Positions 1-64,000 of a stretch of DNA of 64,000 nt are shown here, in pieces. Source of the DNA: Flavobacterium lipolyticum (lineage in GTDB: Bacteria > Bacteroidota > Bacteroidia > Flavobacteriales > Flavobacteriaceae); assembly GCF_020905335.1 (NCBI RefSeq), contig NZ_JAJJMN010000001.1:1798001-1862000 (forward strand). Direction: 5' to 3'. The notes under the pieces were generated by a model. That model had not been told where the DNA came from and did no database searches. It was given only the letters and a program-made list of their open reading frames with translations. The position numbers were made by a program, and so were the translations under genes. Every line of letters starts with the position of its first letter. Within the stretch, counting starts at the first letter, position 1.

Positions 1-596
1 TTCCTTTTCTAAAAGTAGACAAAGGTCTTGCTGAGCTCGCAAACGGGGTACAACTCATGAAACCCATTTCTAATCTGAACGAATTGTTAACTCGCGCTGT
101 AGAACGCAATGTTTTCGGAACCAAGATGCGTTCTGTAATCAAAGAAGCCAATGCTACGGGAATTCGCGAAGTCGTTGAACAACAATTTGCAGTAGGACTT
201 CAAATATTTAACAAAGGCCTTGTTCCAATTATTGAACCGGAGGTTGATATTTATAGCACCGACAAAGAAAAATCAGAAGAAATTCTAAAAGCAGAAATCA
301 TCAAGCAGCTTAATTTACTGGACAAAGAAGTAAAAGTAATGCTAAAACTTTCGATTCCAACCGTAAATGATTTTTACCAAGAATTAATGTCTGATCCGCA
401 TGTCTTACGTGTAGTGGCATTGTCCGGAGGTTATGCGCAGGAAGAGGCCAACCAAAAACTGGCTCTAAATCACGGATTGATTGCCAGCTTCTCGCGAGCA
501 CTTTCTGAGGGATTAACATTTGGCCAGTCTGATGATGAATTTAATACAAAACTTGAAAAATCCATTAAGGGAATTTATGAGGCATCAATCCTTTAA
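1..596 (+). CDS. fda: Fructose-bisphosphate aldolase class I, 3' part
   Basis: Glycolytic and gluconeogenic enzyme that cleaves fructose 1,6-bisphosphate into two triose phosphates through a Schiff base, in the cytosol. The gene enters from the left edge. The frame is open from base 3 and the residues before the first ATG at 57 ([19 protein letters not shown]) read as family sequence, so that ATG is internal and the true start lies outside the window. The visible part holds the [10 protein letters not shown] strand, the VMLKLSIPT segment with the likely Schiff-base lysine, and the [13 protein letters not shown] phosphate-binding loop. The C-terminus is complete. The family is about 295 residues, so roughly 100 are missing. 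A hairpin terminator follows. Class I assignment is firm; the symbol is by analogy. Confidence 0.88.
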
Positions 597-606
597 AATC
601 AGAATA

Positions 607-652
607 AAAAAATCCCCGAAAAAGATTTGATCTCTTTCGGGGATTTTAGTTT
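607..652. terminator. Bidirectional intrinsic terminator
   Basis: A stem with the core aatccccgaaa pairs with tttcggggatt around a short loop. It has A-runs on the left and T-runs on the right, so it can serve both the aldolase gene and the convergent minus-strand gene ending at 669. Confidence 0.75.
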
Positions 653-668
653 TATAGTAAGCTTTAGA

Positions 669-2483
669 TTATTTACTCAATTCTTCTGCTAAGTCCAACG
701 TTTGCAAGATGATATTTTTATCTGATTTTAAAGCGTTTAATTTCAACTCAAATTTCAATTTGTTATCGATCAGTTTTTTAGGAGACTGCACGGCAATATC
801 ACTAAACTGCTCTGACAATCGTTTCAATTTTTCTGAATCTTTTCCTTTTGCTTTACCAGAATTCTCATAAGCAAATGATGCCCTTGCAAAATTTAACTTT
901 CCGGAGATGTAATTTTTCTTTAATTCCTTTTTTGCTTCCTTAACAAAAACTCCTTTTCCGTCATTAAAATAATCTAAAGTATTGGCTATCATAACCACAT
1001 CTTTGTCTTTTTTAATAAAAATAGTTCCATAGTCTTCCGTTCCAAAAATTTCATAAAAATCTCCCTTTTGTTCCAGGAATTTTTTGCGCAGTCCTAATTG
1101 GATTAACTTATCACCAAAAGTAGGATGGGTTGAAGTAAATACCATAGAGAATAACGGAATGTTCTTCTTCACTTTTTCCTCTGTGATCTTCTCTTCATAA
1201 TTTTCATCATACCCATATATTTTCTTAGTTACCTCAACTTCATTTACATGATACAAAAACATACTTAAATCACCATCAAAAAGTGTCGCTGTAGCTTCTT
1301 CGTCCACGATTGTCGAAATTAAATCCGTAATAATGGTCAAGTCTTCTTTTACTAAATACTGACTTTGAAATAAATCTGCCACTAACGTTGGAAATTTTTC
1401 CAGTGCCGCCTTCGTATTGATATGATAAGACATATATCCTAAAGGTTTTTCATCCGGAAAATAATTAAAAATGTTTTTGTTGATTTTTCTGTCCGTCATT
1501 TTTCCCACAATAGCCGCCATTGGTTCAGCATATTCAATCACTTCTTCAATACGGGCGTTGTCATTCTCAAAATAAAAATCCAGATTAATTCCTTTTACCA
1601 TATTTGCCGCATTATTCTGCATGGGTAAAAACTTATTGTAACTGGTGAATTTCGATAAAAGACCATAAGCCGAATTTAAACTGGTCATCGCCGAACTGTA
1701 ATTCAGCCAGGACGAAATATCTGCCGCGGCGTTTACCTTCTCTGAAACCGGAGCCATGAATCCATTTTCGAATAGTGACTTGATAAAAAGGCTTTGCTGT
1801 TCTTTCTGCAAAAGATTAAACTCGGCCTCTGCTTTCTCGTATTCGGCATTAGACACCGCTACAGCTTCTTCTGTTTCTTTTGCAGCACTCGCCGCAGCCT
1901 CTTCAGCCGATTGCGCAGGTTCTGCTGTTGTTTCCGTTGAAGTTTCCTGATAAGGTTCATCTATCGCAATAGAATCCTGCGTTCTGTCTTCCCAATCGTA
2001 TGATTTTGGCTTGTATTTTTTAGTCAATTCAATCAACACCAGATAATTATCGTTCCAGACAAATGAAGTCTTTTGATATTTTGGTGTAAAAACAGCGTAT
2101 TTGCCATAATCCTGAATTACGGGAACCTCAACTGAATCCGTGTTTTTATTCTTTGTATGCTCTTCAATTAAAAACTGCTTCACTGCTTCTTTGTTTTTAA
2201 TCGGAAGTGTCACCTGATAATACGGAATACTGTCTGTGAAGTTACCATGAACGGTTATCTTTTGATCCAACTTAAAAAGAGCGGTATATTTCTTAAGATC
2301 GAGACTGGCTTTACCTTCTTTGTATTTACTAATTAACGGATGATTTAATACTTGATCAACGCTTACTTTTTTCGAAAGCTGATCTCCGTTAAACTGCACA
2401 AAATAATCGTAGGATTTTGAATTGATCTGTCCAAAAGTCAAATGGGTGGCCAATATTAAAAATAAAATGTAAAATTGCTTCAT
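669..2483 (-). CDS. Unknown exported protein, 604 aa
   Basis: I do not recognise a named family with certainty. The N-terminus is a signal peptide (hydrophobic residues 4-17, ending near FGQ). Residues about 185-240 are very rich in Ala, Glu and Thr and look like a coiled-coil or linker insert in an otherwise mixed alpha/beta protein. There are no Cys-rich or obvious catalytic motifs. The weak pattern (substrate-free globular protein of about 600 residues, exported, Bacteroidota-specific) recalls DUF4836-type proteins, but I cannot confirm this. The start lies 3 bp after the stop of the lipoprotein gene at 2487, so the two are surely co-transcribed, and a shared envelope role is plausible. 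It is transcribed toward the aldolase gene and ends at the shared terminator. Confidence 0.8.
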   Translation of the reverse strand: MKQFYILFLILATHLTFGQINSKSYDYFVQFNGDQLSKKVSVDQVLNHPLISKYKEGKASLDLKKYTALFKLDQKITVHGNFTDSIPYYQVTLPIKNKEAVKQFLIEEHTKNKNTDSVEVPVIQDYGKYAVFTPKYQKTSFVWNDNYLVLIELTKKYKPKSYDWEDRTQDSIAIDEPYQETSTETTAEPAQSAEEAAASAAKETEEAVAVSNAEYEKAEAEFNLLQKEQQSLFIKSLFENGFMAPVSEKVNAAADISSWLNYSSAMTSLNSAYGLLSKFTSYNKFLPMQNNAANMVKGINLDFYFENDNARIEEVIEYAEPMAAIVGKMTDRKINKNIFNYFPDEKPLGYMSYHINTKAALEKFPTLVADLFQSQYLVKEDLTIITDLISTIVDEEATATLFDGDLSMFLYHVNEVEVTKKIYGYDENYEEKITEEKVKKNIPLFSMVFTSTHPTFGDKLIQLGLRKKFLEQKGDFYEIFGTEDYGTIFIKKDKDVVMIANTLDYFNDGKGVFVKEAKKELKKNYISGKLNFARASFAYENSGKAKGKDSEKLKRLSEQFSDIAVQSPKKLIDNKLKFELKLNALKSDKNIILQTLDLAEELSK

Positions 2484-2486
2484 AAA

Positions 2487-3119
2487 TCAAGGGGTTAATT
2501 GGATTGTATTGTTCATTAGGGCCGATTTTTTAAGTACGCTGTACATACTTTGTTTTAAGAAAACGGTCTTTTTGTTTGGTGAAATTCTACTGTTCGGATT
2601 CTCTACGGCCTTAACATCTTTATCAAAAGTATAAATCGCTGTAATACTTGCCGCTTCCAGATCTTCCTTTTTCTTTGGATCTTTTACTACTTTTTCAGGA
2701 ACCGGATAAGAGGCGATCCTTTCAAAACTTTTGGTATTGCCGCTAAAATGAACTTGATTGCTCTGATTGTTTATCGTATTAACAACAGCATTGAGTGCTT
2801 TCAGATTGGCATAATTGAGTTTGATAATAAAAACATACTGATTAAAATCAGTTTTAGTGGTTACATTGGTAATACCGTCAATTTTTAAGGCTTTGACTTT
2901 AAAATCTTCCAGTTTTTTGGTGATTTCCTGTTCGTTTGGGATTTTTACACCATCAACCTCTTCCATCCACATGGCCGATTTTGTCTTAAACCATGATTTC
3001 GAAAAGTCAACCATGAGTGTGTATTCTCCACTTTGATCGTCGTGATGTTTGATTCTTTCTGTTATTTCAAAACAGCTGGTTAGCAGTAAACAACAGCATA
3101 ATGCGAGAAATTTCTTCAT
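2487..3119 (-). CDS. Unknown lipoprotein, 210 aa
   Basis: Exported lipoprotein of unknown function. The N-terminus has a hydrophobic core with several Cys and a clear lipobox, LTSC, at residues 13-16, so maturation at Cys16 by signal peptidase II is expected. The mature part has a mixed charged composition with strands such as QYVFIIKLNY and no catalytic motif that I recognise. It is the promoter-proximal gene of a two-gene unit with the 604-residue exported protein (3-bp gap). Together they look like a lipoprotein plus periplasmic partner. The ATG is immediately followed by a standard signal peptide, so the start is reliable. Confidence 0.82.
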   Translation of the reverse strand: MKKFLALCCCLLLTSCFEITERIKHHDDQSGEYTLMVDFSKSWFKTKSAMWMEEVDGVKIPNEQEITKKLEDFKVKALKIDGITNVTTKTDFNQYVFIIKLNYANLKALNAVVNTINNQSNQVHFSGNTKSFERIASYPVPEKVVKDPKKKEDLEAASITAIYTFDKDVKAVENPNSRISPNKKTVFLKQSMYSVLKKSALMNNTIQLTP

Positions 3120-3300
3120 TAGACAAATTTATAGGTAAATATTCAAAAAAACCAGAGTCTGAAAGTTAATTCTAAATTTAGATCACCAATTGCTTTTAAA
3201 ACTTAACGAACGAAGATGTAACTGCCATATTCCACAAATTTTTAGATAATATTAACGGATTCCACCGGAGGCTAAATGCCTAATTCTGTTCCTTTTTCTT

Positions 3301-3308
3301 TAACTTTG
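3301..3308 (+). promoter_or_regulatory. Bacteroidota -7 element upstream of hemB
   Basis: TAACTTTG matches TAnnTTTG exactly. No convincing -33 TTTG lies at the right distance upstream, so only the -7 box is claimed. It would give a leader of about 125 nt. Confidence 0.4.
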
Positions 3309-3408
3309 TGCCACTTATTAAAAAGTAACACAATCTTCAAAAAAACAAAAAACAATACACTTTAGAAAGTAGGATTCTCCATCATATTTCGAAGAAATGG
3401 GTTGCAAT

Positions 3409-3437
3409 CTAAAATCTAAAATCTAAAATCTAAATTT
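3409..3437. repeat. Short tandem repeat (aatctaaa)n before hemB
   Basis: Three to four copies of a 10-bp unit, aatctaaaat, run up to the hemB ATG. A degenerate relative (aatctaaactctaaaatc) lies at 16076-16094. Similar strings are scattered in flavobacterial intergenic DNA; function unknown. Confidence 0.6.
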
Positions 3438-3439
3438 TT

Positions 3440-4432
3440 ATGTTCCCATTACAAAGAAACCGCCGTTTAAGAACCAATGAATCCATTCGTTCTTTAGTTC
3501 GTGAAACCAGTTTAAGTCCACAGGATTTTATGCTTCCGATGTTTGTTACTGAAGGAAAAGATGTAAAAGTAGCCATACCGTCTATGCCGGGAATTTACCG
3601 TCATTCTCTCGACAACACCATTAAAGAAGTAAAAGAAGCCTGGGATTTAGGCATTAAAGCGGTGAACATCTACGTAAAAATCAGCGATCATTTAAAAGAC
3701 AACAAAGGTGTCGAAGCCTGGAACAAAGACGGTTTGATGCAGCAAACCATCCGCGCGATAAAAGATGCTGTTCCTGAAATGATTGTAATGCCGGATGTGG
3801 CTCTCGATCCTTACTCAATTTATGGTCATGACGGAATTATAGAAAACGGACAGCTTCTGAATGATCCTACGGTTGATGCGTTAACCCGAATGAGTTTAAG
3901 CCACGCCGAAGCCGGAGCCGATTTTGTTGCACCAAGTGATATGATGGACGGAAGGGTTTTAGCTATTAGAAAAGCATTGGAAGAAAACGGACATCACAAT
4001 GTGGGAATCATGAGCTACAGTGCCAAATATGCTTCGGCATTTTACGGACCATTTCGTGACGCATTAGATTCTGCTCCTGTAGATTCTCAAAATATCCCAA
4101 AAGATAAGAAGACGTACCAAATGGATTATGCCAACCGAATTGAAGGAATTCGTGAAGCTTTATTAGATGTTGAAGAGGGTGCAGATATCGTTATGGTAAA
4201 ACCGGGAATTGCTTATTTAGACATTGTTCGTGAAGTAAAAAATGCCGTTCAGGTACCGGTTGCTGTTTACCAAGTATCTGGTGAGTACGCTATGGTAAAG
4301 GCCGCAGCAGAAAGAGGGTGGCTTGATCACGACAAAATTATGTTAGAGCAACTTTATTGCATTAAGCGCGCAGGTGCCAATATTATCACAACCTATTTTG
4401 CAAAAGAAGCAGCAGTCTTACTAAATAAATAA
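3440..4432 (+). CDS. hemB: Delta-aminolevulinic acid dehydratase (porphobilinogen synthase)
   Basis: Condenses two 5-aminolevulinate molecules into porphobilinogen, the second common step of haem synthesis. The 330-residue length is normal. The two active-site lysines are visible: Lys196 in SYSAKYAS and Lys254 in VMVKPG, the Schiff-base lysine. The metal segment reads DVALD at 119-123 and GHDG at 129-132. The cysteine triad of zinc-type enzymes is therefore replaced by Ala/Asp/Asp, which by family knowledge marks a magnesium/potassium-type enzyme without the catalytic zinc. A cytochrome c gene starts 1 bp after the stop, so haem precursor supply and a haem protein share a transcript. Confidence 0.96.
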   Translation: MFPLQRNRRLRTNESIRSLVRETSLSPQDFMLPMFVTEGKDVKVAIPSMPGIYRHSLDNTIKEVKEAWDLGIKAVNIYVKISDHLKDNKGVEAWNKDGLMQQTIRAIKDAVPEMIVMPDVALDPYSIYGHDGIIENGQLLNDPTVDALTRMSLSHAEAGADFVAPSDMMDGRVLAIRKALEENGHHNVGIMSYSAKYASAFYGPFRDALDSAPVDSQNIPKDKKTYQMDYANRIEGIREALLDVEEGADIVMVKPGIAYLDIVREVKNAVQVPVAVYQVSGEYAMVKAAAERGWLDHDKIMLEQLYCIKRAGANIITTYFAKEAAVLLNK

Positions 4433-4433
4433 T

Positions 4434-4835
4434 ATGAAAAAAATACTATTCTTATCAGCCGTTTTAGCGTTTGCATCCTGTAAAAAAGAAACTGCAGAAA
4501 CGCCAGTTGAAACTACAACGGAAGCCTATTCAGAAGGAGAAACAGCAAAAGCCAAAACTCCGGAAGAATTTGGAAAACAAATTTTTGAAGGACAGGGAAA
4601 TTGTTTCTCCTGCCACCAGCCGGACAAAAAAGTAATTGGCCCAAGTATTCAGGAAATAGCCAAAATATACAAAGACAAAAACGGAGACATTGTTACTTTC
4701 CTGAAAGGAAATGCCGAGCCTATTGTTGATCCGAGTCAGTTTGCCGTTATGAAAACTAATTTCCCGGTAACACAGGCGATGTCGGATGAAGAACTAAAAG
4801 CGATTGAAACCTATATTTACAGCCATTTAAAGTAA
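4434..4835 (+). CDS. Lipid-anchored mono-haem cytochrome c
   Basis: Small class I cytochrome c, probably an electron carrier held on the periplasmic side of a membrane. The signal peptide ends in the lipobox FASC (residues 13-16). A Glu/Thr-rich linker of about 25 residues follows, then the haem site CFSCH at 57-61. Methionines toward the C-terminus (AVMKTNFP and TQAMSDEE) are candidates for the second haem ligand, and the last helix, DEELKAIETYIYSHL, is typical of the fold. The total of 133 residues fits one domain. It is transcribed directly behind hemB. The redox partner cannot be told from the context. Confidence 0.9.
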   Translation: MKKILFLSAVLAFASCKKETAETPVETTTEAYSEGETAKAKTPEEFGKQIFEGQGNCFSCHQPDKKVIGPSIQEIAKIYKDKNGDIVTFLKGNAEPIVDPSQFAVMKTNFPVTQAMSDEELKAIETYIYSHLK

Positions 4836-4909
4836 GATTATTGCTTCCTGCTGACATACTGTTGTCATTGCAACATTTTACCTTTACAGCTTAACAAAAA
4901 ACAGCTAAG

Positions 4910-5356
4910 ATGGAACAAAAATTCAATGTGATTGGTATTTCAATACGAACGACTAACGAAAATGGCCAATCGGGAACAGATATTCCGGCACTTTGGAATC
5001 GATTTATGTCAGAAGGAATTCTTCAAAAAATTCCCAATAAAACTAGTAATGCGATCTATTGTATCTATACGGACTATGAGAAGGATTATACACGTCCTTA
5101 TACCACTATATTGGGCTGTGTAGTAGAAAATCTAACTATTATCCCGGAAGGAATGGTTGCCAAAACAATCTCCGGAGTTCATTACCAAAAGTTTACAGCC
5201 AAAGGCAATCTGGCCGATGGTATTGTGATTAACGAATGGATGAAAATTTGGAACTCGGATTTAGACAGACTTTATACCGAAGATTTTGAAATTTACGGGG
5301 AACAGGCTCAAAATCCTGAAGATGCGGCAGTAGATATATTTATTGCGATCTCATAA
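4910..5356 (+). CDS. GyrI-like / AraC effector-binding domain protein
   Basis: A free-standing effector-binding domain of 148 residues, as in the ligand-binding half of SoxS/Rob-type regulators and in GyrI/SbmC proteins. Signs are an N-terminal strand with VIGISIRTTN, the WNRFM segment, the YCIYTDYE and YTTILGCVV strands, and the acidic YTEDFEIYG segment near the end. There is no DNA-binding helix-turn-helix, so it is not a complete regulator. Such proteins bind small hydrophobic or cationic ligands, but the ligand is unknown here. It sits 74 bp after the cytochrome gene and is followed by a strong terminator. Confidence 0.78.
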   Translation: MEQKFNVIGISIRTTNENGQSGTDIPALWNRFMSEGILQKIPNKTSNAIYCIYTDYEKDYTRPYTTILGCVVENLTIIPEGMVAKTISGVHYQKFTAKGNLADGIVINEWMKIWNSDLDRLYTEDFEIYGEQAQNPEDAAVDIFIAIS

Positions 5357-5364
5357 ATACAAAA

Positions 5365-5398
5365 ACAAAAACGGCGCTAAAATTAGCGCCGTTTTTTA
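5365..5398. terminator. Bidirectional intrinsic terminator
   Basis: A near-perfect hairpin, aaaaacggcgctaa with its complement, is followed by a run of six T and preceded by an A-run. It lies between convergent genes. Confidence 0.88.
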
Positions 5399-5409
5399 TG
5401 GATTTTCTG

Positions 5410-7470
5410 TTACCAGATTTTAACTCTTTTATCAGGATCAATGTACATTTTGTCTCCTTTTTTAATATCGAAAGCCTTGTAAAAAGCATCAACATTTTGA
5501 ATTGGCACTACAGCTCTGTACATTCCAGGTGAATGCGGGTCTGTTTTAACCTGGCTTTTTATAGCCTCATCTCTTGATTTCGTTCTCCAAACCGTAGCCC
5601 ATGAAATAAAGAAACGCTGCTCTGGTGTAAATCCGTCAATTAATCCCGGATTTCCATTGGCTTTCAAATACAATTGCAATCCATCGTAAGCTGCATTAAT
5701 TCCACCTAAGTCTCCGATGTTTTCACCTAAAGTAAATTTACCATCTACGTGAATTCCAGGCAGAGGCTCTAAAGCGCTGTACTGTGCTGCAAGGGCTGCT
5801 CCAAGAGCTGTAAATTGTTTTAAATCTTCCGGAGTCCACCAGTCTACAAGATTACCGTCAGCATTGTAACGTGCTCCTGAATCATCAAATCCGTGAGAAA
5901 TCTCGTGTCCGATTACTGCTCCAATTCCACCGTAGTTCACAGCTTCGTCCGCTTGATAATTGTAAAAAGGCGGTTGAAGGATCGCTGCCGGGAAAACAAT
6001 CTCGTTGTAAGATGGGTTGAAGTAAGCATTTACCGTTTGTGGAGACATTCCCCATTCTGTTTTATCAACCGGTTTTCCTAATTTAGCCAGGTTCTCAGCA
6101 TAAGCCCATTTGGAGATGCTTCTCATATTGTCAAAATAGGTTCCGCCTTCCCCTACATTTTTAAGCTCTAATGCTGAATAGTCTTTCCATTTATCAGGAT
6201 ATCCGATTTTAATGGTTAGTTTCTTCAATTTCTCAATGGCTTTTACTTTGGTTTGTTGTGACATCCAAGGCAATGCATTAATTCTGTTTTCGTAAGCTAA
6301 CATTACATTAGCAATCATTTTCTTTGCTTTGTCTTTTGCTTCAGCAGGGAATAATTTCTCTACATACAATTTTCCTAAGGCTTCACCGGTAGCAGTATTA
6401 ATTACCTGTAACGCCATTTCTTCACGAGGACGTTGTTTTAAAGCACCTGTCAACGTTTTTCCGTAGAAATCAAAATTAGCATTTTCGATATCTGTACTCA
6501 AAGTCGAAGCGGTTCTGTTTAATAAAGACCATTTTAAATATTCTTTCCAGGCCTCTACTTTCTTTTCCGAAAATGTCTTTTCTAAAGCGATCATATAACG
6601 CGGTTGCGCCACATTTACACTATCCAATTTTGCCATTCCAATTCCGGTAAAATATTTTTCCCATTGGATAGAAGGCGTGTTCTTTTTTAAATCAGCAATT
6701 GCTGTTGGATTGTACTGTTTTCTACGGTCTCTGCGCTCTACACGATCTAATCTTGGAGCAGACAATTCAATTTCTAAAGCCAGAATTTGCTTGGCACTTT
6801 CTTTTGCTTTTGCAGGAGATTCACCAATAAACTGTAACATTCTGGCAACGTGTACTTCATACTTCTCACGTTTTTCTTTTGAATCTTTATCATCAGCGTT
6901 GTAATAATCTTTGTCCGATAATCCTAAACCACCCGGACTTAAGTTAACCGTGTTTTTGTTACTGTTTTTAGCATCAGCACCAACAAAAACACCAAAGAAA
7001 CCAATACCGCCTTGTGGCTGCATTTCGATAAAGAAGTTTTGAAGATCTGTTACATTTTTAATGGCATCGATCTTTTTTAAGAAAGGCTGAAGCGGTGTAA
7101 CTCCTCTTTTATTGCGTCCAACAGTATCTAAAATCGTATTGAATAAAGCAATCGCTTTACCCTGATCTGTATTGGATTTGTACTTAGGATCTTTTGATGC
7201 TTCTTTTAAGATAGCAAGTGCATCATTGTCCGTTTTCTGACGTAGTTCATTGAAACTTCCCCAGGAATTTCTATCACCAGGAATTTCAGTTTTGTCTAAC
7301 CAGGTCCCGTTTACATACTTAAAGAAATCTTCTTTCGGACTTACTTTGGTATTCATATTAGACAGATTGATACCGGGCTCTTTTGGTTTTGCACTTTGTG
7401 CGTTTACTGCGGTAATGGTAACCATTGCAGAAACAACACAAAACATTGGTTTTCGTAGTTGTTTGATCAT
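5410..7470 (-). CDS. M13 family zinc metallopeptidase (neprilysin/PepO type), copy 1
   Basis: Exported endopeptidase that cuts peptides with a single zinc ion. A signal peptide ends near VNAQ (residues 22-25). The helical N-terminal lobe runs to about residue 470. The catalytic lobe carries NAYFNPSYNEIVFP, the zinc motif HEISH (about 520) and the third ligand in ENIGD (about 580), ending in DPDKRVKIW, close to the family's usual end. At 686 residues it is full length. The next gene upstream is a paralogue of identical length. The catalytic lobes are about 95% identical by eye, while the N-terminal lobes are clearly more diverged, which suggests the same chemistry with different substrate access. 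A -7 box, TATGTTTG, lies just upstream of the start. Confidence 0.95.
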   Translation of the reverse strand: MIKQLRKPMFCVVSAMVTITAVNAQSAKPKEPGINLSNMNTKVSPKEDFFKYVNGTWLDKTEIPGDRNSWGSFNELRQKTDNDALAILKEASKDPKYKSNTDQGKAIALFNTILDTVGRNKRGVTPLQPFLKKIDAIKNVTDLQNFFIEMQPQGGIGFFGVFVGADAKNSNKNTVNLSPGGLGLSDKDYYNADDKDSKEKREKYEVHVARMLQFIGESPAKAKESAKQILALEIELSAPRLDRVERRDRRKQYNPTAIADLKKNTPSIQWEKYFTGIGMAKLDSVNVAQPRYMIALEKTFSEKKVEAWKEYLKWSLLNRTASTLSTDIENANFDFYGKTLTGALKQRPREEMALQVINTATGEALGKLYVEKLFPAEAKDKAKKMIANVMLAYENRINALPWMSQQTKVKAIEKLKKLTIKIGYPDKWKDYSALELKNVGEGGTYFDNMRSISKWAYAENLAKLGKPVDKTEWGMSPQTVNAYFNPSYNEIVFPAAILQPPFYNYQADEAVNYGGIGAVIGHEISHGFDDSGARYNADGNLVDWWTPEDLKQFTALGAALAAQYSALEPLPGIHVDGKFTLGENIGDLGGINAAYDGLQLYLKANGNPGLIDGFTPEQRFFISWATVWRTKSRDEAIKSQVKTDPHSPGMYRAVVPIQNVDAFYKAFDIKKGDKMYIDPDKRVKIW

Positions 7471-7497
7471 TTTTATTTGTAGTTTTTAGTATATACA

Positions 7498-7505
7498 CAA
7501 ACATA
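7498..7505 (-). promoter_or_regulatory. -7 element for M13 copy 1
   Basis: On the minus strand this reads TATGTTTG, an exact TAnnTTTG. The flanking sequence resembles the region before the paralogous gene (9830-9837), so the promoter was duplicated with the gene. A good -33 box is not evident. Confidence 0.5.
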
Positions 7506-7700
7506 TTCTAATTATTCCAAACGTCATGTTAAATTTTTCACATAAAATTGACTCCCGGAATGCCTTCAGACTATGGCCTGCTTCTATACCCATGATTAGT
7601 TAGATGGTTTACACTCCTTTATTTTTATAGTACATCCTTAAAATTAAAGATCTCCTAAATCTGCATGAGAAAAAAACAGATAAAGATCTTTACAGAAATC

Positions 7701-7731
7701 AAAAACGACGCTAATTTAGCGTCGTTTTCTA
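7701..7731 (-). terminator. Intrinsic terminator after M13 copy 2
   Basis: A 13-bp stem (aaaacgacgctaa with its complement) is followed by T-rich sequence in the minus direction. It separates the two M13 genes into their own transcripts. Confidence 0.82.
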
Positions 7732-7743
7732 TGGTTTTATTTA

Positions 7744-9804
7744 TTACCAGATTTTTACTCTTTTATCAGGATCAACATACATTTTGTCTCCCTTTTTAAT
7801 TCCGAAAGCATCGTAAAAGGCATCTACGTTCTGAACCGGAACAACAGCTCTGTACATTCCAGGTGAATGCGGATCTGTTTTTACCTGATTTTTAAGGGCT
7901 TCGTCTCTCGTTTTGGTTCTCCACACCGTTGCCCATGAGATAAAGAAACGTTGCTCCGGAGTAAATCCGTCAATCAATCCCGGATTCCCATGCGCTTTTA
8001 AATACAACTGCAAACCATCGTAAGCAGCATTAATACCACCTAAATCACCGATATTTTCGCCTAATGTAAATTTACCATCAACGTGAATACCCGGTAAAGG
8101 CTCTAAAGCACTGTATTGATCTGCCAAAGCGGTACCAAGTGCCGTAAATTGTTTTAAATCTTCCGGTGTCCACCAGTCTACCAGGTTTCCTTCGGCATTG
8201 TAACGTGCGCCTGAATCATCAAAACCATGAGAGATTTCATGACCAATAACCGCTCCGATACCTCCGTAGTTCACTGCTTCATCTGCCTGATAATTGTAGA
8301 ACGGAGGCTGTAAAATTGCTGCCGGGAATACAATCTCGTTGTACGATGGATTGAAATAAGCATTTACAGTCTGTGGCGACATTCCCCACTCGGTTTTATC
8401 AACTGGTTTGTATAATTTGTCGATTCCTTTTTTGAAATTCCACTTAGACAGATTTACCATATTCTCGAAATAACTTCCTCCCTCAGCTACACCTTTAATT
8501 TCAAGGGCCGAGTAGTCTTTCCATTTATCCGGATACCCTACTTTTACAGTAAGTTTATCCAGTTTTTCAATCGCTTTTATCTTTGTAGCCGCAGACATCC
8601 AGGTCAAATTATTAATACGGGTTTTGTATGCCTGAATTACGTTATGAATCATGTCTACCGCTTTTGCTTTTGCTTCAGCAGGAAACACTTTCTCTACATA
8701 TAACTTACCCAATGCTTCACCAACACTTGAATTTACCACCTGCAATGCTTTTTCTTCACGTGGCAATTGTTTGATCGCACCTCTTAAGGTCTTGCTGTAA
8801 AAATCAAAATTAGCCGTCTCCAAATCTGTTGACAACTCACTTGAATAAGAGTTAAGCAAATCCCATTTCAGGTATTCTTTCCAAAGTGCTACTTTATTCT
8901 CTGTAAAAACAGTTTGTAAAGCTTTCATGTATTTAGGCTCCGTCACTACTATACTCTGCAATTTTGCCAAACCAAGACTTGAGAGATAAGCATCCCAATT
9001 AATAGCAGGCGTTAATTTTTGAAGTTCAGCAACGGTCATTGGATTGTATTGCAAACGACTGTCTCTGCTTTCTACACGATTCAGTCTTGGTTTTGACAAT
9101 TGTGTTTCTAAGGCTAAAATTCCGGCAGCACTTTGCTTTGCTTTTTCCGGCGATTCGCCAGTAAACTGCATCACTCTCGCCAAATGAAGTACATATTTTG
9201 AACGCTTCTCTTTAGAATCTTTATCCTCAGAGATATAATAATCCTGATCCGGCAATCCTAATCTGTTTGGATAAAGCATTACGGAGTTTTTAGAACTATT
9301 TTTCTCATCGGCGCCAATATAAATTCCGAAAAATACGCTATTCCCTTCCTGTCCGATTTCAGTCAGGTATTTTTGAAGATCAGCAACATTTTTAATCGCA
9401 TCAATTTTTTTAAAGTAAGGCTGCAGCGGTTTTATACCCGCTTTGTTTCTCCCAACTGTATCTAAAATTGTTGAAAACAAGTTTACGGCTTTACCCTGGT
9501 CTGTATCTGATTTGTACTTTGGATTTTTAGAAGCCTCTTTCAGAATAGACATCGCGTCTTTATCCGTTTTTTTGATCAACTCATTGAAACTTCCCCATGT
9601 GGTACGATCATTAGGAATTTGAGTTTTGTCAAGCCAGGTTCCGTTTACATATTGGAAAAAGTCCTGACCGGCACTGATTTTAGGATTCATGTACGAAACA
9701 TTAATACCTGGTTCTTTGGAAGTTGCATTCTGAGCATTGACTGCTGTAAATGAAACTGCTGAAAAAAGGGCGCAGAACAAAGGTCTGCTAAATTGTCTTT
9801 TCAT
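7744..9804 (-). CDS. M13 family zinc metallopeptidase, copy 2
   Basis: Paralogue of the downstream M13 gene, also 686 residues. It has a signal peptide ending near VNAQ, an N-terminal lobe with YVNGTWLDKT, and the catalytic lobe with HEISH (about 520) and ENIGD. The two proteins are nearly the same from KPVDKTEWGM to the C-terminus. At DNA level many third positions in that part differ, so the likeness is old and kept by selection rather than by recent gene conversion. A -7 box, TACGTTTG, lies before the start, and its own hairpin terminator follows the stop. Likely periplasmic or lipid-free envelope peptidase; substrates unknown. Confidence 0.95.
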   Translation of the reverse strand: MKRQFSRPLFCALFSAVSFTAVNAQNATSKEPGINVSYMNPKISAGQDFFQYVNGTWLDKTQIPNDRTTWGSFNELIKKTDKDAMSILKEASKNPKYKSDTDQGKAVNLFSTILDTVGRNKAGIKPLQPYFKKIDAIKNVADLQKYLTEIGQEGNSVFFGIYIGADEKNSSKNSVMLYPNRLGLPDQDYYISEDKDSKEKRSKYVLHLARVMQFTGESPEKAKQSAAGILALETQLSKPRLNRVESRDSRLQYNPMTVAELQKLTPAINWDAYLSSLGLAKLQSIVVTEPKYMKALQTVFTENKVALWKEYLKWDLLNSYSSELSTDLETANFDFYSKTLRGAIKQLPREEKALQVVNSSVGEALGKLYVEKVFPAEAKAKAVDMIHNVIQAYKTRINNLTWMSAATKIKAIEKLDKLTVKVGYPDKWKDYSALEIKGVAEGGSYFENMVNLSKWNFKKGIDKLYKPVDKTEWGMSPQTVNAYFNPSYNEIVFPAAILQPPFYNYQADEAVNYGGIGAVIGHEISHGFDDSGARYNAEGNLVDWWTPEDLKQFTALGTALADQYSALEPLPGIHVDGKFTLGENIGDLGGINAAYDGLQLYLKAHGNPGLIDGFTPEQRFFISWATVWRTKTRDEALKNQVKTDPHSPGMYRAVVPVQNVDAFYDAFGIKKGDKMYVDPDKRVKIW

Positions 9805-9829
9805 TTATATTTAAGTTTTGGTGGTTGTA

Positions 9830-9837
9830 CAAACGTA
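9830..9837 (-). promoter_or_regulatory. -7 element for M13 copy 2
   Basis: The minus strand reads TACGTTTG, matching TAnnTTTG, about 25 nt before the ATG. The surrounding bases match those before copy 1 at most positions. Confidence 0.5.
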
Positions 9838-9930
9838 TTCCTAATATCCGGAACGTAATGTTAAATTTTTTAAAATAATTGTAAAAACTCCAATATTATA
9901 ACATCAAAATAGATCTTCTCAAATATTTTC

Positions 9931-10929
9931 ATGTTTTTATCATCGGTTTTTAACTCTATATTAGAATACTTTTTCGAATATTTGTTACACCGAATTGAAA
10001 TAAAAGTGAAAGCAAAAATTCAAAATGCCGTTTCAGGAAAAATTGAAGCTATCGGATTACCGATTTTGGCTTTATGCTGGGTAAGTTTTTTTTGGGGAAC
10101 CACCTGGCTGGCCTCTAAAGAAGGCGTAAAACACATGCCTGCTTTACAGCTGGCCACCATTCGTCAGTTTTTAGGCGGAATTTTATATGTCGGATATTTT
10201 CTTCTGAAAAAACAGCCCTGGCCAAAAGGCAGACAGTGGCGTACGATCCTAATTTTGTCCTTTTTGAATTTTGTATGCAGCAACGGTTTAAGCACCTGGG
10301 GTGTAAAATACATGAGCAGTGGACTTGGAGCGATCATTAGTGCTTTATTTCCGATCTGGATTATTATCATCAACTTCTTTAACGGTCAAAAAATTGCCAA
10401 AATGGCTTTGATAGGCATCCTGATCAGTTTTGGAGGGGTCTGTATTATTTTTATGGACTATATCTCTGATTTTCTCCGACCTGATTTTCAATTTGGAATT
10501 ATACTGATGACGGCTTCTACCATAACCTGGGCATTCGGAATACTCGAAACAAAGAAACAAGCATCCAGTTTTAACCCCTATTTCAGTTTAGGATTGCAAA
10601 TGCTGATTTCCAGTATTTTTCTTTTTGGAGTTACGGAAGCTGCAGGAGTTAATATTCCCCTAAGCGAAATTCCATTGCCTTCTTTGTGGTCTATTGCATA
10701 TCTGGTTCTTATTGGGTCGGTTTTAACTTTCATCGCTTTTATCTATTCGCTGCAGCATCTTCCAACAGAGATCAGCAGTATTTATGTATACATCAATCCA
10801 ATTGTTGCGATGATTTTAGGCTCGTTCATCTTTGGAGAAACCCTTACGCAGGCGATCGCGATTGGTACCATCGTAACCTTAACAGGACTGTATTTGGTAA
10901 ACAAGACTATTCGGAAAACCAAAAAATAA
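9931..10929 (+). CDS. EamA/DMT family transporter
   Basis: Inner-membrane transporter of the drug/metabolite superfamily with the usual ten transmembrane helices in two EamA repeats. The first starts near LPILALCWVSFFWGTTW. The second is clear at SLWSIAYLVLIGSVLTFIAF and contains the signature YINPIVAMILGSFIFGETLT near the end. The annotated N-terminus has about 42 residues before the first typical helix (MFLSSVFNSILEYFFEY...), longer than usual. No other ATG lies before residue 69, so either the extension is real or a non-ATG start is used. The substrate cannot be inferred. Transcribed alone, away from the M13 genes. Confidence 0.9.
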   Translation: MFLSSVFNSILEYFFEYLLHRIEIKVKAKIQNAVSGKIEAIGLPILALCWVSFFWGTTWLASKEGVKHMPALQLATIRQFLGGILYVGYFLLKKQPWPKGRQWRTILILSFLNFVCSNGLSTWGVKYMSSGLGAIISALFPIWIIIINFFNGQKIAKMALIGILISFGGVCIIFMDYISDFLRPDFQFGIILMTASTITWAFGILETKKQASSFNPYFSLGLQMLISSIFLFGVTEAAGVNIPLSEIPLPSLWSIAYLVLIGSVLTFIAFIYSLQHLPTEISSIYVYINPIVAMILGSFIFGETLTQAIAIGTIVTLTGLYLVNKTIRKTKK

Positions 10930-10953
10930 AAATTTGTTTATTGGTGTCAATCT

Positions 10954-11044
10954 GCTTTAGCCCTTTGAGGGCTTTGGGTATTATTATCATCATTATCATT
11001 CATAGCGAGTTGCGTCATGCTCATGCTTTTGGGCTTTCAGCCTT
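10954..11044. repeat. Dispersed three-hairpin element, copy A
   Basis: Contains three short inverted repeats in order: gccctttgagggc, a catagcg/cgtcatg-type stem, and ggctttcagcc. The same order and spacing occur at 26184-26270 with different bases in places. No gene is seen between 10930 and 11130 apart from this element. Confidence 0.55.
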
Positions 11045-11106
11045 ATTTCACTCCTTATAACCTGTTAAAAACTAAGCTCTCTTAGGATTTTGAGAAGTGC
11101 TTTTCG

Positions 11107-11114
11107 TATTTTTG
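11107..11114 (+). promoter_or_regulatory. -7 element for the SCO gene
   Basis: TATTTTTG matches TAnnTTTG and sits 16 nt before the ATG. A TTTG at 11089-11092 is closer than the usual -33 spacing (14 bp). Confidence 0.45.
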
Positions 11115-11130
11115 CCCCCAAATTGCTTTT

Positions 11131-11796
11131 ATGAAATCTTTTCTATACAAATACCGTAAATTCTTTATTGTTCTTATTGTATTTTCAACCGTTACTATAT
11201 CTTTATTTTACTCGGCTTTAAAACCGCAAAAAACTTTACCTATTTACAATCCTGCCGATGTAAATCCGGAACTGGTAGACAGCACGGTTCAATATAAAAG
11301 CAAATACCATACAATTGCCGATTTTTCGTTTGTGAATCAAAATGGAGATACTATTACCCAGAAGAATTACGAAGGAAAGATCTATGTGGCCGACTTTTTT
11401 TTCACCACCTGCGGTTCAATCTGCCCAAAAATGACGACCAATCTGGAGGATGTTCAAAAAGCAGTTTTAAACAATCCGAAAGTGATGCTGCTTTCTCATA
11501 CCGTATTTCCTGAGGTTGACAGTATTCCCGTACTGAAAGCCTATGCTATAAAACATGCTGTGGTCGACAGTAAATGGAATCTGGTTACGGGCGATAAAAA
11601 AGAAATTTATACGATGGCACGAAAATCATATCTGGCTGTAAAACTCGGACGTCCTGATCAGCTTTACGATATGGTGCATACCGAGAATTTTGTTTTGGTG
11701 GATCAAAAAAGACGTGTTCGTGGTTTTTATGACGGAACAAATAAAGAAGAAATTAAACGTCTTTTAGAAGACATTAATTTTCTGTGCCAGGAGTAG
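11131..11796 (+). CDS. SCO1/SenC family copper chaperone-like protein
   Basis: Membrane-anchored thioredoxin-fold protein of the SCO family, which helps assemble the CuA centre of cytochrome c oxidase or controls thiol redox state. One N-terminal transmembrane helix spans about residues 10-29. The copper/thiol motif is CGSIC (Cys94 and Cys98) in FFFTTCGSICPKM, and the third ligand is probably the His in YDMVHTENF near residue 185. Length 221 is typical. The gene stands alone between the EamA gene and the feo operon. No oxidase genes are in the window, so the role is by family. Confidence 0.92.
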   Translation: MKSFLYKYRKFFIVLIVFSTVTISLFYSALKPQKTLPIYNPADVNPELVDSTVQYKSKYHTIADFSFVNQNGDTITQKNYEGKIYVADFFFTTCGSICPKMTTNLEDVQKAVLNNPKVMLLSHTVFPEVDSIPVLKAYAIKHAVVDSKWNLVTGDKKEIYTMARKSYLAVKLGRPDQLYDMVHTENFVLVDQKRRVRGFYDGTNKEEIKRLLEDINFLCQE

Positions 11797-11888
11797 TCCC
11801 TCAAAAGAACAATCGCGAAATTCATTAAATTCAGTCTAAAATCCCTTATTTTTAGAAAGATTTAGCATTTCCGCAAGTGTTAAATACC

Positions 11889-11917
11889 TTGAAATAAAGA
11901 ATAAATGCCTATTTTTG
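11889..11917 (+). promoter_or_regulatory. feoAB promoter
   Basis: A -33 box (cTTG at 11888-11891) and a -7 box, TATTTTTG (11910-11917), are separated by 18 bp, the normal Bacteroidota arrangement. It lies 25 bp before the proposed feoA start. Confidence 0.6.
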
Positions 11918-11942
11918 CAATCTAAATTCAATCTAAATAAGC

Positions 11943-12182
11943 TTGCAAAATACTATCCACACTCTGAAAAAAGGCGAAAAAGCCATTATCAAAGATTTTG
12001 ATATCGATCTTATTCCTCTAAAACTACTAGAAATGGGTTGTTTGCCGGGCAACTTAGTTGAATTACTGCAAATTGCGCCTTTTGGCGACCCCCTGTATTT
12101 AGACATTAATGGCTCACATGTAGCCATTCGCGTTGAAACTGCTCGTGAAATTGAAGTTGAACTTATCAAAACCAATTTGTAA
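11943..12182 (+). CDS. feoA: Ferrous iron transport protein A
   Basis: Small SH3-like cytosolic protein that works with FeoB in ferrous iron uptake. The 79 residues carry the family pattern: an N-terminal L-KKGE-A segment, the LLEMGCLPGN turn, then GDPLYLDINGSHVAIR and a C-terminal ELIKTN. The start is TTG at 11943. No in-frame ATG precedes the conserved part, the next ATG falls at residue 31 inside the conserved core, and the consensus promoter ends 25 bp upstream. The stop overlaps the feoB start by one base (TAATG), indicating translational coupling. Confidence 0.93.
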   Translation: MQNTIHTLKKGEKAIIKDFDIDLIPLKLLEMGCLPGNLVELLQIAPFGDPLYLDINGSHVAIRVETAREIEVELIKTNL

Positions 12183-14281
12183 TGAGCATTCAAAATATCA
12201 ACGTCGCCCTTATTGGGAATCCGAATACCGGAAAAACTTCTGTTTTCAATCAGCTAACCGGATTAAATCAACAGGTTGGGAATTATCCCGGAATTACCGT
12301 TGAGAAAAAAATCGGTTTCTGTAAGTTACCACACAATATCAAAGCCAACATTCTGGATTTGCCGGGAACCTATAGTCTGAATGCCAGCTCTATGGACGAA
12401 AGTGTGGTTATCGAATTGTTACTGAACAAAAACGACAAATTATATCCGGATGTAGCGGTAGTGGTTACAGATGTCGAAAATCTGAAACGTAATTTACTGA
12501 TTTACACTCAAATTAAAGATCTTGAAATTCCAACGATTCTGGTCATTAACATGTCAGACCGCATGGAAAGCAAGGGTATTACTTTGGATATTCCGTATCT
12601 GGAGGAAAAACTAAAAACAAAAATTGCTTTGGTAAGTTCCCGAAAAGGTTTGGGAATTGAAGAACTGAAAGAACTAATTGTTGCGTATAAAAATATTCCT
12701 CACGAGCCTTGCCTGAACGCATCGGTTATTGATCAGGCGTATTTTGAAAAACTACAGGAAGCTTTTCCGAATCAGTTGCTATACAAGCTTTGGCTGGTAA
12801 TTACGCAGGATGTGAATTTTTCGAACCTCGATCGCAATGAAATCAGAAGTACTTTTACTAAGTCGCATTCGGAACTAAAACGCTTACAGCAAAAAGAAAC
12901 GATCAAGCGTTATCAGTTTATAAATGATGTTTTAAAAGAAGGTTTAAAAGTAGATGCCTCAATGGCGAAGGATATCAGAGCGAAACTGGATCGTGTTTTA
13001 ACCCATAAAGTTTGGGGTTATGTCATTTTCCTGGCTATTTTATTTCTGATCTTCCAGTCTATTTTCAGTTGGTCAACTATTCCTATGGATTTCATAGACA
13101 GCTCTTTTGCTTCCTTAAGCAGCTGGGTTGCCGCAGAACTGCCAAGCGGAATTCTCACCGACTTACTTTCTCAGGGAATTGTGCCGGGAATTGGCGGTGT
13201 GATCATTTTTATTCCACAAATTGCCTTTCTGTTTCTGTTCATTTCGATTTTAGAAGAAAGTGGTTATATGAGCCGTGTGGTCTTTTTGATGGATAAAATC
13301 ATGCGAAAATTTGGTTTGTCCGGAAAGAGTGTCGTGCCTTTAATTTCAGGAACGGCCTGTGCTATTCCGGCCATTATGGCTACCCGAAATATCGAAAACT
13401 GGAAAGAACGACTGATTACAATTCTGGTAACTCCTTTTACTACCTGCTCTGCCAGACTGCCTGTTTACACGATCATTATTTCATTGGTAATTCCGGACGA
13501 ACGCCTTTTTGGAATCTTAAACATGCAGGGATTAGCTTTGATGTTATTGTATTTACTAGGTTTTGCAACTGCAATTCTTGCTTCTTATATCCTGGACAAA
13601 ATACTGAAGATTAGTTCAAAGACCTATTTTGTGGTAGAAATGCCAAGTTATAAATTGCCGCTGTTCAAAAACGTTGCGATTAATGTTGTGGAGAAAACAA
13701 AAGCTTTCGTAGTGGGTGCCGGTAAAATTATCTTAGCCATATCTGTGATCTTATGGTTTTTAGCTTCGTATGGTCCCGGAAAAGATTTTAATGAAGCCGA
13801 GACTATTGTAAAAGAGAGATTTGCAGATACTACTTTAGATGAAACTCAGTTTGAAAATGAAGTCGCTTCGCAAAAACTGGAAAACTCTTATATCGGTTTG
13901 ATGGGAAGAGCCATAGAACCTGTTATTTCTCCTTTAGGTTACGACTGGAAAATCGGAATTGCGTTAATCAGTTCCTTTGCCGCGCGTGAAGTGTTCGTGG
14001 GAACTCTTGCAACCATATACAGTGTTGGAGACACGGATAACGAATCTACCATAAGAAGTAAAATGCAGGAAGAGATCAATCCGGAAACGGGTCATAAGAT
14101 TTTTAATTTTGCCTCTGGTATATCCTTATTGCTTTTTTATGCTTTTGCGATGCAATGTGCCAGTACGCTCGCCATCACCAAGAAGGAAACCAATTCCTGG
14201 AAATGGCCTGCCATGCAGCTTGTCCTGATGAGTGGTCTTGCCTATTTTGTTGCATTAATAGCGTATCAACTTTTAAAATAA
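12182..14281 (+). CDS. feoB: Ferrous iron transport protein B
   Basis: Inner-membrane Fe(II) transporter with an N-terminal G-protein domain. The P-loop GNPNTGKTS is at residues 12-20, the G3 motif appears as DLPGTYSL, and a G4-like motif (NMSD) follows. A helical spacer leads to the membrane part from about residue 275, with the Gate repeats seen in PLISGTACAIPAIMATR and FTTCSARLPVYT, and the second gate around SSFAAREVFVGTL. The Cys in these segments are candidates for the iron path. Length 699 is full size. It is translationally coupled to feoA and followed 6 bp later by a small Cys-rich membrane peptide. The operon is likely induced by iron shortage, but I do not see a clear Fur box. Confidence 0.97.
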   Translation: MSIQNINVALIGNPNTGKTSVFNQLTGLNQQVGNYPGITVEKKIGFCKLPHNIKANILDLPGTYSLNASSMDESVVIELLLNKNDKLYPDVAVVVTDVENLKRNLLIYTQIKDLEIPTILVINMSDRMESKGITLDIPYLEEKLKTKIALVSSRKGLGIEELKELIVAYKNIPHEPCLNASVIDQAYFEKLQEAFPNQLLYKLWLVITQDVNFSNLDRNEIRSTFTKSHSELKRLQQKETIKRYQFINDVLKEGLKVDASMAKDIRAKLDRVLTHKVWGYVIFLAILFLIFQSIFSWSTIPMDFIDSSFASLSSWVAAELPSGILTDLLSQGIVPGIGGVIIFIPQIAFLFLFISILEESGYMSRVVFLMDKIMRKFGLSGKSVVPLISGTACAIPAIMATRNIENWKERLITILVTPFTTCSARLPVYTIIISLVIPDERLFGILNMQGLALMLLYLLGFATAILASYILDKILKISSKTYFVVEMPSYKLPLFKNVAINVVEKTKAFVVGAGKIILAISVILWFLASYGPGKDFNEAETIVKERFADTTLDETQFENEVASQKLENSYIGLMGRAIEPVISPLGYDWKIGIALISSFAAREVFVGTLATIYSVGDTDNESTIRSKMQEEINPETGHKIFNFASGISLLLFYAFAMQCASTLAITKKETNSWKWPAMQLVLMSGLAYFVALIAYQLLK

Positions 14282-14287
14282 ACGATC

Positions 14288-14410
14288 ATGGTACAGGAAA
14301 TTATCGCTTTTATCATATTATTCATTGCCGTTGGGTACCTCATCAAAAAGTTCTTTTGGAAATCTAAAAAGAAGAAAGATTGTGGGGATGGGAATTGTGG
14401 GTGTTCGTAA
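14288..14410 (+). CDS. FeoB-associated Cys-rich membrane peptide, 40 aa
   Basis: A 40-residue ORF starts 6 bp after the feoB stop. Residues 4-23 form one transmembrane helix (IIAFIILFIAVGYLIKKFFW). A Lys-rich stretch and a C-terminal Cys cluster, CGDGNCGC (32-39), follow. This matches the small FeoB-associated Cys-rich membrane proteins seen behind feoB in many bacteria. A role in metal relay or in stabilising FeoB is likely but unproven. The position, the coupling distance and the motif support it despite its short length. Confidence 0.85.
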   Translation: MVQEIIAFIILFIAVGYLIKKFFWKSKKKKDCGDGNCGCS

Positions 14411-15265
14411 TTTTTAAGGTACTAAGCTTCTGAGGTACTGAGGTACTAAGTTTTTTTCTGTTTATAAATTGTTCCTATGGAACGCTCGCAATAATAAAAA
14501 AAGGGGGCTTCGGCTTCGCTCAGCCTGACATTCCACTATCATTATCTGGGTGTCAGGCTGAGCGAAGCCGAAGCCCTTTCTCTATTAAAAACTGAAAACT
14601 GAGACTGAGTAGTACTTCCCTCCTTCCCCTTATTCATAAAACTAGGCCGGTTCTCTCAGCCTGACATTCCACTATCATTATCTGGGTGTCAGGCTGAGAG
14701 AAGTCGAAGCCCTTTCTCTATTAAAAACTGAAAACTGAGACTGAGACTGAGTAGTACTTCCCTCCTTCCACTTATTCATAAAACTAGGCCGGTTCTCTCA
14801 ACCTGACATTCCAATATCATTATCTGGGTGTCAGGCTGAGTGAAGTCGAAGCCCTTTCTCTATTAAAAACTGAAAACTGAGACTGAGACTGAGTAGTACT
14901 TCCCTCCTTCCCCTTATTCATAAAACTAAGCCGGTTCTCTCAGCCTGACATTCCACTATCATTATCTGGGTGTCAGGCTGAGTAAAGCCGAAGTCCTTTC
15001 TCTATTAAAAACTGAAAACTGAGACTGAGACTGAGTAGTACTTCCTTCTTCCCCTTATTCATAAAACTAGGCCGGTTCTCTCAGCCTGACATTCCACTAT
15101 CATTATCTGGGTGTCAGGCTGAGCGAAGTCGAAGCCCTTTCTCTATTAAAAACTGAAAACTGAGACTGAGACTAAAAAAAATACAACTCCATAAGCCTTC
15201 GACTCCGCTCAGGGTGACACCACGGCTGTTGAGACCAAAAACTGAGACTGAGACTAGAAAACCCC
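14411..15265. other. Gene-free repeat region between feo and the HD hydrolase
   Basis: No coding potential seen. Besides the five-unit array it holds a short hairpin, gttcctatggaac (14471-14483), a (gagact)n tract at the end of each unit, and a separate string, ccttcgactccgctcaggg (15197-15215). That string resembles a dispersed repeat common in flavobacterial intergenic DNA. Confidence 0.7.
14505..15175. repeat. Tandem array of five ~140-bp hairpin units
   Basis: The phrase cagcctgacattcca or a close variant recurs at 14521, 14657, 14799, 14941 and 15082, giving periods of 136, 142, 142 and 141 bp. Each unit has an inverted repeat around a 20-nt loop, then an AT-rich part (ctattaaaaactgaaaactg), a gagact tract and agtagtacttcc. 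In the first unit the arms are perfect over 26 nt (14505-14530 with 14551-14576). In the others pairing is perfect for 10-16 nt. Confidence 0.88.
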
Positions 15266-15919
15266 TTACTTCTCCCCCTCCCATTCCGCATAAAACTGTG
15301 CCAGGAATGTTTCCATAAAACGATGTCTTTCTGCGGCAATTTGCTTACCGGTTTCAGTATTCATCTTATCCTTCAAAAGCAAAAGCTTTTCATAAAAATG
15401 ATTGATCGTTGGTGCCGTATTCTTTTTGTATTCCTCTTTTGTCATATTGGTTACGGGTGCAATTGCAGGATCATAAAGCGTTCTGTTTTTAAATCCGCCA
15501 TAGTTAAATGCTCTTGCTACTCCAATGGCTCCAATTGCGTCTAAACGGTCCGCATCCTGAACGATATCTAATTCTACAGAAGAAAACCTCTTTTCAAAAT
15601 TTCCGCCCTTATAGGAGATGTTTTCGATGATGTTTACCACATGCTGAATTATTTCCTCTGCAACTTTCTCTGATTCCAGAAATAAACGAGCTGTTTTAGG
15701 GCCAATGGTCTCATCTCCATTGTGGAATTTACTGTCGGCAATATCATGAAGCAAAGCTCCCAATTGCACTATGGCAAGATCACAGTCAGTTCCTTTGGCA
15801 ATTAAAAGTGCATTTTTATAAACACGTTCAATATGAAACCAATCGTGTCCACCTTCGGCATCGTTTAATTTCTCTTTTACAAAAGCAATCGTTTTATTTA
15901 TAAGTTCGGAGTTATTCAT
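15266..15919 (-). CDS. HD domain phosphohydrolase
   Basis: Cytosolic metal-dependent phosphohydrolase of the HD superfamily, 217 residues, close to the YedJ/uncharacterised HD group. The first His lies in GGHDWFHIERVYKN (about residues 19-32), the HD pair in LGALLHDIADSKF, and a further Asp in IVQDADRLDAIGAIG. The substrate is unknown; relatives act on nucleotides or small phosphate esters. It lies downstream of the desaturase gene, with a hairpin terminator between them, so it probably has its own transcript. Confidence 0.9.
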   Translation of the reverse strand: MNNSELINKTIAFVKEKLNDAEGGHDWFHIERVYKNALLIAKGTDCDLAIVQLGALLHDIADSKFHNGDETIGPKTARLFLESEKVAEEIIQHVVNIIENISYKGGNFEKRFSSVELDIVQDADRLDAIGAIGVARAFNYGGFKNRTLYDPAIAPVTNMTKEEYKKNTAPTINHFYEKLLLLKDKMNTETGKQIAAERHRFMETFLAQFYAEWEGEK

Positions 15920-15999
15920 AGTATTTATAGTTTGCGGTAAATGTCATACACCTCAAGCAGGTGAAAAAGATTTACTCTGGTATTTTGTACTTTAAATAA

Positions 16000-16046
16000 A
16001 AATTGTTGATTGTCAAAGCTTTGAAACTTCAACAATCAACAATATG
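16000..16046 (-). terminator. Intrinsic terminator after the desaturase gene
   Basis: A perfect 12-bp stem (attgttgattgt at 16002-16013 with its complement at 16032-16043) encloses an 18-nt loop containing the palindrome caaagctttg. T-rich sequence follows in the minus direction. Confidence 0.7.
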
Positions 16047-16107
16047 TTTTTCAGCTATTCTGCTTAAAGTTTTACAAATCTAAACTCTAAAATCAGAAAT
16101 CTGTACT

Positions 16108-17100
16108 TTACAATCTGGCAGGCTCAACCCATTTAAAGATATGAGATTCTGCAGGAATTACAAGTCTTTCAGAAATTCTTGCCATACGAGCTGGTAATTT
16201 CATCAGGTAATCACGCGCTTTCTCTGCTTCGTCTGTCAAATTTGAAATTTTATCAATTTCCCATTTGTTGATTAGCTTTTGCATAATATCAACATAATCG
16301 TTAGCGGTGTATACCCCTATACGTTGTGCTGAATCTGAAAACTGCTCAAAAGCACTGCTTATTTTCTGACCTGATTCTCTTAAAAAGTGCGCCGGCATCA
16401 CGATTTTTTGTTTCATCATGTATTGAAACGCCAACATCATTTCACTTGGATCAACAGCAAAAATACGGGTAACAAACTCGCTGTAAGCATGATGGTGACG
16501 CATTTCGTCGCCTGCAATCATTTTACACATTTTAGACAGTTTGTTATCACCAAATTTCTTTGCCATTTGTGCCACTCTGTTGTGCGACACATAAGTAGCC
16601 AATTCCTGGAAGCTGGTGTACACAAAGTTTTTGTACGGATCAGATCCGGTTCCAATATCAAAACCGTCGTTGATTAAATGCTGAGTAGTCATTTCGATTT
16701 CACGCATGTTTACACGACCGGACAAATACAAGTATTTATTTAAAAGGTCTCCGTGGCGATTTTCTTCTCCGGTCCATTGTCTGATCCATTTCGACCAGCC
16801 ATTTCCACCGTTTTCTATCTGATTGACTCCTTCTACATCCATTAACCATGACTCATATGTTGGCAAAGCTTCTTCAGTGATGGTATCCCCCACTAAAGTT
16901 ACCCAGAAATCATAAGGCAATTCTTTAGCAATTTCACGTAACTCTTTTACCTCCTCAAAGAAATTTTCTCCTTCAGAATTAGGCAAAAAGTCTGACGGCT
17001 GCCAAATTTTTTCCACTGGAATTAAATACTGTTCAACGAAGCTATCCACGTTTTTTTCCAAAAACTGCATTACTTCTAATCTAATGTTTTTTATAGACAT
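16108..17100 (-). CDS. Acyl-ACP desaturase
   Basis: Soluble di-iron enzyme that puts a cis double bond into acyl chains on acyl carrier protein (stearoyl-ACP desaturase family). The two iron-binding motifs are EENRHG at residues 112-117 and DEMRHH at about 197-202, each supplying Glu and His ligands. Other family signs are the aromatic YLSGRVNM stretch and LATYVSHNRVA. Length 330 is normal. The upstream neighbour on the same strand is a 1-acylglycerol-3-phosphate acyltransferase (51 bp gap), so fatty-acid tailoring and phospholipid assembly may be co-transcribed. Confidence 0.94.
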   Translation of the reverse strand: MSIKNIRLEVMQFLEKNVDSFVEQYLIPVEKIWQPSDFLPNSEGENFFEEVKELREIAKELPYDFWVTLVGDTITEEALPTYESWLMDVEGVNQIENGGNGWSKWIRQWTGEENRHGDLLNKYLYLSGRVNMREIEMTTQHLINDGFDIGTGSDPYKNFVYTSFQELATYVSHNRVAQMAKKFGDNKLSKMCKMIAGDEMRHHHAYSEFVTRIFAVDPSEMMLAFQYMMKQKIVMPAHFLRESGQKISSAFEQFSDSAQRIGVYTANDYVDIMQKLINKWEIDKISNLTDEAEKARDYLMKLPARMARISERLVIPAESHIFKWVEPARL

Positions 17101-17150
17101 TACTTATTTAAGATTGGGATTTAAGTTTTCGTTTGTACTACAACAAAAAT

Positions 17151-17891
17151 CTATTTATACTCATTTACTCCTTCTACCACCGCTTTTTCTGTCAAAGCCA
17201 TTAAATCGGCAAAATCATAATCTTTTACGGCCATTGCTTTATGTGCTGTAAAGGTTAAATGATTTCCTAATCCAACCGGAAACATTCCAAAACGAACCAT
17301 TTTCCATGAATTATTGATACTTACCGGCACTACATAAGCAGACGGTGCATATTTACATAAGATTTTTAAACCGCTTTGTGCAAATTCTTTGGGCTTTCCT
17401 GTTTTACTTCTTGTTCCTTCAGGAAAAATTACAGCAGCTCTGGTATTTTTTTCGATATATTCAGACAAGCCTTTGATTACCGGAATCGCTTGTTTAGGGT
17501 CTTTTCGGTCGATTAAGACAGATCCTCCGTGGCGTAAATTAAAAGACACACTCGGAATTCCGCTTCCTAACTCTTTCTTACTTACAAATTTACAATGAAA
17601 TCGTCTAAAGTACCAAATCATTGTTACGATATCGTACATACTTTGGTGATTTGCAACAAAAATGATTGGAACTCCCTTTGGTATATCGGCTACTCCGGTA
17701 ACAGTGTACCTTGTTCCCACCAGATTGGTACATCTTAACAGGAAGAAATTCAGATAATCTACGCTTTTTTTATGCGCCTGGTACCCAAAAACATTCAGGC
17801 AGAACCATTGTATCGGGTGAAATACCGCCAGACAAAAACCAAAACACAAGTAATAAATTACGGAAATGGGGTACGAAATTATCTTTTGCAT
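17151..17891 (-). CDS. plsC: 1-acyl-sn-glycerol-3-phosphate acyltransferase
   Basis: Membrane enzyme that adds the second fatty acid to lysophosphatidate in phospholipid synthesis. The catalytic motif NHQSMYD is at residues 81-87, and the substrate-binding motif FPEGTRS follows at about 156-162. An N-terminal hydrophobic helix anchors it. The reading frame is open further up to an ATG at 17954. That would add 21 hydrophobic residues of poor family fit and run into the duplicated promoter region, so I prefer MQKIISYP at 17891 (246 residues). It is divergent from the zeta-like pair. A second member of the family is at 61862-62611. Confidence 0.9.
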   Translation of the reverse strand: MQKIISYPISVIYYLCFGFCLAVFHPIQWFCLNVFGYQAHKKSVDYLNFFLLRCTNLVGTRYTVTGVADIPKGVPIIFVANHQSMYDIVTMIWYFRRFHCKFVSKKELGSGIPSVSFNLRHGGSVLIDRKDPKQAIPVIKGLSEYIEKNTRAAVIFPEGTRSKTGKPKEFAQSGLKILCKYAPSAYVVPVSINNSWKMVRFGMFPVGLGNHLTFTAHKAMAVKDYDFADLMALTEKAVVEGVNEYK

Positions 17892-17973
17892 GCTTAAAAA
17901 ATTAATGCCCAAAAGTAATAAATAAATATTTAGCGGTATAAAAATTGAAAACAATAACCGTTTTTCTGGTTTA

Positions 17974-18018
17974 ATTGTACCTTTGCCCTAAAATTTGCAA
18001 ATTTTTTCTGAATTAAAT
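17974..18018. repeat. 45-bp direct repeat, left copy (rnpA promoter sequence)
   Basis: Identical to 19119-19163 except for one base (G at 17985, A at 19130). It starts with attgtacctttgccc and ends with ctgaattaaat. The two copies bracket the zeta-like pair exactly. This copy keeps the -7 box TACCTTTG (17978-17985). Confidence 0.92.
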
Positions 18019-18040
18019 AGAGTTCTTACACGTTGTTTAA

Positions 18041-18074
18041 TTGTTTAGAATCAGATAAAAAAATCGTAAATTTG
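18041..18074 (+). promoter_or_regulatory. Putative promoter of the zeta-like pair
   Basis: TAAATTTG at 18067-18074 is an exact -7 element, with TTG at 18041-18043 as a possible -33 (23-bp spacing, at the long end). It lies inside the inserted segment, 26 bp before the first ATG. Confidence 0.45.
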
Positions 18075-18100
18075 ACAATAAACTTCTTTTTAAGTAAGTC

Positions 18101-18370
18101 ATGAGAAATAAGATCGCCCGCTTTGTAATAAAGCAACATAAAGAAAAACTTGGCGCTAATGAAACAGATATTCTAATAAGATCTGCTTCGAGAAGTTCAA
18201 GTTATGCCATTAGAGAATCTAAAGCTTTGGGACTAACTATAAAATCAATATCAGACAGAAAAATAATTGAAAGGCTCCCAAATGGAGAAATTAAGATCAT
18301 TCGAAATCTTCAACAAAAGAAAGATACTGATAAAGGTTTGAAAAAAGGAATGATTTTATGCAGGAAATAA
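18101..18370 (+). CDS. Small basic protein, putative antitoxin partner
   Basis: An 89-residue protein that I do not recognise. It is rich in Lys, Arg and Ser, has no membrane segment, and looks mostly helical (RNKIARFVIKQHKEKLG, then SRSSSYAIRESKALGL). A C-terminal strand, ERLPNGEIKIIR, is followed by a Lys-rich tail. It overlaps the zeta-like gene by 13 bp (18358-18370), typical of toxin-antitoxin pairs where the first gene encodes the antitoxin. It does not resemble the classical epsilon antitoxin. The role is inferred from position only. Confidence 0.7.
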   Translation: MRNKIARFVIKQHKEKLGANETDILIRSASRSSSYAIRESKALGLTIKSISDRKIIERLPNGEIKIIRNLQQKKDTDKGLKKGMILCRK

Positions 18371-19110
18371 AGAAAAGACTGAGAATATTTGCCGGACCGA
18401 ACGGATCTGGAAAGAGCACTCTTTTTGAAGAATTTTCTAAACATTACAATACGGGCTATTTTATAAATGCAGATTACCTCGAAAAGATCTTGCGAACTAA
18501 AGGCTTAATAGATTTAGATTCGTATGAACTAAAATCTTCTCAGAAAGAATTACAAAATTTCTACAAAAAAGAAAACACAAAAACGCTAATAAATACTGCC
18601 AATGAAAAAGGTTTTCAAATATCTCTTGAGATAAAAGAAAACTTTATAGTATCAGTTTCTAAAGATCCTAATAGTTATGAAGGCTCACTTATTTCCTCTT
18701 TTCTAAGAGAAAAACTTCTTAAAGAAAATAAAAGCTTTTGCTTTGAAACGGTTATGAGCCATATTTCAAAACTAGAAGATATTAGTATAGCAAATGCTCT
18801 GGGCTATACTTCATACTTATATTTTGTGTGCATAGACGATCCGGAAGTAAATATCTCTCGTGTTGAAAACAGAGTTCAAAAAGGTGGACACGCCGTTGAC
18901 AGTGAAATTATAAAAAACAGATACAAACGAACTTTAAACAATTTGTTTCCCGCAATCGAAATTTCAAACAAGACCTTCTTATTTGATAATTCTGGCGAAA
19001 AACTCACTTTAATAGCTGAAATAAACAATGGTAATTCATTAAAACTTCATATAAATGAAGAAGATTTTCCAAATTGGTTCAAAGAATTTGTATTAAATCA
19101 CTTCATATAA
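18358..19110 (+). CDS. Zeta-toxin-like P-loop kinase
   Basis: A 250-residue protein of the zeta toxin / AAA-like kinase group. Zeta toxins phosphorylate UDP-N-acetylglucosamine and so poison cell-wall synthesis. Walker A GPNGSGKST is at residues 13-21. NADYLEKIL follows, with the Asp in the place of the zeta catalytic base. FETVMS (about residue 133) and the arginine segment RVENRVQKGGHAV are classic for chromosomal zeta relatives. It is full length with no frameshift. Base composition is noticeably more A+T rich than the neighbours. The pair sits between two copies of the rnpA promoter sequence, so it is an insertion. Toxicity is inference. Confidence 0.85.
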   Translation: MQEIKKRLRIFAGPNGSGKSTLFEEFSKHYNTGYFINADYLEKILRTKGLIDLDSYELKSSQKELQNFYKKENTKTLINTANEKGFQISLEIKENFIVSVSKDPNSYEGSLISSFLREKLLKENKSFCFETVMSHISKLEDISIANALGYTSYLYFVCIDDPEVNISRVENRVQKGGHAVDSEIIKNRYKRTLNNLFPAIEISNKTFLFDNSGEKLTLIAEINNGNSLKLHINEEDFPNWFKEFVLNHFI

Positions 19111-19118
19111 AAACAGCT

Positions 19119-19163
19119 ATTGTACCTTTACCCTAAAATTTGCAAATTTTTTCTGAATTAAAT
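19119..19163. repeat. 45-bp direct repeat, right copy (reaches the rnpA start codon)
   Basis: Right copy of the repeat at 17974-18018. Its last two bases are the first two of the rnpA ATG (19162-19164). The -7 box is TACCTTTA here, one base off TAnnTTTG. Confidence 0.92.
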
Positions 19164-19566
19164 GAACTTCACTTACCCTAAAAATGAACGCTTAAAGAGC
19201 AAGACCACAATAAGTTTACTGTTTTCTGAAGGGAAATCGGTTTCAAAATATCCTTTGCGTTTGGTTTATGCTCCGGCGGAAGAAAATTCACCAGAAAAAA
19301 TCAAAATTGGCGTTTCGGTTTCTAAAAAATACTTCAAAAAAGCCGTAGACCGAAATTACTTCAAACGCGTTCTAAGAGAAACGTACCGACTCAACAAACA
19401 TTTACTTTTGGATAACATTCCACAGCCCTACTCCTTGATGTTTTTTTATCAAACGAAAGACAGACTGCCTTATGAAGAAATCAACACCAAGACCATTCAG
19501 CTGTTTGAAAAATTCCTTCAGCAAGTAAACAAAAGCGCTGATTCTGAAAATAAAACAGAATTGTAA
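19162..19566 (+). CDS. rnpA: Ribonuclease P protein component
   Basis: Protein subunit of RNase P, which with the RNA subunit matures the 5' end of tRNAs. At 134 residues it has the family core: an N-terminal ERLKSKTTISLLFSEGKS, the strand IKIGVSVSKKYFKKAVDRNYFKR with the basic RNR-like motif (here DRNYFKR), and LRETYRLNKH. The start is fixed by the ATG at the end of the 45-bp repeat. The usual neighbour rpmH is not nearby. Its native promoter region has been split by the zeta-like insertion. Confidence 0.95.
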   Translation: MNFTYPKNERLKSKTTISLLFSEGKSVSKYPLRLVYAPAEENSPEKIKIGVSVSKKYFKKAVDRNYFKRVLRETYRLNKHLLLDNIPQPYSLMFFYQTKDRLPYEEINTKTIQLFEKFLQQVNKSADSENKTEL

Positions 19567-19646
19567 TTCGTTTACGACAACTTTATTTATCAAATTATAC
19601 GAAAAATTATAAAAAAATTGTAGTTTTAAATTTAATTTGAAATATT

Positions 19647-20465
19647 ATGCGCTATATTTTCTTTTTATTCTTGCTTTTTTTAGGCTTTTCGAGTTGCAGT
19701 AAAAATGAAGAATCTTCTGCTAATATGAGGATTAGCGCTGTCAAGCTTACTCCAAAAAATGAATCCGCTCCAGCGTCAGATGCACAGTATGACCCTGCTG
19801 CTCCGGAGATTACACAAAAAATTATCAAACAGGCTTCTCTTCGATTTGAAACCAATGATTTAGAAGATACTTTCAAACAAATCCAAACTGCGATTGTTGC
19901 CAATAAAGCCTCCATTCAGAATGATTCTGAAGGCAAAGAATATGACAACATTTACAGAACCTTAACGATTCGCGTTCCCAGTGCAAACTTTGATTCTTTT
20001 ATAAATGCGGTTTCTAAGGGTGTTTCGTACTTTGAACAAAAAGAGATTTCTGCAGAAAATGTTACCGAACAATACATTGACTTAACTTCAAGATTAAACA
20101 CAAAACGCAAACTTGAAGCCCGCTATTTGGAGATTTTACAAAAAGCCACTAAGATTAGTGAAATTCTGGAAATTGAAAAACAGATTTCGGCTATTCGTGA
20201 AGAAATTGAAGCCAAAGAAGGGCAATTGAAATATCTCGAAAGCCGCGTTTCAGAAAGTACTGTAACGATATCATTTTACAAAACCATAGCTCAAAAACAA
20301 GGCGTTAAGATTTCTTATGGTTCTAAAATATGGACTGCTATTCAATCCGGATTTTTCAGCCTGTCCGATTTTTTAATTTCGATCATTAGTATATGGCCGT
20401 TTATAATCGTATTTTGCGTACTTGTCTACTTTATTAGAAAAAGATTTAAAAGAAAAAAAATATAA
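19647..20465 (+). CDS. DUF4349 lipoprotein
   Basis: A 272-residue envelope protein of the DUF4349 family, function unknown. The lipobox is FSSC (residues 14-17). The periplasmic part has the family pattern: ITQKIIKQASLRFETNDLE, YRTLTIRVPSANFDSF, then a long coiled coil (VTEQYIDLTSRLNTKRKLEARYLEIL ... shortened here) through ESRVSESTVTISFY. One C-terminal transmembrane helix (about 245-263) ends in a basic tail, RKRFKRKK. It is therefore anchored at both ends. It leads a run with the S41 protease and OmpA genes (gaps of 2 and 4 bp), so an envelope operon is likely. Confidence 0.88.
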   Translation: MRYIFFLFLLFLGFSSCSKNEESSANMRISAVKLTPKNESAPASDAQYDPAAPEITQKIIKQASLRFETNDLEDTFKQIQTAIVANKASIQNDSEGKEYDNIYRTLTIRVPSANFDSFINAVSKGVSYFEQKEISAENVTEQYIDLTSRLNTKRKLEARYLEILQKATKISEILEIEKQISAIREEIEAKEGQLKYLESRVSESTVTISFYKTIAQKQGVKISYGSKIWTAIQSGFFSLSDFLISIISIWPFIIVFCVLVYFIRKRFKRKKI

Positions 20466-20467
20466 TC

Positions 20468-22105
20468 ATGTATCCTTATTTCAAGAAGAAATTCATCATA
20501 CCTGCTGTTGCTGCAGGGTTTTTATTTATCGGAACCAGTTTCAAAGACGACTTTTTCGAAATTGCCAAACAAATCGAAATTTTCACGACTCTGTTTAAAG
20601 CGGTAAACACGAATTATGTTGACGAGACTAACCCGGGTGACCTGATGGACAAAGCCATTAAAAGCATGCTGAGCAGTCTGGATCCTTATACGGTTTATTT
20701 TAACGAACAGGATGTTGTGAATTTTAAAATCAACAATACGGGAGAATATACCGGAATTGGAGCTTTGATCTCAAGAAAAAAAGACCGTTTGATTGTTCGT
20801 GAACCTTATAAAAACTATCCTGCCGACAAGGCCGGACTGAAAGCCGGAGATGAGATCATTCAGATCGGTGATGTTTTGATCGCCGACTTTAAAGATGACG
20901 CTTCGCAATTAATGAAGGGAACTAAAAACACGAAAATCAACATCAAATACCTCAGACAAGGACAAACCTTCACCACTCAACTGGTTTTAGACGAAGTGGA
21001 TATTAAGTCGGTTCCGTTTTTTGGAAAGATCGATGCTAAAACAGGCTATATTGTTCTGGCGCACTTTAGCAGAAAGGCATCCAACGAGGTGAAAGATGCA
21101 TTGGAAAAACTGAAAGCGGACGGCGCTACACAAATCGTACTTGATTTAAGAGGGAATCCGGGTGGTTTGCTCAATGAAGCTATTGATATTTGTAATTTAT
21201 TTGTTCCGAAGAATGAGGTTATTGTAACGACAAAATCAAGAATCGAAAAGCACAACAACATTTATAAAACAACTAAAGAACCTGTTGATACTTCTATTCC
21301 TTTGGCCATTTTAGTCAATGGCAGAAGTGCTTCAGCCTCAGAAATTGTTTCTGGAGCTTTACAGGATTTAGACCGTGCCGTGATTCTGGGAAGCCGCAGT
21401 TTCGGAAAAGGTTTGGTACAGCGCTCTGTTGATTTAACTTACGGAACTCAGTTGAAAGTGACAATCTCCCGTTATTACACGCCTTCCGGACGTTGTATTC
21501 AGGCATTGGATTATGCCCACAAAGACAAAAATGGTGTAGCGCAAAAAACGGATGCTAAAAACTTTAATGCTTTTAAAACCCGAAAAGGAAGAACGGTTTA
21601 TGATGGTGGTGGTGTTTTACCGGATATCGAACTGGACGAAACTAAAATGAGTCCGATTACAACGGCCTTGCTAAAAAATGACGGGATCTTTGATTATGCT
21701 ACCACGTACTATTATAAGAATCCAAACTTAGGAGACAAAACACCAATCCTTACTGATGCTGATTACAGTAGTTTCAAGCAGTTCCTGAAAACCAACAAAA
21801 TTAGTTTTGACACGGAATCAGAAGTGGCGTTAAAAAATATGATGGCTGCAGCCAAAAATGAAAAAATCGACGAAACTATTGCTACAGAATACCAACAGTT
21901 ACAGGCAGCTCTTGAAAAAAGTGAAAGTACTTTACTGGATAAAAATCAAAAGGAAATCAGAAACCTGATACTGGAAGAACTGATTAAAAGATATCAGTAT
22001 CAGGAAGGCTTGTATCAATATTACATTAAAAATAATTCAGAAATTAAAAAAGCAGTAAATGTATTAAATAACCAAACCGAGTATAAAACGATTTTAAAAA
22101 TGTAA
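20468..22105 (+). CDS. S41 family C-terminal processing protease
   Basis: Periplasmic serine protease of the CtpA/Prc type, 545 residues. The N-terminal hydrophobic segment is about residues 10-24. A PDZ domain follows (about 85-170, with GIGALISRKKDRLIV and AGLKAGDEIIQIGD). The catalytic domain has DLRGNPGGLL, the nucleophile in NGRSASASEIV and the lysine in GSRSFGKGLVQ, giving the Ser/Lys dyad. A helical C-terminal region of about 130 residues follows. Such enzymes trim or degrade envelope proteins from the C-terminus. Tight spacing to the DUF4349 and OmpA genes supports one transcript. Confidence 0.94.
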   Translation: MYPYFKKKFIIPAVAAGFLFIGTSFKDDFFEIAKQIEIFTTLFKAVNTNYVDETNPGDLMDKAIKSMLSSLDPYTVYFNEQDVVNFKINNTGEYTGIGALISRKKDRLIVREPYKNYPADKAGLKAGDEIIQIGDVLIADFKDDASQLMKGTKNTKINIKYLRQGQTFTTQLVLDEVDIKSVPFFGKIDAKTGYIVLAHFSRKASNEVKDALEKLKADGATQIVLDLRGNPGGLLNEAIDICNLFVPKNEVIVTTKSRIEKHNNIYKTTKEPVDTSIPLAILVNGRSASASEIVSGALQDLDRAVILGSRSFGKGLVQRSVDLTYGTQLKVTISRYYTPSGRCIQALDYAHKDKNGVAQKTDAKNFNAFKTRKGRTVYDGGGVLPDIELDETKMSPITTALLKNDGIFDYATTYYYKNPNLGDKTPILTDADYSSFKQFLKTNKISFDTESEVALKNMMAAAKNEKIDETIATEYQQLQAALEKSESTLLDKNQKEIRNLILEELIKRYQYQEGLYQYYIKNNSEIKKAVNVLNNQTEYKTILKM

Positions 22106-22109
22106 AAGA

Positions 22110-22913
22110 ATGAAACTTTACAGACCCCTATTTCTGTTTCTTATTTACAATTTATCGGCACAGCAAAAACCTATTGAAACCATTTATTTCGAATTTGACA
22201 AGTTCGATCTTACACCAAAACAAACCGAAGTTGTAAACCGTTTTATTAAAAATATCGACACCTCTAAAGTTGAGTCGGTACAAATATATGGCTATTGTGA
22301 TGATCGCGGAAACGACGAATACAACTTTCGTTTGTCTAACAATCGGGCGGCAACCATTCAGAACTTCTTGGTTCGCGCGGGCTTCAACCATGGCAAAATT
22401 GTTATTTTAGAAGGCAAAGGCCGTGTGATTCTAAGGCCTGACACTATCGAAAATTTACACGAAACCCGTTCCCGAAATCGGCGGGTTGACTTAATTGCTG
22501 TAAAGAAAAACAGCTTTGGTAAAGGAATTTACAACTCATTCCCTAACAAACTTAAAATTGGTAACAAGATCTTCTTAGACAATATTTTGTTTGATATTGG
22601 AAGTTCAAAACTTACTCCAAATTCTAAAAAAGAATTAGATAAAGTTGCCGCAATTTTAGAAAAACAAAAGGGTTTAAAATTCGAAATCAGAGGTCATGTT
22701 TGCTGTACCCCTGATATCTACTCCGACGGAATTGACAGAGCCACCAATGAAAGAAGACTTTCCTGGAACCGTGCCAAAACTGTTTTTCACTACCTCAGCT
22801 CAAAAAAAATCTCCAAAAACCGAATGACTTATCAGGGTTGCGGAAATAAATACCCGCTGGGAAAAGGTGAAAATCTAGATCGTCGTGTTGAATTTTTGAT
22901 TACTAAGATTTAA
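22110..22913 (+). CDS. Protein with two OmpA-like domains
   Basis: Exported 267-residue protein made almost entirely of two tandem OmpA C-terminal-like domains, which bind peptidoglycan diaminopimelate. Domain 1 (about 24-125) has YFEFDKFDLTPKQ, then YGYCDDRGNDEYN and SNNRAATIQNFL. Domain 2 (about 145-265) has ILFDIGSSKLTPNSKKELD, then RGHVCCTPDIYSDG and WNRAKTVFHYL, ending in NLDRRVEFLI. It has no beta-barrel or lipobox. The signal peptide ends near LSAQ. The several Cys near the binding loops are unusual. Likely a periplasmic wall-binding protein. It converges on the second S41 gene. Confidence 0.88.
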   Translation: MKLYRPLFLFLIYNLSAQQKPIETIYFEFDKFDLTPKQTEVVNRFIKNIDTSKVESVQIYGYCDDRGNDEYNFRLSNNRAATIQNFLVRAGFNHGKIVILEGKGRVILRPDTIENLHETRSRNRRVDLIAVKKNSFGKGIYNSFPNKLKIGNKIFLDNILFDIGSSKLTPNSKKELDKVAAILEKQKGLKFEIRGHVCCTPDIYSDGIDRATNERRLSWNRAKTVFHYLSSKKISKNRMTYQGCGNKYPLGKGENLDRRVEFLITKI

Positions 22914-22926
22914 AAACAATAATCTT

Positions 22927-24594
22927 CTAGCTCTTTTCTGTTACTAAATATTCTTTTGCTTTTTCCAAAACCTCATCTTTCCCTTCCTGAATTCCTTTAA
23001 CTGTTGGACGAACCTCTATATCGATCTTGACCCCTTTTCTTTGTGTCTCAGTTCCATCGGGGTAAAAAACACCTAGTCCGCTTATAGCCGTTACAAAGCC
23101 AGAAAATTCAAATCGGGACACATCACCATCCGCTGCTGCGGTCTGGCTACCAATAGTAGTAACATTATCACCCGCTTGTAAAAGCATAGTCACAAACTCT
23201 GCTCTGCTTTGGGTCTCTTCATTAACTAGCAAAACTACTTTTCCTCTATAATATGATTTTTTTAATGGCTCTATCACAAGAGATTTTTTCCAAAAAAATC
23301 TTCCCGGATATTTTAAATCTGGCGCTAAACACTTCACATACTCCTTACTTTCAAAACTTAATCTTCTGGCGATTCTGTAAGGCATCAATGGAGGGTAGTT
23401 TCTAAGATCTATGATTAAAGCTTTTGTCGATTTCAGCTTATCCATAATTTCTTCCTGATCATTTGCTTCTATATTAGCCAAATTGATATATCCAATGTTG
23501 TTTGCATCCAGATTAAATTTTTCTTTGGTGCGGCTCAAATTTGATTTTAAATCTGATCCTTTATACCGTTTTACTGTTTTTAATACAAAATCATTATCTC
23601 TTCTTATTTTAACTTTTACTGAATCCGTTGAACCATTAAACAACTGGTAGTTATAATTCTTAGCTTTGGTATTACTATTTGAACCGTTTACGTATTTTTT
23701 TCGGTCAGCCATTATTTCCAATGCATTCACACCATCAATTTCTTCAATAATATCACCTTTTCTGATATCATTTATTCTCGCGAGTGAATCATTGTAAATC
23801 CCAACAATAACGACTTTATTCTCTATCACATTACTGAAGGCCGGAATGTACTTTTTACCAAAAAACTCAAAATTCTTATTCGTATACAAACTTGCATGTG
23901 TGTCGTCGATTTTAATAACTGTTTCAAGCAACACCAATTGATATTCAGTTGCGTTATTAACTTTTTCAAACCTTGGAATCATTTCCTCCAGAACTGTACT
24001 CCATTTTTGATCCGTTAAATATTTATACGGAAAGAAATATTCAATGGTATTCCAATATTTGAACAAACTTAGTAACCGATAATTTTTTTCCGGATATTCA
24101 AAATCTTTATATTTTGATTCGTTTCTGACTTCAACATTTTCTCTTGGGCTTTTGGTGACATAGAAGCTATTACTTTGTGCTCTATTTTCTTCAATGTATC
24201 TAAGTTTTCGAGAAAGCTCTGGTGTAAAAACAGCTAAATTATCCATCCAGGAAAGATCGAAGTTTTTATCAAAATAACTCTTTCCAGATATGTTCTGACA
24301 TGATCTACATTCTTTGACAACCCCCAAACTTGTAATCCAATCCAGATAGATTTTTGATAAATCTTCTCTGTTCTTTGCCCCTTCCACTTTTGGAATCATC
24401 ATAATCAATTGCTCATCCCAATTGAAATTGCCTCTAGCGACATTAGGGTGGTAGTATTTTAGAAATCCCCAAATTTTTGCCAGACTCGATAGATTTTCGA
24501 TACGTTGATTTTCATTGCTACTTATCCCTTTACCGTTCCCAAAGCTCAAGACACCAAAAACTAAAAACACAAACACCAGTACTTTTCTTTTCAT
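22927..24594 (-). CDS. S41 family peptidase, non-canonical
   Basis: Exported 555-residue S41 peptidase, distant from the one at 20468. The signal peptide ends near SFGNG. The N-terminal helical domain has IWGFLKYYHPNVARGNFNWD and a CRSC pair near residue 98. A PDZ-like part follows (NDIRKGDIIEEIDGVNA), then the protease core with ALIIDLRNYPP, the probable nucleophile in TQSRAEFV and GSQTAAADGDV. The GKG lysine of CtpA enzymes is absent at the expected place, as in other S41B/tricorn-like members. The role is unknown. Monocistronic, between convergent and same-strand neighbours. Confidence 0.88.
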   Translation of the reverse strand: MKRKVLVFVFLVFGVLSFGNGKGISSNENQRIENLSSLAKIWGFLKYYHPNVARGNFNWDEQLIMMIPKVEGAKNREDLSKIYLDWITSLGVVKECRSCQNISGKSYFDKNFDLSWMDNLAVFTPELSRKLRYIEENRAQSNSFYVTKSPRENVEVRNESKYKDFEYPEKNYRLLSLFKYWNTIEYFFPYKYLTDQKWSTVLEEMIPRFEKVNNATEYQLVLLETVIKIDDTHASLYTNKNFEFFGKKYIPAFSNVIENKVVIVGIYNDSLARINDIRKGDIIEEIDGVNALEIMADRKKYVNGSNSNTKAKNYNYQLFNGSTDSVKVKIRRDNDFVLKTVKRYKGSDLKSNLSRTKEKFNLDANNIGYINLANIEANDQEEIMDKLKSTKALIIDLRNYPPLMPYRIARRLSFESKEYVKCLAPDLKYPGRFFWKKSLVIEPLKKSYYRGKVVLLVNEETQSRAEFVTMLLQAGDNVTTIGSQTAAADGDVSRFEFSGFVTAISGLGVFYPDGTETQRKGVKIDIEVRPTVKGIQEGKDEVLEKAKEYLVTEKS

Positions 24595-24671
24595 TTATTA
24601 TTCTTTTTACTAAACCTCTGCCAAAACCTAAATTAAATAAATCCAGTACTCGAAACTGTTATCTAAATCAT

Positions 24672-24713
24672 AAAAAAAAACCTTATCTACTTAAGTAAGT
24701 AAATAAGGGTTTA
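24672..24713 (-). terminator. Intrinsic terminator after the GNAT gene
   Basis: In the minus direction a stem AAACC-TTATTTACTT pairs with AAGTAGATAAGGTTT (one bulge and one mismatch). A run of nine T follows at once. Confidence 0.8.
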
Positions 24714-24777
24714 TACTCCTGATAGAATTTTAAAAGATAAAGATACCACTACTATAATCGGTAGTTTGAGTCTTTGG

Positions 24778-25224
24778 TCAACCTCTTACCATTTCAATAT
24801 GCTCAATATCATCTTCCAGATACATTTCACTGGTTTGCACGAATCCGTGGCTTTCGTAGAATTTTTTTAAATACAATTGAGCTCCAATCGTAATCGCATC
24901 TTTATCAAAATTTGATTTTATAGCCGCAATCGCTTCGCGCATCAGATCGTGTCCCCATTTTCGGTCGCGGTAATTGGCATCTACCACCACACGTCCGATC
25001 GAAGCGTTGTCAAAACTAATCCCCGCATCGAATAAACGCACATACGCTACTGTTTTTCCATCGTACTCGCCAATCAGGTGTAATGCTTTCTTGTCTTTAC
25101 CGTCAAGATCTAAATAAACGCAGTTTTGCTCGACTACAAAGATCTCACTTCTTAATTTGAGCAAATCGTATAGCTCGTTTACATTTAACGCCTCAAAAGG
25201 CTTTATTTTCCATTTTAGCTCCAT
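24778..25224 (-). CDS. ElaA-like GNAT acetyltransferase
   Basis: Cytosolic acyl-CoA-dependent acyltransferase of the GNAT fold, 148 residues, closest to ElaA. Family signs are LYDLLKLRSEIFVVEQNC near the N-terminus, the acetyl-CoA loop region IGRVVVDANYRDRKWGHDLM, and the last strand with FYESHGFVQTSEMYLEDDIEHIEM. The physiological substrate of ElaA proteins is unknown. It ends at a strong terminator and is probably a single-gene unit. Confidence 0.92.
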   Translation of the reverse strand: MELKWKIKPFEALNVNELYDLLKLRSEIFVVEQNCVYLDLDGKDKKALHLIGEYDGKTVAYVRLFDAGISFDNASIGRVVVDANYRDRKWGHDLMREAIAAIKSNFDKDAITIGAQLYLKKFYESHGFVQTSEMYLEDDIEHIEMVRG

Positions 25225-25308
25225 TTGATCTTTGTTTATTGTTTTGTCTTATTGTTTATGGTTCTAACTTACGCTAAAAACAAAATTATACCAAATATTC
25301 TTAACTAT

Positions 25309-25339
25309 AAATCCCGATTACAAACTGCAATCGGGATTT
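25309..25339 (-). terminator. Putative terminator after the DUF1579 gene
   Basis: A perfect 11-bp stem (aaatcccgatt at 25309-25319, complement at 25329-25339) has a 9-nt loop. The T-run after it in the minus direction is weak, so activity is uncertain. Confidence 0.55.
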
Positions 25340-25363
25340 ATACTTTATGATGGAAGGAGAATC

Positions 25364-26002
25364 TTATTTTTTCTTCATAATGATTTCCATGCTCTTGAAC
25401 TCTTCACCATTTTTTACATCAAACATTTCCATTTTACGTGTTTTAGCATCCACAATGGTATAAATTTCTCTGTAGGGTGTCTTTTTACCGTTTACGGGAT
25501 TAATCATATCTCCTTTTAGCTCCATACTTTTGGTGCTTTCATCGTACTTACCCATGGCCACCAGCATACCGGTTCCCATATTGTCGATAAAAGTGGTGGT
25601 GTATTCTTTACTGGCATTGTTATAAGCTAATGTACTTTTACCTTCAAAAGCTTGTCCCATCATGGTTCCCTGATAGTTCGATTCCTGATAACGTCCTCCA
25701 AGAATCATTTTAACGTTTGCTGTTGAAGTGGCTTTTTCGGGTTTCCCGTTTGGTTCAGACCAGAAAGTCATGTCACAATTCCAGGTTCCAACCTCATCGG
25801 CCATTAATTTATGAGGAGCCCCCGGGGTTGCATACTCCTGCCAGGCTTTCATTTGCGCAGCCGAATCAACCGGCTGTTCTGCTATTGGTTCTTCTTTTTT
25901 AATACTATCAGAAGAGCCGACCGTTTCAGTTGCTGTCTTGGCCTCTTTTTTACAGGAGGCAAAACACATGAATAGTACTAATACTGCAATTAAATTTTTC
26001 AT
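25364..26002 (-). CDS. DUF1579 lipoprotein
   Basis: A 212-residue lipoprotein. The lipobox is FASC (residues 14-17), followed by a Glu/Ser-rich linker of about 40 residues. The C-terminal domain (about 60-210) matches DUF1579, a lipocalin-like beta-barrel: GTWNCDMTFWSEPNG, then ILGGRYQESNYQG and YDESTKSMELKGDM. The ligand and function are unknown. It is transcribed alone, with a hairpin after the stop. Confidence 0.88.
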   Translation of the reverse strand: MKNLIAVLVLFMCFASCKKEAKTATETVGSSDSIKKEEPIAEQPVDSAAQMKAWQEYATPGAPHKLMADEVGTWNCDMTFWSEPNGKPEKATSTANVKMILGGRYQESNYQGTMMGQAFEGKSTLAYNNASKEYTTTFIDNMGTGMLVAMGKYDESTKSMELKGDMINPVNGKKTPYREIYTIVDAKTRKMEMFDVKNGEEFKSMEIIMKKK

Positions 26003-26274
26003 AATGTTCTGTTTTAATGTTAGTTGTAAAACAAAATTAAGAAAAATTAGTTTGTCACCTCATTACTCCATCCGTAACAGGATTACTATAAAAAACTATG
26101 GATTGAAAATATTTATAGTGTTTAGGCATGTTTATCCCTAAATAAAGGATCATTTCTGGACAGATATCCTTCCTTGGGATGAGGCTTTTGCCCTTTCAGG
26201 GCGTAAACAAACTTTTACATGCTTCATAGTGCGTTGCACTATGCTTTAGCTGAAGCTCTTTCGGAGCGACGGAT
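26003..26274. other. Intergenic region with dispersed element copy B
   Basis: No gene seen. The first half is plain AT-rich DNA with the promoter zone of the DUF1579 gene. The second half is the dispersed three-hairpin element, which runs up to the DUF4837 stop codon. Confidence 0.6.
26184..26270. repeat. Dispersed three-hairpin element, copy B
   Basis: Stem 1 gccctttcagggc, stem 2 catagtgcgttgcactatg (perfect arms catagtgc/gcactatg), stem 3 gctctttcggagc. The order and spacing match copy A at 10954-11044. Stem 2 of this copy is the better preserved. Confidence 0.65.
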
Positions 26275-27243
26275 TTACCTTTTATCAATTTTAACCGATT
26301 TTATAATTGCTTCCAAATCCAGCATTAAATCACGTTCTTCATTGGAGGGGGAATAACAAAATCCTTCGATTACCAGAATTCGGTTGTACATTTCGTCGAC
26401 AATGGCATAGTTGATAAAGGGTCCGGCCATAAAATCATTCTTAAGTTCCCAGGTACCTTTAGTTTCAAAAGCTTTTTTTCCATCTAATGAAATCGTCGAG
26501 AAATAGGGAGCATAAGCCTCTCCCGTAATCATACGTGTTTTGGGTTCTTTCCCTTTGATATAATATCCAACCGAATCCCGCATTCGGATAATGTTGTCTA
26601 CTACATTTGAACTTTTCTCAAAACTGCGAATCGGAATCTGATAGATGAGCAGACTGGTATTTCCGCTAATGATGTCTTTTTTAAGCCAGATAAAGTTCTT
26701 TTTGTGCAACATGTATTCATATCCAACGGGTATCTGAAGATCGATATGAAACTTGTTTTTTATAATGGCCGGATTCAACAGGGATTTACTGTTGTCCTCC
26801 TGAATTTTTTTGATCTCGGTATCGCGGATTATTTTGATAATTTGTGCGGAATTGAGTTCGATACTGCAAATGATATCATCTACCGATTTTCCGTAAATTC
26901 TAAAAGTATTATGAGGCAGCGAGGCACTGTGTGTGACTTCGAACTTATCAGCGGTGGCTTTTTTTACTACAATAATGCTACGACTGTCGGTAACAAAACC
27001 TTCCAGCAAACGAGCCGGATACTGATTGATGGTAAATATGGGTTCTTCCTGTGTAAGTCCTAAAACCGGTGAGGCAAATTTATTTCGAATGCTGTCGCCC
27101 ACTTCGCCATACCACAATTGATCGTCTATAATGACGGAAATGGTATTGGTTTTTCCAGACACAGTTTCAGTCTGCTTGTCATTTTTAAAACATGAAATGA
27201 ACAGCAGCGGAAGTAGTACTAATAAAAAATGGGTTTTATTCAT
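26275..27243 (-). CDS. DUF4837 lipoprotein
   Basis: A 322-residue lipoprotein of the Bacteroidota family DUF4837, function unknown. The lipobox is FISC (residues 15-18). Family signs are SVIIDDQLWYGEVGDSIRN, PEF-like FTINQYPARLL, then the second half with FHIDLQIPVGYEYML, NFIWLKKD and GEAYAPYFSTISLDGK. The pattern suggests two similar alpha/beta halves. It sits 46 bp downstream of the lytic transglycosylase gene on the same strand and may share its transcript, consistent with a cell-wall-related role (inference). Confidence 0.88.
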   Translation of the reverse strand: MNKTHFLLVLLPLLFISCFKNDKQTETVSGKTNTISVIIDDQLWYGEVGDSIRNKFASPVLGLTQEEPIFTINQYPARLLEGFVTDSRSIIVVKKATADKFEVTHSASLPHNTFRIYGKSVDDIICSIELNSAQIIKIIRDTEIKKIQEDNSKSLLNPAIIKNKFHIDLQIPVGYEYMLHKKNFIWLKKDIISGNTSLLIYQIPIRSFEKSSNVVDNIIRMRDSVGYYIKGKEPKTRMITGEAYAPYFSTISLDGKKAFETKGTWELKNDFMAGPFINYAIVDEMYNRILVIEGFCYSPSNEERDLMLDLEAIIKSVKIDKR

Positions 27244-27289
27244 TCTCTTAAGTTATGAAATAAAACCCAAATTTATATAAGATTTTGAA

Positions 27290-29137
27290 TTATCCGTTTA
27301 TTTTAAGTTTCATTCCGGGTTTAATGTCTCCGTCTTTAATATTATTCCATTTTTTAATATCAGAAATAGTCACTCCTGGATATTTTTTAGAAATACTATA
27401 CAACGAATCTCCTTTTTTAACATAATAGTCTTCACCCAAAGCTTTTGACGTTGCTTTTTTCTTAAACGAATCAATTGAATTGTTTGACGCAATAGCGGTT
27501 GTTACAGCATTCTCCTCTACAATTTCAGGAACTGCTTTAGAAATCACTAATGTTTTCCCTAAACCAATATTATTTGAAGTTAGACTATTAAGTTCTTTCA
27601 ACTCCGCAATAGTCGTACCGAATTTCTTTGCAATGCTGCCTAAATTGTCTCCGGCAGCTACTACATACTCCTGTGGTTGTGCATTATTTTTATCTTTATC
27701 ATCTGCTGAAGCAATAGCCTCCTCTGATTTTTTATCTATTGCCAATGTTGCTTTAGCTTCTTTAGGATTTTTAACAACTGCCTCTATTTCAGATTTAATT
27801 TTTAAATTTCTTCCAAAGGCCACTGAGTTTGATTTCAGATTGTTCCACTTCTTCAGATCTACAATGCTTACGTTATACTTTTCGGCTATTGCTCCCAGAT
27901 TATCACCTTTACGAACTTTGTAAAACTGAATTTCTTTAGAGGATTCTTCTTTTTCTTTGGCTTTCGCCATGTATTTGGCTCTTGGGGCTGTCCTCATCGC
28001 CAGTTGAACCGGAATGGTTTTGTTCTGCGATTGGTAAGCCACATAGGCATAAATCTTGTCTTCGTTTGAAACAAAGGTGGCAATTTTCTCTTTGGGTAAA
28101 CGCAGATAATGCTCCTCTCCCTGATAAAAAGGAACTACGTTTAGTTTATACGATGGATTTAAAAGCTGAATCTGAGATTGCGGCATGTCTAACAAATCAG
28201 CAATTTGTTTGAATGACATTTGGCTTTTGATCTGAACAGTATCGGTTTCAAAATTTTTAACAACGGCTCTTTGTGGATTAATTCCGTGTTCTTTATGGTA
28301 TTCAAAAAGGTACATGGTGGCTAAAAAAGCGGGCACGTAACCTTGAGTTTCTTTTGGAAGATGGCTTCGAATGTCCCAATATTTTGTTTTTCCACCGGAA
28401 CGGCGAATGGCCTTGGTCACATTTCCGGGTCCTGAGTTGTAAGAGGCCAGAACCAGTTCCCAGTCACCAAAGATGCTGAACATTTTAGTCATATATTCTG
28501 ATGCTGCGGCAGTTGCTCTAAGCGGATCACTGCGTTCATCGATATAAGAATCTATTTTAAGTGCGTATTGTTTACCGGTTCCGTACATGAATTGCCAAAG
28601 TCCGGTGGCGCCCATTTTAGAAACTGCTTTAGGATTTAAAGCAGATTCTACAACGGCTAAATATTTAATTTCTAAAGGCACATTTTGTTTGGCAAAAGCG
28701 TCTTCAAAAATTGGAAAGTAATATTCTGATAAAGACATTAATCGTGAAAATGATTTTTTACGATTCTTAAGAAATGACTTTATGATGTTTTCTAATCCCT
28801 GATTGTATTCAATATTAAAAGGTGATTTCCCATTCATTGCCTGCAACCGCTGTTTTAGCAAATCTGTAGGCAGTTCTTCATCAACGGTTACATCTGTGTT
28901 AATGGTTTGAATATCTTTTGTTAAATCGTCGTAAATATCGAGACTTACTAATTCGTTCATCCAAAGACTGTCAACACGTGTTGCCAGTTCATTTTTTTTG
29001 AAGGTACTTTTAACAGAATCTAAATACGATATTTTTACAACCGGTTTAATTTCAGCATCTGCTTTTGCCACATTCTGTGCGACCACAGAAATCGAAAAAA
29101 AAGCGGAAACCACTATTGCTATTTTTTTTACAATCAT
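27290..29137 (-). CDS. MltD-like lytic transglycosylase with three LysM domains
   Basis: Periplasmic enzyme that cuts peptidoglycan glycan strands. After a signal peptide (ending near VVAQ) and a helical leader, the SLT domain (about 145-290) carries the catalytic Glu in VESALNPKAVSKMGATGLWQF ahead of LASYNSGPGNV. Three LysM domains follow, each starting YKVRKGDNLGAIA, YVVAAGDNLGSIA or YYVKKGDSLYSIS, and bind the glycan. The frame opens earlier at 29170 (MLNYRILKKC...), but MIVKKIAIVV at 29137 begins the signal peptide, so I take that start (615 residues). Similar to E. coli MltD in layout. Confidence 0.93.
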   Translation of the reverse strand: MIVKKIAIVVSAFFSISVVAQNVAKADAEIKPVVKISYLDSVKSTFKKNELATRVDSLWMNELVSLDIYDDLTKDIQTINTDVTVDEELPTDLLKQRLQAMNGKSPFNIEYNQGLENIIKSFLKNRKKSFSRLMSLSEYYFPIFEDAFAKQNVPLEIKYLAVVESALNPKAVSKMGATGLWQFMYGTGKQYALKIDSYIDERSDPLRATAAASEYMTKMFSIFGDWELVLASYNSGPGNVTKAIRRSGGKTKYWDIRSHLPKETQGYVPAFLATMYLFEYHKEHGINPQRAVVKNFETDTVQIKSQMSFKQIADLLDMPQSQIQLLNPSYKLNVVPFYQGEEHYLRLPKEKIATFVSNEDKIYAYVAYQSQNKTIPVQLAMRTAPRAKYMAKAKEKEESSKEIQFYKVRKGDNLGAIAEKYNVSIVDLKKWNNLKSNSVAFGRNLKIKSEIEAVVKNPKEAKATLAIDKKSEEAIASADDKDKNNAQPQEYVVAAGDNLGSIAKKFGTTIAELKELNSLTSNNIGLGKTLVISKAVPEIVEENAVTTAIASNNSIDSFKKKATSKALGEDYYVKKGDSLYSISKKYPGVTISDIKKWNNIKDGDIKPGMKLKING

Positions 29138-29247
29138 ATAACATTTTTTTAAAATTCTATAATTCAACAAATTACAGAAACCTTAGTTTTACAAACTTAA
29201 ACAGTTTATTGAAGAAAACTATGTAAAAAAATGTTAATTGTGATTTT

Positions 29248-30435
29248 TTAGTCCAAAATCGCGGCGATTCCAGGTAAAATTTTGCCTTCTAACATTTCAA
29301 GCATAGCTCCACCTCCGGTAGAAACATAACTCATTTTATCTTCAAAACCGAACTGTTTTACTGCTGCAACAGAATCTCCACCACCCACTAATGAGAAGGC
29401 ACCATTTTCTGTAGCTTCAGCAATATAATCACCTAAAGCGATCGTTCCTTTAGCAAAGGCCTCCATTTCGAAAACTCCTAATGGACCATTCCATAAGATT
29501 GTTTTTGACTCCAGAATTACTTTTTTAAAGTTTTCCAAAGATTTAGGACCTGCATCAAGACCTTGCCATCCGTCAGGAATTGCGTTTACCTCTACTACCT
29601 GAGTATTGGCAGTATTAGAAAAACTATCTGCTGCAAGTACATCAACCGGAATGTGAACCTGAACTCCCTTTTCTTTAGCTAATCTCAAAATTTCAAGTGC
29701 TAAATCCTGTTTGTCATCTTCACAAATAGATTCTCCGATTTTACCCCCCAGTGCTTTAACGAATGTAAAAGTCATACCGCCACCGATGATCATGTGATCT
29801 ACTTTGTCTAAGATGTTTTCGATAACGGTAATTTTTGAAGATACTTTTGAACCTCCAAGAACTGCTGTTACCGGTTTTTCGCTATTTTTAAGTACTTTAT
29901 TTAAACTTTCAATTTCTTTTGCCAATAAGGTTCCAAAACATTTTTCAGTTGGAAAAAACTGGGCAATAATTGTGGTTGAAGCGTGTGCTCTGTGTGCTGT
30001 ACCAAAAGCATCGTTTACATAAATGTCTCCCAATGATGCTAACTCTTTTGCAAAAGCAACATCTCCGGCTTCTTCCTCAGCGTGAAAACGTAAATTTTCA
30101 AGCAACAAAACTTCTCCCGGCTGTAAATTAGCAGCAGCAGTCTTGGCTGCTTCTCCAATACAGTTTTCAGCAAACTTTACCTGAACTCCCAATATTTCAG
30201 AAGCAGTTTTTAAAATGTGCTTTAACGAATATTTATCTTCTGCTCCTTTTGGTCTGCCTAAATGCGACATTAAAATTACACTTCCTCCCTGCGCTAAAAT
30301 TGCATCGATAGTTGGTTTTGCCGCTTCGATACGTGTAGCATCCGTTACATTAAAGTTTTCATCCAATGGCACATTAAAGTCCACACGGATAATTGCTTTT
30401 TTATTTTTAAAGTCGAAATCGTTTAGAGTTTTCAT
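29248..30435 (-). CDS. pgk: Phosphoglycerate kinase
   Basis: Glycolytic enzyme that transfers phosphate from 1,3-bisphosphoglycerate to ADP. The N-terminal signature [10 protein letters not shown], substrate residues in [21 protein letters not shown] and the nucleotide site in [13 protein letters not shown] are all present, ending in a normal C-terminus. The frame extends to 30471. The family start is [20 protein letters not shown] at 30435 (395 residues), and the -7 promoter box overlaps the longer reading, so the shorter start is preferred. It has its own consensus promoter, separate from the gliding operon just upstream. Confidence 0.96.
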
Positions 30436-30468
30436 TTGATAATTTTTTAATTTTTTCTGATAGAAAAA

Positions 30469-30498
30469 CAAATATAGAACTTTTAGGGTTGCAACAAA
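30469..30498 (-). promoter_or_regulatory. pgk promoter
   Basis: In the minus direction TTTG (30495-30498), an 18-bp spacer and TATATTTG (30469-30476) make a full Bacteroidota consensus, about 33 nt before the pgk ATG. Confidence 0.8.
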
Positions 30499-30593
30499 TT
30501 TGAAAAATATAAAAATAAACCCGCTCTAACAGCGAAAACGATATAATTTAGGAAAAAAAACAAATTAACTTTAAAAACGTTAAAAATGTTTGC

Positions 30594-31565
30594 TTAGTCG
30601 TGAACCGGACTTTGTGTACAAGGACAGTTGCTAATGGCTTGCAAGAAATCGAAACCAATAGTTACAGAGTGTGTCCCTGTGTTGTAATTGCCCAAATTGT
30701 TAAACATTACCTGATACGAATACCCAAAGTAGAACTTAGATTTCATAAAACCTACCATTGGCCCAACGGATAATGGTTTTGGAAACTGATCGTTTAAAAA
30801 ACGATACGAAACCCCAATCCAGTAATAATCCTCGTAACGGTTGTAACGTCTGTACTTGAAGTTAAAATCGGTTGTAGAACGTTTATCACTTGCGAAGTAC
30901 TGGTAGTAAAGCGATGGTTCGTATTCGATACGGCTGTTTTCTCCGTCTTTAAAAATAAATCCTGTATATATCTGATAATTGGAAAGTAAACTAGGCTCTA
31001 CTCCTCTGTATTTGTTGGTATTTTTCTTTAGTACGTTGTTCGCATTAAAACTGACATAGAATGCTTTGTTACGGTACAAAGCACTTACATCGAAGTTGCT
31101 GTTTGCGGTATATCGATTGTCGGTTACACTTGGATCTAAAATAGGATGCTCAATGGTGTTATTGAATTCGTCAATATCAATACGGAAACTATTAAAGTTG
31201 TACGAAAGTCCGAAAGACAGGTATTGTTTTGAATAATAATCCAGAATAATGTGGTGCGCGAAGGAGATCTTAGCTCCAGTCTGACGCGTATATCCATTCT
31301 TATCATTGTACACATTGATACCCACTCCTGAACGGTCCAAAACTCTAAAATCGGCATAAAGCGACTGGTTGTCCGGCGCATCCTTTATCCCTACCCATTG
31401 GGTAAGTCCATTGGCTCTAATTCTAAGGTTATCACCGATACCAGCGAAGGCCGGTGAGATAACAAAAGGATTATCGGCTAAATACTGTGTAAAAACCGGT
31501 AGGTTTAACTCTTGGCTGTAACTTGTTGTTACAGCCATGAGTACTAAAGATAAAATAAACTTTTT
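30594..31565 (-). CDS. sprF: PorP/SprF family outer-membrane protein, SprB partner
   Basis: Outer-membrane beta-barrel of the PorP/SprF family. In F. johnsoniae SprF is needed to deliver SprB to the cell surface, as a partner of type B T9SS cargo. The signal peptide ends near SYSQ. Family signs are LPVFTQYLADNPFVISPAFAG, the strand LRIRANGLTQWVGI, and many alternating-pattern strands to the C-terminus. The frame opens at 31595, but MKKFILSLVL at 31565 (323 residues) starts the signal peptide. It follows the sprB stop by 47 bp on the same strand, exactly the known sprB-sprF order. Confidence 0.93.
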   Translation of the reverse strand, partial: KKFILSLVLMAVTTSYSQELNLPVFTQYLADNPFVISPAFAGIGDNLRIRANGLTQWVGIKDAPDNQSLYADFRVLDRSGVGINVYNDKNGYTRQTGAKISFAHHIILDYYSKQYLSFGLSYNFNSFRIDIDEFNNTIEHPILDPSVTDNRYTANSNFDVSALYRNKAFYVSFNANNVLKKNTNKYRGVEPSLLSNYQIYTGFIFKDGENSRIEYEPSLYYQYFASDKRSTTDFNFKYRRYNRYEDYYWIGVSYRFLNDQFPKPLSVGPMVGFMKSKFYFGYSYQVMFNNLGNYNTGTHSVTIGFDFLQAISNCPCTQSPVHD

Positions 31566-31612
31566 CATTGTAATAATTTTTTTAGATAACATCATTAGGG
31601 GCTCTTATTTTG

Positions 31613-34600
31613 TTATCTGTATAAAGTGAAATGTCCTACAAACTCACGTGCATCTTTCTCGTCATTTAATTTAAGAACATACCAGTAATCTCCTGATGGT
31701 AATTCGGCACCATTGTATCTACCGTCCCATTTTTGTCCGTAACGGTATTTGGCAATTACACGACCGTATCTGTCGAAGATTGAGAATTCAAGGTTGTTGT
31801 AAATGTTTGTACAACCAGGCCCCCACGTATCATAAACACCATCTCCGTTTGGAGTAAAGTAGTTGTCAAGACACACATCCACATAAACTGCATGAACTGT
31901 AATTGTTGCTGTACATCCGTTTTGATCTCTTACTACTACTACATAATCTCCTGTTTTGTAGATTTTGTATTTGCTAGAAGAAGTAAACGGCTCTCCGTTG
32001 AAACTGTACTCGTAAGCTGGCGCTCCACCGGCAGCAGTAACTGAAATGATGTTCATTTCAGGTTTTCCTGTTGACTCAGCAAGTGTTAACTTCTCATAAG
32101 CTCTGATTTCGAAACTTGCCGTTGGCACTTTACATCCATTTGTATGTCTCGCTACAATGTAGTGCGTTCCAGGAGCAATATTGGTAAAGATATTTGCTGC
32201 CTGCCAAGGACCTACATCACTATCAAGTGAATAATCTATTTGTGTAAGATCTGTATTACTAGCATCAACTGTTACGGTTACCATATTCGTTTGAGCGTTG
32301 TTCACACAATCGTAATTGGTTACGGTAGTTGGATCAAGAACAACCGGTAAAGGCATGTTTTCTACAAATTCATTCACACATCCCTGAGCATCCTTAACGT
32401 AAACGGTATGAACTCCTCCTGAAAGATTAGTAAAATCAAATATAGTTTGAGTTGCCGTACCTTGAATATACGTTCCGTTTTTATTGTCAAGACTTACGCT
32501 ATATGGTGCAGTACCTCCTTTAACTTCGATACTGAATGCACCGTCTTTATCTCCTTTACAAACTTCCGGAATCATAGAGTTTGGAAGTTCTGTTACGATT
32601 AAAGGTTTTGGCTGAGTGATTTCGATTTCATCGATAACATAACAACCATTTTCATCCTGAGCTATAACCGTATATTTACCCGGTGCAAGTTTATCAAAAG
32701 TGTTTTTAACATCAAACTGATCTAAATCCGGTGATATTGCATATTTAATAATTCCTGTACCACCTGTTGCAGCAACTACAATCTGACCGTTACTTTCTCC
32801 AAAACAAGAAACATTGGTTGGTGTAAATGTAGCCTGAATAGCTGTAGCTGGCTGTTTAATTTCGATAGTTCCTGATGTCGCAGGACAATCACCACTAGCT
32901 ACTTTTACAACATACGTCCCTATTGGAAGATCTTCGAATCTGCCACTAGGCTGTGCCGGTCTAACCACAACACCTGTATTATTTTCTAAAGTATAGATAT
33001 AGTTTCCTAAACCGCCTTTTGCATTTGCTACAATAACTCCTGTAGCTTCACCCATACATTTTACTACAGCATTGGTAACATCTAAATCTATTACTAATGG
33101 CTCTAATGGATCGATTTTAACTTCGTTAGAAATTTTTGCCACACAACCTTTAGCATCTTTCACATAATATTGGTATTTACCCACTGGTACCGCGAAGGTA
33201 ACAGAAGTTGCAAATGAACCAGTTGTTGTTGTAAAAGTCTGATCGGTACTGTATGTATATGGACCAGAACCTCCTGTTGCACTTAACGTAAGTGTTGATT
33301 GTGTATTACAAGTTTGTGTCGTTGCCAGCACTAAACTTGGAACTACTTCTGTTGGCTCTGTAATCACAACATTTGCAGATGTTGCAGAACAAGTAAATCC
33401 ATCCGTAACTGTAATACTGTAAGTTCCTGCCGGTAAGCCTGTGAACACAGGGTTACTTTGTGGACCTGATGAAATCACCGGATTCTCTGACAACATGTTC
33501 AAGGTGTACATATAGTTACTTCCCTGACCACCTGTTGGAGGGTTTACTGTAATGATACCTGATCTGTCTCCAAAACATGGTAATACTGAAGCTGTTGCTG
33601 TTGCACTAACCACAATTGGATCCGGGATCTTCAATGATTGTGTTGCTGATGCCTGACATCCTTTTCCATCTTTAGCAATAACGGTGTAATTACCTGCTGA
33701 TAACCCGGTAAAATTACCGTTGGTGTTATTTGCGATAACTGTTCCGTTTAATACTAAGTCATATTGGTAATTCGTATCCCAACCACCTGTTGCGGAAGCT
33801 GAAATTTCTCCATCATTATTACCTGCCACACAAGTGATTTCAGATTTTGTTGTTGTTACCACTAAAGCCGCACTAGGCTGTCCTATTGAGAAAATAGTTG
33901 AAACTGAACAATATGGTTTGCCTACTAAAGTAGCGTTTACCGTATACTGACCTGCACGAAGACCTGTAATAGAAACCGGACCAGCATTTGCTGAACGAGT
34001 TAATGGAACATTTACAGGACCTGTAATCGTGTAATCAAATATACCTGCATCATCGCTTGGAAGTTTTTGATTATCAACAAAAGTTAGGTTCACACTTCCA
34101 TTAGCAGTTCCAAAACAAACTTCAGCTACTACCGGAGTAGCTTTAATTTCGAATGTATTTGGATTAGCTACATAATGCGCTTTCTCTATTATACATTTTG
34201 TATCTGTATTTTCTACAGTAATTAAATAATTACCAATTGGCAATGCTGTGAACACTCCTGTTGTATTATTAGCTGTAAAAGTGCTTCCGCCTATTCCTCT
34301 AATGCTGTATAACAATTGTGTCGGTGTCGGTGTACCACCAGTAACCGCAGCTGTAACAGTAATGTCCTCATTGTTTACACAAGTAATTTCTTTATCTATT
34401 GTTACCGTAATATTGTCTAAGCTAATAAAAGGCACAATTTTCATTAATCCTGTAGATGATCCAACACATCCTTTACTATCATAAACATTTACAGTATAAT
34501 CTCCTCCTGTAAGATCAAATACGGTATAAGTATTTGAAGTACTATTTTGAACTTCAACTCCATTTTTCATGAATTGATATAAAACATACGTACCAGATCC

Positions 34601-37600
34601 TCCGTCTACTTTGTTTACTGTAATTGTCGCATTTGTATTTGTGTTTGTTCCTGCTGTACAACCAAATTGAGTAAATACAAAATCCGTAACAACAATTGGA
34701 GTCGGCTCAAGAATTTCAACATCTTCTAAATCTTTACAACCTCTTCCAGATGTAACGGTTACTGTATATTGACCTTTTGGCAATCCTGTGAACACATTTG
34801 AAGTCTGATTAGGTCTAAGAACTGGTCCCGCTGTGATACTGTAATAGTAAATTGGGTTGTCATTTCCACCTGTTTCATCAATAGTTGCAGTGATCGTTCC
34901 ATTAGTAAATGTATTACAAGTAACATCTGTGTGTGCTAAAGTAAATCCTTTAATTGGAGTCGCAGGTATGATTTCAAATTGAACGGTTCTTGTACAACCT
35001 GTAGCCACATCCGTTACCGTAATTGTATGTTTTCCAGGAGCGATATTGGTAAATACTCCGGATGTCTGACCAAAGTTACCATTTAAACTATAGCTATAGT
35101 TTGCAGGGGTTGCAGGGTTAGCACCTCCAGAAACTGTAGCTTTAATAGCTCCATTGTTAGTGTTACAGTCTGGTAAAGCTGTGATCTCCACATCTAAAGT
35201 CAGAGCTGGGAAAATATTCACTACTGCCGTCGTTTTTACTTCACAACCGTTTCCGTCTTTTACAGTTACATCATAAGTACCTGAAGCATTAACGGTGAAT
35301 GTTGGGCTACTTTGGAAACCTTTACCAATACTATATTCGATTGGTGCTACACCTGTAACTCCAGTAATCGTAAAGGTATACGTTCCGTTTAATGGATCCG
35401 GACATTGACTAAATGGAGCCACTGACGGAGTTGTTGGTAATACATCTTCAACAATATTTTGAGATTTCATTACCGGACATCCGTTAAGGTCTTGTACATA
35501 AATATCCCAATTTCTATTGGCACCATTGTTTGTATCAACAGCTATAACATTATTGTTTCCAAAAACCGTTGGAGCTGCTGCACCTGAAACAACAACAGCA
35601 TAACGATAAGCAGGAGTACCTCCGGTTGCTGCAATAGTTATTTCAGCCGTTTTATCGTTACAATTTGTATTGGTAGCAGTAGATGTAAAATCTAAAGCCA
35701 ATGGCTGCTTAATCTCAAAGTTTACCACCTGATCCTGACATCCAGATATCCTGTCTACTACTGTAAACGTATAAATACCTGCAGCTAAACCAGTGTAGCT
35801 TATAACATCACCCGTTTTAGTAGCTGTACCAGCAAGTGGTGCTAATGAATAGATATAATCAGCAGGAGTAATATAACCGCTTACAACAAATGACGCTGTA
35901 CCGGTGCTTACTCCATTACATGACACATCAGTTATCAACTGAGTAGTCGCTTTAATCTTATCAGATTCTTTAATCACGATCGCTTTTGTTGTACTACAAC
36001 CATTAGCATCTGTAACTTTAATTTGATAAGTATCCGGTAACAATCCAGGGAAAATACCGGTTGTATTGTTAGTAACAGCTGTTGCCGGTGAAACAATATC
36101 GTATTGGTAAGGAGCTACACCACCTGTTACTGTATTTACGGTAGCAGTAGAAACTCCTCCAGCTGTATTACAATAAATTGGTGTTGCTGTAATATTCATA
36201 TCAGTAGGCGGTGTGTAAGGGATCACCGTTACATTTCCTGAAACTCTACATCCATTAGCATCAATTACCACGTAAAACACTGTTTTATTAGCCGTTATAG
36301 TGCTTACATTTAACGTTGAAGCATCTCCAAAAGTAACACCATTATCAAAACTGTATTTGTATCCTGGAGTACCGTTAGTAGCCGTTAAAGTTACTATAGC
36401 ATCATCTGGTGCATTAGTTAAATTACATCTAAATGGAGTAACTGCAGCAGTAGCACCTAAAACAGTCGGCTGTGAAATTGTAACAACCTCACTAACCACA
36501 CATTTTTTAGCATCTCTTACGTATACCGTATAAGTACCCTGACCTAATGTTCCAAAAATATTAGAAGCCTGGTAATTTGTACCATCAATACTATATTCAT
36601 AAGGAGCAAGTCCGCTACCAGCAGTAATTGTAATACTTCCGTCGTTTCCTAAATTACAACTTACATTAAATGGAGTAGTTGAAATAGTAGGCATTACAAT
36701 AGGATTTACGACTACTGGTTTTGAAACTGACTGACAGTTTTTACTATCTGTAACTCTAAAAGTATAGGTTCCTGCAATATTAGTTGTGTATGGAGATGTT
36801 GTTGGTGTAAAACCACCTCCATTAAATGAAACTTCATAGTTAGTATACAAAGTAGATCCTTGCGTAGCTGTTAATGTAACAGTCGCCATATTAGGAGCCG
36901 CACAGGTTAAATCCTGAAGTACCGCGTCTAATAACAATTTCTGATCCAATTGATAAACATATGGAATTGCTGCATCACAACCGTTAGCATCTCTCACGTA
37001 GAAAGTGTATGAACCCGGTGCGTTAAGTACAAAGTCAGGACTTGTTTTAAATCCATTACCAATACTGTACGTTAATGGACCAACACCATGGCCTACCAAA
37101 GTAACATTTACAGGAGAACCATCGTAACAAACACCCGTAATTGGGTCAATTGTTGGCAGAGGATCTGTCGCAATAGTCAATGGTAACTGAGCAATACATC
37201 CATTATCATCTCTTACATAAGCAATCCAAACTTTAGATGGATCTAAAACTGCACTTGGACTCGCTTTATAAGCTCCCAGTGCCGGTGCTGTTGGGCTCTC
37301 AGCGTAAGCGTAAGTATAACCAGGAGTTCCTCCTGAACCTATAACACTTACTTTTGCACCAAAATTACAATTCGCATTGATATTATAATCCAGTGTTAAT
37401 AATAATGGCGTTGCCGGTTCGCTAACATCCTCATTTGCTGTTGCAATACAGCCTGTAGCCACATCAACAACATCTATTTTATAGTTCCCTACTGCTAAAT
37501 TGGTAAGGGTAACTTTAGGATTAGTATGTGTTCCTGCAACCGCAACTCCGTTAATAGAATATGTATAAGTTGCTGCAAAGTTACCTACAGTGAACTCAAC

Positions 37601-40600
37601 AGAACCGTTAGCAACAGCTGCTGTTTCGTTACAACTTACATCTTTTATTAATTGACCAGAAACGGTAATATTAGTTACTGGTTTAATTGTCAATGATTTC
37701 TGGAATGAACATCCATTAGCATCTGTTACTTTGAAAACATAGGTACCTGGTAATAAACCATTGAAAACATTCACCGTTCCGTTATCAACTGCGTTTGCAG
37801 TTGGTGAAACGATTTCATATTTCGTAATCGCATATCCACCCGCTACAGTAACTGTAATACTTGTCGCAGGAGCGTTACAAGTAATTGCAGCACCCGCAAA
37901 GTTTAGGTCTGTAATTTTTTGGTATGGATTAACCGTTACTGTACTATTAAACAAACATCCGTTAGCATCTTTTACATAATAGCTAATAGTCTGTGCAGCA
38001 CCATTGTCTAATACTGTTAGTGTATTAGCGTCAAAATAGTTAGCAGAACCATCAAAATTGTATTTGTAAGGTGCTGTTCCTGTACCTGCTGTAACATTTA
38101 CTGTTACCACAGCTGGCTGTGCAACATTACCTGTACAAGCATAATCTTTAACAGCTGCAGTAGCCGCTAATGTAAGTGGCTGACCTACTGTAAATGGTTT
38201 AGATGCTGAACATCCTCTGCCTGAAAACACCGTAATTGAATAAGTGCCCGCAGGAAGATTTGAAAATACATTATCTGTTTGTACTGATCCTGGCGGAACA
38301 GGCAAAATAGAATAAGTATAAACCGGGTTATCGCTTCCGGCAGCTAAGTTTACGGTAATAGTTCCGTTACGTGAACCATTACAAGTAGCATTCGTCACTA
38401 CAGCATCAAAATCTACCAGTGTTGGTGCAGAAAGCTCAACCGGAGCTGTTGCAGTACATAACGTATTTGTATCTGTAATCGTTATCGTGTAAATTCCGGC
38501 AGGAACTCCCGAAATAACATTCCCAACAACAGTTCCAACAGAAGGTGCAATACTATAAGTAAACGGTCCTGCACCACCAATTGGTGTTAATGTTATAACT
38601 CCGTCATTGTTCGCACAAGTTGGCAATGCTGTGATCACTGGTGTTACACCCAGTGGTTTATCAATCGTAATTGATTTAGTATCAATACATCCGTTTGCAT
38701 CTTTAATTTTAATTGTATTTAATCCTGAATTAAGACCCGTTACGTCATAAGGTACAGCTGTTGTAATAGTAACAGGTGCATATACTCCACCGTTTACACT
38801 AATTTCGTAAGGAGAGATTCCCGCTGTAGTAAGAGAAACTCTAACTACATAGGCTCCTTCAGCCACACATTTATTTACAACTGATAATGCAATAACCGGA
38901 CTAGGATCCAGGCCTATTGTCGTATTAACTCTGTCTATACATCCTTTTGCATCTCGTACAACAATATCCCAATTTTGTCTTGTAGTATAATCTAAAACCA
39001 AAACATTACTAGTTCCAAAAGTTGTTGGCGTAAATCCAGGAGCACCCGCTGCGTACTCATAAGGTCCCGTACCACCAATAGTGGTTAGTGTAACTTGTGC
39101 ACCAACATTACAAGTAGCATTTACATTTTTTGTAATTGTTGTTTTAAGCGGTTGAACCGGCTGTGACACTGTAAAACTAAATGTAGTAGAACAAAGTGTT
39201 CCTCCTGCCTCAGTAACTCTTAGAACATAATTTCCGGCTTTCAATGTTGAAATAGTTCCAGAAACTGGACCGCCTAATGGCCCCGTTAATGTGCTATTAA
39301 TTGCCGGTGAAACCGGTAACAAGGTTAAAGCATTTAATACTTCATAATTTACTGTAGTAATTGATGGATCAAAATCCCTTACCGTAAACGTCAATATTCC
39401 TGTTGAAGTTCCATTACAAGTAACATCTGTTACAGTTGTTCCTGTAACTTTTATACTTGATGGTGGTGGAGGCGTTGTAAATTCTAAAATAGAAATACAA
39501 TCATTAATATCTTTTACTTGTAAAAAGTAAGTAGTTCCATGTTTTAAACCTAAGAAAGTATAAGTTGGACTCGTTTGTGCAGGGCTCTCTGTTAAAGGCT
39601 GTCCAAAAATAGAGTATTTATAATCTGGCGTACCACCTGAAGTAGTTACGGTAACATTCACACCTGTAGCACAATTATTTGAATCTGCAACAGCACTCAT
39701 CTTTAAGTAAGGAGGTGTTTCAATTCTCAATTTACCACTTCTGTATTCACAACCATTTGCATCAACAACAGTAATGTAATAATCTCCAAAATTCAATCCT
39801 GCAAATTTATAAACAGGTGTTGGATTTACTGTAGATGTTTCCGTGTAGGTTGCAATTTGTGTAAATGCATTATCGTATAATCTATATACATACGGAGCTG
39901 TTCCTCCTGATGTTACATTAACATCAAAACTACCAGGCGTATTTAAATTACATAAAATAGCATTACGTACGATGTTAACAACAATTGGAGCTGGATTAAC
40001 CAAAGTAATTGTTGCAGGTACCGAAGTACATCCTTTAGCATCTTTTACTACATAAGTATACGTTCCGGAAGCTAACCCTCCAAAAACTTTTGTAGTTACA
40101 AAAGTAGTACCACCATCGATACTGTAAGTAAATGGAGAAAGTCCTGCTGTAGCTGTTAATGTTATCGAACCATCTGTATAACCATTACAAGTAGGATCAA
40201 CTTTTGCAGCAGTTCCTGTTACTGTTTGTGGTGATGTTACTACAACTTTACTAGTTATTTTTGTACATCCGCTAGCATCCGTTACCTGGAAATAATAATC
40301 GCCGGCAGTATTTGTTGTAAATGTATTTCCAATCAAATCAGGAGATGTTCCGAAAGTTACACCATCAGTAGAAACTAAATAAGTGTAAGGCGCTAAACCT
40401 CCTCCGGCATTAACTGTTATTGTTGCATTAACAGGAGCAGCACAAGTAATATCTTTCACTAAAACGGCACTGGCTGTTAAAACAGAATTTACTGTCACTG
40501 TAACCGTATCAGTACAGTTATTCGCATCTTTTACCGTAATCACATAAGTACCCGGTGAGGTTACTGTAAAAGTATCTGCAGGAGCCGGTGCAACACCACT

Positions 40601-43600
40601 ACTAATAGAGTAGGTTAAAGGAGCAATACCTCCTGTTCCCACAGCTTTGATACTAAATGAAGTTCCTGTAGACGTACATTGGTTGGTAACCGAAGCCGTA
40701 ACATCCGGAGCTGCATCTGTAGCAATTGCCGCGTCTAATTTAAACACACAACCGTTTGCATCTTTTATCCAAACATCCCAATCTGAAATAGCAGGATCAA
40801 GATTTGCTGTGTTACTTGATTTATAATCTGTTGATGCAGGAGCTACATTATTGTGTACAAATGCATAAGAATATGTTGGTGTTCCTCCTGTAGCAGTAAC
40901 TGTTACTTTTGCATTTGGAACATGACAATTAGCATTCACAATTACAAGCGATCCTCCTAATTGATTTACTGGCTCTGTAATCGTTATTGATTTGTTTGCC
41001 TTACAATTTGTTGTATTATCTGTTACTTCAAGGTTGTAAGTACCCGCAACTAATCCGTTTAAGGTAATCACATCTCCTGTCGTTACAGTTGTATATGGTA
41101 ATCCTGCAGGAGTAGAGGTTATTACTACCGCATAATTTCCTGTAGCACTAAATCCAGAAATACTGAATTTTGCAGAACCCGTATTTCCTCCATTACATAA
41201 AACATCGCTTAATTTTGATTCAGCAACTGCAATTGGAGTTAATGGAAGTACTGTATAAGACTGAATAGCAAAACATCCGTTTGCATCTGTTACTTTAAAA
41301 GTATAAGTGTCTGCCACTAATCCTGTAAATACTCCAGTCGTTGCACCTGTTACGTTTGAAGTTGCAGAAGCTGGTGCTGTAATAACATAAGCTAAAGTCC
41401 CTACTCCATTTGTTGTTGTAACAGTTACAGTACTGGTAGTACTGGTAGATGGTGAGCATAGAATTGCACTACCTGATATTGAAACAATAACAGGAGGATC
41501 TAATTTCTTAATGGTAATTTGCTGAACCGCAGTGGTACATCCTTTAGCATCTTTAACAGAATAGCTAATGATTTGATCTGCACCGTTATCGTTTACTGTT
41601 AACGTATTTGCGGCAGTATATCCACTTCCGTTAAAACTGTACGTATAAGGAGCTGTACCATCTGTTGCTGTAATGGTAACAGTCGCAGATTGTTTCGTAT
41701 TGGTAACACTACAAGTAAAGTTAGTAGCAGTAGCACCTGCTGTTAATTTTGCAGGTTCACCTATTGTAACATTAACACTTCCGGTACATCCTTTACTGTC
41801 TTTTACATAGAAAGTGTAGTTACCCGCTAACAGATTTTCAAATAATGAAGTCGCTGTATAAGTAACATTGTCTTTACTATAGGTATATCCTCCTGAACCA
41901 TTAGCACCTGTTAATTGAACTGTACCTGTTGCAGAAGCGTTACATGAAGCATCTACTTTTACAGCAGTTACTGTTGGAGGTGCAATAGGAGCAACAGTCG
42001 CAGATGTTGTCGTAGAACATCCGTTTGCATCTGTAATTGCAAATGTATATTTATCAGCATTAGCAGAAGCAACAGAAATTGTAAACGATGTTCCGGTAAC
42101 ATTAATAACTCCACCAGGAGTTCCTGTACCTTTCGCTACAGTATAAGTATATGGAGTTTTTCCTCCACTAATATCAACTTTAATTGTTGCATTTGGAGTT
42201 GCACTACAATCTAATTCTTTAGTAACCTCTGCTAAGGCACCAACTTTAGCATACACCACTACAGGAACTGCAGCAGCTGTTGTACAACCATTTTTATCTT
42301 TTACCGTTACGGTATAAGATCCAGCACTCACTGTAAAAGTATTGCTAGTCTGGAAATTAGTTCCATCAATACTATACGTTAAAGGTACTAATCCCGTAGC
42401 AGTAGCTGTAATAGTAAAACTTGAAACTGATCCTGTCTGACATTGATTGTCAACCACCACACCTGTAATAACCGGTTTAGCATCAACATCAATTTTTATA
42501 GGGAAATTATCCAAACAACCATTCGCATCTTTTATATAAACCACCCAGTTTAATACTGTTCCGTTAACAGTATTAACTGTTAAAACATTATTGGAAGCAT
42601 AAACTGTAGGAACTGCAGCACCTTGTCTTGCTACTGCATAGGTATAATTTGGTGTCCCTCCTGTTCCGGTTGCTGTAATCTCAGCTGTAAATTTGTTACA
42701 ATTTACTGTAGTGGCTACAGCAGTAACATCAACAGCTGCAGCTGACTGCGTTAAAGTTACTGTATAAGAAGACTGACATTTCGTTAATCTGTCTGTTGCA
42801 GTAATCGTATACGCTCCTACAGGCTGAGCAGTAGGAACTGCAACGGTAGTTGTAGCTGCACTTACACCAGTTGCTTGCTGAATGATTGTATTGGCAGCGT
42901 TTTTAATAACATAATCATATCCGTTTGCCTTAACACCATTTACTGTAAATTCAATAGTTCCGGTAGAACCAAAACATTGAATACTTGTAAGTACTGAACC
43001 ACCTGTAATAATATCTGACGTTGCTTTAATGGTATGTCCTTTTGTGAATGAACAATTAGTAACCGTATCAGTTGCCTGGAAGATATAATCTCCCGGAGTC
43101 AGTGATAAAAAGTTTCCTGTTGAATTGGTCGCAGGGTTAAATCCTGCAGGACCAGAAATAATCTGATAGATAATATTTGCTGTACTTCCTGTTTTTACCG
43201 CTGTCAAAGTTACACGTCCACCAGCCGGAACCGTAGAACAATCATATCCGCTATCAACAATAGTGATATCTGTAATTGGTTCTAAAGCACCAATTGTAAT
43301 TGATAATGGCCCAAACTGACAGTTATTTGCATCTCTAACATATGCCGTAACTGTTCCGGCAGCTGTTGTTGAGTAAGTATTTGTTGTTGTAAAGTTTGCC
43401 GTTCCGTTGAAACTGTAAGTATAAGCACCGGTTCCGCCAGAACCAGTAACTGTAACTACTGCCGGTACAGTACTTGGTGTGCCACATTTAATAATAGTAG
43501 CTCCAATAGTTCCTGATACAGCAGTTGGCTGTGTTAATGTAATATTTCCAACAGGAGAAGTACATCCTTTACTGTCTCTTACCTGATAAGAATAGTTAAT

Positions 43601-46600
43601 ATTTGGATCTAAACCAGAATATAATGAAGTTGTTGACCAACCTAAATTATTAAAATTGTACTCATATCCGCCTGAACCTCCTGCTCCAACTAACTGTACA
43701 CTACCATTTTTAAGACCGTTACAAGTAATTTGCGTTGGATTAGCAGTAACTGTTGGATTTGTAATTGGACTAATTGTAGCATCTATATAAGCTTTACATC
43801 CCTTAGAATCTGTAATTTCAAAAGTATAAAGTCCGGCTGTCGGCGTAGGATAATTAAAAGTATTACCTGTAACATTTACACTGCCACCATAAGCACCTGC
43901 GTCTTTTTTAACTTTATAAGTATAGGCAGCAACACCATCCGTAATGTCAACTTTAATCGTTGCATTTGGAGTTGTACAATCCAATGTTTTTGTAATAGAG
44001 GCTGCTGCTTTTAACTCAGGAGCAATTACAATTCCGTTTATAGTAATCGGACAATTATTACTGTCTGTAACTGTAATAGTATGTGTTCCTGCTCCAACAT
44101 TTGTAAATGTATGGCTGGTTTGTGCAGGTGCACCATTTAAACTATACGTTAGAGCTCCTGTACCTGTAGCCGTAACCACAAGAGTTGCTCCTTTAGTCCC
44201 GGTAACACAATAGTCACTAGTAGCTGCTAAAGATGCTGTTGGCATTGTTGGTGCAACAACATTAACCTGTGCAGAGGCGCTTGAAGAACATGCATATGCA
44301 TCACGTGTTACCACTGTATAGGTACCAGTAGGAACATTTGTAAATACACCAGAATTCTGGAATGCAGTTATAACTGTAGTACCATTTGCTGCCCTTAATT
44401 CATATTGATATGCCGGTGTTCCTCCTCCTGCAACAGCCGTAATAGTAGCTCCATTTGTACAAGTAGCCGTTTTTGTAACACTTGCCGTAATTGTTAATGC
44501 AGCAGGAGTACCTACTGGCTGATCGAATGGGAAACTACATGTTCCCGCCTTATCATCATAACGAATTAAAATATTATACGTTTTACTCGTCAAGTTTTTA
44601 ACGGTAACCGGTGAAGTTTTAGAATTTACCCAGGTTGCACCATTATCTAAAGAGTAATCAAAACCATAAGTGGCATCAAAATTTTGTGCAGATAATGTAA
44701 TTTCTCCATTATTAGCACCATTACAGGTTACGTCTTTATGACCTACAATTGAAGCTTTAAATGCTTTATCTTTTCCAATAACAACTGGGAATTCTTTCTC
44801 AGCGCCACAAACCTCCGGAATCTGACGTACCCAAATATCATCAACCGCTAAATCATTACCAGAAATAACCTGACTGTAGGATAAGATAACAAAGTCAAGA
44901 GAAGTATTATTTCCGGGATTTAAAGTTAATACCTGGCCACTTCCAAGATCAGTTGTATTATGCCATTTCTCATCTCTAGGAATACTTTGTGTATCTTTTG
45001 AGGCTCCCGTTATAACAGTTCCATTTTTCTGAAGTTGTATCGTTAATCTTGGAGAAGGTAAATTATTATTTTTACTTAATAAGTTAAGCATATAAAGTGA
45101 TACCTGTATGTCCTGATTTGGAATAACATCATTAATCGTTTTTTTGTATAAAACACCACCTATTGGTACCACACCTCCAACATTAACGGCTAAAAATCTT
45201 CCGTCTTTTATTTGTGGTGTATTGTTAATAACTGCCGTATTATCTTTAGGCAGATTCCAGTTAAAACCAGCTACGTGCTGTGGCAACAGAGCCTGAGTCA
45301 CAACATATTCCCCATCATTAAGCAAAATTGGCATATAACCTCCAATACCGCAATCTTCTACAGCATCTTGTTTTTCCCAACAATAATTAGGGTGAATACC
45401 CGGAGTTGTTGTGTCTGGTCCTCTACCAAAATCTTCTCTTAACAAGTTACTGTAAGTAGGTACCGTAGTAACTTTGTATTTAACCTTTATAGTATGTGTT
45501 CCGGAAGGAACATTTGTAAAGACATTATTTGTAATTGGCGTATTAGGTACATTATTAATATAGTACTCATACGTATAATTATTTGACGGATTTGTAACCG
45601 TAACCGTAGTTGATGCCATACCATTACAGCCAAAAACAGGATCAGCCACAGTGATCGTTGGGTCAGCAGGTTTTGGATCTAAAGTAATCTGATAAGGAAT
45701 TTCGAATATACAGCCTAAAGCGTCTTTAACCTGTAAAATAAAATTACCCGGCATAACATCTTTTTCATTCGATGCCTGCCATGTAACACCACCATCAAAA
45801 CTAAACTGATAAGCAGGTGTTCCTCCCTGAACATTATTGATACGCAGTTTACCTCCCTGGTTTGCACCGCTACCGTCAGGTAATGTACATCCGGCCAAAG
45901 CGGCAACTCCCGCAGAAGCTGAAATAGCAGAAGTTGGTCCTGTAATTGTTATTTTTTGTTTAGGATCTGTACAATACTTGATTGGCGTTCCTATACCGTA
46001 TCTGACAACTACATCATAACTTCCCGGCTGTAAATTAGAAAAAACAGGATTAGACTGAAAAGTAGCACCTCCATTAATACTATACCCCATTGTGTACCCG
46101 TTTGCTCCGGCAGTAAGTTTTACTTCTATCTTAGAGCTTCCATCATAACAATTACTATTGGTATGATCAATAGTATAAGCAGGTTTTGTATTATCAGGAA
46201 CTGTAATAGTTCTTGTTATCGTACAGTTGTTTTTATCTACAATTTTAATGGTATAAAGTCCCGGAGCTGTTACCACAAACTCATTACTGGTTTGAAAGAC
46301 AGTATCGCTGTTTATAAAATAATTATAAGGCGAATTACCTCCTTCTGTTGTGATTCTGATTTTTCCGTCACTACATGCAGTAAGAGGTTCTACTAAAGCA
46401 ACTGTTGCTTTATATTCGTTCCAAACCTTACCCATGTATATATACTTGGTATCTTTACAACCATCATCTGTAGTAATCTCTACAACATAATTCTGGTCTG
46501 TATTTAAATTATCAAAAGTATATTCAGAATCTGGCACAGGTCCTACACTAGACAATAATGTTCCATTATTATAAAGTTTATAATAATATTGTGCATTAGC

Positions 46601-49114
46601 ATCATTTACGGCTACTTTAATTTTACCTTTTTCACCATAACACAATGGCTGTGTTACCTCTTGTACTACCTTAAAGTCCCTTTGTCTGATTTGAATATTC
46701 GGAACCGTAAAAATACAAGTGTTTCCTGTTACACCTGCTAGTCTTATATAAACGGTATAGAAGCCTGCAGTAGTAACATTAAATACATTACTAGCCTGAT
46801 AAGTTGTACCATTAATACTGTACTCATATCCGGCAGGAACACCTCCTACTGTAATCGTACCAGCTTTACCACAAATAATATCGGTATGTTTCTCTGTAGG
46901 ACTTAATGAATTGGTGAAAACATTAAAATAAAAACGGTTAAAACAACCTCCGGCATAATTTAATGTTAATCGGTATTGCCCGGCAATTTTAGCCAAGTAA
47001 TTTGGTCCCGTTGCAACCTGAGTCCAAGAACAAGAAGTACCTTCATTGGCACAATTTGGACTGCTTGGCGCTGTACAGCTTGCTTCATCTAATTTTTCCC
47101 AAACAAGGGTTGAACCATCTGAGATATGCGTTTCAATTAGTCTGGAATCATTTGCACCACATAAGAAAAGATTAGGTAACTCTTTCCCATTATTTGGACA
47201 AATTAAGACCTCTCCTTTATACGGAGCTTTTGCATAAGGAATTACAGGGTTTGTATTTGTAGCACCAAATCTGGTTACTGTAATAGCCTGATAAATTGAT
47301 CTACAAGGTGCCGCAGCTAAATTGTATACATAATAAGTTCCCGGATCTTTAACCGTAAGTGTTTGTCCTGTCCCTATTTGTTTTGTACGCGCTTCGTCAC
47401 TATACCAGGTATAACTTGTATATCCGTTTGCAGCAACTAAATCTACTGTGTCTTTACATAAAGTAACATTTGCTGTATACTTACAACCATCAACACCTAC
47501 TAAAAAGTTAGTCGCTTTTGGAGTTAATATACATCCTGTATTTGTATTGACACTCGGATCATCTGAAATTTGAAAATCAGGATTTAAAGTTCCTTTATAA
47601 GTGGCATATGCAGAGTTATCAATACTATTAGAACATGCTTCACTTAAGGAATTACAATCCGGAACAACTTTAACTTTAAAGCTTATGACAGTCTCTTTTA
47701 ATGTATTTGCTTTAACAACAGAATCATCTACTTTAAAAACAATACTTCTGGTTGCAGGATCATAACTTTGTACCGTTACGCCAGCCGGAAGCGGGTTTAA
47801 GTCTCCCGGATAATTAAATATAATATTAATTGGCAACTGATCTCTAATGGTTAAAGATTTTGCATCATCATTACCTGAGTTTCTAATACCAATTTCATAA
47901 TTTAATTGTTGCCCCAATACTACATTTTGCCCCCCAATATCCGTCCCTGCTGAATTTTTAACAATTTTCGTCAGTACAATATGAGGCTCAATAATATCTA
48001 CCGCAAATGCATTAAAATAATAAAAGTAAACGTCCTGAGTACTTCCTAATCTAATATTTGCCGAAGTCTCATTATTATCAATAACAATACCTCCGGGTCT
48101 CAAAAGAGTTCCGGGGTTATTAATATTCAAAATACCCGCATCATACCCAAGCGTATTGGTACTGGCGGGACTTCGGTTTAAGAAATTCTCTGTTTTATCT
48201 GTAGCCGGATCAACATAAGTTACACTACTATTAAAGAAGTTATTTGAGGCTCTAATAGCTGTATTTGCGGCGTTTGTAGCACTAATCCCAATTCCGTTAA
48301 TTTGCAGGTAATCACCCGCAATAGACTGATCCCCTTCTAAAGCAGCAAAAGCAAACTTTACACGTACCGGACCAGTTGGGATTGTTTTAAAACCTGAAAC
48401 AGGAATGTCTAAAGTAGTTACACCTCCAATTGCACTAAAACCATCAAATGAAGTGATATATTTCGCCGGCAAAGTTGGGTCTTCGTAAACAACATAAATA
48501 GACCAGCCCGCAGATAAACCGGTTCCTCCATTAGAACCTTGACTCGATATAACATTAGCAACCGTATAGACACCTTGTGCATTAGCCTGTCCGGCAACTA
48601 AGTTCGTTATATCTGCATAACAGGCATAAGGCCTATTATTACCACTTCCAATTGGTGCTGCATTAGCATCATGGATGATCTCTCCATTGATATCATGATA
48701 GCCCCCTGTTGGTAATTTAAGTTTTACCTTCTCTATACCTGTACGATCATTTTGCTGTAGGATAGCCCCCCAATACAAACCGGCATAAACAATTTTATAA
48801 CAAGCCGGCTTTGGCACTGTCAAAGTTGCACTACTGGAACTAAAAGTACTGTTGTCATTATCGACATCAATATACCTCATGTCGAAATCCGAGTTAAGCC
48901 AGTCATCATTGTAAGCGACATTTGGTCTGGAATTTCTGGTTCCTCCATCTCTGTTCAGGATATTGTTACCAATAAGCAACATGTCTCCTTTTAGCTTCTT
49001 GTCAAATCTCGGAGTAAATGACTTAAGATTCTGAGAAATTACAAAGTAACTTTGAAAGAAAATCAAAGCTAATAAAATCAATCTTAGGTTAGTAGGTTTT
49101 TTCATAGTCTTCAT
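31613..49114 (-). CDS. sprB: Giant gliding-motility surface adhesin SprB
   Basis: Single uninterrupted ORF of 5833 residues encoding the mobile cell-surface adhesin of flavobacterial gliding; F. johnsoniae SprB is about 6500. The signal peptide ends near FVISQ. An N-terminal region (about 30-380) carries YAGLYWGAIL. It is followed by a DUF11-type repeat (about 380-520: HIVLTKIVKNSAGTDIGG, LNYEIGIRNSGNDDAK), then Ig-like parts. One non-repeat domain (about 1220-1435, starting LLREDFGRGPDTT) looks like a jelly-roll. The rest is some 55 SprB repeats of 75-90 residues, each ending near KDANGC. The last 90 residues are the type B T9SS signal (YFTPNGDGVYDTW ... FSIFDRYGRVI ... WDGRYNG). MKK at 49105 is an alternative start. 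Lies between sprD and sprF. Confidence 0.95.
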   Translation of the reverse strand: MKTMKKPTNLRLILLALIFFQSYFVISQNLKSFTPRFDKKLKGDMLLIGNNILNRDGGTRNSRPNVAYNDDWLNSDFDMRYIDVDNDNSTFSSSSATLTVPKPACYKIVYAGLYWGAILQQNDRTGIEKVKLKLPTGGYHDINGEIIHDANAAPIGSGNNRPYACYADITNLVAGQANAQGVYTVANVISSQGSNGGTGLSAGWSIYVVYEDPTLPAKYITSFDGFSAIGGVTTLDIPVSGFKTIPTGPVRVKFAFAALEGDQSIAGDYLQINGIGISATNAANTAIRASNNFFNSSVTYVDPATDKTENFLNRSPASTNTLGYDAGILNINNPGTLLRPGGIVIDNNETSANIRLGSTQDVYFYYFNAFAVDIIEPHIVLTKIVKNSAGTDIGGQNVVLGQQLNYEIGIRNSGNDDAKSLTIRDQLPINIIFNYPGDLNPLPAGVTVQSYDPATRSIVFKVDDSVVKANTLKETVISFKVKVVPDCNSLSEACSNSIDNSAYATYKGTLNPDFQISDDPSVNTNTGCILTPKATNFLVGVDGCKYTANVTLCKDTVDLVAANGYTSYTWYSDEARTKQIGTGQTLTVKDPGTYYVYNLAAAPCRSIYQAITVTRFGATNTNPVIPYAKAPYKGEVLICPNNGKELPNLFLCGANDSRLIETHISDGSTLVWEKLDEASCTAPSSPNCANEGTSCSWTQVATGPNYLAKIAGQYRLTLNYAGGCFNRFYFNVFTNSLSPTEKHTDIICGKAGTITVGGVPAGYEYSINGTTYQASNVFNVTTAGFYTVYIRLAGVTGNTCIFTVPNIQIRQRDFKVVQEVTQPLCYGEKGKIKVAVNDANAQYYYKLYNNGTLLSSVGPVPDSEYTFDNLNTDQNYVVEITTDDGCKDTKYIYMGKVWNEYKATVALVEPLTACSDGKIRITTEGGNSPYNYFINSDTVFQTSNEFVVTAPGLYTIKIVDKNNCTITRTITVPDNTKPAYTIDHTNSNCYDGSSKIEVKLTAGANGYTMGYSINGGATFQSNPVFSNLQPGSYDVVVRYGIGTPIKYCTDPKQKITITGPTSAISASAGVAALAGCTLPDGSGANQGGKLRINNVQGGTPAYQFSFDGGVTWQASNEKDVMPGNFILQVKDALGCIFEIPYQITLDPKPADPTITVADPVFGCNGMASTTVTVTNPSNNYTYEYYINNVPNTPITNNVFTNVPSGTHTIKVKYKVTTVPTYSNLLREDFGRGPDTTTPGIHPNYCWEKQDAVEDCGIGGYMPILLNDGEYVVTQALLPQHVAGFNWNLPKDNTAVINNTPQIKDGRFLAVNVGGVVPIGGVLYKKTINDVIPNQDIQVSLYMLNLLSKNNNLPSPRLTIQLQKNGTVITGASKDTQSIPRDEKWHNTTDLGSGQVLTLNPGNNTSLDFVILSYSQVISGNDLAVDDIWVRQIPEVCGAEKEFPVVIGKDKAFKASIVGHKDVTCNGANNGEITLSAQNFDATYGFDYSLDNGATWVNSKTSPVTVKNLTSKTYNILIRYDDKAGTCSFPFDQPVGTPAALTITASVTKTATCTNGATITAVAGGGTPAYQYELRAANGTTVITAFQNSGVFTNVPTGTYTVVTRDAYACSSSASAQVNVVAPTMPTASLAATSDYCVTGTKGATLVVTATGTGALTYSLNGAPAQTSHTFTNVGAGTHTITVTDSNNCPITINGIVIAPELKAAASITKTLDCTTPNATIKVDITDGVAAYTYKVKKDAGAYGGSVNVTGNTFNYPTPTAGLYTFEITDSKGCKAYIDATISPITNPTVTANPTQITCNGLKNGSVQLVGAGGSGGYEYNFNNLGWSTTSLYSGLDPNINYSYQVRDSKGCTSPVGNITLTQPTAVSGTIGATIIKCGTPSTVPAVVTVTGSGGTGAYTYSFNGTANFTTTNTYSTTAAGTVTAYVRDANNCQFGPLSITIGALEPITDITIVDSGYDCSTVPAGGRVTLTAVKTGSTANIIYQIISGPAGFNPATNSTGNFLSLTPGDYIFQATDTVTNCSFTKGHTIKATSDIITGGSVLTSIQCFGSTGTIEFTVNGVKANGYDYVIKNAANTIIQQATGVSAATTTVAVPTAQPVGAYTITATDRLTKCQSSYTVTLTQSAAAVDVTAVATTVNCNKFTAEITATGTGGTPNYTYAVARQGAAVPTVYASNNVLTVNTVNGTVLNWVVYIKDANGCLDNFPIKIDVDAKPVITGVVVDNQCQTGSVSSFTITATATGLVPLTYSIDGTNFQTSNTFTVSAGSYTVTVKDKNGCTTAAAVPVVVYAKVGALAEVTKELDCSATPNATIKVDISGGKTPYTYTVAKGTGTPGGVINVTGTSFTISVASANADKYTFAITDANGCSTTTSATVAPIAPPTVTAVKVDASCNASATGTVQLTGANGSGGYTYSKDNVTYTATSLFENLLAGNYTFYVKDSKGCTGSVNVTIGEPAKLTAGATATNFTCSVTNTKQSATVTITATDGTAPYTYSFNGSGYTAANTLTVNDNGADQIISYSVKDAKGCTTAVQQITIKKLDPPVIVSISGSAILCSPSTSTTSTVTVTTTNGVGTLAYVITAPASATSNVTGATTGVFTGLVADTYTFKVTDANGCFAIQSYTVLPLTPIAVAESKLSDVLCNGGNTGSAKFSISGFSATGNYAVVITSTPAGLPYTTVTTGDVITLNGLVAGTYNLEVTDNTTNCKANKSITITEPVNQLGGSLVIVNANCHVPNAKVTVTATGGTPTYSYAFVHNNVAPASTDYKSSNTANLDPAISDWDVWIKDANGCVFKLDAAIATDAAPDVTASVTNQCTSTGTSFSIKAVGTGGIAPLTYSISSGVAPAPADTFTVTSPGTYVITVKDANNCTDTVTVTVNSVLTASAVLVKDITCAAPVNATITVNAGGGLAPYTYLVSTDGVTFGTSPDLIGNTFTTNTAGDYYFQVTDASGCTKITSKVVVTSPQTVTGTAAKVDPTCNGYTDGSITLTATAGLSPFTYSIDGGTTFVTTKVFGGLASGTYTYVVKDAKGCTSVPATITLVNPAPIVVNIVRNAILCNLNTPGSFDVNVTSGGTAPYVYRLYDNAFTQIATYTETSTVNPTPVYKFAGLNFGDYYITVVDANGCEYRSGKLRIETPPYLKMSAVADSNNCATGVNVTVTTSGGTPDYKYSIFGQPLTESPAQTSPTYTFLGLKHGTTYFLQVKDINDCISILEFTTPPPPSSIKVTGTTVTDVTCNGTSTGILTFTVRDFDPSITTVNYEVLNALTLLPVSPAINSTLTGPLGGPVSGTISTLKAGNYVLRVTEAGGTLCSTTFSFTVSQPVQPLKTTITKNVNATCNVGAQVTLTTIGGTGPYEYAAGAPGFTPTTFGTSNVLVLDYTTRQNWDIVVRDAKGCIDRVNTTIGLDPSPVIALSVVNKCVAEGAYVVRVSLTTAGISPYEISVNGGVYAPVTITTAVPYDVTGLNSGLNTIKIKDANGCIDTKSITIDKPLGVTPVITALPTCANNDGVITLTPIGGAGPFTYSIAPSVGTVVGNVISGVPAGIYTITITDTNTLCTATAPVELSAPTLVDFDAVVTNATCNGSRNGTITVNLAAGSDNPVYTYSILPVPPGSVQTDNVFSNLPAGTYSITVFSGRGCSASKPFTVGQPLTLAATAAVKDYACTGNVAQPAVVTVNVTAGTGTAPYKYNFDGSANYFDANTLTVLDNGAAQTISYYVKDANGCLFNSTVTVNPYQKITDLNFAGAAITCNAPATSITVTVAGGYAITKYEIVSPTANAVDNGTVNVFNGLLPGTYVFKVTDANGCSFQKSLTIKPVTNITVSGQLIKDVSCNETAAVANGSVEFTVGNFAATYTYSINGVAVAGTHTNPKVTLTNLAVGNYKIDVVDVATGCIATANEDVSEPATPLLLTLDYNINANCNFGAKVSVIGSGGTPGYTYAYAESPTAPALGAYKASPSAVLDPSKVWIAYVRDDNGCIAQLPLTIATDPLPTIDPITGVCYDGSPVNVTLVGHGVGPLTYSIGNGFKTSPDFVLNAPGSYTFYVRDANGCDAAIPYVYQLDQKLLLDAVLQDLTCAAPNMATVTLTATQGSTLYTNYEVSFNGGGFTPTTSPYTTNIAGTYTFRVTDSKNCQSVSKPVVVNPIVMPTISTTPFNVSCNLGNDGSITITAGSGLAPYEYSIDGTNYQASNIFGTLGQGTYTVYVRDAKKCVVSEVVTISQPTVLGATAAVTPFRCNLTNAPDDAIVTLTATNGTPGYKYSFDNGVTFGDASTLNVSTITANKTVFYVVIDANGCRVSGNVTVIPYTPPTDMNITATPIYCNTAGGVSTATVNTVTGGVAPYQYDIVSPATAVTNNTTGIFPGLLPDTYQIKVTDANGCSTTKAIVIKESDKIKATTQLITDVSCNGVSTGTASFVVSGYITPADYIYSLAPLAGTATKTGDVISYTGLAAGIYTFTVVDRISGCQDQVVNFEIKQPLALDFTSTATNTNCNDKTAEITIAATGGTPAYRYAVVVSGAAAPTVFGNNNVIAVDTNNGANRNWDIYVQDLNGCPVMKSQNIVEDVLPTTPSVAPFSQCPDPLNGTYTFTITGVTGVAPIEYSIGKGFQSSPTFTVNASGTYDVTVKDGNGCEVKTTAVVNIFPALTLDVEITALPDCNTNNGAIKATVSGGANPATPANYSYSLNGNFGQTSGVFTNIAPGKHTITVTDVATGCTRTVQFEIIPATPIKGFTLAHTDVTCNTFTNGTITATIDETGGNDNPIYYYSITAGPVLRPNQTSNVFTGLPKGQYTVTVTSGRGCKDLEDVEILEPTPIVVTDFVFTQFGCTAGTNTNTNATITVNKVDGGSGTYVLYQFMKNGVEVQNSTSNTYTVFDLTGGDYTVNVYDSKGCVGSSTGLMKIVPFISLDNITVTIDKEITCVNNEDITVTAAVTGGTPTPTQLLYSIRGIGGSTFTANNTTGVFTALPIGNYLITVENTDTKCIIEKAHYVANPNTFEIKATPVVAEVCFGTANGSVNLTFVDNQKLPSDDAGIFDYTITGPVNVPLTRSANAGPVSITGLRAGQYTVNATLVGKPYCSVSTIFSIGQPSAALVVTTTKSEITCVAGNNDGEISASATGGWDTNYQYDLVLNGTVIANNTNGNFTGLSAGNYTVIAKDGKGCQASATQSLKIPDPIVVSATATASVLPCFGDRSGIITVNPPTGGQGSNYMYTLNMLSENPVISSGPQSNPVFTGLPAGTYSITVTDGFTCSATSANVVITEPTEVVPSLVLATTQTCNTQSTLTLSATGGSGPYTYSTDQTFTTTTGSFATSVTFAVPVGKYQYYVKDAKGCVAKISNEVKIDPLEPLVIDLDVTNAVVKCMGEATGVIVANAKGGLGNYIYTLENNTGVVVRPAQPSGRFEDLPIGTYVVKVASGDCPATSGTIEIKQPATAIQATFTPTNVSCFGESNGQIVVAATGGTGIIKYAISPDLDQFDVKNTFDKLAPGKYTVIAQDENGCYVIDEIEITQPKPLIVTELPNSMIPEVCKGDKDGAFSIEVKGGTAPYSVSLDNKNGTYIQGTATQTIFDFTNLSGGVHTVYVKDAQGCVNEFVENMPLPVVLDPTTVTNYDCVNNAQTNMVTVTVDASNTDLTQIDYSLDSDVGPWQAANIFTNIAPGTHYIVARHTNGCKVPTASFEIRAYEKLTLAESTGKPEMNIISVTAAGGAPAYEYSFNGEPFTSSSKYKIYKTGDYVVVVRDQNGCTATITVHAVYVDVCLDNYFTPNGDGVYDTWGPGCTNIYNNLEFSIFDRYGRVIAKYRYGQKWDGRYNGAELPSGDYWYVLKLNDEKDAREFVGHFTLYR
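33890..44500. repeat. Higher-order repeat inside sprB: six blocks of seven domains
   Basis: A domain type whose end reads W-x-x-Y/W-I/V-x-D-x-x-GC recurs at about 42535, 40765, 38955, 37205 and 35490, a spacing of 1.7-1.8 kb. A second marker type (LDC or ITC followed by NATI/V) recurs with the same period at about 43.9, 42.2, 40.4, 38.6, 36.9 and 35.2 kb. A third (DV-CNG---G) recurs at about 42.9, 41.2, 39.4, 37.6, 35.9 and 34.1 kb. The domain order is the same in each block. Confidence 0.8.
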
Positions 49115-49191
49115 TTTGTTTTTGCTTCTCTTTTATTTTCTAAGGGGCGTTAAAAAATAAATCAAAGCATTCTGAAACATTTATAATAGAT

Positions 49192-49218
49192 GTTCTTCTT
49201 AAAAAAATTAAGAAGAAC
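49192..49218. promoter_or_regulatory. Hairpin between sprD and sprB
   Basis: A perfect 11-bp stem (gttcttcttaa with its complement, 5-nt loop) lies in the 128-bp gap. No T-run follows it in the direction of transcription, so it may be a processing or attenuation site rather than a full terminator. Confidence 0.45.
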
Positions 49219-49242
49219 GGGGCTATATTCTCAATAATTATA

Positions 49243-52200
49243 TTAATTCTCCACTTTCACAATTGCCATTTTCCCGTTGTATGGCTTAGTCCCTTTTGCT
49301 TCCAGTGCTTTTGTAGCTTCTGACAGTCCGTCGAATTTCTCATAATAGATGTAATACTTACTTGTGGTTACATTATAAAAGAAATTAACATCTGTACGTC
49401 CTGCTGCAACTGCTTTAGCGAGGAACTGATCGCGTTTTTCAACACTGCTGTGAACTGCAATAATTAAATAATATCCACCATCAGCATTCTTAATATTCTT
49501 GATAATCTGCATATTTGATTGGTCTTCACCGAAATCAAAATCACTTGCTGTTAGAGGCGTACTGCTTAATTTCGTTGTTTCTCTAATACGTTTAAGAGCG
49601 GCAACATCCTGTGCATATCGGCCCTGATCATTCTCATATGCTGCACGTTTGATTCGACGTTTCTTCTCAATTTCAGTCTCGGCCTTGATACGTTCTAAAT
49701 TAGAAAGTAATGTTGCGCTATCCTGTTCCATTTTCAATTGTGCTGCTTTTAACTCGTTTATCTTTTCCAGATAAGCCTTATTCAAAGCATCGTTTTTATT
49801 AGGAAACTTTTTAAGCCTTTCGTTGTATAAATTAGTCAACTTCGCAATTTCATCTTTCTGTGCTTTATTTACTTCAGCAAGTTGAGATTTTAAAGCTTCC
49901 AGCTGACTGTTCTCGGCTGCTACACTTTTGAAAGGTTTTGGTTCTTTATAAATTCCTTTCTCACTTAAATCATTCTCTTCTCTTAAGTCGTTCAAGTCTC
50001 TTTGTTTACTTGCCACTGTTGTATTAAACTGTGCCAATAAATCTTTCTGCATTTTACTTGCGCTCTCGATAGACTGAGATAAGTTATCTATTGCTTTTGC
50101 TGTATCATCTTTTGGAGCTGAAGCAGCTTTTGCAAGTGCATCCGCAGCTAACTTTGCCTGAAGAGCTTCTGCATCGGCTTTCGCTTTCGCATCAGCAGCT
50201 AATTTTGCCAAACGAGCTTCTTCTGCTAATTGCAACTGTCTTGTTTCTTCCTCAGCTTTTAATCTTTCTGTCGCTTCTGCATCAGCCTTCGCTTTTTGAT
50301 CTGCCAATAACTTCGCTTGTGCGGCTTCCATATCGGCTTTTGCTTTGGCATCGGCAGCTAACTTCGCCTGAAGAGCTTCCGCATCGGCTTTCGCTTTGGC
50401 ATCAGCAGCTAACTTCGCTTGAAGGGCTTCTGCATCAGCTTTAGCTTTAGCATCAGCAGCTAACTTCGCCTGAAGAGCTTCTGCATCGGCTTTCGCTTTG
50501 GCATCAGCAGCTAACTTCGCTTGAAGGGCTTCTGCATCCGCCTTTGCTTTAGCATCGGCAGCTAACTTCGCTTTGGCATCAGCAGCTAACTTTGCTTGAA
50601 GAGCCTCTGCATCGGCTTTCGCTTTGGCATCTGCTGCTAACTTCGCCTGAAGGGCTTCTGCATCCGCTTTAACTTTGGCGTCTGCTTTAGCTTTTGCATC
50701 AGCAGCTAACTTTGCTTGAAGAGCTTCAGCATCGGCTTTCGCTTTGGCATCGGCAGCTAATTTTGCCAAACGAGCTTCTTCCGCTTCCTGTAATTGTTTT
50801 GCTTCTGCATCTGCTTTCGCTTTAGCAGTTGCTTCTGCATCTGCTTTTACCTTCGCATCCGCAAGTAATTTAGCTTGTAAAGCTTCCATATCAGCTTTGG
50901 CTTTTGCATCAGCAGCTAACTTAGCCTGAAGTGCCTCTGCATCGGCTTTCGCTTTAGCATCGGCAGCTAATTTTGCCTGAAGAGCTTCTGCATCCGCTTT
51001 GGCTTTTGCATCAGCAGCTAACTTAGCCTGAAGTGCTTCTGCATCCGCTTTCGCTTTTGCATCGGCAGCCAATTTCGCCTGAAGAGCCTGGGCATCTGCT
51101 TTGGCTTTTGCATCAGCAGCTAATTTCGCCTGAAGTGCTTCTGCATCTGCTTTGGCTTTGGCATCGGCAGCTAATTTTGCCTGAAGGGCTTCTGCATCCG
51201 CTTTCGCTTTAGCATCAGCAGCTAATTTCGCCTGAAGTGCTTCTGCATCCGCTTTGGCTTTTGCATCGGCAGCTAATTTTGCCTGAAGTGCTTCTGCATC
51301 TGCTTTGGCTTTTGCATCGGCAGCTAATTTTGCCTGAAGTGCTTCTGCATCTGCTTTGGCTTTTGCATCAGCAGCTAATTTCGCCTGAAGTGCTTCTGCA
51401 TCGGCTTTCGCTTTAGCATCTGCAGCCAATTTCGCCTGAAGAGCTTCTGCATCGGCTTTGGCTTTTGCATCGGCAGCTAATTTCGCCTGAAGTGCTTCTG
51501 CATCCGCTTTCGCTTTAGCATCTGCAGCTAATTTTACTTTAAGAGCTTCTGCATCGGCTTTCGCTTTAGCTTCAGCAGCAATTCTGGCTTGTCTGGCTTC
51601 TTCATCTGCTTTGGCTTTGGCTTCAACAGCTTGTTTTTCTTTTAAGGCAGCTTCTTCAGCAGCTTTAGCTTTCGCGTCAGCAGCTATTTTTGCTTTATTG
51701 GCAGCATCTATACTTGCCTTTGTTTTTGCAGCAGCAGCAGCAGCGGCTTTCGCTTCAGCAGCCAGTCTCGCCTGAAGCGCATCTGAATCTGCTTTGGCTT
51801 TTGCATCCGCAGCTAAAATTGATTGTAAGTCTGCAGCTTCTGCTTTCGCTTTTGCATCGGCTTTACGTTTTGCTTCTGCAGCATCAGCCTTAGCTTTTGC
51901 ATCTGCTGCTAGTTTTATTTTCAGAGCTTCAGCATCTGCTTTTGCTTTTGCATCAGCAGCTAATTTTGCTTTTGCAGCGGCTTCCGCATCAGCTTTTGCT
52001 TTGTCAGCAGCTAATTGAGCCTGTGTTTTTTGTGGCGCTGTTGCCGGTTTATTTTCCGCAGCAGTTTTTGCTTTAGCGGCTTCCGCATCAGCCTTTGCTT
52101 TAGCATCTGCGGCTAATTTCAATTTCATTGCTTCGGCATCAGCTTTGGCTTTATCAGCAGCCAGTTGTGCCTGTGTTTTTTGTGGCGTCGCTGAAGGCTT

Positions 52201-53613
52201 ATTAGCATTAGCAGCATTCGCTCTTGCCGCTGCCGCTGCATCTACTCTCGCTTTATTATCTGCAGCCAATTTTATTCTGCGGGCTTCAGCATCCGCTCTT
52301 GCCTTATCTGCGGTCAGCTGCGCCTGTGTTTTTTGTTCTGCAGCAACTGCTCTGTTTGCCGTTGCAGTTTGTGCTCTTGTCGCTGCTGCGGCATCCGCTT
52401 TTGCTTTAGCGTCAGCGGCTATTTTTATCTTAAGTGCCTCGGCATCAGCTTTGGCTTTATTGTCTGCTTCTAATTTTGCTTTTGCTGCCGCTGCTGCATC
52501 AGCCTTCACTTTTTCGGCTGCGGCAAGTCTCACTTTTAGCGCTTCTGCATCGGCTTTAGCCTTCGCGTCGGCAGCCAGTCTCGCTTTTTCTGCACCATCA
52601 GTTCTTTCAGCGGTTGTTCCTGATGATGGTTTAGCCAATACCGGTTTTGGTTTAGCCGGATCTATTAAAGAGCCTTCTTCATCATCACCATAGTAATAGT
52701 TTTTATTTTTAAATTTATAAGCAATTGTAAATTCATGCGAACCTCCCATATTGGTAAAATTTCCCATGCCTTTTTCATAGTTGTATTCAAATGCAATACT
52801 TGGAGAAATATTAAATCCAAGACCGGCAGAAATCCCATATAATGTATTGTATCCTGCTTGAGCCCAAACTCCTTTTGGAATTGCAATCATTGCAAGTCCG
52901 GAAATTACTGTCTTACCTTTTTTAACCTCTGTTTTTACAATTCCTGAAAATTTACTTCTGTCAAAAAAACCAAAACTATCAATGTATCCTGTATACATAG
53001 CATGCAACTGAATCGCTCTTTCAGGGTCTTCTTTTACAATTCCGCCACCGAAATTATATAGGATAAGATTGTTTACCGCTAATCCAAAGTCAAGGAACTC
53101 TGTTCCATAATTTACTCCCGGATTAACCGTAAGCAAAGTGTTTGACGGATAATCTCCATTTAAAATATTTGGATCATCTGAGATGATTTTTCCTTTATTT
53201 AAACTGCTTTGGTAAACTCCAACATTTAAACCAAAAGTTAAATTACTGTCTTGCTCTAAAACGATGTTATGAGCAAAGTTTCCGATTCCTCCAAAAACCG
53301 TCATTAAACCATAATTTTGCTGAAACAGACCAAAAGCAAAAGCTTCATTTTCTCTAAAACGGCCCGAATAGTTGGCTAAATAGGTGTTTGGTGCATTCTC
53401 AAACTGTACCCATTGTCTTTTATTATAAAAACTGGCATAAGCATTTGTTTCACGAACAAAGCTAAAAGCCGGGTTAATTAAGTATCGATTAAACTTTAAA
53501 GAATTTCTAATAGGTAACGAAAACGAAACAACTCCATCCTCATTTTTGTCCTGAGAATAGAGTGTATTTGAAAAACCGTAAAATAGTGTGATGAATAGTA
53601 AAATTTTCTTCAT
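49243..53613 (-). CDS. sprD: SprD-like protein: PorP/SprF barrel, long Ala/Lys helix, SPOR-like tail
   Basis: A 1456-residue envelope protein in the sprD position of the gliding operon. The signal peptide ends near LYSQ. Residues about 30-310 are a PorP/SprF-type barrel (LPIRNSLKFNRYLINPAFSF, YNKRQWVQFENAP, closing near GGSHEFTIAYKFK). Residues about 330-1170 are Ala/Lys/Asp/Glu repeats, at the core tandem copies of the 17-mer AKAKADAEALQAKLAAD, predicted helical and TolA-like. A charged coiled coil (about 1180-1360) follows. The last 85 residues (GYYLIIAVHSSVEKRDQFLAK, KYYIYYEKFDGLSEA) look like a SPOR peptidoglycan-binding domain. It starts 1 bp after sprC stops. In F. johnsoniae, sprD is in the sprB operon and its loss weakens gliding. 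Confidence 0.88.
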   Translation of the reverse strand: MKKILLFITLFYGFSNTLYSQDKNEDGVVSFSLPIRNSLKFNRYLINPAFSFVRETNAYASFYNKRQWVQFENAPNTYLANYSGRFRENEAFAFGLFQQNYGLMTVFGGIGNFAHNIVLEQDSNLTFGLNVGVYQSSLNKGKIISDDPNILNGDYPSNTLLTVNPGVNYGTEFLDFGLAVNNLILYNFGGGIVKEDPERAIQLHAMYTGYIDSFGFFDRSKFSGIVKTEVKKGKTVISGLAMIAIPKGVWAQAGYNTLYGISAGLGFNISPSIAFEYNYEKGMGNFTNMGGSHEFTIAYKFKNKNYYYGDDEEGSLIDPAKPKPVLAKPSSGTTAERTDGAEKARLAADAKAKADAEALKVRLAAAEKVKADAAAAAKAKLEADNKAKADAEALKIKIAADAKAKADAAAATRAQTATANRAVAAEQKTQAQLTADKARADAEARRIKLAADNKARVDAAAAARANAANANKPSATPQKTQAQLAADKAKADAEAMKLKLAADAKAKADAEAAKAKTAAENKPATAPQKTQAQLAADKAKADAEAAAKAKLAADAKAKADAEALKIKLAADAKAKADAAEAKRKADAKAKAEAADLQSILAADAKAKADSDALQARLAAEAKAAAAAAAKTKASIDAANKAKIAADAKAKAAEEAALKEKQAVEAKAKADEEARQARIAAEAKAKADAEALKVKLAADAKAKADAEALQAKLAADAKAKADAEALQAKLAADAKAKADAEALQAKLAADAKAKADAEALQAKLAADAKAKADAEALQAKLAADAKAKADAEALQAKLAADAKAKADAEALQAKLAADAKAKADAEALQAKLAADAKAKADAQALQAKLAADAKAKADAEALQAKLAADAKAKADAEALQAKLAADAKAKADAEALQAKLAADAKAKADMEALQAKLLADAKVKADAEATAKAKADAEAKQLQEAEEARLAKLAADAKAKADAEALQAKLAADAKAKADAKVKADAEALQAKLAADAKAKADAEALQAKLAADAKAKLAADAKAKADAEALQAKLAADAKAKADAEALQAKLAADAKAKADAEALQAKLAADAKAKADAEALQAKLAADAKAKADMEAAQAKLLADQKAKADAEATERLKAEEETRQLQLAEEARLAKLAADAKAKADAEALQAKLAADALAKAASAPKDDTAKAIDNLSQSIESASKMQKDLLAQFNTTVASKQRDLNDLREENDLSEKGIYKEPKPFKSVAAENSQLEALKSQLAEVNKAQKDEIAKLTNLYNERLKKFPNKNDALNKAYLEKINELKAAQLKMEQDSATLLSNLERIKAETEIEKKRRIKRAAYENDQGRYAQDVAALKRIRETTKLSSTPLTASDFDFGEDQSNMQIIKNIKNADGGYYLIIAVHSSVEKRDQFLAKAVAAGRTDVNFFYNVTTSKYYIYYEKFDGLSEATKALEAKGTKPYNGKMAIVKVEN
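50137..51590. repeat. 51-bp tandem repeats inside sprD
   Basis: Near-identical 51-bp units encode the 17-mer AKAKADAEALQAKLAAD. About a dozen run together from 51540 down to 50885. An interrupting cassette (MEALQAKLLAD to EEARLAKLAAD, 50885-50750) follows, then a second run and a second version of the same cassette near 50335-50200. The units differ mainly at third codon positions. Confidence 0.9.
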
Positions 53614-53614
53614 A

Positions 53615-55096
53615 TTACCTTATTACAGTTATTGATCCTTTTTTTTCACCATTGTCGGATTTAATGACATAGTAATATACCGGATTAACATTTTTAAAAT
53701 CTTTTATAAACGTATTGGTTTCAGGATTATAATCACTTCCTAAACCGTCATACATAATTTCACCATTAGAACTCATGATTATTATTTTCGTCTGGACTGT
53801 TTTATAAACATCCGGAATATTCCAATAGGGATTCTGGAGACTTACAACATTAGGAATCACTGTCGTCGAAGCCATTGGTCCTGTAACTTTAAAACTAAAC
53901 TCCTGAGAAGAAATACAACCCGATGCTTGAGAAATTTTAACTTTATAATTACCAGGAATAGATACAACATAAGAACTTGATGTTGCACTTGCAATTGCGT
54001 TTCCATTTAAAAACCATTCAAAAGTAGGGTTTGAAGCATCTGTTGTAACCGAAACATTCAAAGTTTCCCCCTCGTTTATTGATGTGGTTTCCGGCGCATC
54101 TATACTCGCATTAAAGCTATTACTTTTCAAATCGATAGTTCCTGTAGCACTACATCCTCCAAAATCAACCTGTACCGTATAAACTCCTGATACATTTGCA
54201 TTAATACTACGCGTAGTAGCACCCGAAATTATTGCTCCGTCTTTCTTCCAAACGTAAGTATTTCCGGAAGTAGCCGTTAGAACTGTTCCTGATCCAGATG
54301 CACAAAACGGGTTTCCCAAACTTGAGCTAATGGTAACTGCCGATCCTCCCGATCCTGAAGTGGTTACATCAACACGATTTGAGCTAAAATTTACATCAGA
54401 ACATAAACCATAGTCAATTTCGGCATAGTATTTTCCGGCAGAATTTACAATCAAATCTTTAGAACTTTGTCCGGCAATTACAGCACCATCTTTGTACCAT
54501 TTGTATTTTAGATTGGAGTAATTAGCAGGTGACGAAGCCTGATCAGAAGGCGTAGGATTATAAACGGAAAGTGTAAGATTACCGCCAGCACAAAAAGACG
54601 CTGTTGGCTGTTTTTCATTAATATAAAACGAACTTACATAAGTACTGTAATAAACAGAAAAGGTTGTATTACCAACGGCGTTTTTAAATCTTGGGCTATT
54701 TACTACAGGTGTAGTATTCAAGCTCTTAACGCGTAAGCTATATAGATCTGATCCTTTCAGATTAGTCGGAACCGCAAATTTAATTGTTTGTTGTTTTAAA
54801 GCAGCATCATCTGTAACCGAAAGTGTTGTAGTAGCTGTTGGATTTGTAAAACTTCCAGTCTCATCAGAAAGTTCTACGGCAAAAATTGTTCCAGCGGGAA
54901 AATCTACGTAGCTGAAAGTTGCAAAATATTCATTAAACACAACGCCATTGACAATAAAACCAGCGCAGATTCTCTCAAAGGGAAGCTGCTGTGGTCCTAT
55001 CACTGGCGTTTGGGCATATGAATTTAATTTAGTTAAAATAACTAAAGAAAACAAAAGCACTAATTTGGTAAAATTTGGGGTAATTTTTTGAATCAT
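53615..55096 (-). CDS. sprC: SprC-like exported protein with Ig-like domains
   Basis: A 493-residue exported protein in the sprC position of the gliding operon. The signal peptide ends near NSYAQ. After an N-terminal beta-rich domain come three Ig/PKD-like repeats, each opening with FCAGGNLTLSVY, FCASGSGTVLTATSG or INEGETLNVSVT and each holding a Tyr/Trp-Lys/Leu-Asp/Asn-Gly-x-x-I turn (KWYKDGAVI, VWKKDGAII, EWFLNGNAI). The C-terminal 80 residues (IPNVVSLQNPYWNIPDVYK, IIIMSSNGEIMYDG, YYYVIKSDNGEKKGSITVIR) look like a shortened type B T9SS signal. It overlaps the preceding 137-residue gene by 4 bp. A role in SprB-dependent gliding is from the F. johnsoniae parallel. Confidence 0.83.
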   Translation of the reverse strand: MIQKITPNFTKLVLLFSLVILTKLNSYAQTPVIGPQQLPFERICAGFIVNGVVFNEYFATFSYVDFPAGTIFAVELSDETGSFTNPTATTTLSVTDDAALKQQTIKFAVPTNLKGSDLYSLRVKSLNTTPVVNSPRFKNAVGNTTFSVYYSTYVSSFYINEKQPTASFCAGGNLTLSVYNPTPSDQASSPANYSNLKYKWYKDGAVIAGQSSKDLIVNSAGKYYAEIDYGLCSDVNFSSNRVDVTTSGSGGSAVTISSSLGNPFCASGSGTVLTATSGNTYVWKKDGAIISGATTRSINANVSGVYTVQVDFGGCSATGTIDLKSNSFNASIDAPETTSINEGETLNVSVTTDASNPTFEWFLNGNAIASATSSSYVVSIPGNYKVKISQASGCISSQEFSFKVTGPMASTTVIPNVVSLQNPYWNIPDVYKTVQTKIIIMSSNGEIMYDGLGSDYNPETNTFIKDFKNVNPVYYYVIKSDNGEKKGSITVIR

Positions 55097-55506
55097 ATAG
55101 TGCGTGTTCTTGCTAAATCTATGTCTTCAAAAAAGAGGATATCAATAAATGTTTCAGAAAAATCGTACTTATAGTTCTCGATAATATCCTTTGCAAGAAC
55201 TGAAAAAGAACCGGTTAAAAACGAATTTTCTTTGCACTCTGAATTCTGATCTTTCACTTCAGCTGCCATAGAAAGGCTATCCTTGGGGATGGATAGCCCT
55301 GCTAATAACTGATTAGAATTATCTAATTCGCCGATACATACTGGATCAGCATTTTTTATTTTTTGGTTCTCACAGCCTCTTATTTCGCTTATTGCTTCAG
55401 CAGAAGTAGGTCGTTCTACTGTGGTATTTTGAGCATATAAACTAAGCGAAATAGGGAAAACCAAAAATATTATATATATAAAATATTTTTTTCTAGATGG
55501 TGCCAT
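55093..55506 (-). CDS. Unknown exported protein, 137 aa
   Basis: I do not recognise this protein. It has an N-terminal hydrophobic segment (residues about 8-24, ending LYAQ), so it is exported. The mature part of about 112 residues is acidic and holds three Cys in positions able to form disulphides (RGCENQ, PVCIGE, SECKEN). It overlaps the SprC-like gene by 4 bp (ATGA), so the two are translationally coupled, which argues that it is a real gene and works with the gliding proteins. It was not part of the gliding operon as I know it in F. johnsoniae. Confidence 0.72.
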   Translation of the reverse strand: MAPSRKKYFIYIIFLVFPISLSLYAQNTTVERPTSAEAISEIRGCENQKIKNADPVCIGELDNSNQLLAGLSIPKDSLSMAAEVKDQNSECKENSFLTGSFSVLAKDIIENYKYDFSETFIDILFFEDIDLARTRTI

Positions 55507-55606
55507 TATGTCTTGATCTTTATTTGTCCGGTATTAAGACGAATACATAAATTATGTCTGGGGACTTTATTAATAAAATTTACGCTGAAATAAAAATCGA
55601 AATCTA

Positions 55607-56899
55607 TTATCTGTTGCTGCTAGACGCTGTAATTTTGCCTAATTGTAATCTGAAATCCGGCTTTTTAGGGTTGAAAATGTCAATGAAAGTCTCTCTGTTG
55701 TTACTTTGAGAATACACATTGAAAAATACACTATTTCCGTACCAGCTTTCTAAATCTTCATTGTTTGAGTTGTACTCTGTAAAGATATTTCCGTTACATA
55801 GGTTAAAGTACATTTCTTCAAATTTGATTTTCTTTAGATTAGCATCATTAATTTCTGTTTTACTGTCTAATAAAACAGCTGGATTAAATCCGGAAATTAC
55901 ACTACGCTTCATTTCAAGAGAAGCATTTTCAGCTACAAAAACAGCTTCTTTTACTAATCCTGACTGAATATCAGCTTTGATGTTTTCGCTGTCATTAAGC
56001 ATCGTAATATTAGTTGCAACAACTAAAGTTTGCTTTTTAGTAAAATCCGTTTCACTTTTCTTTTCGAAAGACTTTACTTCCATACAACGAGAACCGTCTT
56101 TATTACTTGATAAATAAGAAGATCTTACTGCTAATGAATTGTACAAACGACATTGTACACCCTGAGTAAATTTGTAATCGTCATTGATTGATTTATAAGA
56201 TACAAATTTAGTAGCGTTTACATCACCTCCAAAAAAGGCAAATGAGTCACCACCAGAGTAGCTTACCATAACGTTGTCAAGTACTGTTTTAGATCCCACA
56301 CCGGCAAAAGTTATACCGTTGAAAGTGTCTACACCTTTTACTTTTTTACCTGCAAATTCAACTCTTACGAATCTTAAAACTCCTGAATTAGCCGCAGCAT
56401 TATCACCACCGTAAGTCGTTAAACTAGGATCAAGATCTAAGTTGTAAGAACCAACATTTCCAAATTTATTAATTGGTGCATCCCCTAGAATTACGATTCC
56501 ACCCCAGTCACCAGCTTTTTTCTGGCTACGGTTTGAAGTAAATACAATTGGGTCGGTCTCTAAACCATCGGCCATAATTTGGGCACCTTTTGTAACAACA
56601 AGAGTTCCTTTTGTTTCAAAATCACCAATAATTAAAGTTCCTGGTTCAATGGTTAAAACTGCATTGTTCGTAACATAAACATTACCTTGCAGTACATAAA
56701 TATTCTTCTTCAGCAATTTAGTATTAACAGAAATATTTCCTGCTAAAATTTGGTTTGCTTCTCCATACTCTACTTTGTTAGGCTTAAATTCGGTCCAGTT
56801 GTTCAACCAATTGTTGTAGCCCATAATTCCTTTCTCTTGTTGAGCACTCATACTCGTAACTGTCAAAAGAACGCAGATCATTTGAGTAATTTTTTTCAT
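55607..56899 (-). CDS. Exported right-handed beta-helix protein
   Basis: A 430-residue exported protein of unknown function. The signal peptide ends near SMSAQ. The body carries short repeated strands with turns such as NVYVTNNAVLTIEPGTLIIGDF, GTLVVTKGAQIMADG, WGGIVILGDAPINKFG and the series LDNVMVSYSGGDSFAFFGGDV, typical of a parallel beta-helix. The C-terminus (FRLQLGKITASSSNR) is not a clear T9SS signal. It lies 100 bp upstream of the three-gene sprC group on the same strand. Similar beta-helix proteins sit near surface-protein loci in Bacteroidota. Link to gliding is by position only. Confidence 0.8.
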   Translation of the reverse strand: MKKITQMICVLLTVTSMSAQQEKGIMGYNNWLNNWTEFKPNKVEYGEANQILAGNISVNTKLLKKNIYVLQGNVYVTNNAVLTIEPGTLIIGDFETKGTLVVTKGAQIMADGLETDPIVFTSNRSQKKAGDWGGIVILGDAPINKFGNVGSYNLDLDPSLTTYGGDNAAANSGVLRFVRVEFAGKKVKGVDTFNGITFAGVGSKTVLDNVMVSYSGGDSFAFFGGDVNATKFVSYKSINDDYKFTQGVQCRLYNSLAVRSSYLSSNKDGSRCMEVKSFEKKSETDFTKKQTLVVATNITMLNDSENIKADIQSGLVKEAVFVAENASLEMKRSVISGFNPAVLLDSKTEINDANLKKIKFEEMYFNLCNGNIFTEYNSNNEDLESWYGNSVFFNVYSQSNNRETFIDIFNPKKPDFRLQLGKITASSSNR

Positions 56900-57084
56900 G
56901 ATAAGGGGGTATTACAGTTAATAATAAATTTGGGTATGCGTAAATGAAAAAACTCATCTCGAATTTTCTGATCATACTCAGAACTTTTCGAGAGAGTTGT
57001 TTTTTATTTCTTTTCTAAAATATCTATATAAATTCAATCCTCTATATAAACATTGACAAAAAAAGCTTTAAAAATTATATAATA

Positions 57085-57537
57085 TTACATTTCGTTCAAT
57101 TCGTTGAACTCGTGTAAAGATTTCAATGTGCTTTCGTAGAATAAAATTGCAGCGATTAAGTTTCCTTTATCAGAATACGGCATCATCTTTCTTTGAAATT
57201 CTACTGTTGTATCTAAAAATGTTGTTGTACCAACAGCCTGACCATCTAACACTTTTTTGTGTTCGTTGTCATCCGGAATACCTAAGTCGGCCATCGTAAC
57301 TCCCGGTTTTGTTACCAAAGCAATGTAAGGAAGAGTTTTTACTAAAACTTTAATACGCTCGATGTACAATTCTAAAAGTTCTCCTTTTTGCATACCACTC
57401 AATTCTTTTTGATCATGGTATTTACGAATAATAGCAGTTGTACTGATTATACTTCTTGGAGCATTTTTCGCCTGAGCCGAAATGGCACCAGTCGTCATAA
57501 AAAAAAGTGTACTTAATAAAATAATTTTCCCTTTCAT
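57085..57537 (-). CDS. Unknown exported protein, 150 aa
   Basis: No family recognised. The signal peptide ends near ISAQA (residues 19-23), giving a soluble periplasmic or surface protein of about 127 residues. The predicted structure is helical (SGMQKGELLELYIERIKVLVK, LIAAILFYESTLKSLHEFNEL), with no Cys and no catalytic motif. It is the most upstream minus-strand gene before the gliding cluster, 185 bp from the beta-helix gene, and probably has its own promoter. The region on its other side is divergent toward holB. Confidence 0.78.
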   Translation of the reverse strand: MKGKIILLSTLFFMTTGAISAQAKNAPRSIISTTAIIRKYHDQKELSGMQKGELLELYIERIKVLVKTLPYIALVTKPGVTMADLGIPDDNEHKKVLDGQAVGTTTFLDTTVEFQRKMMPYSDKGNLIAAILFYESTLKSLHEFNELNEM

Positions 57538-57974
57538 AGATTCTTAGTTTATAATTGGTTGTTCATAAAAACAAAAATATAGAAATTAACTTAAACTGCA
57601 ACTTTATTGATTTCTTTTTTCAAAAAAAAAGCTTAAAAAAAGCTTAAAAACCAGCGTTATGTCGAGAAAATGTGCGTTTTAACGAGATTTTAGTTAAAAT
57701 TGGCTCTGTTGCAAAGGGTAAGATATTGGCTATAAAAAATAAACTAACACGTACTACCAGTAATCAAAAAAAGCTTTCGTTAATCATTGTACAGCAAAAA
57801 ACTATTAACAAAAAAGTCTTAATATCTCCACATCTTGCCATGTTTATTAACAAAAGTTGGTTAACAAACGTCAAAAAACAGCTCGAAATCTTCATGATTA
57901 TTAGAAATGACTCTGTATGGATAAACTTTTGAGCTAAAATTTTTGACTACATCATTTTCTTCTATCTTTGCTTC
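57538..57974. other. AT-rich divergent intergenic region, about 440 bp
   Basis: No gene supported. It has A-rich runs with two copies of aaaaaaagctta near 57628-57650, and the holB promoter at its right end. An 86-codon open frame at 57672-57932 has no ribosome site or family look and is not called. Confidence 0.6.
57942..57970 (+). promoter_or_regulatory. holB promoter
   Basis: TTTG (57942-57945), a 17-bp spacer and TATCTTTG (57963-57970) match the Bacteroidota consensus. The box ends 4 bp before the ATG at 57975, so the transcript is expected to start at or next to the start codon. Confidence 0.75.
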
Positions 57975-59123
57975 ATGCAATTTTCTCAAATTTTAGGTCA
58001 GGATTACATCAAAAGTCACTTGATAAAAAGTGCAGCTTCCGGACGAATTCCGCATGCACAACTATTCATTGGGCCGGAAGGAAGTGGCACATTATCAACA
58101 GCAATTGCCTACGCACAATATATTTTGTGCAACAACACAGGAGACGAAAACTCAAACGGAAATGATTCCTGCAATTTGAAATTTCAAAACCTCTCACATC
58201 CCGACTTGCATTTTATTTATCCGACAGTGACCACTGAGGATGTCAAAACAAAACCCAAAAGTTTAGATTTTATTCAGGACTGGCGTACTTTTATACAGGA
58301 AATGCCTTATGGAGGTTTGTTTGACTGGTACAAAATACTTGGTGTTCAAAACAAACAAGGAGAAATTCGAGTTGAAGATGCACAGGAAGTTTTGAAATCA
58401 TTTTCATTAAAATCATACGAAGGCGGTTACAAAATTATGATTATCTGGATGGCCGATAAAATGAATATTGCCGCCTCCAACAAACTTTTAAAATTACTTG
58501 AAGAACCTTCAGACAAGACTATTTTCATTCTCATTTCTGAAAACGAAGAAGATATAATTCAAACCATCCGCTCCCGTTGTCAGGTCATTCATTTTAACGG
58601 ACTTCCCGAAAAAGTAATTGCAGAAGCTTTAATTTCTAAAGAAAACATTGACGAAAAATTAGCTTTTAAAATTGCACATCAGGCACAGGGAAATTTTAGT
58701 AAGGCCTTACATCTTTTAAAAGAAGATGATTCAGAGTTACCTTTCGAACAATGGTTTGTCAATTGGGTTCGTGCTGCGTTTAGAGCGAAAGGAAATGCAG
58801 CTGCTATTCAGGATTTAATTTCCTGGAGTGAAGAAATTGCCGGTCTGGGACGTGAAAGTCAGAAAAAATTCATCCAGTTCTGTATGGAAATGTTTCGACA
58901 AGCCTTGATGCTTAACTATCAGGCCCCTACTCTTGTGTACATCGAACCAAAAGTAGATAAATTCAAACTCGAAAATTTTGCACCTTTTGTCAACGGAAAC
59001 AATATTCACGAAATTTTCAAAGAACTTTCGGATGCAATGTATCATATCGAAAGGAACGGAAATGCAAAAATAATTCTAACCGACTTATCTATAAAACTGA
59101 CTCGTTTAATCCACAAAAAATAG
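57975..59123 (+). CDS. holB: DNA polymerase III delta-prime subunit
   Basis: Part of the clamp loader that opens and places the sliding clamp during replication. The N-terminal AAA+ region begins MQFSQILGQDYIKSHL and has GRIPHAQLFIGPEGSGTL, where the P-loop (residues 33-42) lacks the catalytic lysine, as usual for delta-prime subunits that do not bind ATP. The SRC motif appears as TIRSRCQVIHF, after KLLKLLEEPSDKTIFILIS. Length 382 is normal. The promoter is almost directly on the ATG. It is followed by a DoxX-like gene at 7 bp. Confidence 0.93.
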   Translation: MQFSQILGQDYIKSHLIKSAASGRIPHAQLFIGPEGSGTLSTAIAYAQYILCNNTGDENSNGNDSCNLKFQNLSHPDLHFIYPTVTTEDVKTKPKSLDFIQDWRTFIQEMPYGGLFDWYKILGVQNKQGEIRVEDAQEVLKSFSLKSYEGGYKIMIIWMADKMNIAASNKLLKLLEEPSDKTIFILISENEEDIIQTIRSRCQVIHFNGLPEKVIAEALISKENIDEKLAFKIAHQAQGNFSKALHLLKEDDSELPFEQWFVNWVRAAFRAKGNAAAIQDLISWSEEIAGLGRESQKKFIQFCMEMFRQALMLNYQAPTLVYIEPKVDKFKLENFAPFVNGNNIHEIFKELSDAMYHIERNGNAKIILTDLSIKLTRLIHKK

Positions 59124-59130
59124 TTATCAA

Positions 59131-59514
59131 ATGAATAATGTTGCCTCCATTTTACTATTAGCATTTTTAGCTTTAACCTTCTTACAATCCGGATACGAAA
59201 AAATATTTTACTGGAAAGACAATGTCGAGTGGCTTAAAGGACATTTTGCCAAAACAAGACTTAAAAACCAAATACCACTTGCCCTGCTTCATCTTTTAAT
59301 TATGGAATTAATCTCCGGAATTTTATGTGTAGTCGGAGCGATACAATTGCTCACCGACAGTGGCCGGGAATTTGGATTATACGGAGCTATATTTTCATGT
59401 ATCACATTGCTAATGATGCTTTTCGGACAGCGATTAGCCAAAGATTATGACGGTGCAAGAACCATAGTGATCTATTTTATTCCGGCAGTAATGGCGGTTT
59501 ACTGGTTGAACTAA
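59131..59514 (+). CDS. DoxX-like membrane protein
   Basis: A 127-residue inner-membrane protein with four predicted helices (about 4-22, 48-72, 79-100 and 105-125), as in the DoxX family. YEKIFYWKDNVEW between the first two helices and the short loop DYDGARTIVIYFIPA fit the family. The function of most members is unclear; some link to thiosulfate or sulfur redox systems. It is 7 bp behind holB and likely co-transcribed. Confidence 0.8.
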   Translation: MNNVASILLLAFLALTFLQSGYEKIFYWKDNVEWLKGHFAKTRLKNQIPLALLHLLIMELISGILCVVGAIQLLTDSGREFGLYGAIFSCITLLMMLFGQRLAKDYDGARTIVIYFIPAVMAVYWLN

Positions 59515-59644
59515 TCTGACATAATCGCACCGCTTTAAAGTCAATAAAAAAATTAAATCGTCACAGATTCAACATTCGTAAAACAAAATTGAATTGAAAT
59601 CAAAAAATAAAATTGTGGCAAAAAATAAAATTTACAGTAAAAAA

Positions 59645-60154
59645 ATGAATGCAAAACACCCATCAGAGTCCCTTACCATCTTAACCGATTTAGTTTTACC
59701 AAGTGAAACAAATCCTTTAAACAACCTTTTTGGTGGCGAATTATTAGCCCGAATGGATCGTGCCGCAAGTATTGCAGCCCGCAGACATTCCCGCCGAATT
59801 GTAGTTACAGCCTCTGTAAATCACGTGGCTTTTAACAGAGCCATTTCGTTAGGAAGTGTTGTAACAGTTGAAGCAAAAGTTTCAAGATCTTTCAAAAGTT
59901 CGATGGAAGTTTTCATTGATGTTTGGGTAGAAGACCGCGAATCTGGTAACAGAACCAAAGCCAACGAAGCCATCTACACTTTTGTAGCCGTAGACGATAC
60001 CGGCAGACCTGTAGAAGTACCGGCTATATTGCCCGAAACTGAACTTGAAATACAACGTTTTGACGCCGCTTTGCGTCGTAAACAACTTAGTTTAGTGTTA
60101 GCCGGAAAACTAAATCCTTCCGATGCCACAGAATTAAAGGCTTTATTCTTGTAG
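59645..60154 (+). CDS. Acyl-CoA thioesterase, hotdog fold
   Basis: Cytosolic enzyme that hydrolyses acyl-CoA, of the YciA/cytosolic ACOT type. The hotdog core is clear: TILTDLVLPSETNPLNNLFGGELL, the helix ARMDRAASIAARRHS, then TASVNHVAFNRAISLGSVVTVEA and the pairing strand EVFIDVWVEDRESG with NEAIYTFVAV. The frame is open upstream to a TTG at 59594, but that would add a Lys-rich tail with no family match. ATG at 59645 (MNAKHPSESL) fits better and gives 169 residues. It stands between the DoxX-like gene and recA. Confidence 0.9.
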   Translation: MNAKHPSESLTILTDLVLPSETNPLNNLFGGELLARMDRAASIAARRHSRRIVVTASVNHVAFNRAISLGSVVTVEAKVSRSFKSSMEVFIDVWVEDRESGNRTKANEAIYTFVAVDDTGRPVEVPAILPETELEIQRFDAALRRKQLSLVLAGKLNPSDATELKALFL

Positions 60155-60302
60155 TGCAAATTGTGACAATTTGGAACAATCAAACTTCGAAAAAAGAACT
60201 ATTTTTACAAAATATAAGCCTCATTAATAAAGATCAAGAAGTTAGTATCTTCTTTAAATTTATTTGAAAGAAAAAAATAACAATTTAGACATTTAAGAAA
60301 AG

Positions 60303-61310
60303 ATGAGTTCAGACAAAGAAGCCAAATTAAAAGCGTTACAACTAACGCTTGATAAACTTGACAAAACCTACGGAAAAGGAACCGTAATGAAAATGGGCGA
60401 CAGAGCCATTGTGGAGGTAGAAACGATTTCTTCTGGCTCACTTGGCGTTGATTTAGCCCTTGGAGTAAATGGATATCCAAAAGGAAGAATTATTGAAATA
60501 TACGGTCCTGAATCATCTGGTAAGACCACTCTAACATTGCATGCAATAGCTGAAGCTCAAAAAGCCGGCGGAATAGCTGCTTTTATAGATGCTGAACATG
60601 CTTTCGACAGAAATTATGCCGAAAAATTGGGTGTCGATATCGAAAACTTAATCATCTCGCAACCTGATAACGGAGAACAAGCGCTGGAAATTGCCGAAAA
60701 TTTAATTCGCTCAGGAGCAATTGATATTGTGGTAATTGACTCTGTTGCTGCATTGACTCCAAAAAGTGAAATCGAAGGTGAAATGGGAGATTCCAAAATG
60801 GGTCTTCATGCACGTTTAATGTCACAAGCCTTAAGAAAGCTTACCGGAACCATCAGTAAAACAAACTGTACCGTTTTCTTCATCAACCAGTTGAGAGAAA
60901 AAATTGGTGTTATGTTTGGTAATCCGGAGACTACAACAGGAGGTAATGCTCTAAAATTCTACGCTTCGGTACGTTTAGATATTCGTCGTTCTTCGCAAAT
61001 TAAAGACGGTGAAAATGTAATTGGAAACAGAACCAAAGTTAAAATTGTAAAAAACAAAGTTGCTCCGCCTTTCAAAACTGCCGAATTTGATATCATGTAC
61101 GGAGAAGGAGTTTCTAAAACAGGTGAAATTCTTGATCTTGCTGTTGAATTTGAAATCGTTAAAAAAGCAGGTTCCTGGTTTAGCTATGGCGATACCAAAT
61201 TAGGACAAGGTCGTGATGCTGTTAAAGCTTTGATCAAAGATAATCCGGAATTAGCAGACGAACTTGAGATTAAAATCAAAGCACATATCAAAGAATTAGC
61301 AGACGCTTAA
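60303..61310 (+). CDS. recA: Recombinase RecA
   Basis: Forms filaments on single-stranded DNA, drives strand exchange and activates SOS self-cleavage reactions. Walker [10 protein letters not shown] is at residues 68-76. Walker B and the catalytic region appear in [21 protein letters not shown]. The L1/L2 DNA loops follow ([38 protein letters not shown]). Length 335 is typical, with a short C-terminal tail. No clear LexA box was seen upstream, as is common in this group. A strong terminator follows. Confidence 0.98.
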
Positions 61311-61347
61311 AATCATTAAAAGTATTTACAATCAATACTTTACATAC

Positions 61348-61385
61348 AACCCGATCATTCCTAAAAGATGATCGGGTTTTTTATT
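61348..61385 (+). terminator. recA intrinsic terminator
   Basis: An 11-bp stem (aacccgatcat with its complement at 61368-61378) has a 9-nt loop and is followed by a T-run. Confidence 0.9.
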
Positions 61386-61406
61386 TAAAAAAATATGCAT
61401 TTACTA

Positions 61407-61438
61407 ACGCAACCATTCCGGAACCAAACCATCTTATG
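61407..61438 (+). promoter_or_regulatory. ECF-like promoter motif 1
   Basis: ACGCAACC (61407-61414) and CATCTTAT (61430-61437) lie 23 bp apart start to start. The pattern resembles the GCAACC/TCTTA type of promoter read by ECF sigma factors. A second copy with the same spacing lies 170 bp downstream. Confidence 0.35.
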
Positions 61439-61439
61439 A

Positions 61440-61565
61440 AGAGACAAAAGATTTGACTGGTACTTAGCCAAAAGTATCTGATCAAAGGTTTTTCTTTAAA
61501 TTTGGTTGGTTTGTTCAATAAAAATCCGTTAGTTTTTTGGTTCTAACGGGTTTTTATTTTTTTTT
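61440..61565 (+). ncRNA. Candidate small RNA between motif 1 and a strong terminator
   Basis: Downstream of motif 1 there is no ORF longer than a few codons. The stretch ends in a 12-bp hairpin (61521-61532 with 61543-61554, one G-T pair) followed by a long T-run. The layout of promoter-like motif, short untranslated stretch and strong terminator fits a small RNA, but no expression evidence exists here. Confidence 0.3.
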
Positions 61566-61567
61566 TT
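61521..61567 (+). terminator. Strong intrinsic terminator without an upstream gene
   Basis: A 12-bp stem with a 10-nt loop is followed by a stretch of fourteen bases that is all T except one A. recA already has its own terminator 140 bp upstream, so this one serves something in between. Confidence 0.85.
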
Positions 61568-61576
61568 CACCTTTTC

Positions 61577-61608
61577 ACGCAACCTTTTTCATTTTTTACG
61601 CTCTATAA
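61577..61608 (+). promoter_or_regulatory. ECF-like promoter motif 2
   Basis: ACGCAACC (61577-61584) and TCTATAAT (61602-61609) share the spacing of motif 1. It lies about 60 bp before a 34-codon ORF. Confidence 0.35.
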
Positions 61609-61669
61609 TAGTATGTCGTTAACTTGAGTTTTATTAAACTCTTTAGTATCAACCCAAAATATTTTAACC

Positions 61670-61774
61670 ATGAAAGAGAAAATAGAAGTGTTGTACAACA
61701 AAAACCGTAAAAAAACCAAACTGAAATTAAGAAAAGTATTGCGTTTTATTTCTGAAAAAATAATTCATAGATAA
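61670..61774 (+). CDS. Possible 34-residue basic peptide
   Basis: ORF with ATG at 61670 encoding MKEKIEVLYNKNRKKTKLKL and 14 more residues. It is strongly basic, without Cys or a membrane helix, and predicted helical. Coding status is uncertain: it is short, but lies between an ECF-like motif and a hairpin terminator at 61815, and no other ORF uses that transcript. Confidence 0.35.
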   Translation: MKEKIEVLYNKNRKKTKLKLRKVLRFISEKIIHR

Positions 61775-61814
61775 GCATTATTGAATATAAAATGGAGTAA
61801 TTTTAATTCAAAAG

Positions 61815-61850
61815 AAAACCCGGCAATTTTCAATTTTGCCGGGTTTTATC
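61815..61850. terminator. Bidirectional intrinsic terminator
   Basis: A perfect 12-bp stem (aaaacccggcaa with its complement at 61836-61847) has a 9-nt loop. It has T-runs in both directions and serves the minus-strand acyltransferase and the plus-strand short ORF. Confidence 0.85.
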
Positions 61851-61861
61851 CTTAAAATGAG

Positions 61862-62611
61862 TTACTTTTCTTTATTTTTAAACTTCAGTAAATCTTTATA
61901 AATCATTTGTCTCACCTGATCTCGCAGTTCTTTTCTATGGTCAGCTGCCAATCCTTCTGTAGCAACAAAAGGAAGTACCTTTGCACGCATTTTTCCAGGA
62001 CTTCCACTGAAAAAAGTATATGAAAATCTTTCCTTGTTATCCGCAAAAACAATGGGAACGATCGGAATTTGGTGCTCAATCGCCAGACGAAAAGCACCGT
62101 CCTTAAACTCATCCAGTAAAATAGATTCATCGTCAGGAACTCCGCCTTCAGGAAAAATACAAATACTAAGCCCTTGATTTAACCTGTTTTGCGCTCTTTT
62201 AAAAACCTCATTTTTACTTTTCGAAGAAGTTCGATCAACCAAAATACAGGTTCTTTTGTAGAAAAACCCAAACAAAGGAATCTTTGAAAGCTCTTTCTTT
62301 CCCACAAAAACAAACGGATTTTTAACGAGAGCCAGCATTAGCATAATATCGGTCATCGAAGTATGATTGGCTACGATCATATAGCTCTTATTTCGAACCA
62401 GCTTCTCTTCACGTTCGACTTTATAATAAAAACCCATCCCGAAAAGGATAAATTTAGCCCAAATGCGGGCCATTTTAAAAAAATAGGGGTAACCCTTCTC
62501 TGACGCTATAGAAACTAGCAAAAACGGCAGCATAATCAATATCGGAATGGCCATTAAAATATAAAACCATATACGCCATAAAACCCAAAAAACAACTTTT
62601 AATCCTTTCAT
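61862..62611 (-). CDS. plsC: 1-acyl-sn-glycerol-3-phosphate acyltransferase, second copy
   Basis: Membrane acyltransferase of the PlsC/LPLAT family, 249 residues. An N-terminal transmembrane segment (about 8-34) is followed by NHTSMTD at residues 82-88 and FPEGG at 153-157, then a normal end. It is not close to the copy at 17151 (different second motif, FPEGTRS versus FPEGGVP), so the two may prefer different acyl donors or acceptors. It ends at a bidirectional terminator. The upstream side faces the GxxExxY inverted-repeat element. Confidence 0.9.
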   Translation of the reverse strand: MKGLKVVFWVLWRIWFYILMAIPILIMLPFLLVSIASEKGYPYFFKMARIWAKFILFGMGFYYKVEREEKLVRNKSYMIVANHTSMTDIMLMLALVKNPFVFVGKKELSKIPLFGFFYKRTCILVDRTSSKSKNEVFKRAQNRLNQGLSICIFPEGGVPDDESILLDEFKDGAFRLAIEHQIPIVPIVFADNKERFSYTFFSGSPGKMRAKVLPFVATEGLAADHRKELRDQVRQMIYKDLLKFKNKEK

Positions 62612-62672
62612 GGTTTCAAATGTAATAAATCAGAAATGAATTCTACAAAAAGAATTTACGCTCGTGTTTTTT

Positions 62673-62705
62673 ACCACAGAGAACACAAAGTCTTTCACAG
62701 AGTTT
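62673..62705. repeat. Inverted repeat, left arm of the GxxExxY element
   Basis: Starts accacagagaacacaaagtc and ends cacagagttt. It pairs with 63296-63328 at 32 of 33 positions. It lies 153 bp before the GxxExxY ATG. Confidence 0.92.
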
Positions 62706-62782
62706 ACAGAGTTTTTTAAATAGAAAAGCTTTTTCTAAGTTAACAGATTTTAAGTTAAATTTTTTTAGATCTAACTTCCCTT

Positions 62783-62818
62783 TCTCTACGAAAAACTTTC
62801 TATCTCTATGGTTAAAAT
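62783..62818. repeat. Degenerate third copy of the arm
   Basis: The stretch from tctctacgaaaaacttt to ctatggttaaaat matches the right arm in the same orientation at most positions. It faces the left arm as an imperfect inverted repeat. Confidence 0.55.
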
Positions 62819-62857
62819 TTAATTAATTATAAGGAAATAAGTATTAAATTTGATATT

Positions 62858-63232
62858 ATGACAGAGAATGAAATATCTACAATTGTAATCGGACTAGCAA
62901 TTCAGGTTCACAAAGCACTCGGTCCTGGTTTACTTGAAAATGCATATAAAGAATGTTTATTTTATAAAATTAAACAACATGGTCTTTCTGTAGAAAAAGA
63001 AAAAGCGATGCCTCTAATTTTTGAAGAAGTAAAACTAGATTGCGGTTATCGTGTTGATTTATTGGTGGAGAAAAAATTTGTAGTCGAAATAAAAAGTGTA
63101 GAATCATTAACCACAATTCATTTAGCCCAAACTTTAACATACTTAAAACTTGGAAAATACAAACTAGGCTTACTTATAAACTTCAATGAAATTCTTCTAA
63201 AAAATGGTATACGAAGGGTTATTAACGATTAA
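62858..63232 (+). CDS. GxxExxY protein (PD-(D/E)XK-like)
   Basis: A 124-residue protein of the GxxExxY family, named for G-x-x-E-x-x-Y, here within GPGLLENAY at residues 22-30. The second half has CGYRVDLLVEKKFVVEIKS, which carries the D...E-x-K arrangement of PD-(D/E)XK nuclease-fold proteins, then HLAQTLTYLKLGKYKLGLLINF. The biological role is unknown. The gene is complete and centred between a 33-bp inverted-repeat pair. GxxExxY genes often sit inside such repeats, which suggests a small mobile or repeat-linked element. No transposase is near. Confidence 0.9.
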   Translation: MTENEISTIVIGLAIQVHKALGPGLLENAYKECLFYKIKQHGLSVEKEKAMPLIFEEVKLDCGYRVDLLVEKKFVVEIKSVESLTTIHLAQTLTYLKLGKYKLGLLINFNEILLKNGIRRVIND

Positions 63233-63295
63233 TACATACCCATTCCCTTTGTGAACTTCAAAAAATTTAACATTCATTAAAGTTAAATCCTTCGC

Positions 63296-63328
63296 AAACT
63301 CTGTGAAAAACTTTGTGTTCTCTGTGGT
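63296..63328. repeat. Inverted repeat, right arm of the GxxExxY element
   Basis: Complement of 62673-62705 with one mismatch. It ends in ctctgtggt and lies 63 bp after the GxxExxY stop and 82 bp before trpS. Confidence 0.92.
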
Positions 63329-63410
63329 TAAAATAATTAGAAACTAAAAAAAATTACACACTTTGCTCTAAAAAAACGAACTTTGCATTTAGTAATAAGA
63401 AAAAACGAGA

Positions 63411-64000
63411 ATGGCAAAAATACTGACCGGTGTTCAGAGTACTGGAACGCCACACTTAGGCAATTTATTGGGAGCAATTATTCCTGCAATCGAATTATCA
63501 AACAATCCGGCAAATGAATCCTTTTTATTTATTGCTGATTTACATTCGATTACACAAATTAAAGACGGTAAAACTCTTAGAGAAAACACTTACAGCACTG
63601 CTGCCGCCTGGCTAGCCTGTGGTTTAAATCCTGATAAAGTAACCTTTTACAGACAATCTGATGTGGTACAAACGACAGAATTAACCTGGTATTTAAGCTG
63701 CTTTTTTCCTTTTCAGCGTCTGACTCTCGCACATTCGTTTAAAGATAAAGCGGATCGTTTAGACGATGTTAACGCCGGACTTTTTACGTATCCGATGTTA
63801 ATGGCCGCCGATATTTTATTGTATGATGCCGAATTTGTACCGGTTGGTAAAGATCAATTACAGCATTTAGAAATCACTCGTGATGTCGCTTCACGTTTCA
63901 ACCACCAAATGGGAGAAACCTTTGTGATTCCAGAGGCAAAAATCCAGGAAGACGGCAAACTGATTCCGGGAACAAACGGTGGAAAAATGAGTAAATCAGC
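63411..64000 (+). CDS. trpS: Tryptophanyl-tRNA synthetase, 5' part
   Basis: Charges tRNA-Trp. ATG at 63411 opens MAKILTGVQSTGTPHLGNLL with the class I HIGH-type motif (here PHLGN). Family sequence continues with FLFIADLHSITQ, RQSDVVQTTELTWYL, LAHSFKDKADRLDDVNAGLF, YPMLMAADILLYDAEFVPVG and the synthetase KMSKS motif at the window edge. The frame stays open to 64000, so about 200 of roughly 325 residues are seen. It is not interrupted. The gene starts 82 bp after the GxxExxY element, whose insertion may have taken up part of its upstream region. Confidence 0.95.
   Translation, partial: MAKILTGVQSTGTPHLGNLLGAIIPAIELSNNPANESFLFIADLHSITQIKDGKTLRENTYSTAAAWLACGLNPDKVTFYRQSDVVQTTELTWYLSCFFPFQRLTLAHSFKDKADRLDDVNAGLFTYPMLMAADILLYDAEFVPVGKDQLQHLEITRDVASRFNHQMGETFVIPEAKIQEDGKLIPGTNGGKMSKS

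Follow-up and report, generated by a model that had tools for sequence, protein, structure and literature searches.

Zeta/PezT toxins phosphorylate UDP-N-acetylglucosamine and are neutralised by a partner. Insertion of a restriction-modification system together with a long target duplication was reportedly described by Nobusato et al. in 2000. In the available portions of two articles on restriction-modification systems, such target duplications are long and variable, on the order of 100 bp (PMC3874152, PMC3031569). Chromosomal toxin-antitoxin (TA) pairs lying between conserved genes are exemplified, again in the accessible parts of the sources, by ccd in the folA-apaH and mazEF in the relA-mazG interval (PMC7167474, PMC7232551), and the former, in the text available, calls the mechanism of their integration unelucidated (PMC7167474).

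The locus analysed here, a zeta-toxin-like gene pair between plsC and rnpA (the latter a core gene of tRNA processing), was noticed in a window of 64,000 nucleotides (the whole stretch of DNA under study, to which all coordinates refer) from Flavobacterium lipolyticum. It is compared below with the corresponding sites of related genomes.

Layout of the plsC-rnpA Locus

A previous inspection of the letters of the window (the sequence-only reading) had claimed that two 45-bp copies identical at 44 of 45 positions bracket an antitoxin/toxin-like pair and that the right copy ends on the start codon of rnpA. Both claims were confirmed (Table 1). The copies (44/45 identity) are spaced 1145 bp apart and form the core of the longest direct repeat in 17000-20200, which comprises 52 nt at 92% identity, and the right copy closes with the first two bases of the rnpA ATG. 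The right copy begins 8 bases downstream of the toxin stop codon (19108-19110), and, apart from the pair, the ORF listing between the copies contains nothing but antisense ORFs of 40-50 aa. The left flank of the left copy runs unbroken into the native plsC-rnpA intergenic region; at the empty sites of G159 and G396, both the left-copy sequence and its left flank are the same as in the window over the compared stretch. Scattering of the 45-mer through the genome, named beforehand as a result that would speak against an insertion, was not the case: with up to three mismatches allowed, the 5.77-Mb genome yielded just two matches, both being the window copies, and none for the reversed control, so that a dispersed repeat was ruled out. 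The flank comparison gave scores of 42 for the window repeat pair and 51 for that of G121; of 5843 control placements, which may still include real repeats, 53 score at least 25 and 27 at least 40.

Table 1: Features of the plsC-rnpA locus in the window.
Feature	Position	Strand	Remarks
plsC-like acyltransferase, divergent neighbour, ORF from upstream TTG	17151..17954	-	Pfam PF01553, 81.8 bits
Left copy of rnpA promoter/leader	17974..18018	+	Box TACCTTTG at 17978-17985
Presumed decayed remnant of rnpA coding start, ~33 nt	18017..18049	+	Left-copy ATG position to ATCAGATA
TAAATTTG, putative module promoter (-7 box)	18067..18074	+	Fit to TAnnTTTG
Antitoxin-like gene, 89 aa	18101..18370	+	Toxin start overlapped by 13 nt
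Zeta-toxin-like P-loop gene, 250 aa	18358..19110	+	Pfam PF06414
Right copy of rnpA promoter/leader	19119..19163	+	Ends on AT of rnpA ATG (19162)
rnpA, RNase P protein component, 134 aa	19162..19566	+	Pfam PF00825, 75.6 bits

Flavobacterial sigma-A promoters carry a -7 box with the consensus TAnnTTTG, as given in the accessible part of PMC9723704. Since TACCTTTG fits this box, we read the 45-bp repeat as promoter and leader. The putative box of the module itself, TAAATTTG, was found in the other six occupied genomes as well. The sole mismatch between the two copies, at 19130 (G to A in the right copy), is the last base of the TACCTTTG box, and G374, a genome conspecific with the window genome (G000), retains the G at the equivalent position. 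Judged by the consensus, the rnpA-proximal copy in the window may be weakened by the loss of this base. A simple terminator scan revealed no terminators in 17900-19700. For the plsC-like ORF, the ATG at 17891 is more likely to be the real start than the upstream TTG.

The Gene Pair

The proposed zeta-toxin-like character of the 250-aa protein is supported at the level of sequence by a match to Pfam PF06414 (Zeta_toxin) of 27.2 bits at a cut-off of 22.3, a weak match in which no individual stretch reaches E 0.001. NCBIfam gave only a P-loop match below threshold, and matches in PADLOC, resembling generic P-loop similarity, were set aside as a system assignment. Across 16 aligned toxin sequences, GPNGSGK (Walker A) and NAD are invariant. 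The structure model of the toxin has a mean pLDDT of 91.4, and a sequence profile search of solved structures returned a single match, a designed amidase (E 0.0046), and no zeta toxin. For the 89-aa protein, no match was obtained in Pfam, NCBIfam (E 0.001) or PADLOC (E 1). Its homologues comprise 35 proteins including itself, and the six with an organism name are all from Flavobacterium (F. pectinovorum, F. panacagri, F. ginsenosidimutans, F. panici, F. hibisci and Flavobacterium sp. H4147).

Over 15 pairwise comparisons, dN/dS amounted to 0.05-0.08 for the toxin and 0.13-0.26 for the antitoxin, and no internal stops were present in the pair across six lineages; these low ratios and intact frames argue that the pair is under purifying selection where it is present. 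A second, more distant toxin-like fragment is found elsewhere in the window genome (G000:C1:3990054-3990287; 35% identity, residues 153-229).

Occurrence of the Pair and Empty Sites

A search for rnpA in 398 genomes of the genus was positive in 94 at a cut-off of E 1e-62; these constitute the clade set, in which the plsC-rnpA gap was measured. The sequence-only reading had predicted relatives with an empty site holding a single 45-bp copy, and exactly this arrangement, with a gap of 92-96 bp and one promoter copy, is present in 72 of the 94 clade genomes. Among them is the nearest relative, G159, whose empty site consists, over the stretch compared, of the left flank of the window, one promoter copy and the right flank of the window. 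The single copy of G159 matches the left copy of the window at 44/45, the differing base lying just outside the repeat. A further 15 of the 94 are free of the pair and have longer gaps of 198-581 bp. The pair itself occupies the site in seven clade genomes, namely G000, G374, G121, G249, G265, G323 and G358, which represent six lineages according to inspection of the trees, and every occupied lineage has a close relative with an empty site. The expectation that the pair is kept at this site despite the possibility of clean loss thus holds patchily, in 7/94 clade genomes, and fails for the 87/94 without the pair.

In the 87 pair-free intervals, no convincing remnant of a decayed pair was detected; six of them gave weak matches of 16-31 nt, the best in G054 (E 5e-4). 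There was also no sign of the gap serving as a site for varied large cargo, all 87 unoccupied gaps being at most 581 bp long. The longer pair-free gaps include those of loci L126, L123, L022, L105, L104, L006, L142, L031, L156, L154 and L153. Several longer gaps carry replaced sequence immediately before the promoter box, and the gap of G052 (L022) contains repeated hairpin-like units in this position.

The toxin search of the 398 genomes gave 32 with a match at E 1e-25. Toxin orthologues at 84-100% identity were those of the seven occupied genomes, every one located at rnpA, and neither rnpA nor plsC was found in the available stretch near the 26 other toxin loci tested. A family-level toxin search at E 1e-45 recovered 4 of 299 genomes, the window genome included, and a scan of named genomes gave nine distant toxin loci.

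Structural Variants and the Presumed Remnant of the rnpA Start

Two near-identical promoter copies are present in G000, G374 and G121, those of G121 being identical (45/45 over the core and 51/51 in the flank comparison). G249 carries two diverged copies (36/45), the left one extending into about the first 26-28 nt of rnpA. G265, G323 and G358 lack the right copy, their rnpA ATG following the toxin stop at a distance of 1-2 bases; short repeats flank the pair in G265 (14 bp) and G323 (12 bp). From the ATG position of the left copy to ATCAGATA, the conserved start of the module, all seven occupied genomes have 33-35 nt. This fragment resembles the start of rnpA significantly in five of the six lineages (5000 letter shuffles; 20 nt of the 33-nt remnant of G323 were used). 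Past nt 12, only G249 (p = 0.0004) and G358 (p = 0.012) still show a significant resemblance, and the fragment of the window itself is not significantly similar (p = 0.13). Taken as a relic of rnpA, the fragment suggests that the original duplication also took in the first 26-33 bases of the coding region and measured about 70 bp or more in total.

On the toxin side, the bases between the stop codon and the right copy are alike in G000 (AAACAGCT), G121 (ACACGGCT) and G249 (AAACGCT). The proposal of an insertion with a long target duplication is supported by the empty sites and by the second bracketed locus described below. One result named beforehand as speaking against it did occur, however, in that G265, G323 and G358 hold the pair without a right copy. 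We read this absence as a secondary loss, because the left copy retains a piece of the rnpA start and because G249 has both copies and a similar toxin-side junction; with three lineages lacking the right copy, the ancestral state of the long form is something that we infer rather than observe. The idea that the pair is tethered to the chromosome by rnpA would gain from these three one-copy genomes.

The copies at rnpA show signs of concerted evolution, as they tend to match within a genome, G249 being an exception. Directly before the left copy, G000 has TTTA as in the empty relatives, and G374 has GCT as before the right copy, which is a direct sign of right-to-left transfer between the copies within one species. 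Aligned to each other, the copies of G121 and of G000 agree at 42/46 positions. In G249, the left copy has more positions in common with the left copy of G121 (42/45) than with the right copy of G249 itself (36/45).

A Second Site Downstream of Gene X

It had been suggested to search for the same kind of pair between long direct repeats at other loci, and such a case was indeed found. Five of 31 toxin-family loci have a flanking direct repeat that scores at least 25 and whose right copy adjoins the toxin stop. Three of these represent the rnpA site; the other two, from G268 and G259, are among 25 loci away from rnpA and share a common site, where a 243-aa gene (gene X) is followed by the pair and then by the repeated 3′ end of gene X with its terminator. 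The repeats are identical at 176/186 positions in G268 and 146/151 in G259, and the 186-mer occurs in G268 as two full copies plus a partial match of about 31 nt. Together with G076, the lengths of the duplication after gene X are 186 bp (G268), 186/185 bp (G076) and 151 bp (G259).

Gene X was found at E 1e-60 in 14 of the 398 genomes, of which the six best were examined. In G360 and G058, gene X and one terminator are directly followed by the next gene, representing single-copy empty sites. G076 has both repeat copies enclosing a pair with a frameshifted antitoxin and a toxin that has lost its middle part; the toxin of G259 is likewise frameshifted. In G337, there was no match to the pair or to the next gene. 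Broken pairs between intact long repeats, as in L258 (G076) and L261 (G259), contrast with the 87 pair-free rnpA gaps and their lack of a convincing decayed pair. Within-genome identity of the repeats is 97.3% in G076 and 94.6% in G268; between these two genomes it is 94.1% for the left and 91.9% for the right copies, with five species-specific and no copy-specific columns. Judged from the aligned copies, within-genome matching at this site is thus clear in two genomes, G076 and G259, and marginal in G268. The duplications at gene X demonstrate that a long target duplication is not peculiar to rnpA, although no more than two sites with it are established; at most of the toxin loci elsewhere than at rnpA, no duplication adjoins the toxin.

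Several toxin homologues (L035, L071/L072, L075, L076, L084) have direct repeats at other distances. That of L076 (G382) is an interrupted repeat of ~130 bp at about -462 and +659 from the toxin, enclosing the toxin pair and a reversed gene that looks helix-turn-helix-like by eye. L039 (G139) has four copies of a hairpin-bearing 66-bp repeat (74-89% identity to the first copy) around small two-gene cassettes, which include a shortened toxin of the zeta-like family. The flank repeat of L077 (G384) was discounted as a target duplication, since it occurs three times in the same locus; in G017, a close relative of G384, homology starts only at the downstream gene.

Origin and Persistence of the Pair at rnpA

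We favour, with a probability of roughly 0.55, an old insertion with a long target duplication, followed by partial matching of the copies by recombination, by clean losses, and, in three lineages, by fusion of the pair with rnpA to form what looks like an operon. A TA-like pair would have entered the start of rnpA long ago, presumably in a single event in an ancestor of this Flavobacterium clade. Promoter, leader and the beginning of the rnpA coding region (roughly its first 26-33 nt), some 70 bp or more, would have been duplicated, so that rnpA retained a complete promoter and start. In the left copy, the promoter part has stayed intact and the adjoining rnpA fragment has decayed, in the window beyond recognition. 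The promoter copies would then have been homogenised by recombination in some lineages, transfer between them being visible in G374 versus G000, and they diverged in G249. In the three lineages with the visible one-copy arrangement, transcription of rnpA presumably depends entirely on promoters upstream of the pair. The absence from most relatives, with no obvious scar, would be due to precise removal by recombination between the repeats or with empty-site DNA from relatives. Its family assignment would make the toxin a P-loop kinase restrained by the 89-aa protein.

Third-position identity between lineages amounts to 58-76% for the module and 76-84% for gyrB plus dnaK; being lower than or similar to that of the two reference genes, it argues that the module copies are not recent arrivals from one another. 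For the species trees, gyrB and dnaK were used with no more than 30 genomes. Two pairs, G000-G121 and G323-G358, recur in the module tree and in the six-genome gyrB+dnaK tree, the latter pair with a support of just 82/86 in the module tree. The positions of G265 and G249 were not resolved in this comparison, nor was the relation of G000 and G121 in the 30-genome gyrB+dnaK tree. With those parts of the gyrB+dnaK tree that are resolved, the module tree is not in conflict. On the local tree (midpoint root), a single gain entails 28 losses, the alternative being six acquisitions, as counted by eye. These 28 losses are the strongest argument against strict vertical descent, and exchange of the locus by homologous recombination would lower their number.

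Such exchange is central to the next explanation, a credible contender of clearly lower probability. According to it, one original insertion was followed by movement of the pair between species as a presence/absence allele by way of plsC and rnpA homology, with empty-site DNA removing it in the same manner, so that the present patchiness would be mostly horizontal. Far fewer losses than the 28 of strict vertical descent would be needed, and the 87 scarless pair-free intervals would be accounted for. It also agrees with G396 and G397, whose neighbours differ between the local and the gyrB+dnaK tree, and with G121 and G249, in which the first 120 nt of rnpA are nearest to genomes other than the closest plsC relative, a hint of recombination there. 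These two are the exception, however. Next to the insert, the flanks are about as similar to those of the closest empty relative as the remainder of the region is, and in G000 and G265 they match it right up to the insert with no visible donor tract; the latter finding and the lack of conflict between the module tree and the resolved parts of the gyrB+dnaK tree speak against a mostly horizontal history.

Repeated entry of a mobile pair at the start of rnpA, as well as downstream of gene X, is rather unlikely. By duplicating the local target each time, repeated insertion would explain why copies match within genomes; in G121 (45/45) and G259 (146/151), the copies are indeed more similar to each other than to the copies of the other genomes in the comparison. 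About six gains, counted by eye, would suffice on the tree, and the ends of the duplication vary, as seen from the 151 versus 186 bp after gene X. Nevertheless, the spacing of 33-35 nt is common to all seven genomes and pieces of the rnpA start are found in 5/6 lineages, module divergence is as large as species divergence, no recombinase was seen between the repeats, and transfer between copies is directly visible in the conspecific genomes. Very improbable is an initial insertion with a short duplication at the rnpA start, as in the form of G265 (14-bp repeats), G323 (12 bp) and G358, i.e., 3/6 lineages, with later gain of the right promoter copy by recombination: G249 and G000/G121 group on opposite sides of the midpoint-rooted module tree and yet all have the right copy and a similar junction, and the gain of a promoter-only copy would be an extra, unexplained step. 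A transposon or an integrative element with att sites finds no support, as the ORFs between the copies include no recombinase and the duplication lengths vary.

Beyond the old insertion with a long target duplication, a broader and more tentative generalisation, in our view doubtful as a whole, is that this flavobacterial TA family persists by duplicating a piece of its neighbour, the re-matched copies keeping a clean exit, and that at rnpA a hostage architecture has formed in three lineages. The pair would there be the sole transcription route to rnpA, so that its deletion together with the promoter would be harmful. Judged from the arrangements found, this architecture would be a product of the loss of the second promoter, the duplicated piece being either a promoter or a 3′ end with terminator.

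Comparison with Known Systems

Within one genus, empty, two-copy, diverged two-copy and one-copy forms of the locus are available, and the second locus exists in intact, broken and empty form. This variety at two loci makes entry, homogenisation, decay and capture of a neighbouring gene directly comparable, and it offers an unusually clear view of TA-like pairs entering, staying in and leaving chromosomes. A testable claim is the predicted expression of rnpA solely via the toxin-pair operon. Our literature search found no TA pair at rnpA, and no TA system with comparable direct repeats and empty sites or with a comparable target site duplication and gene conversion, which is no proof of absence in print.

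With Zeta/PezT (PF06414), the pair shares a profile score over the curated cut-off, the Walker A motif GPNGSGK and a small upstream partner gene; it differs in the weak score of the toxin and in a partner without a profile match in Pfam, NCBIfam and PADLOC. Like ccd and mazEF, as far as the accessible text on these goes, it is a TA-like pair that occupies an interval between conserved genes and is absent from other strains. Unlike the descriptions of ccd and mazEF, which in the portions available (PMC7167474, PMC7232551) contain no mention of a flanking target duplication, the duplication is visible here.

With the restriction-modification insertions, as portrayed in the available parts of the sources, the locus has in common an addiction-type pair and a long, variable target duplication deduced by genome comparison, different targets for related inserts (rnpA and gene X), and the lack of any transposase or recombinase gene seen. 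In contrast to these, the cargo is a zeta-like toxin pair, and the duplicated piece restores a promoter or a 3′ end with terminator to the neighbouring gene. Also unlike them, as far as those parts go, there are signs of concerted evolution, and in three lineages, which have no second copy, rnpA follows the toxin immediately. From this comparison, the locus fits the kind of insertion, with a long target duplication, that is described for restriction-modification systems, its cargo being TA-like. New is the set of forms, i.e., empty, with two matched copies, with two diverged copies, and with one copy and rnpA directly behind the toxin, as are the signs, drawn from aligned repeats, that the copies are being kept alike.
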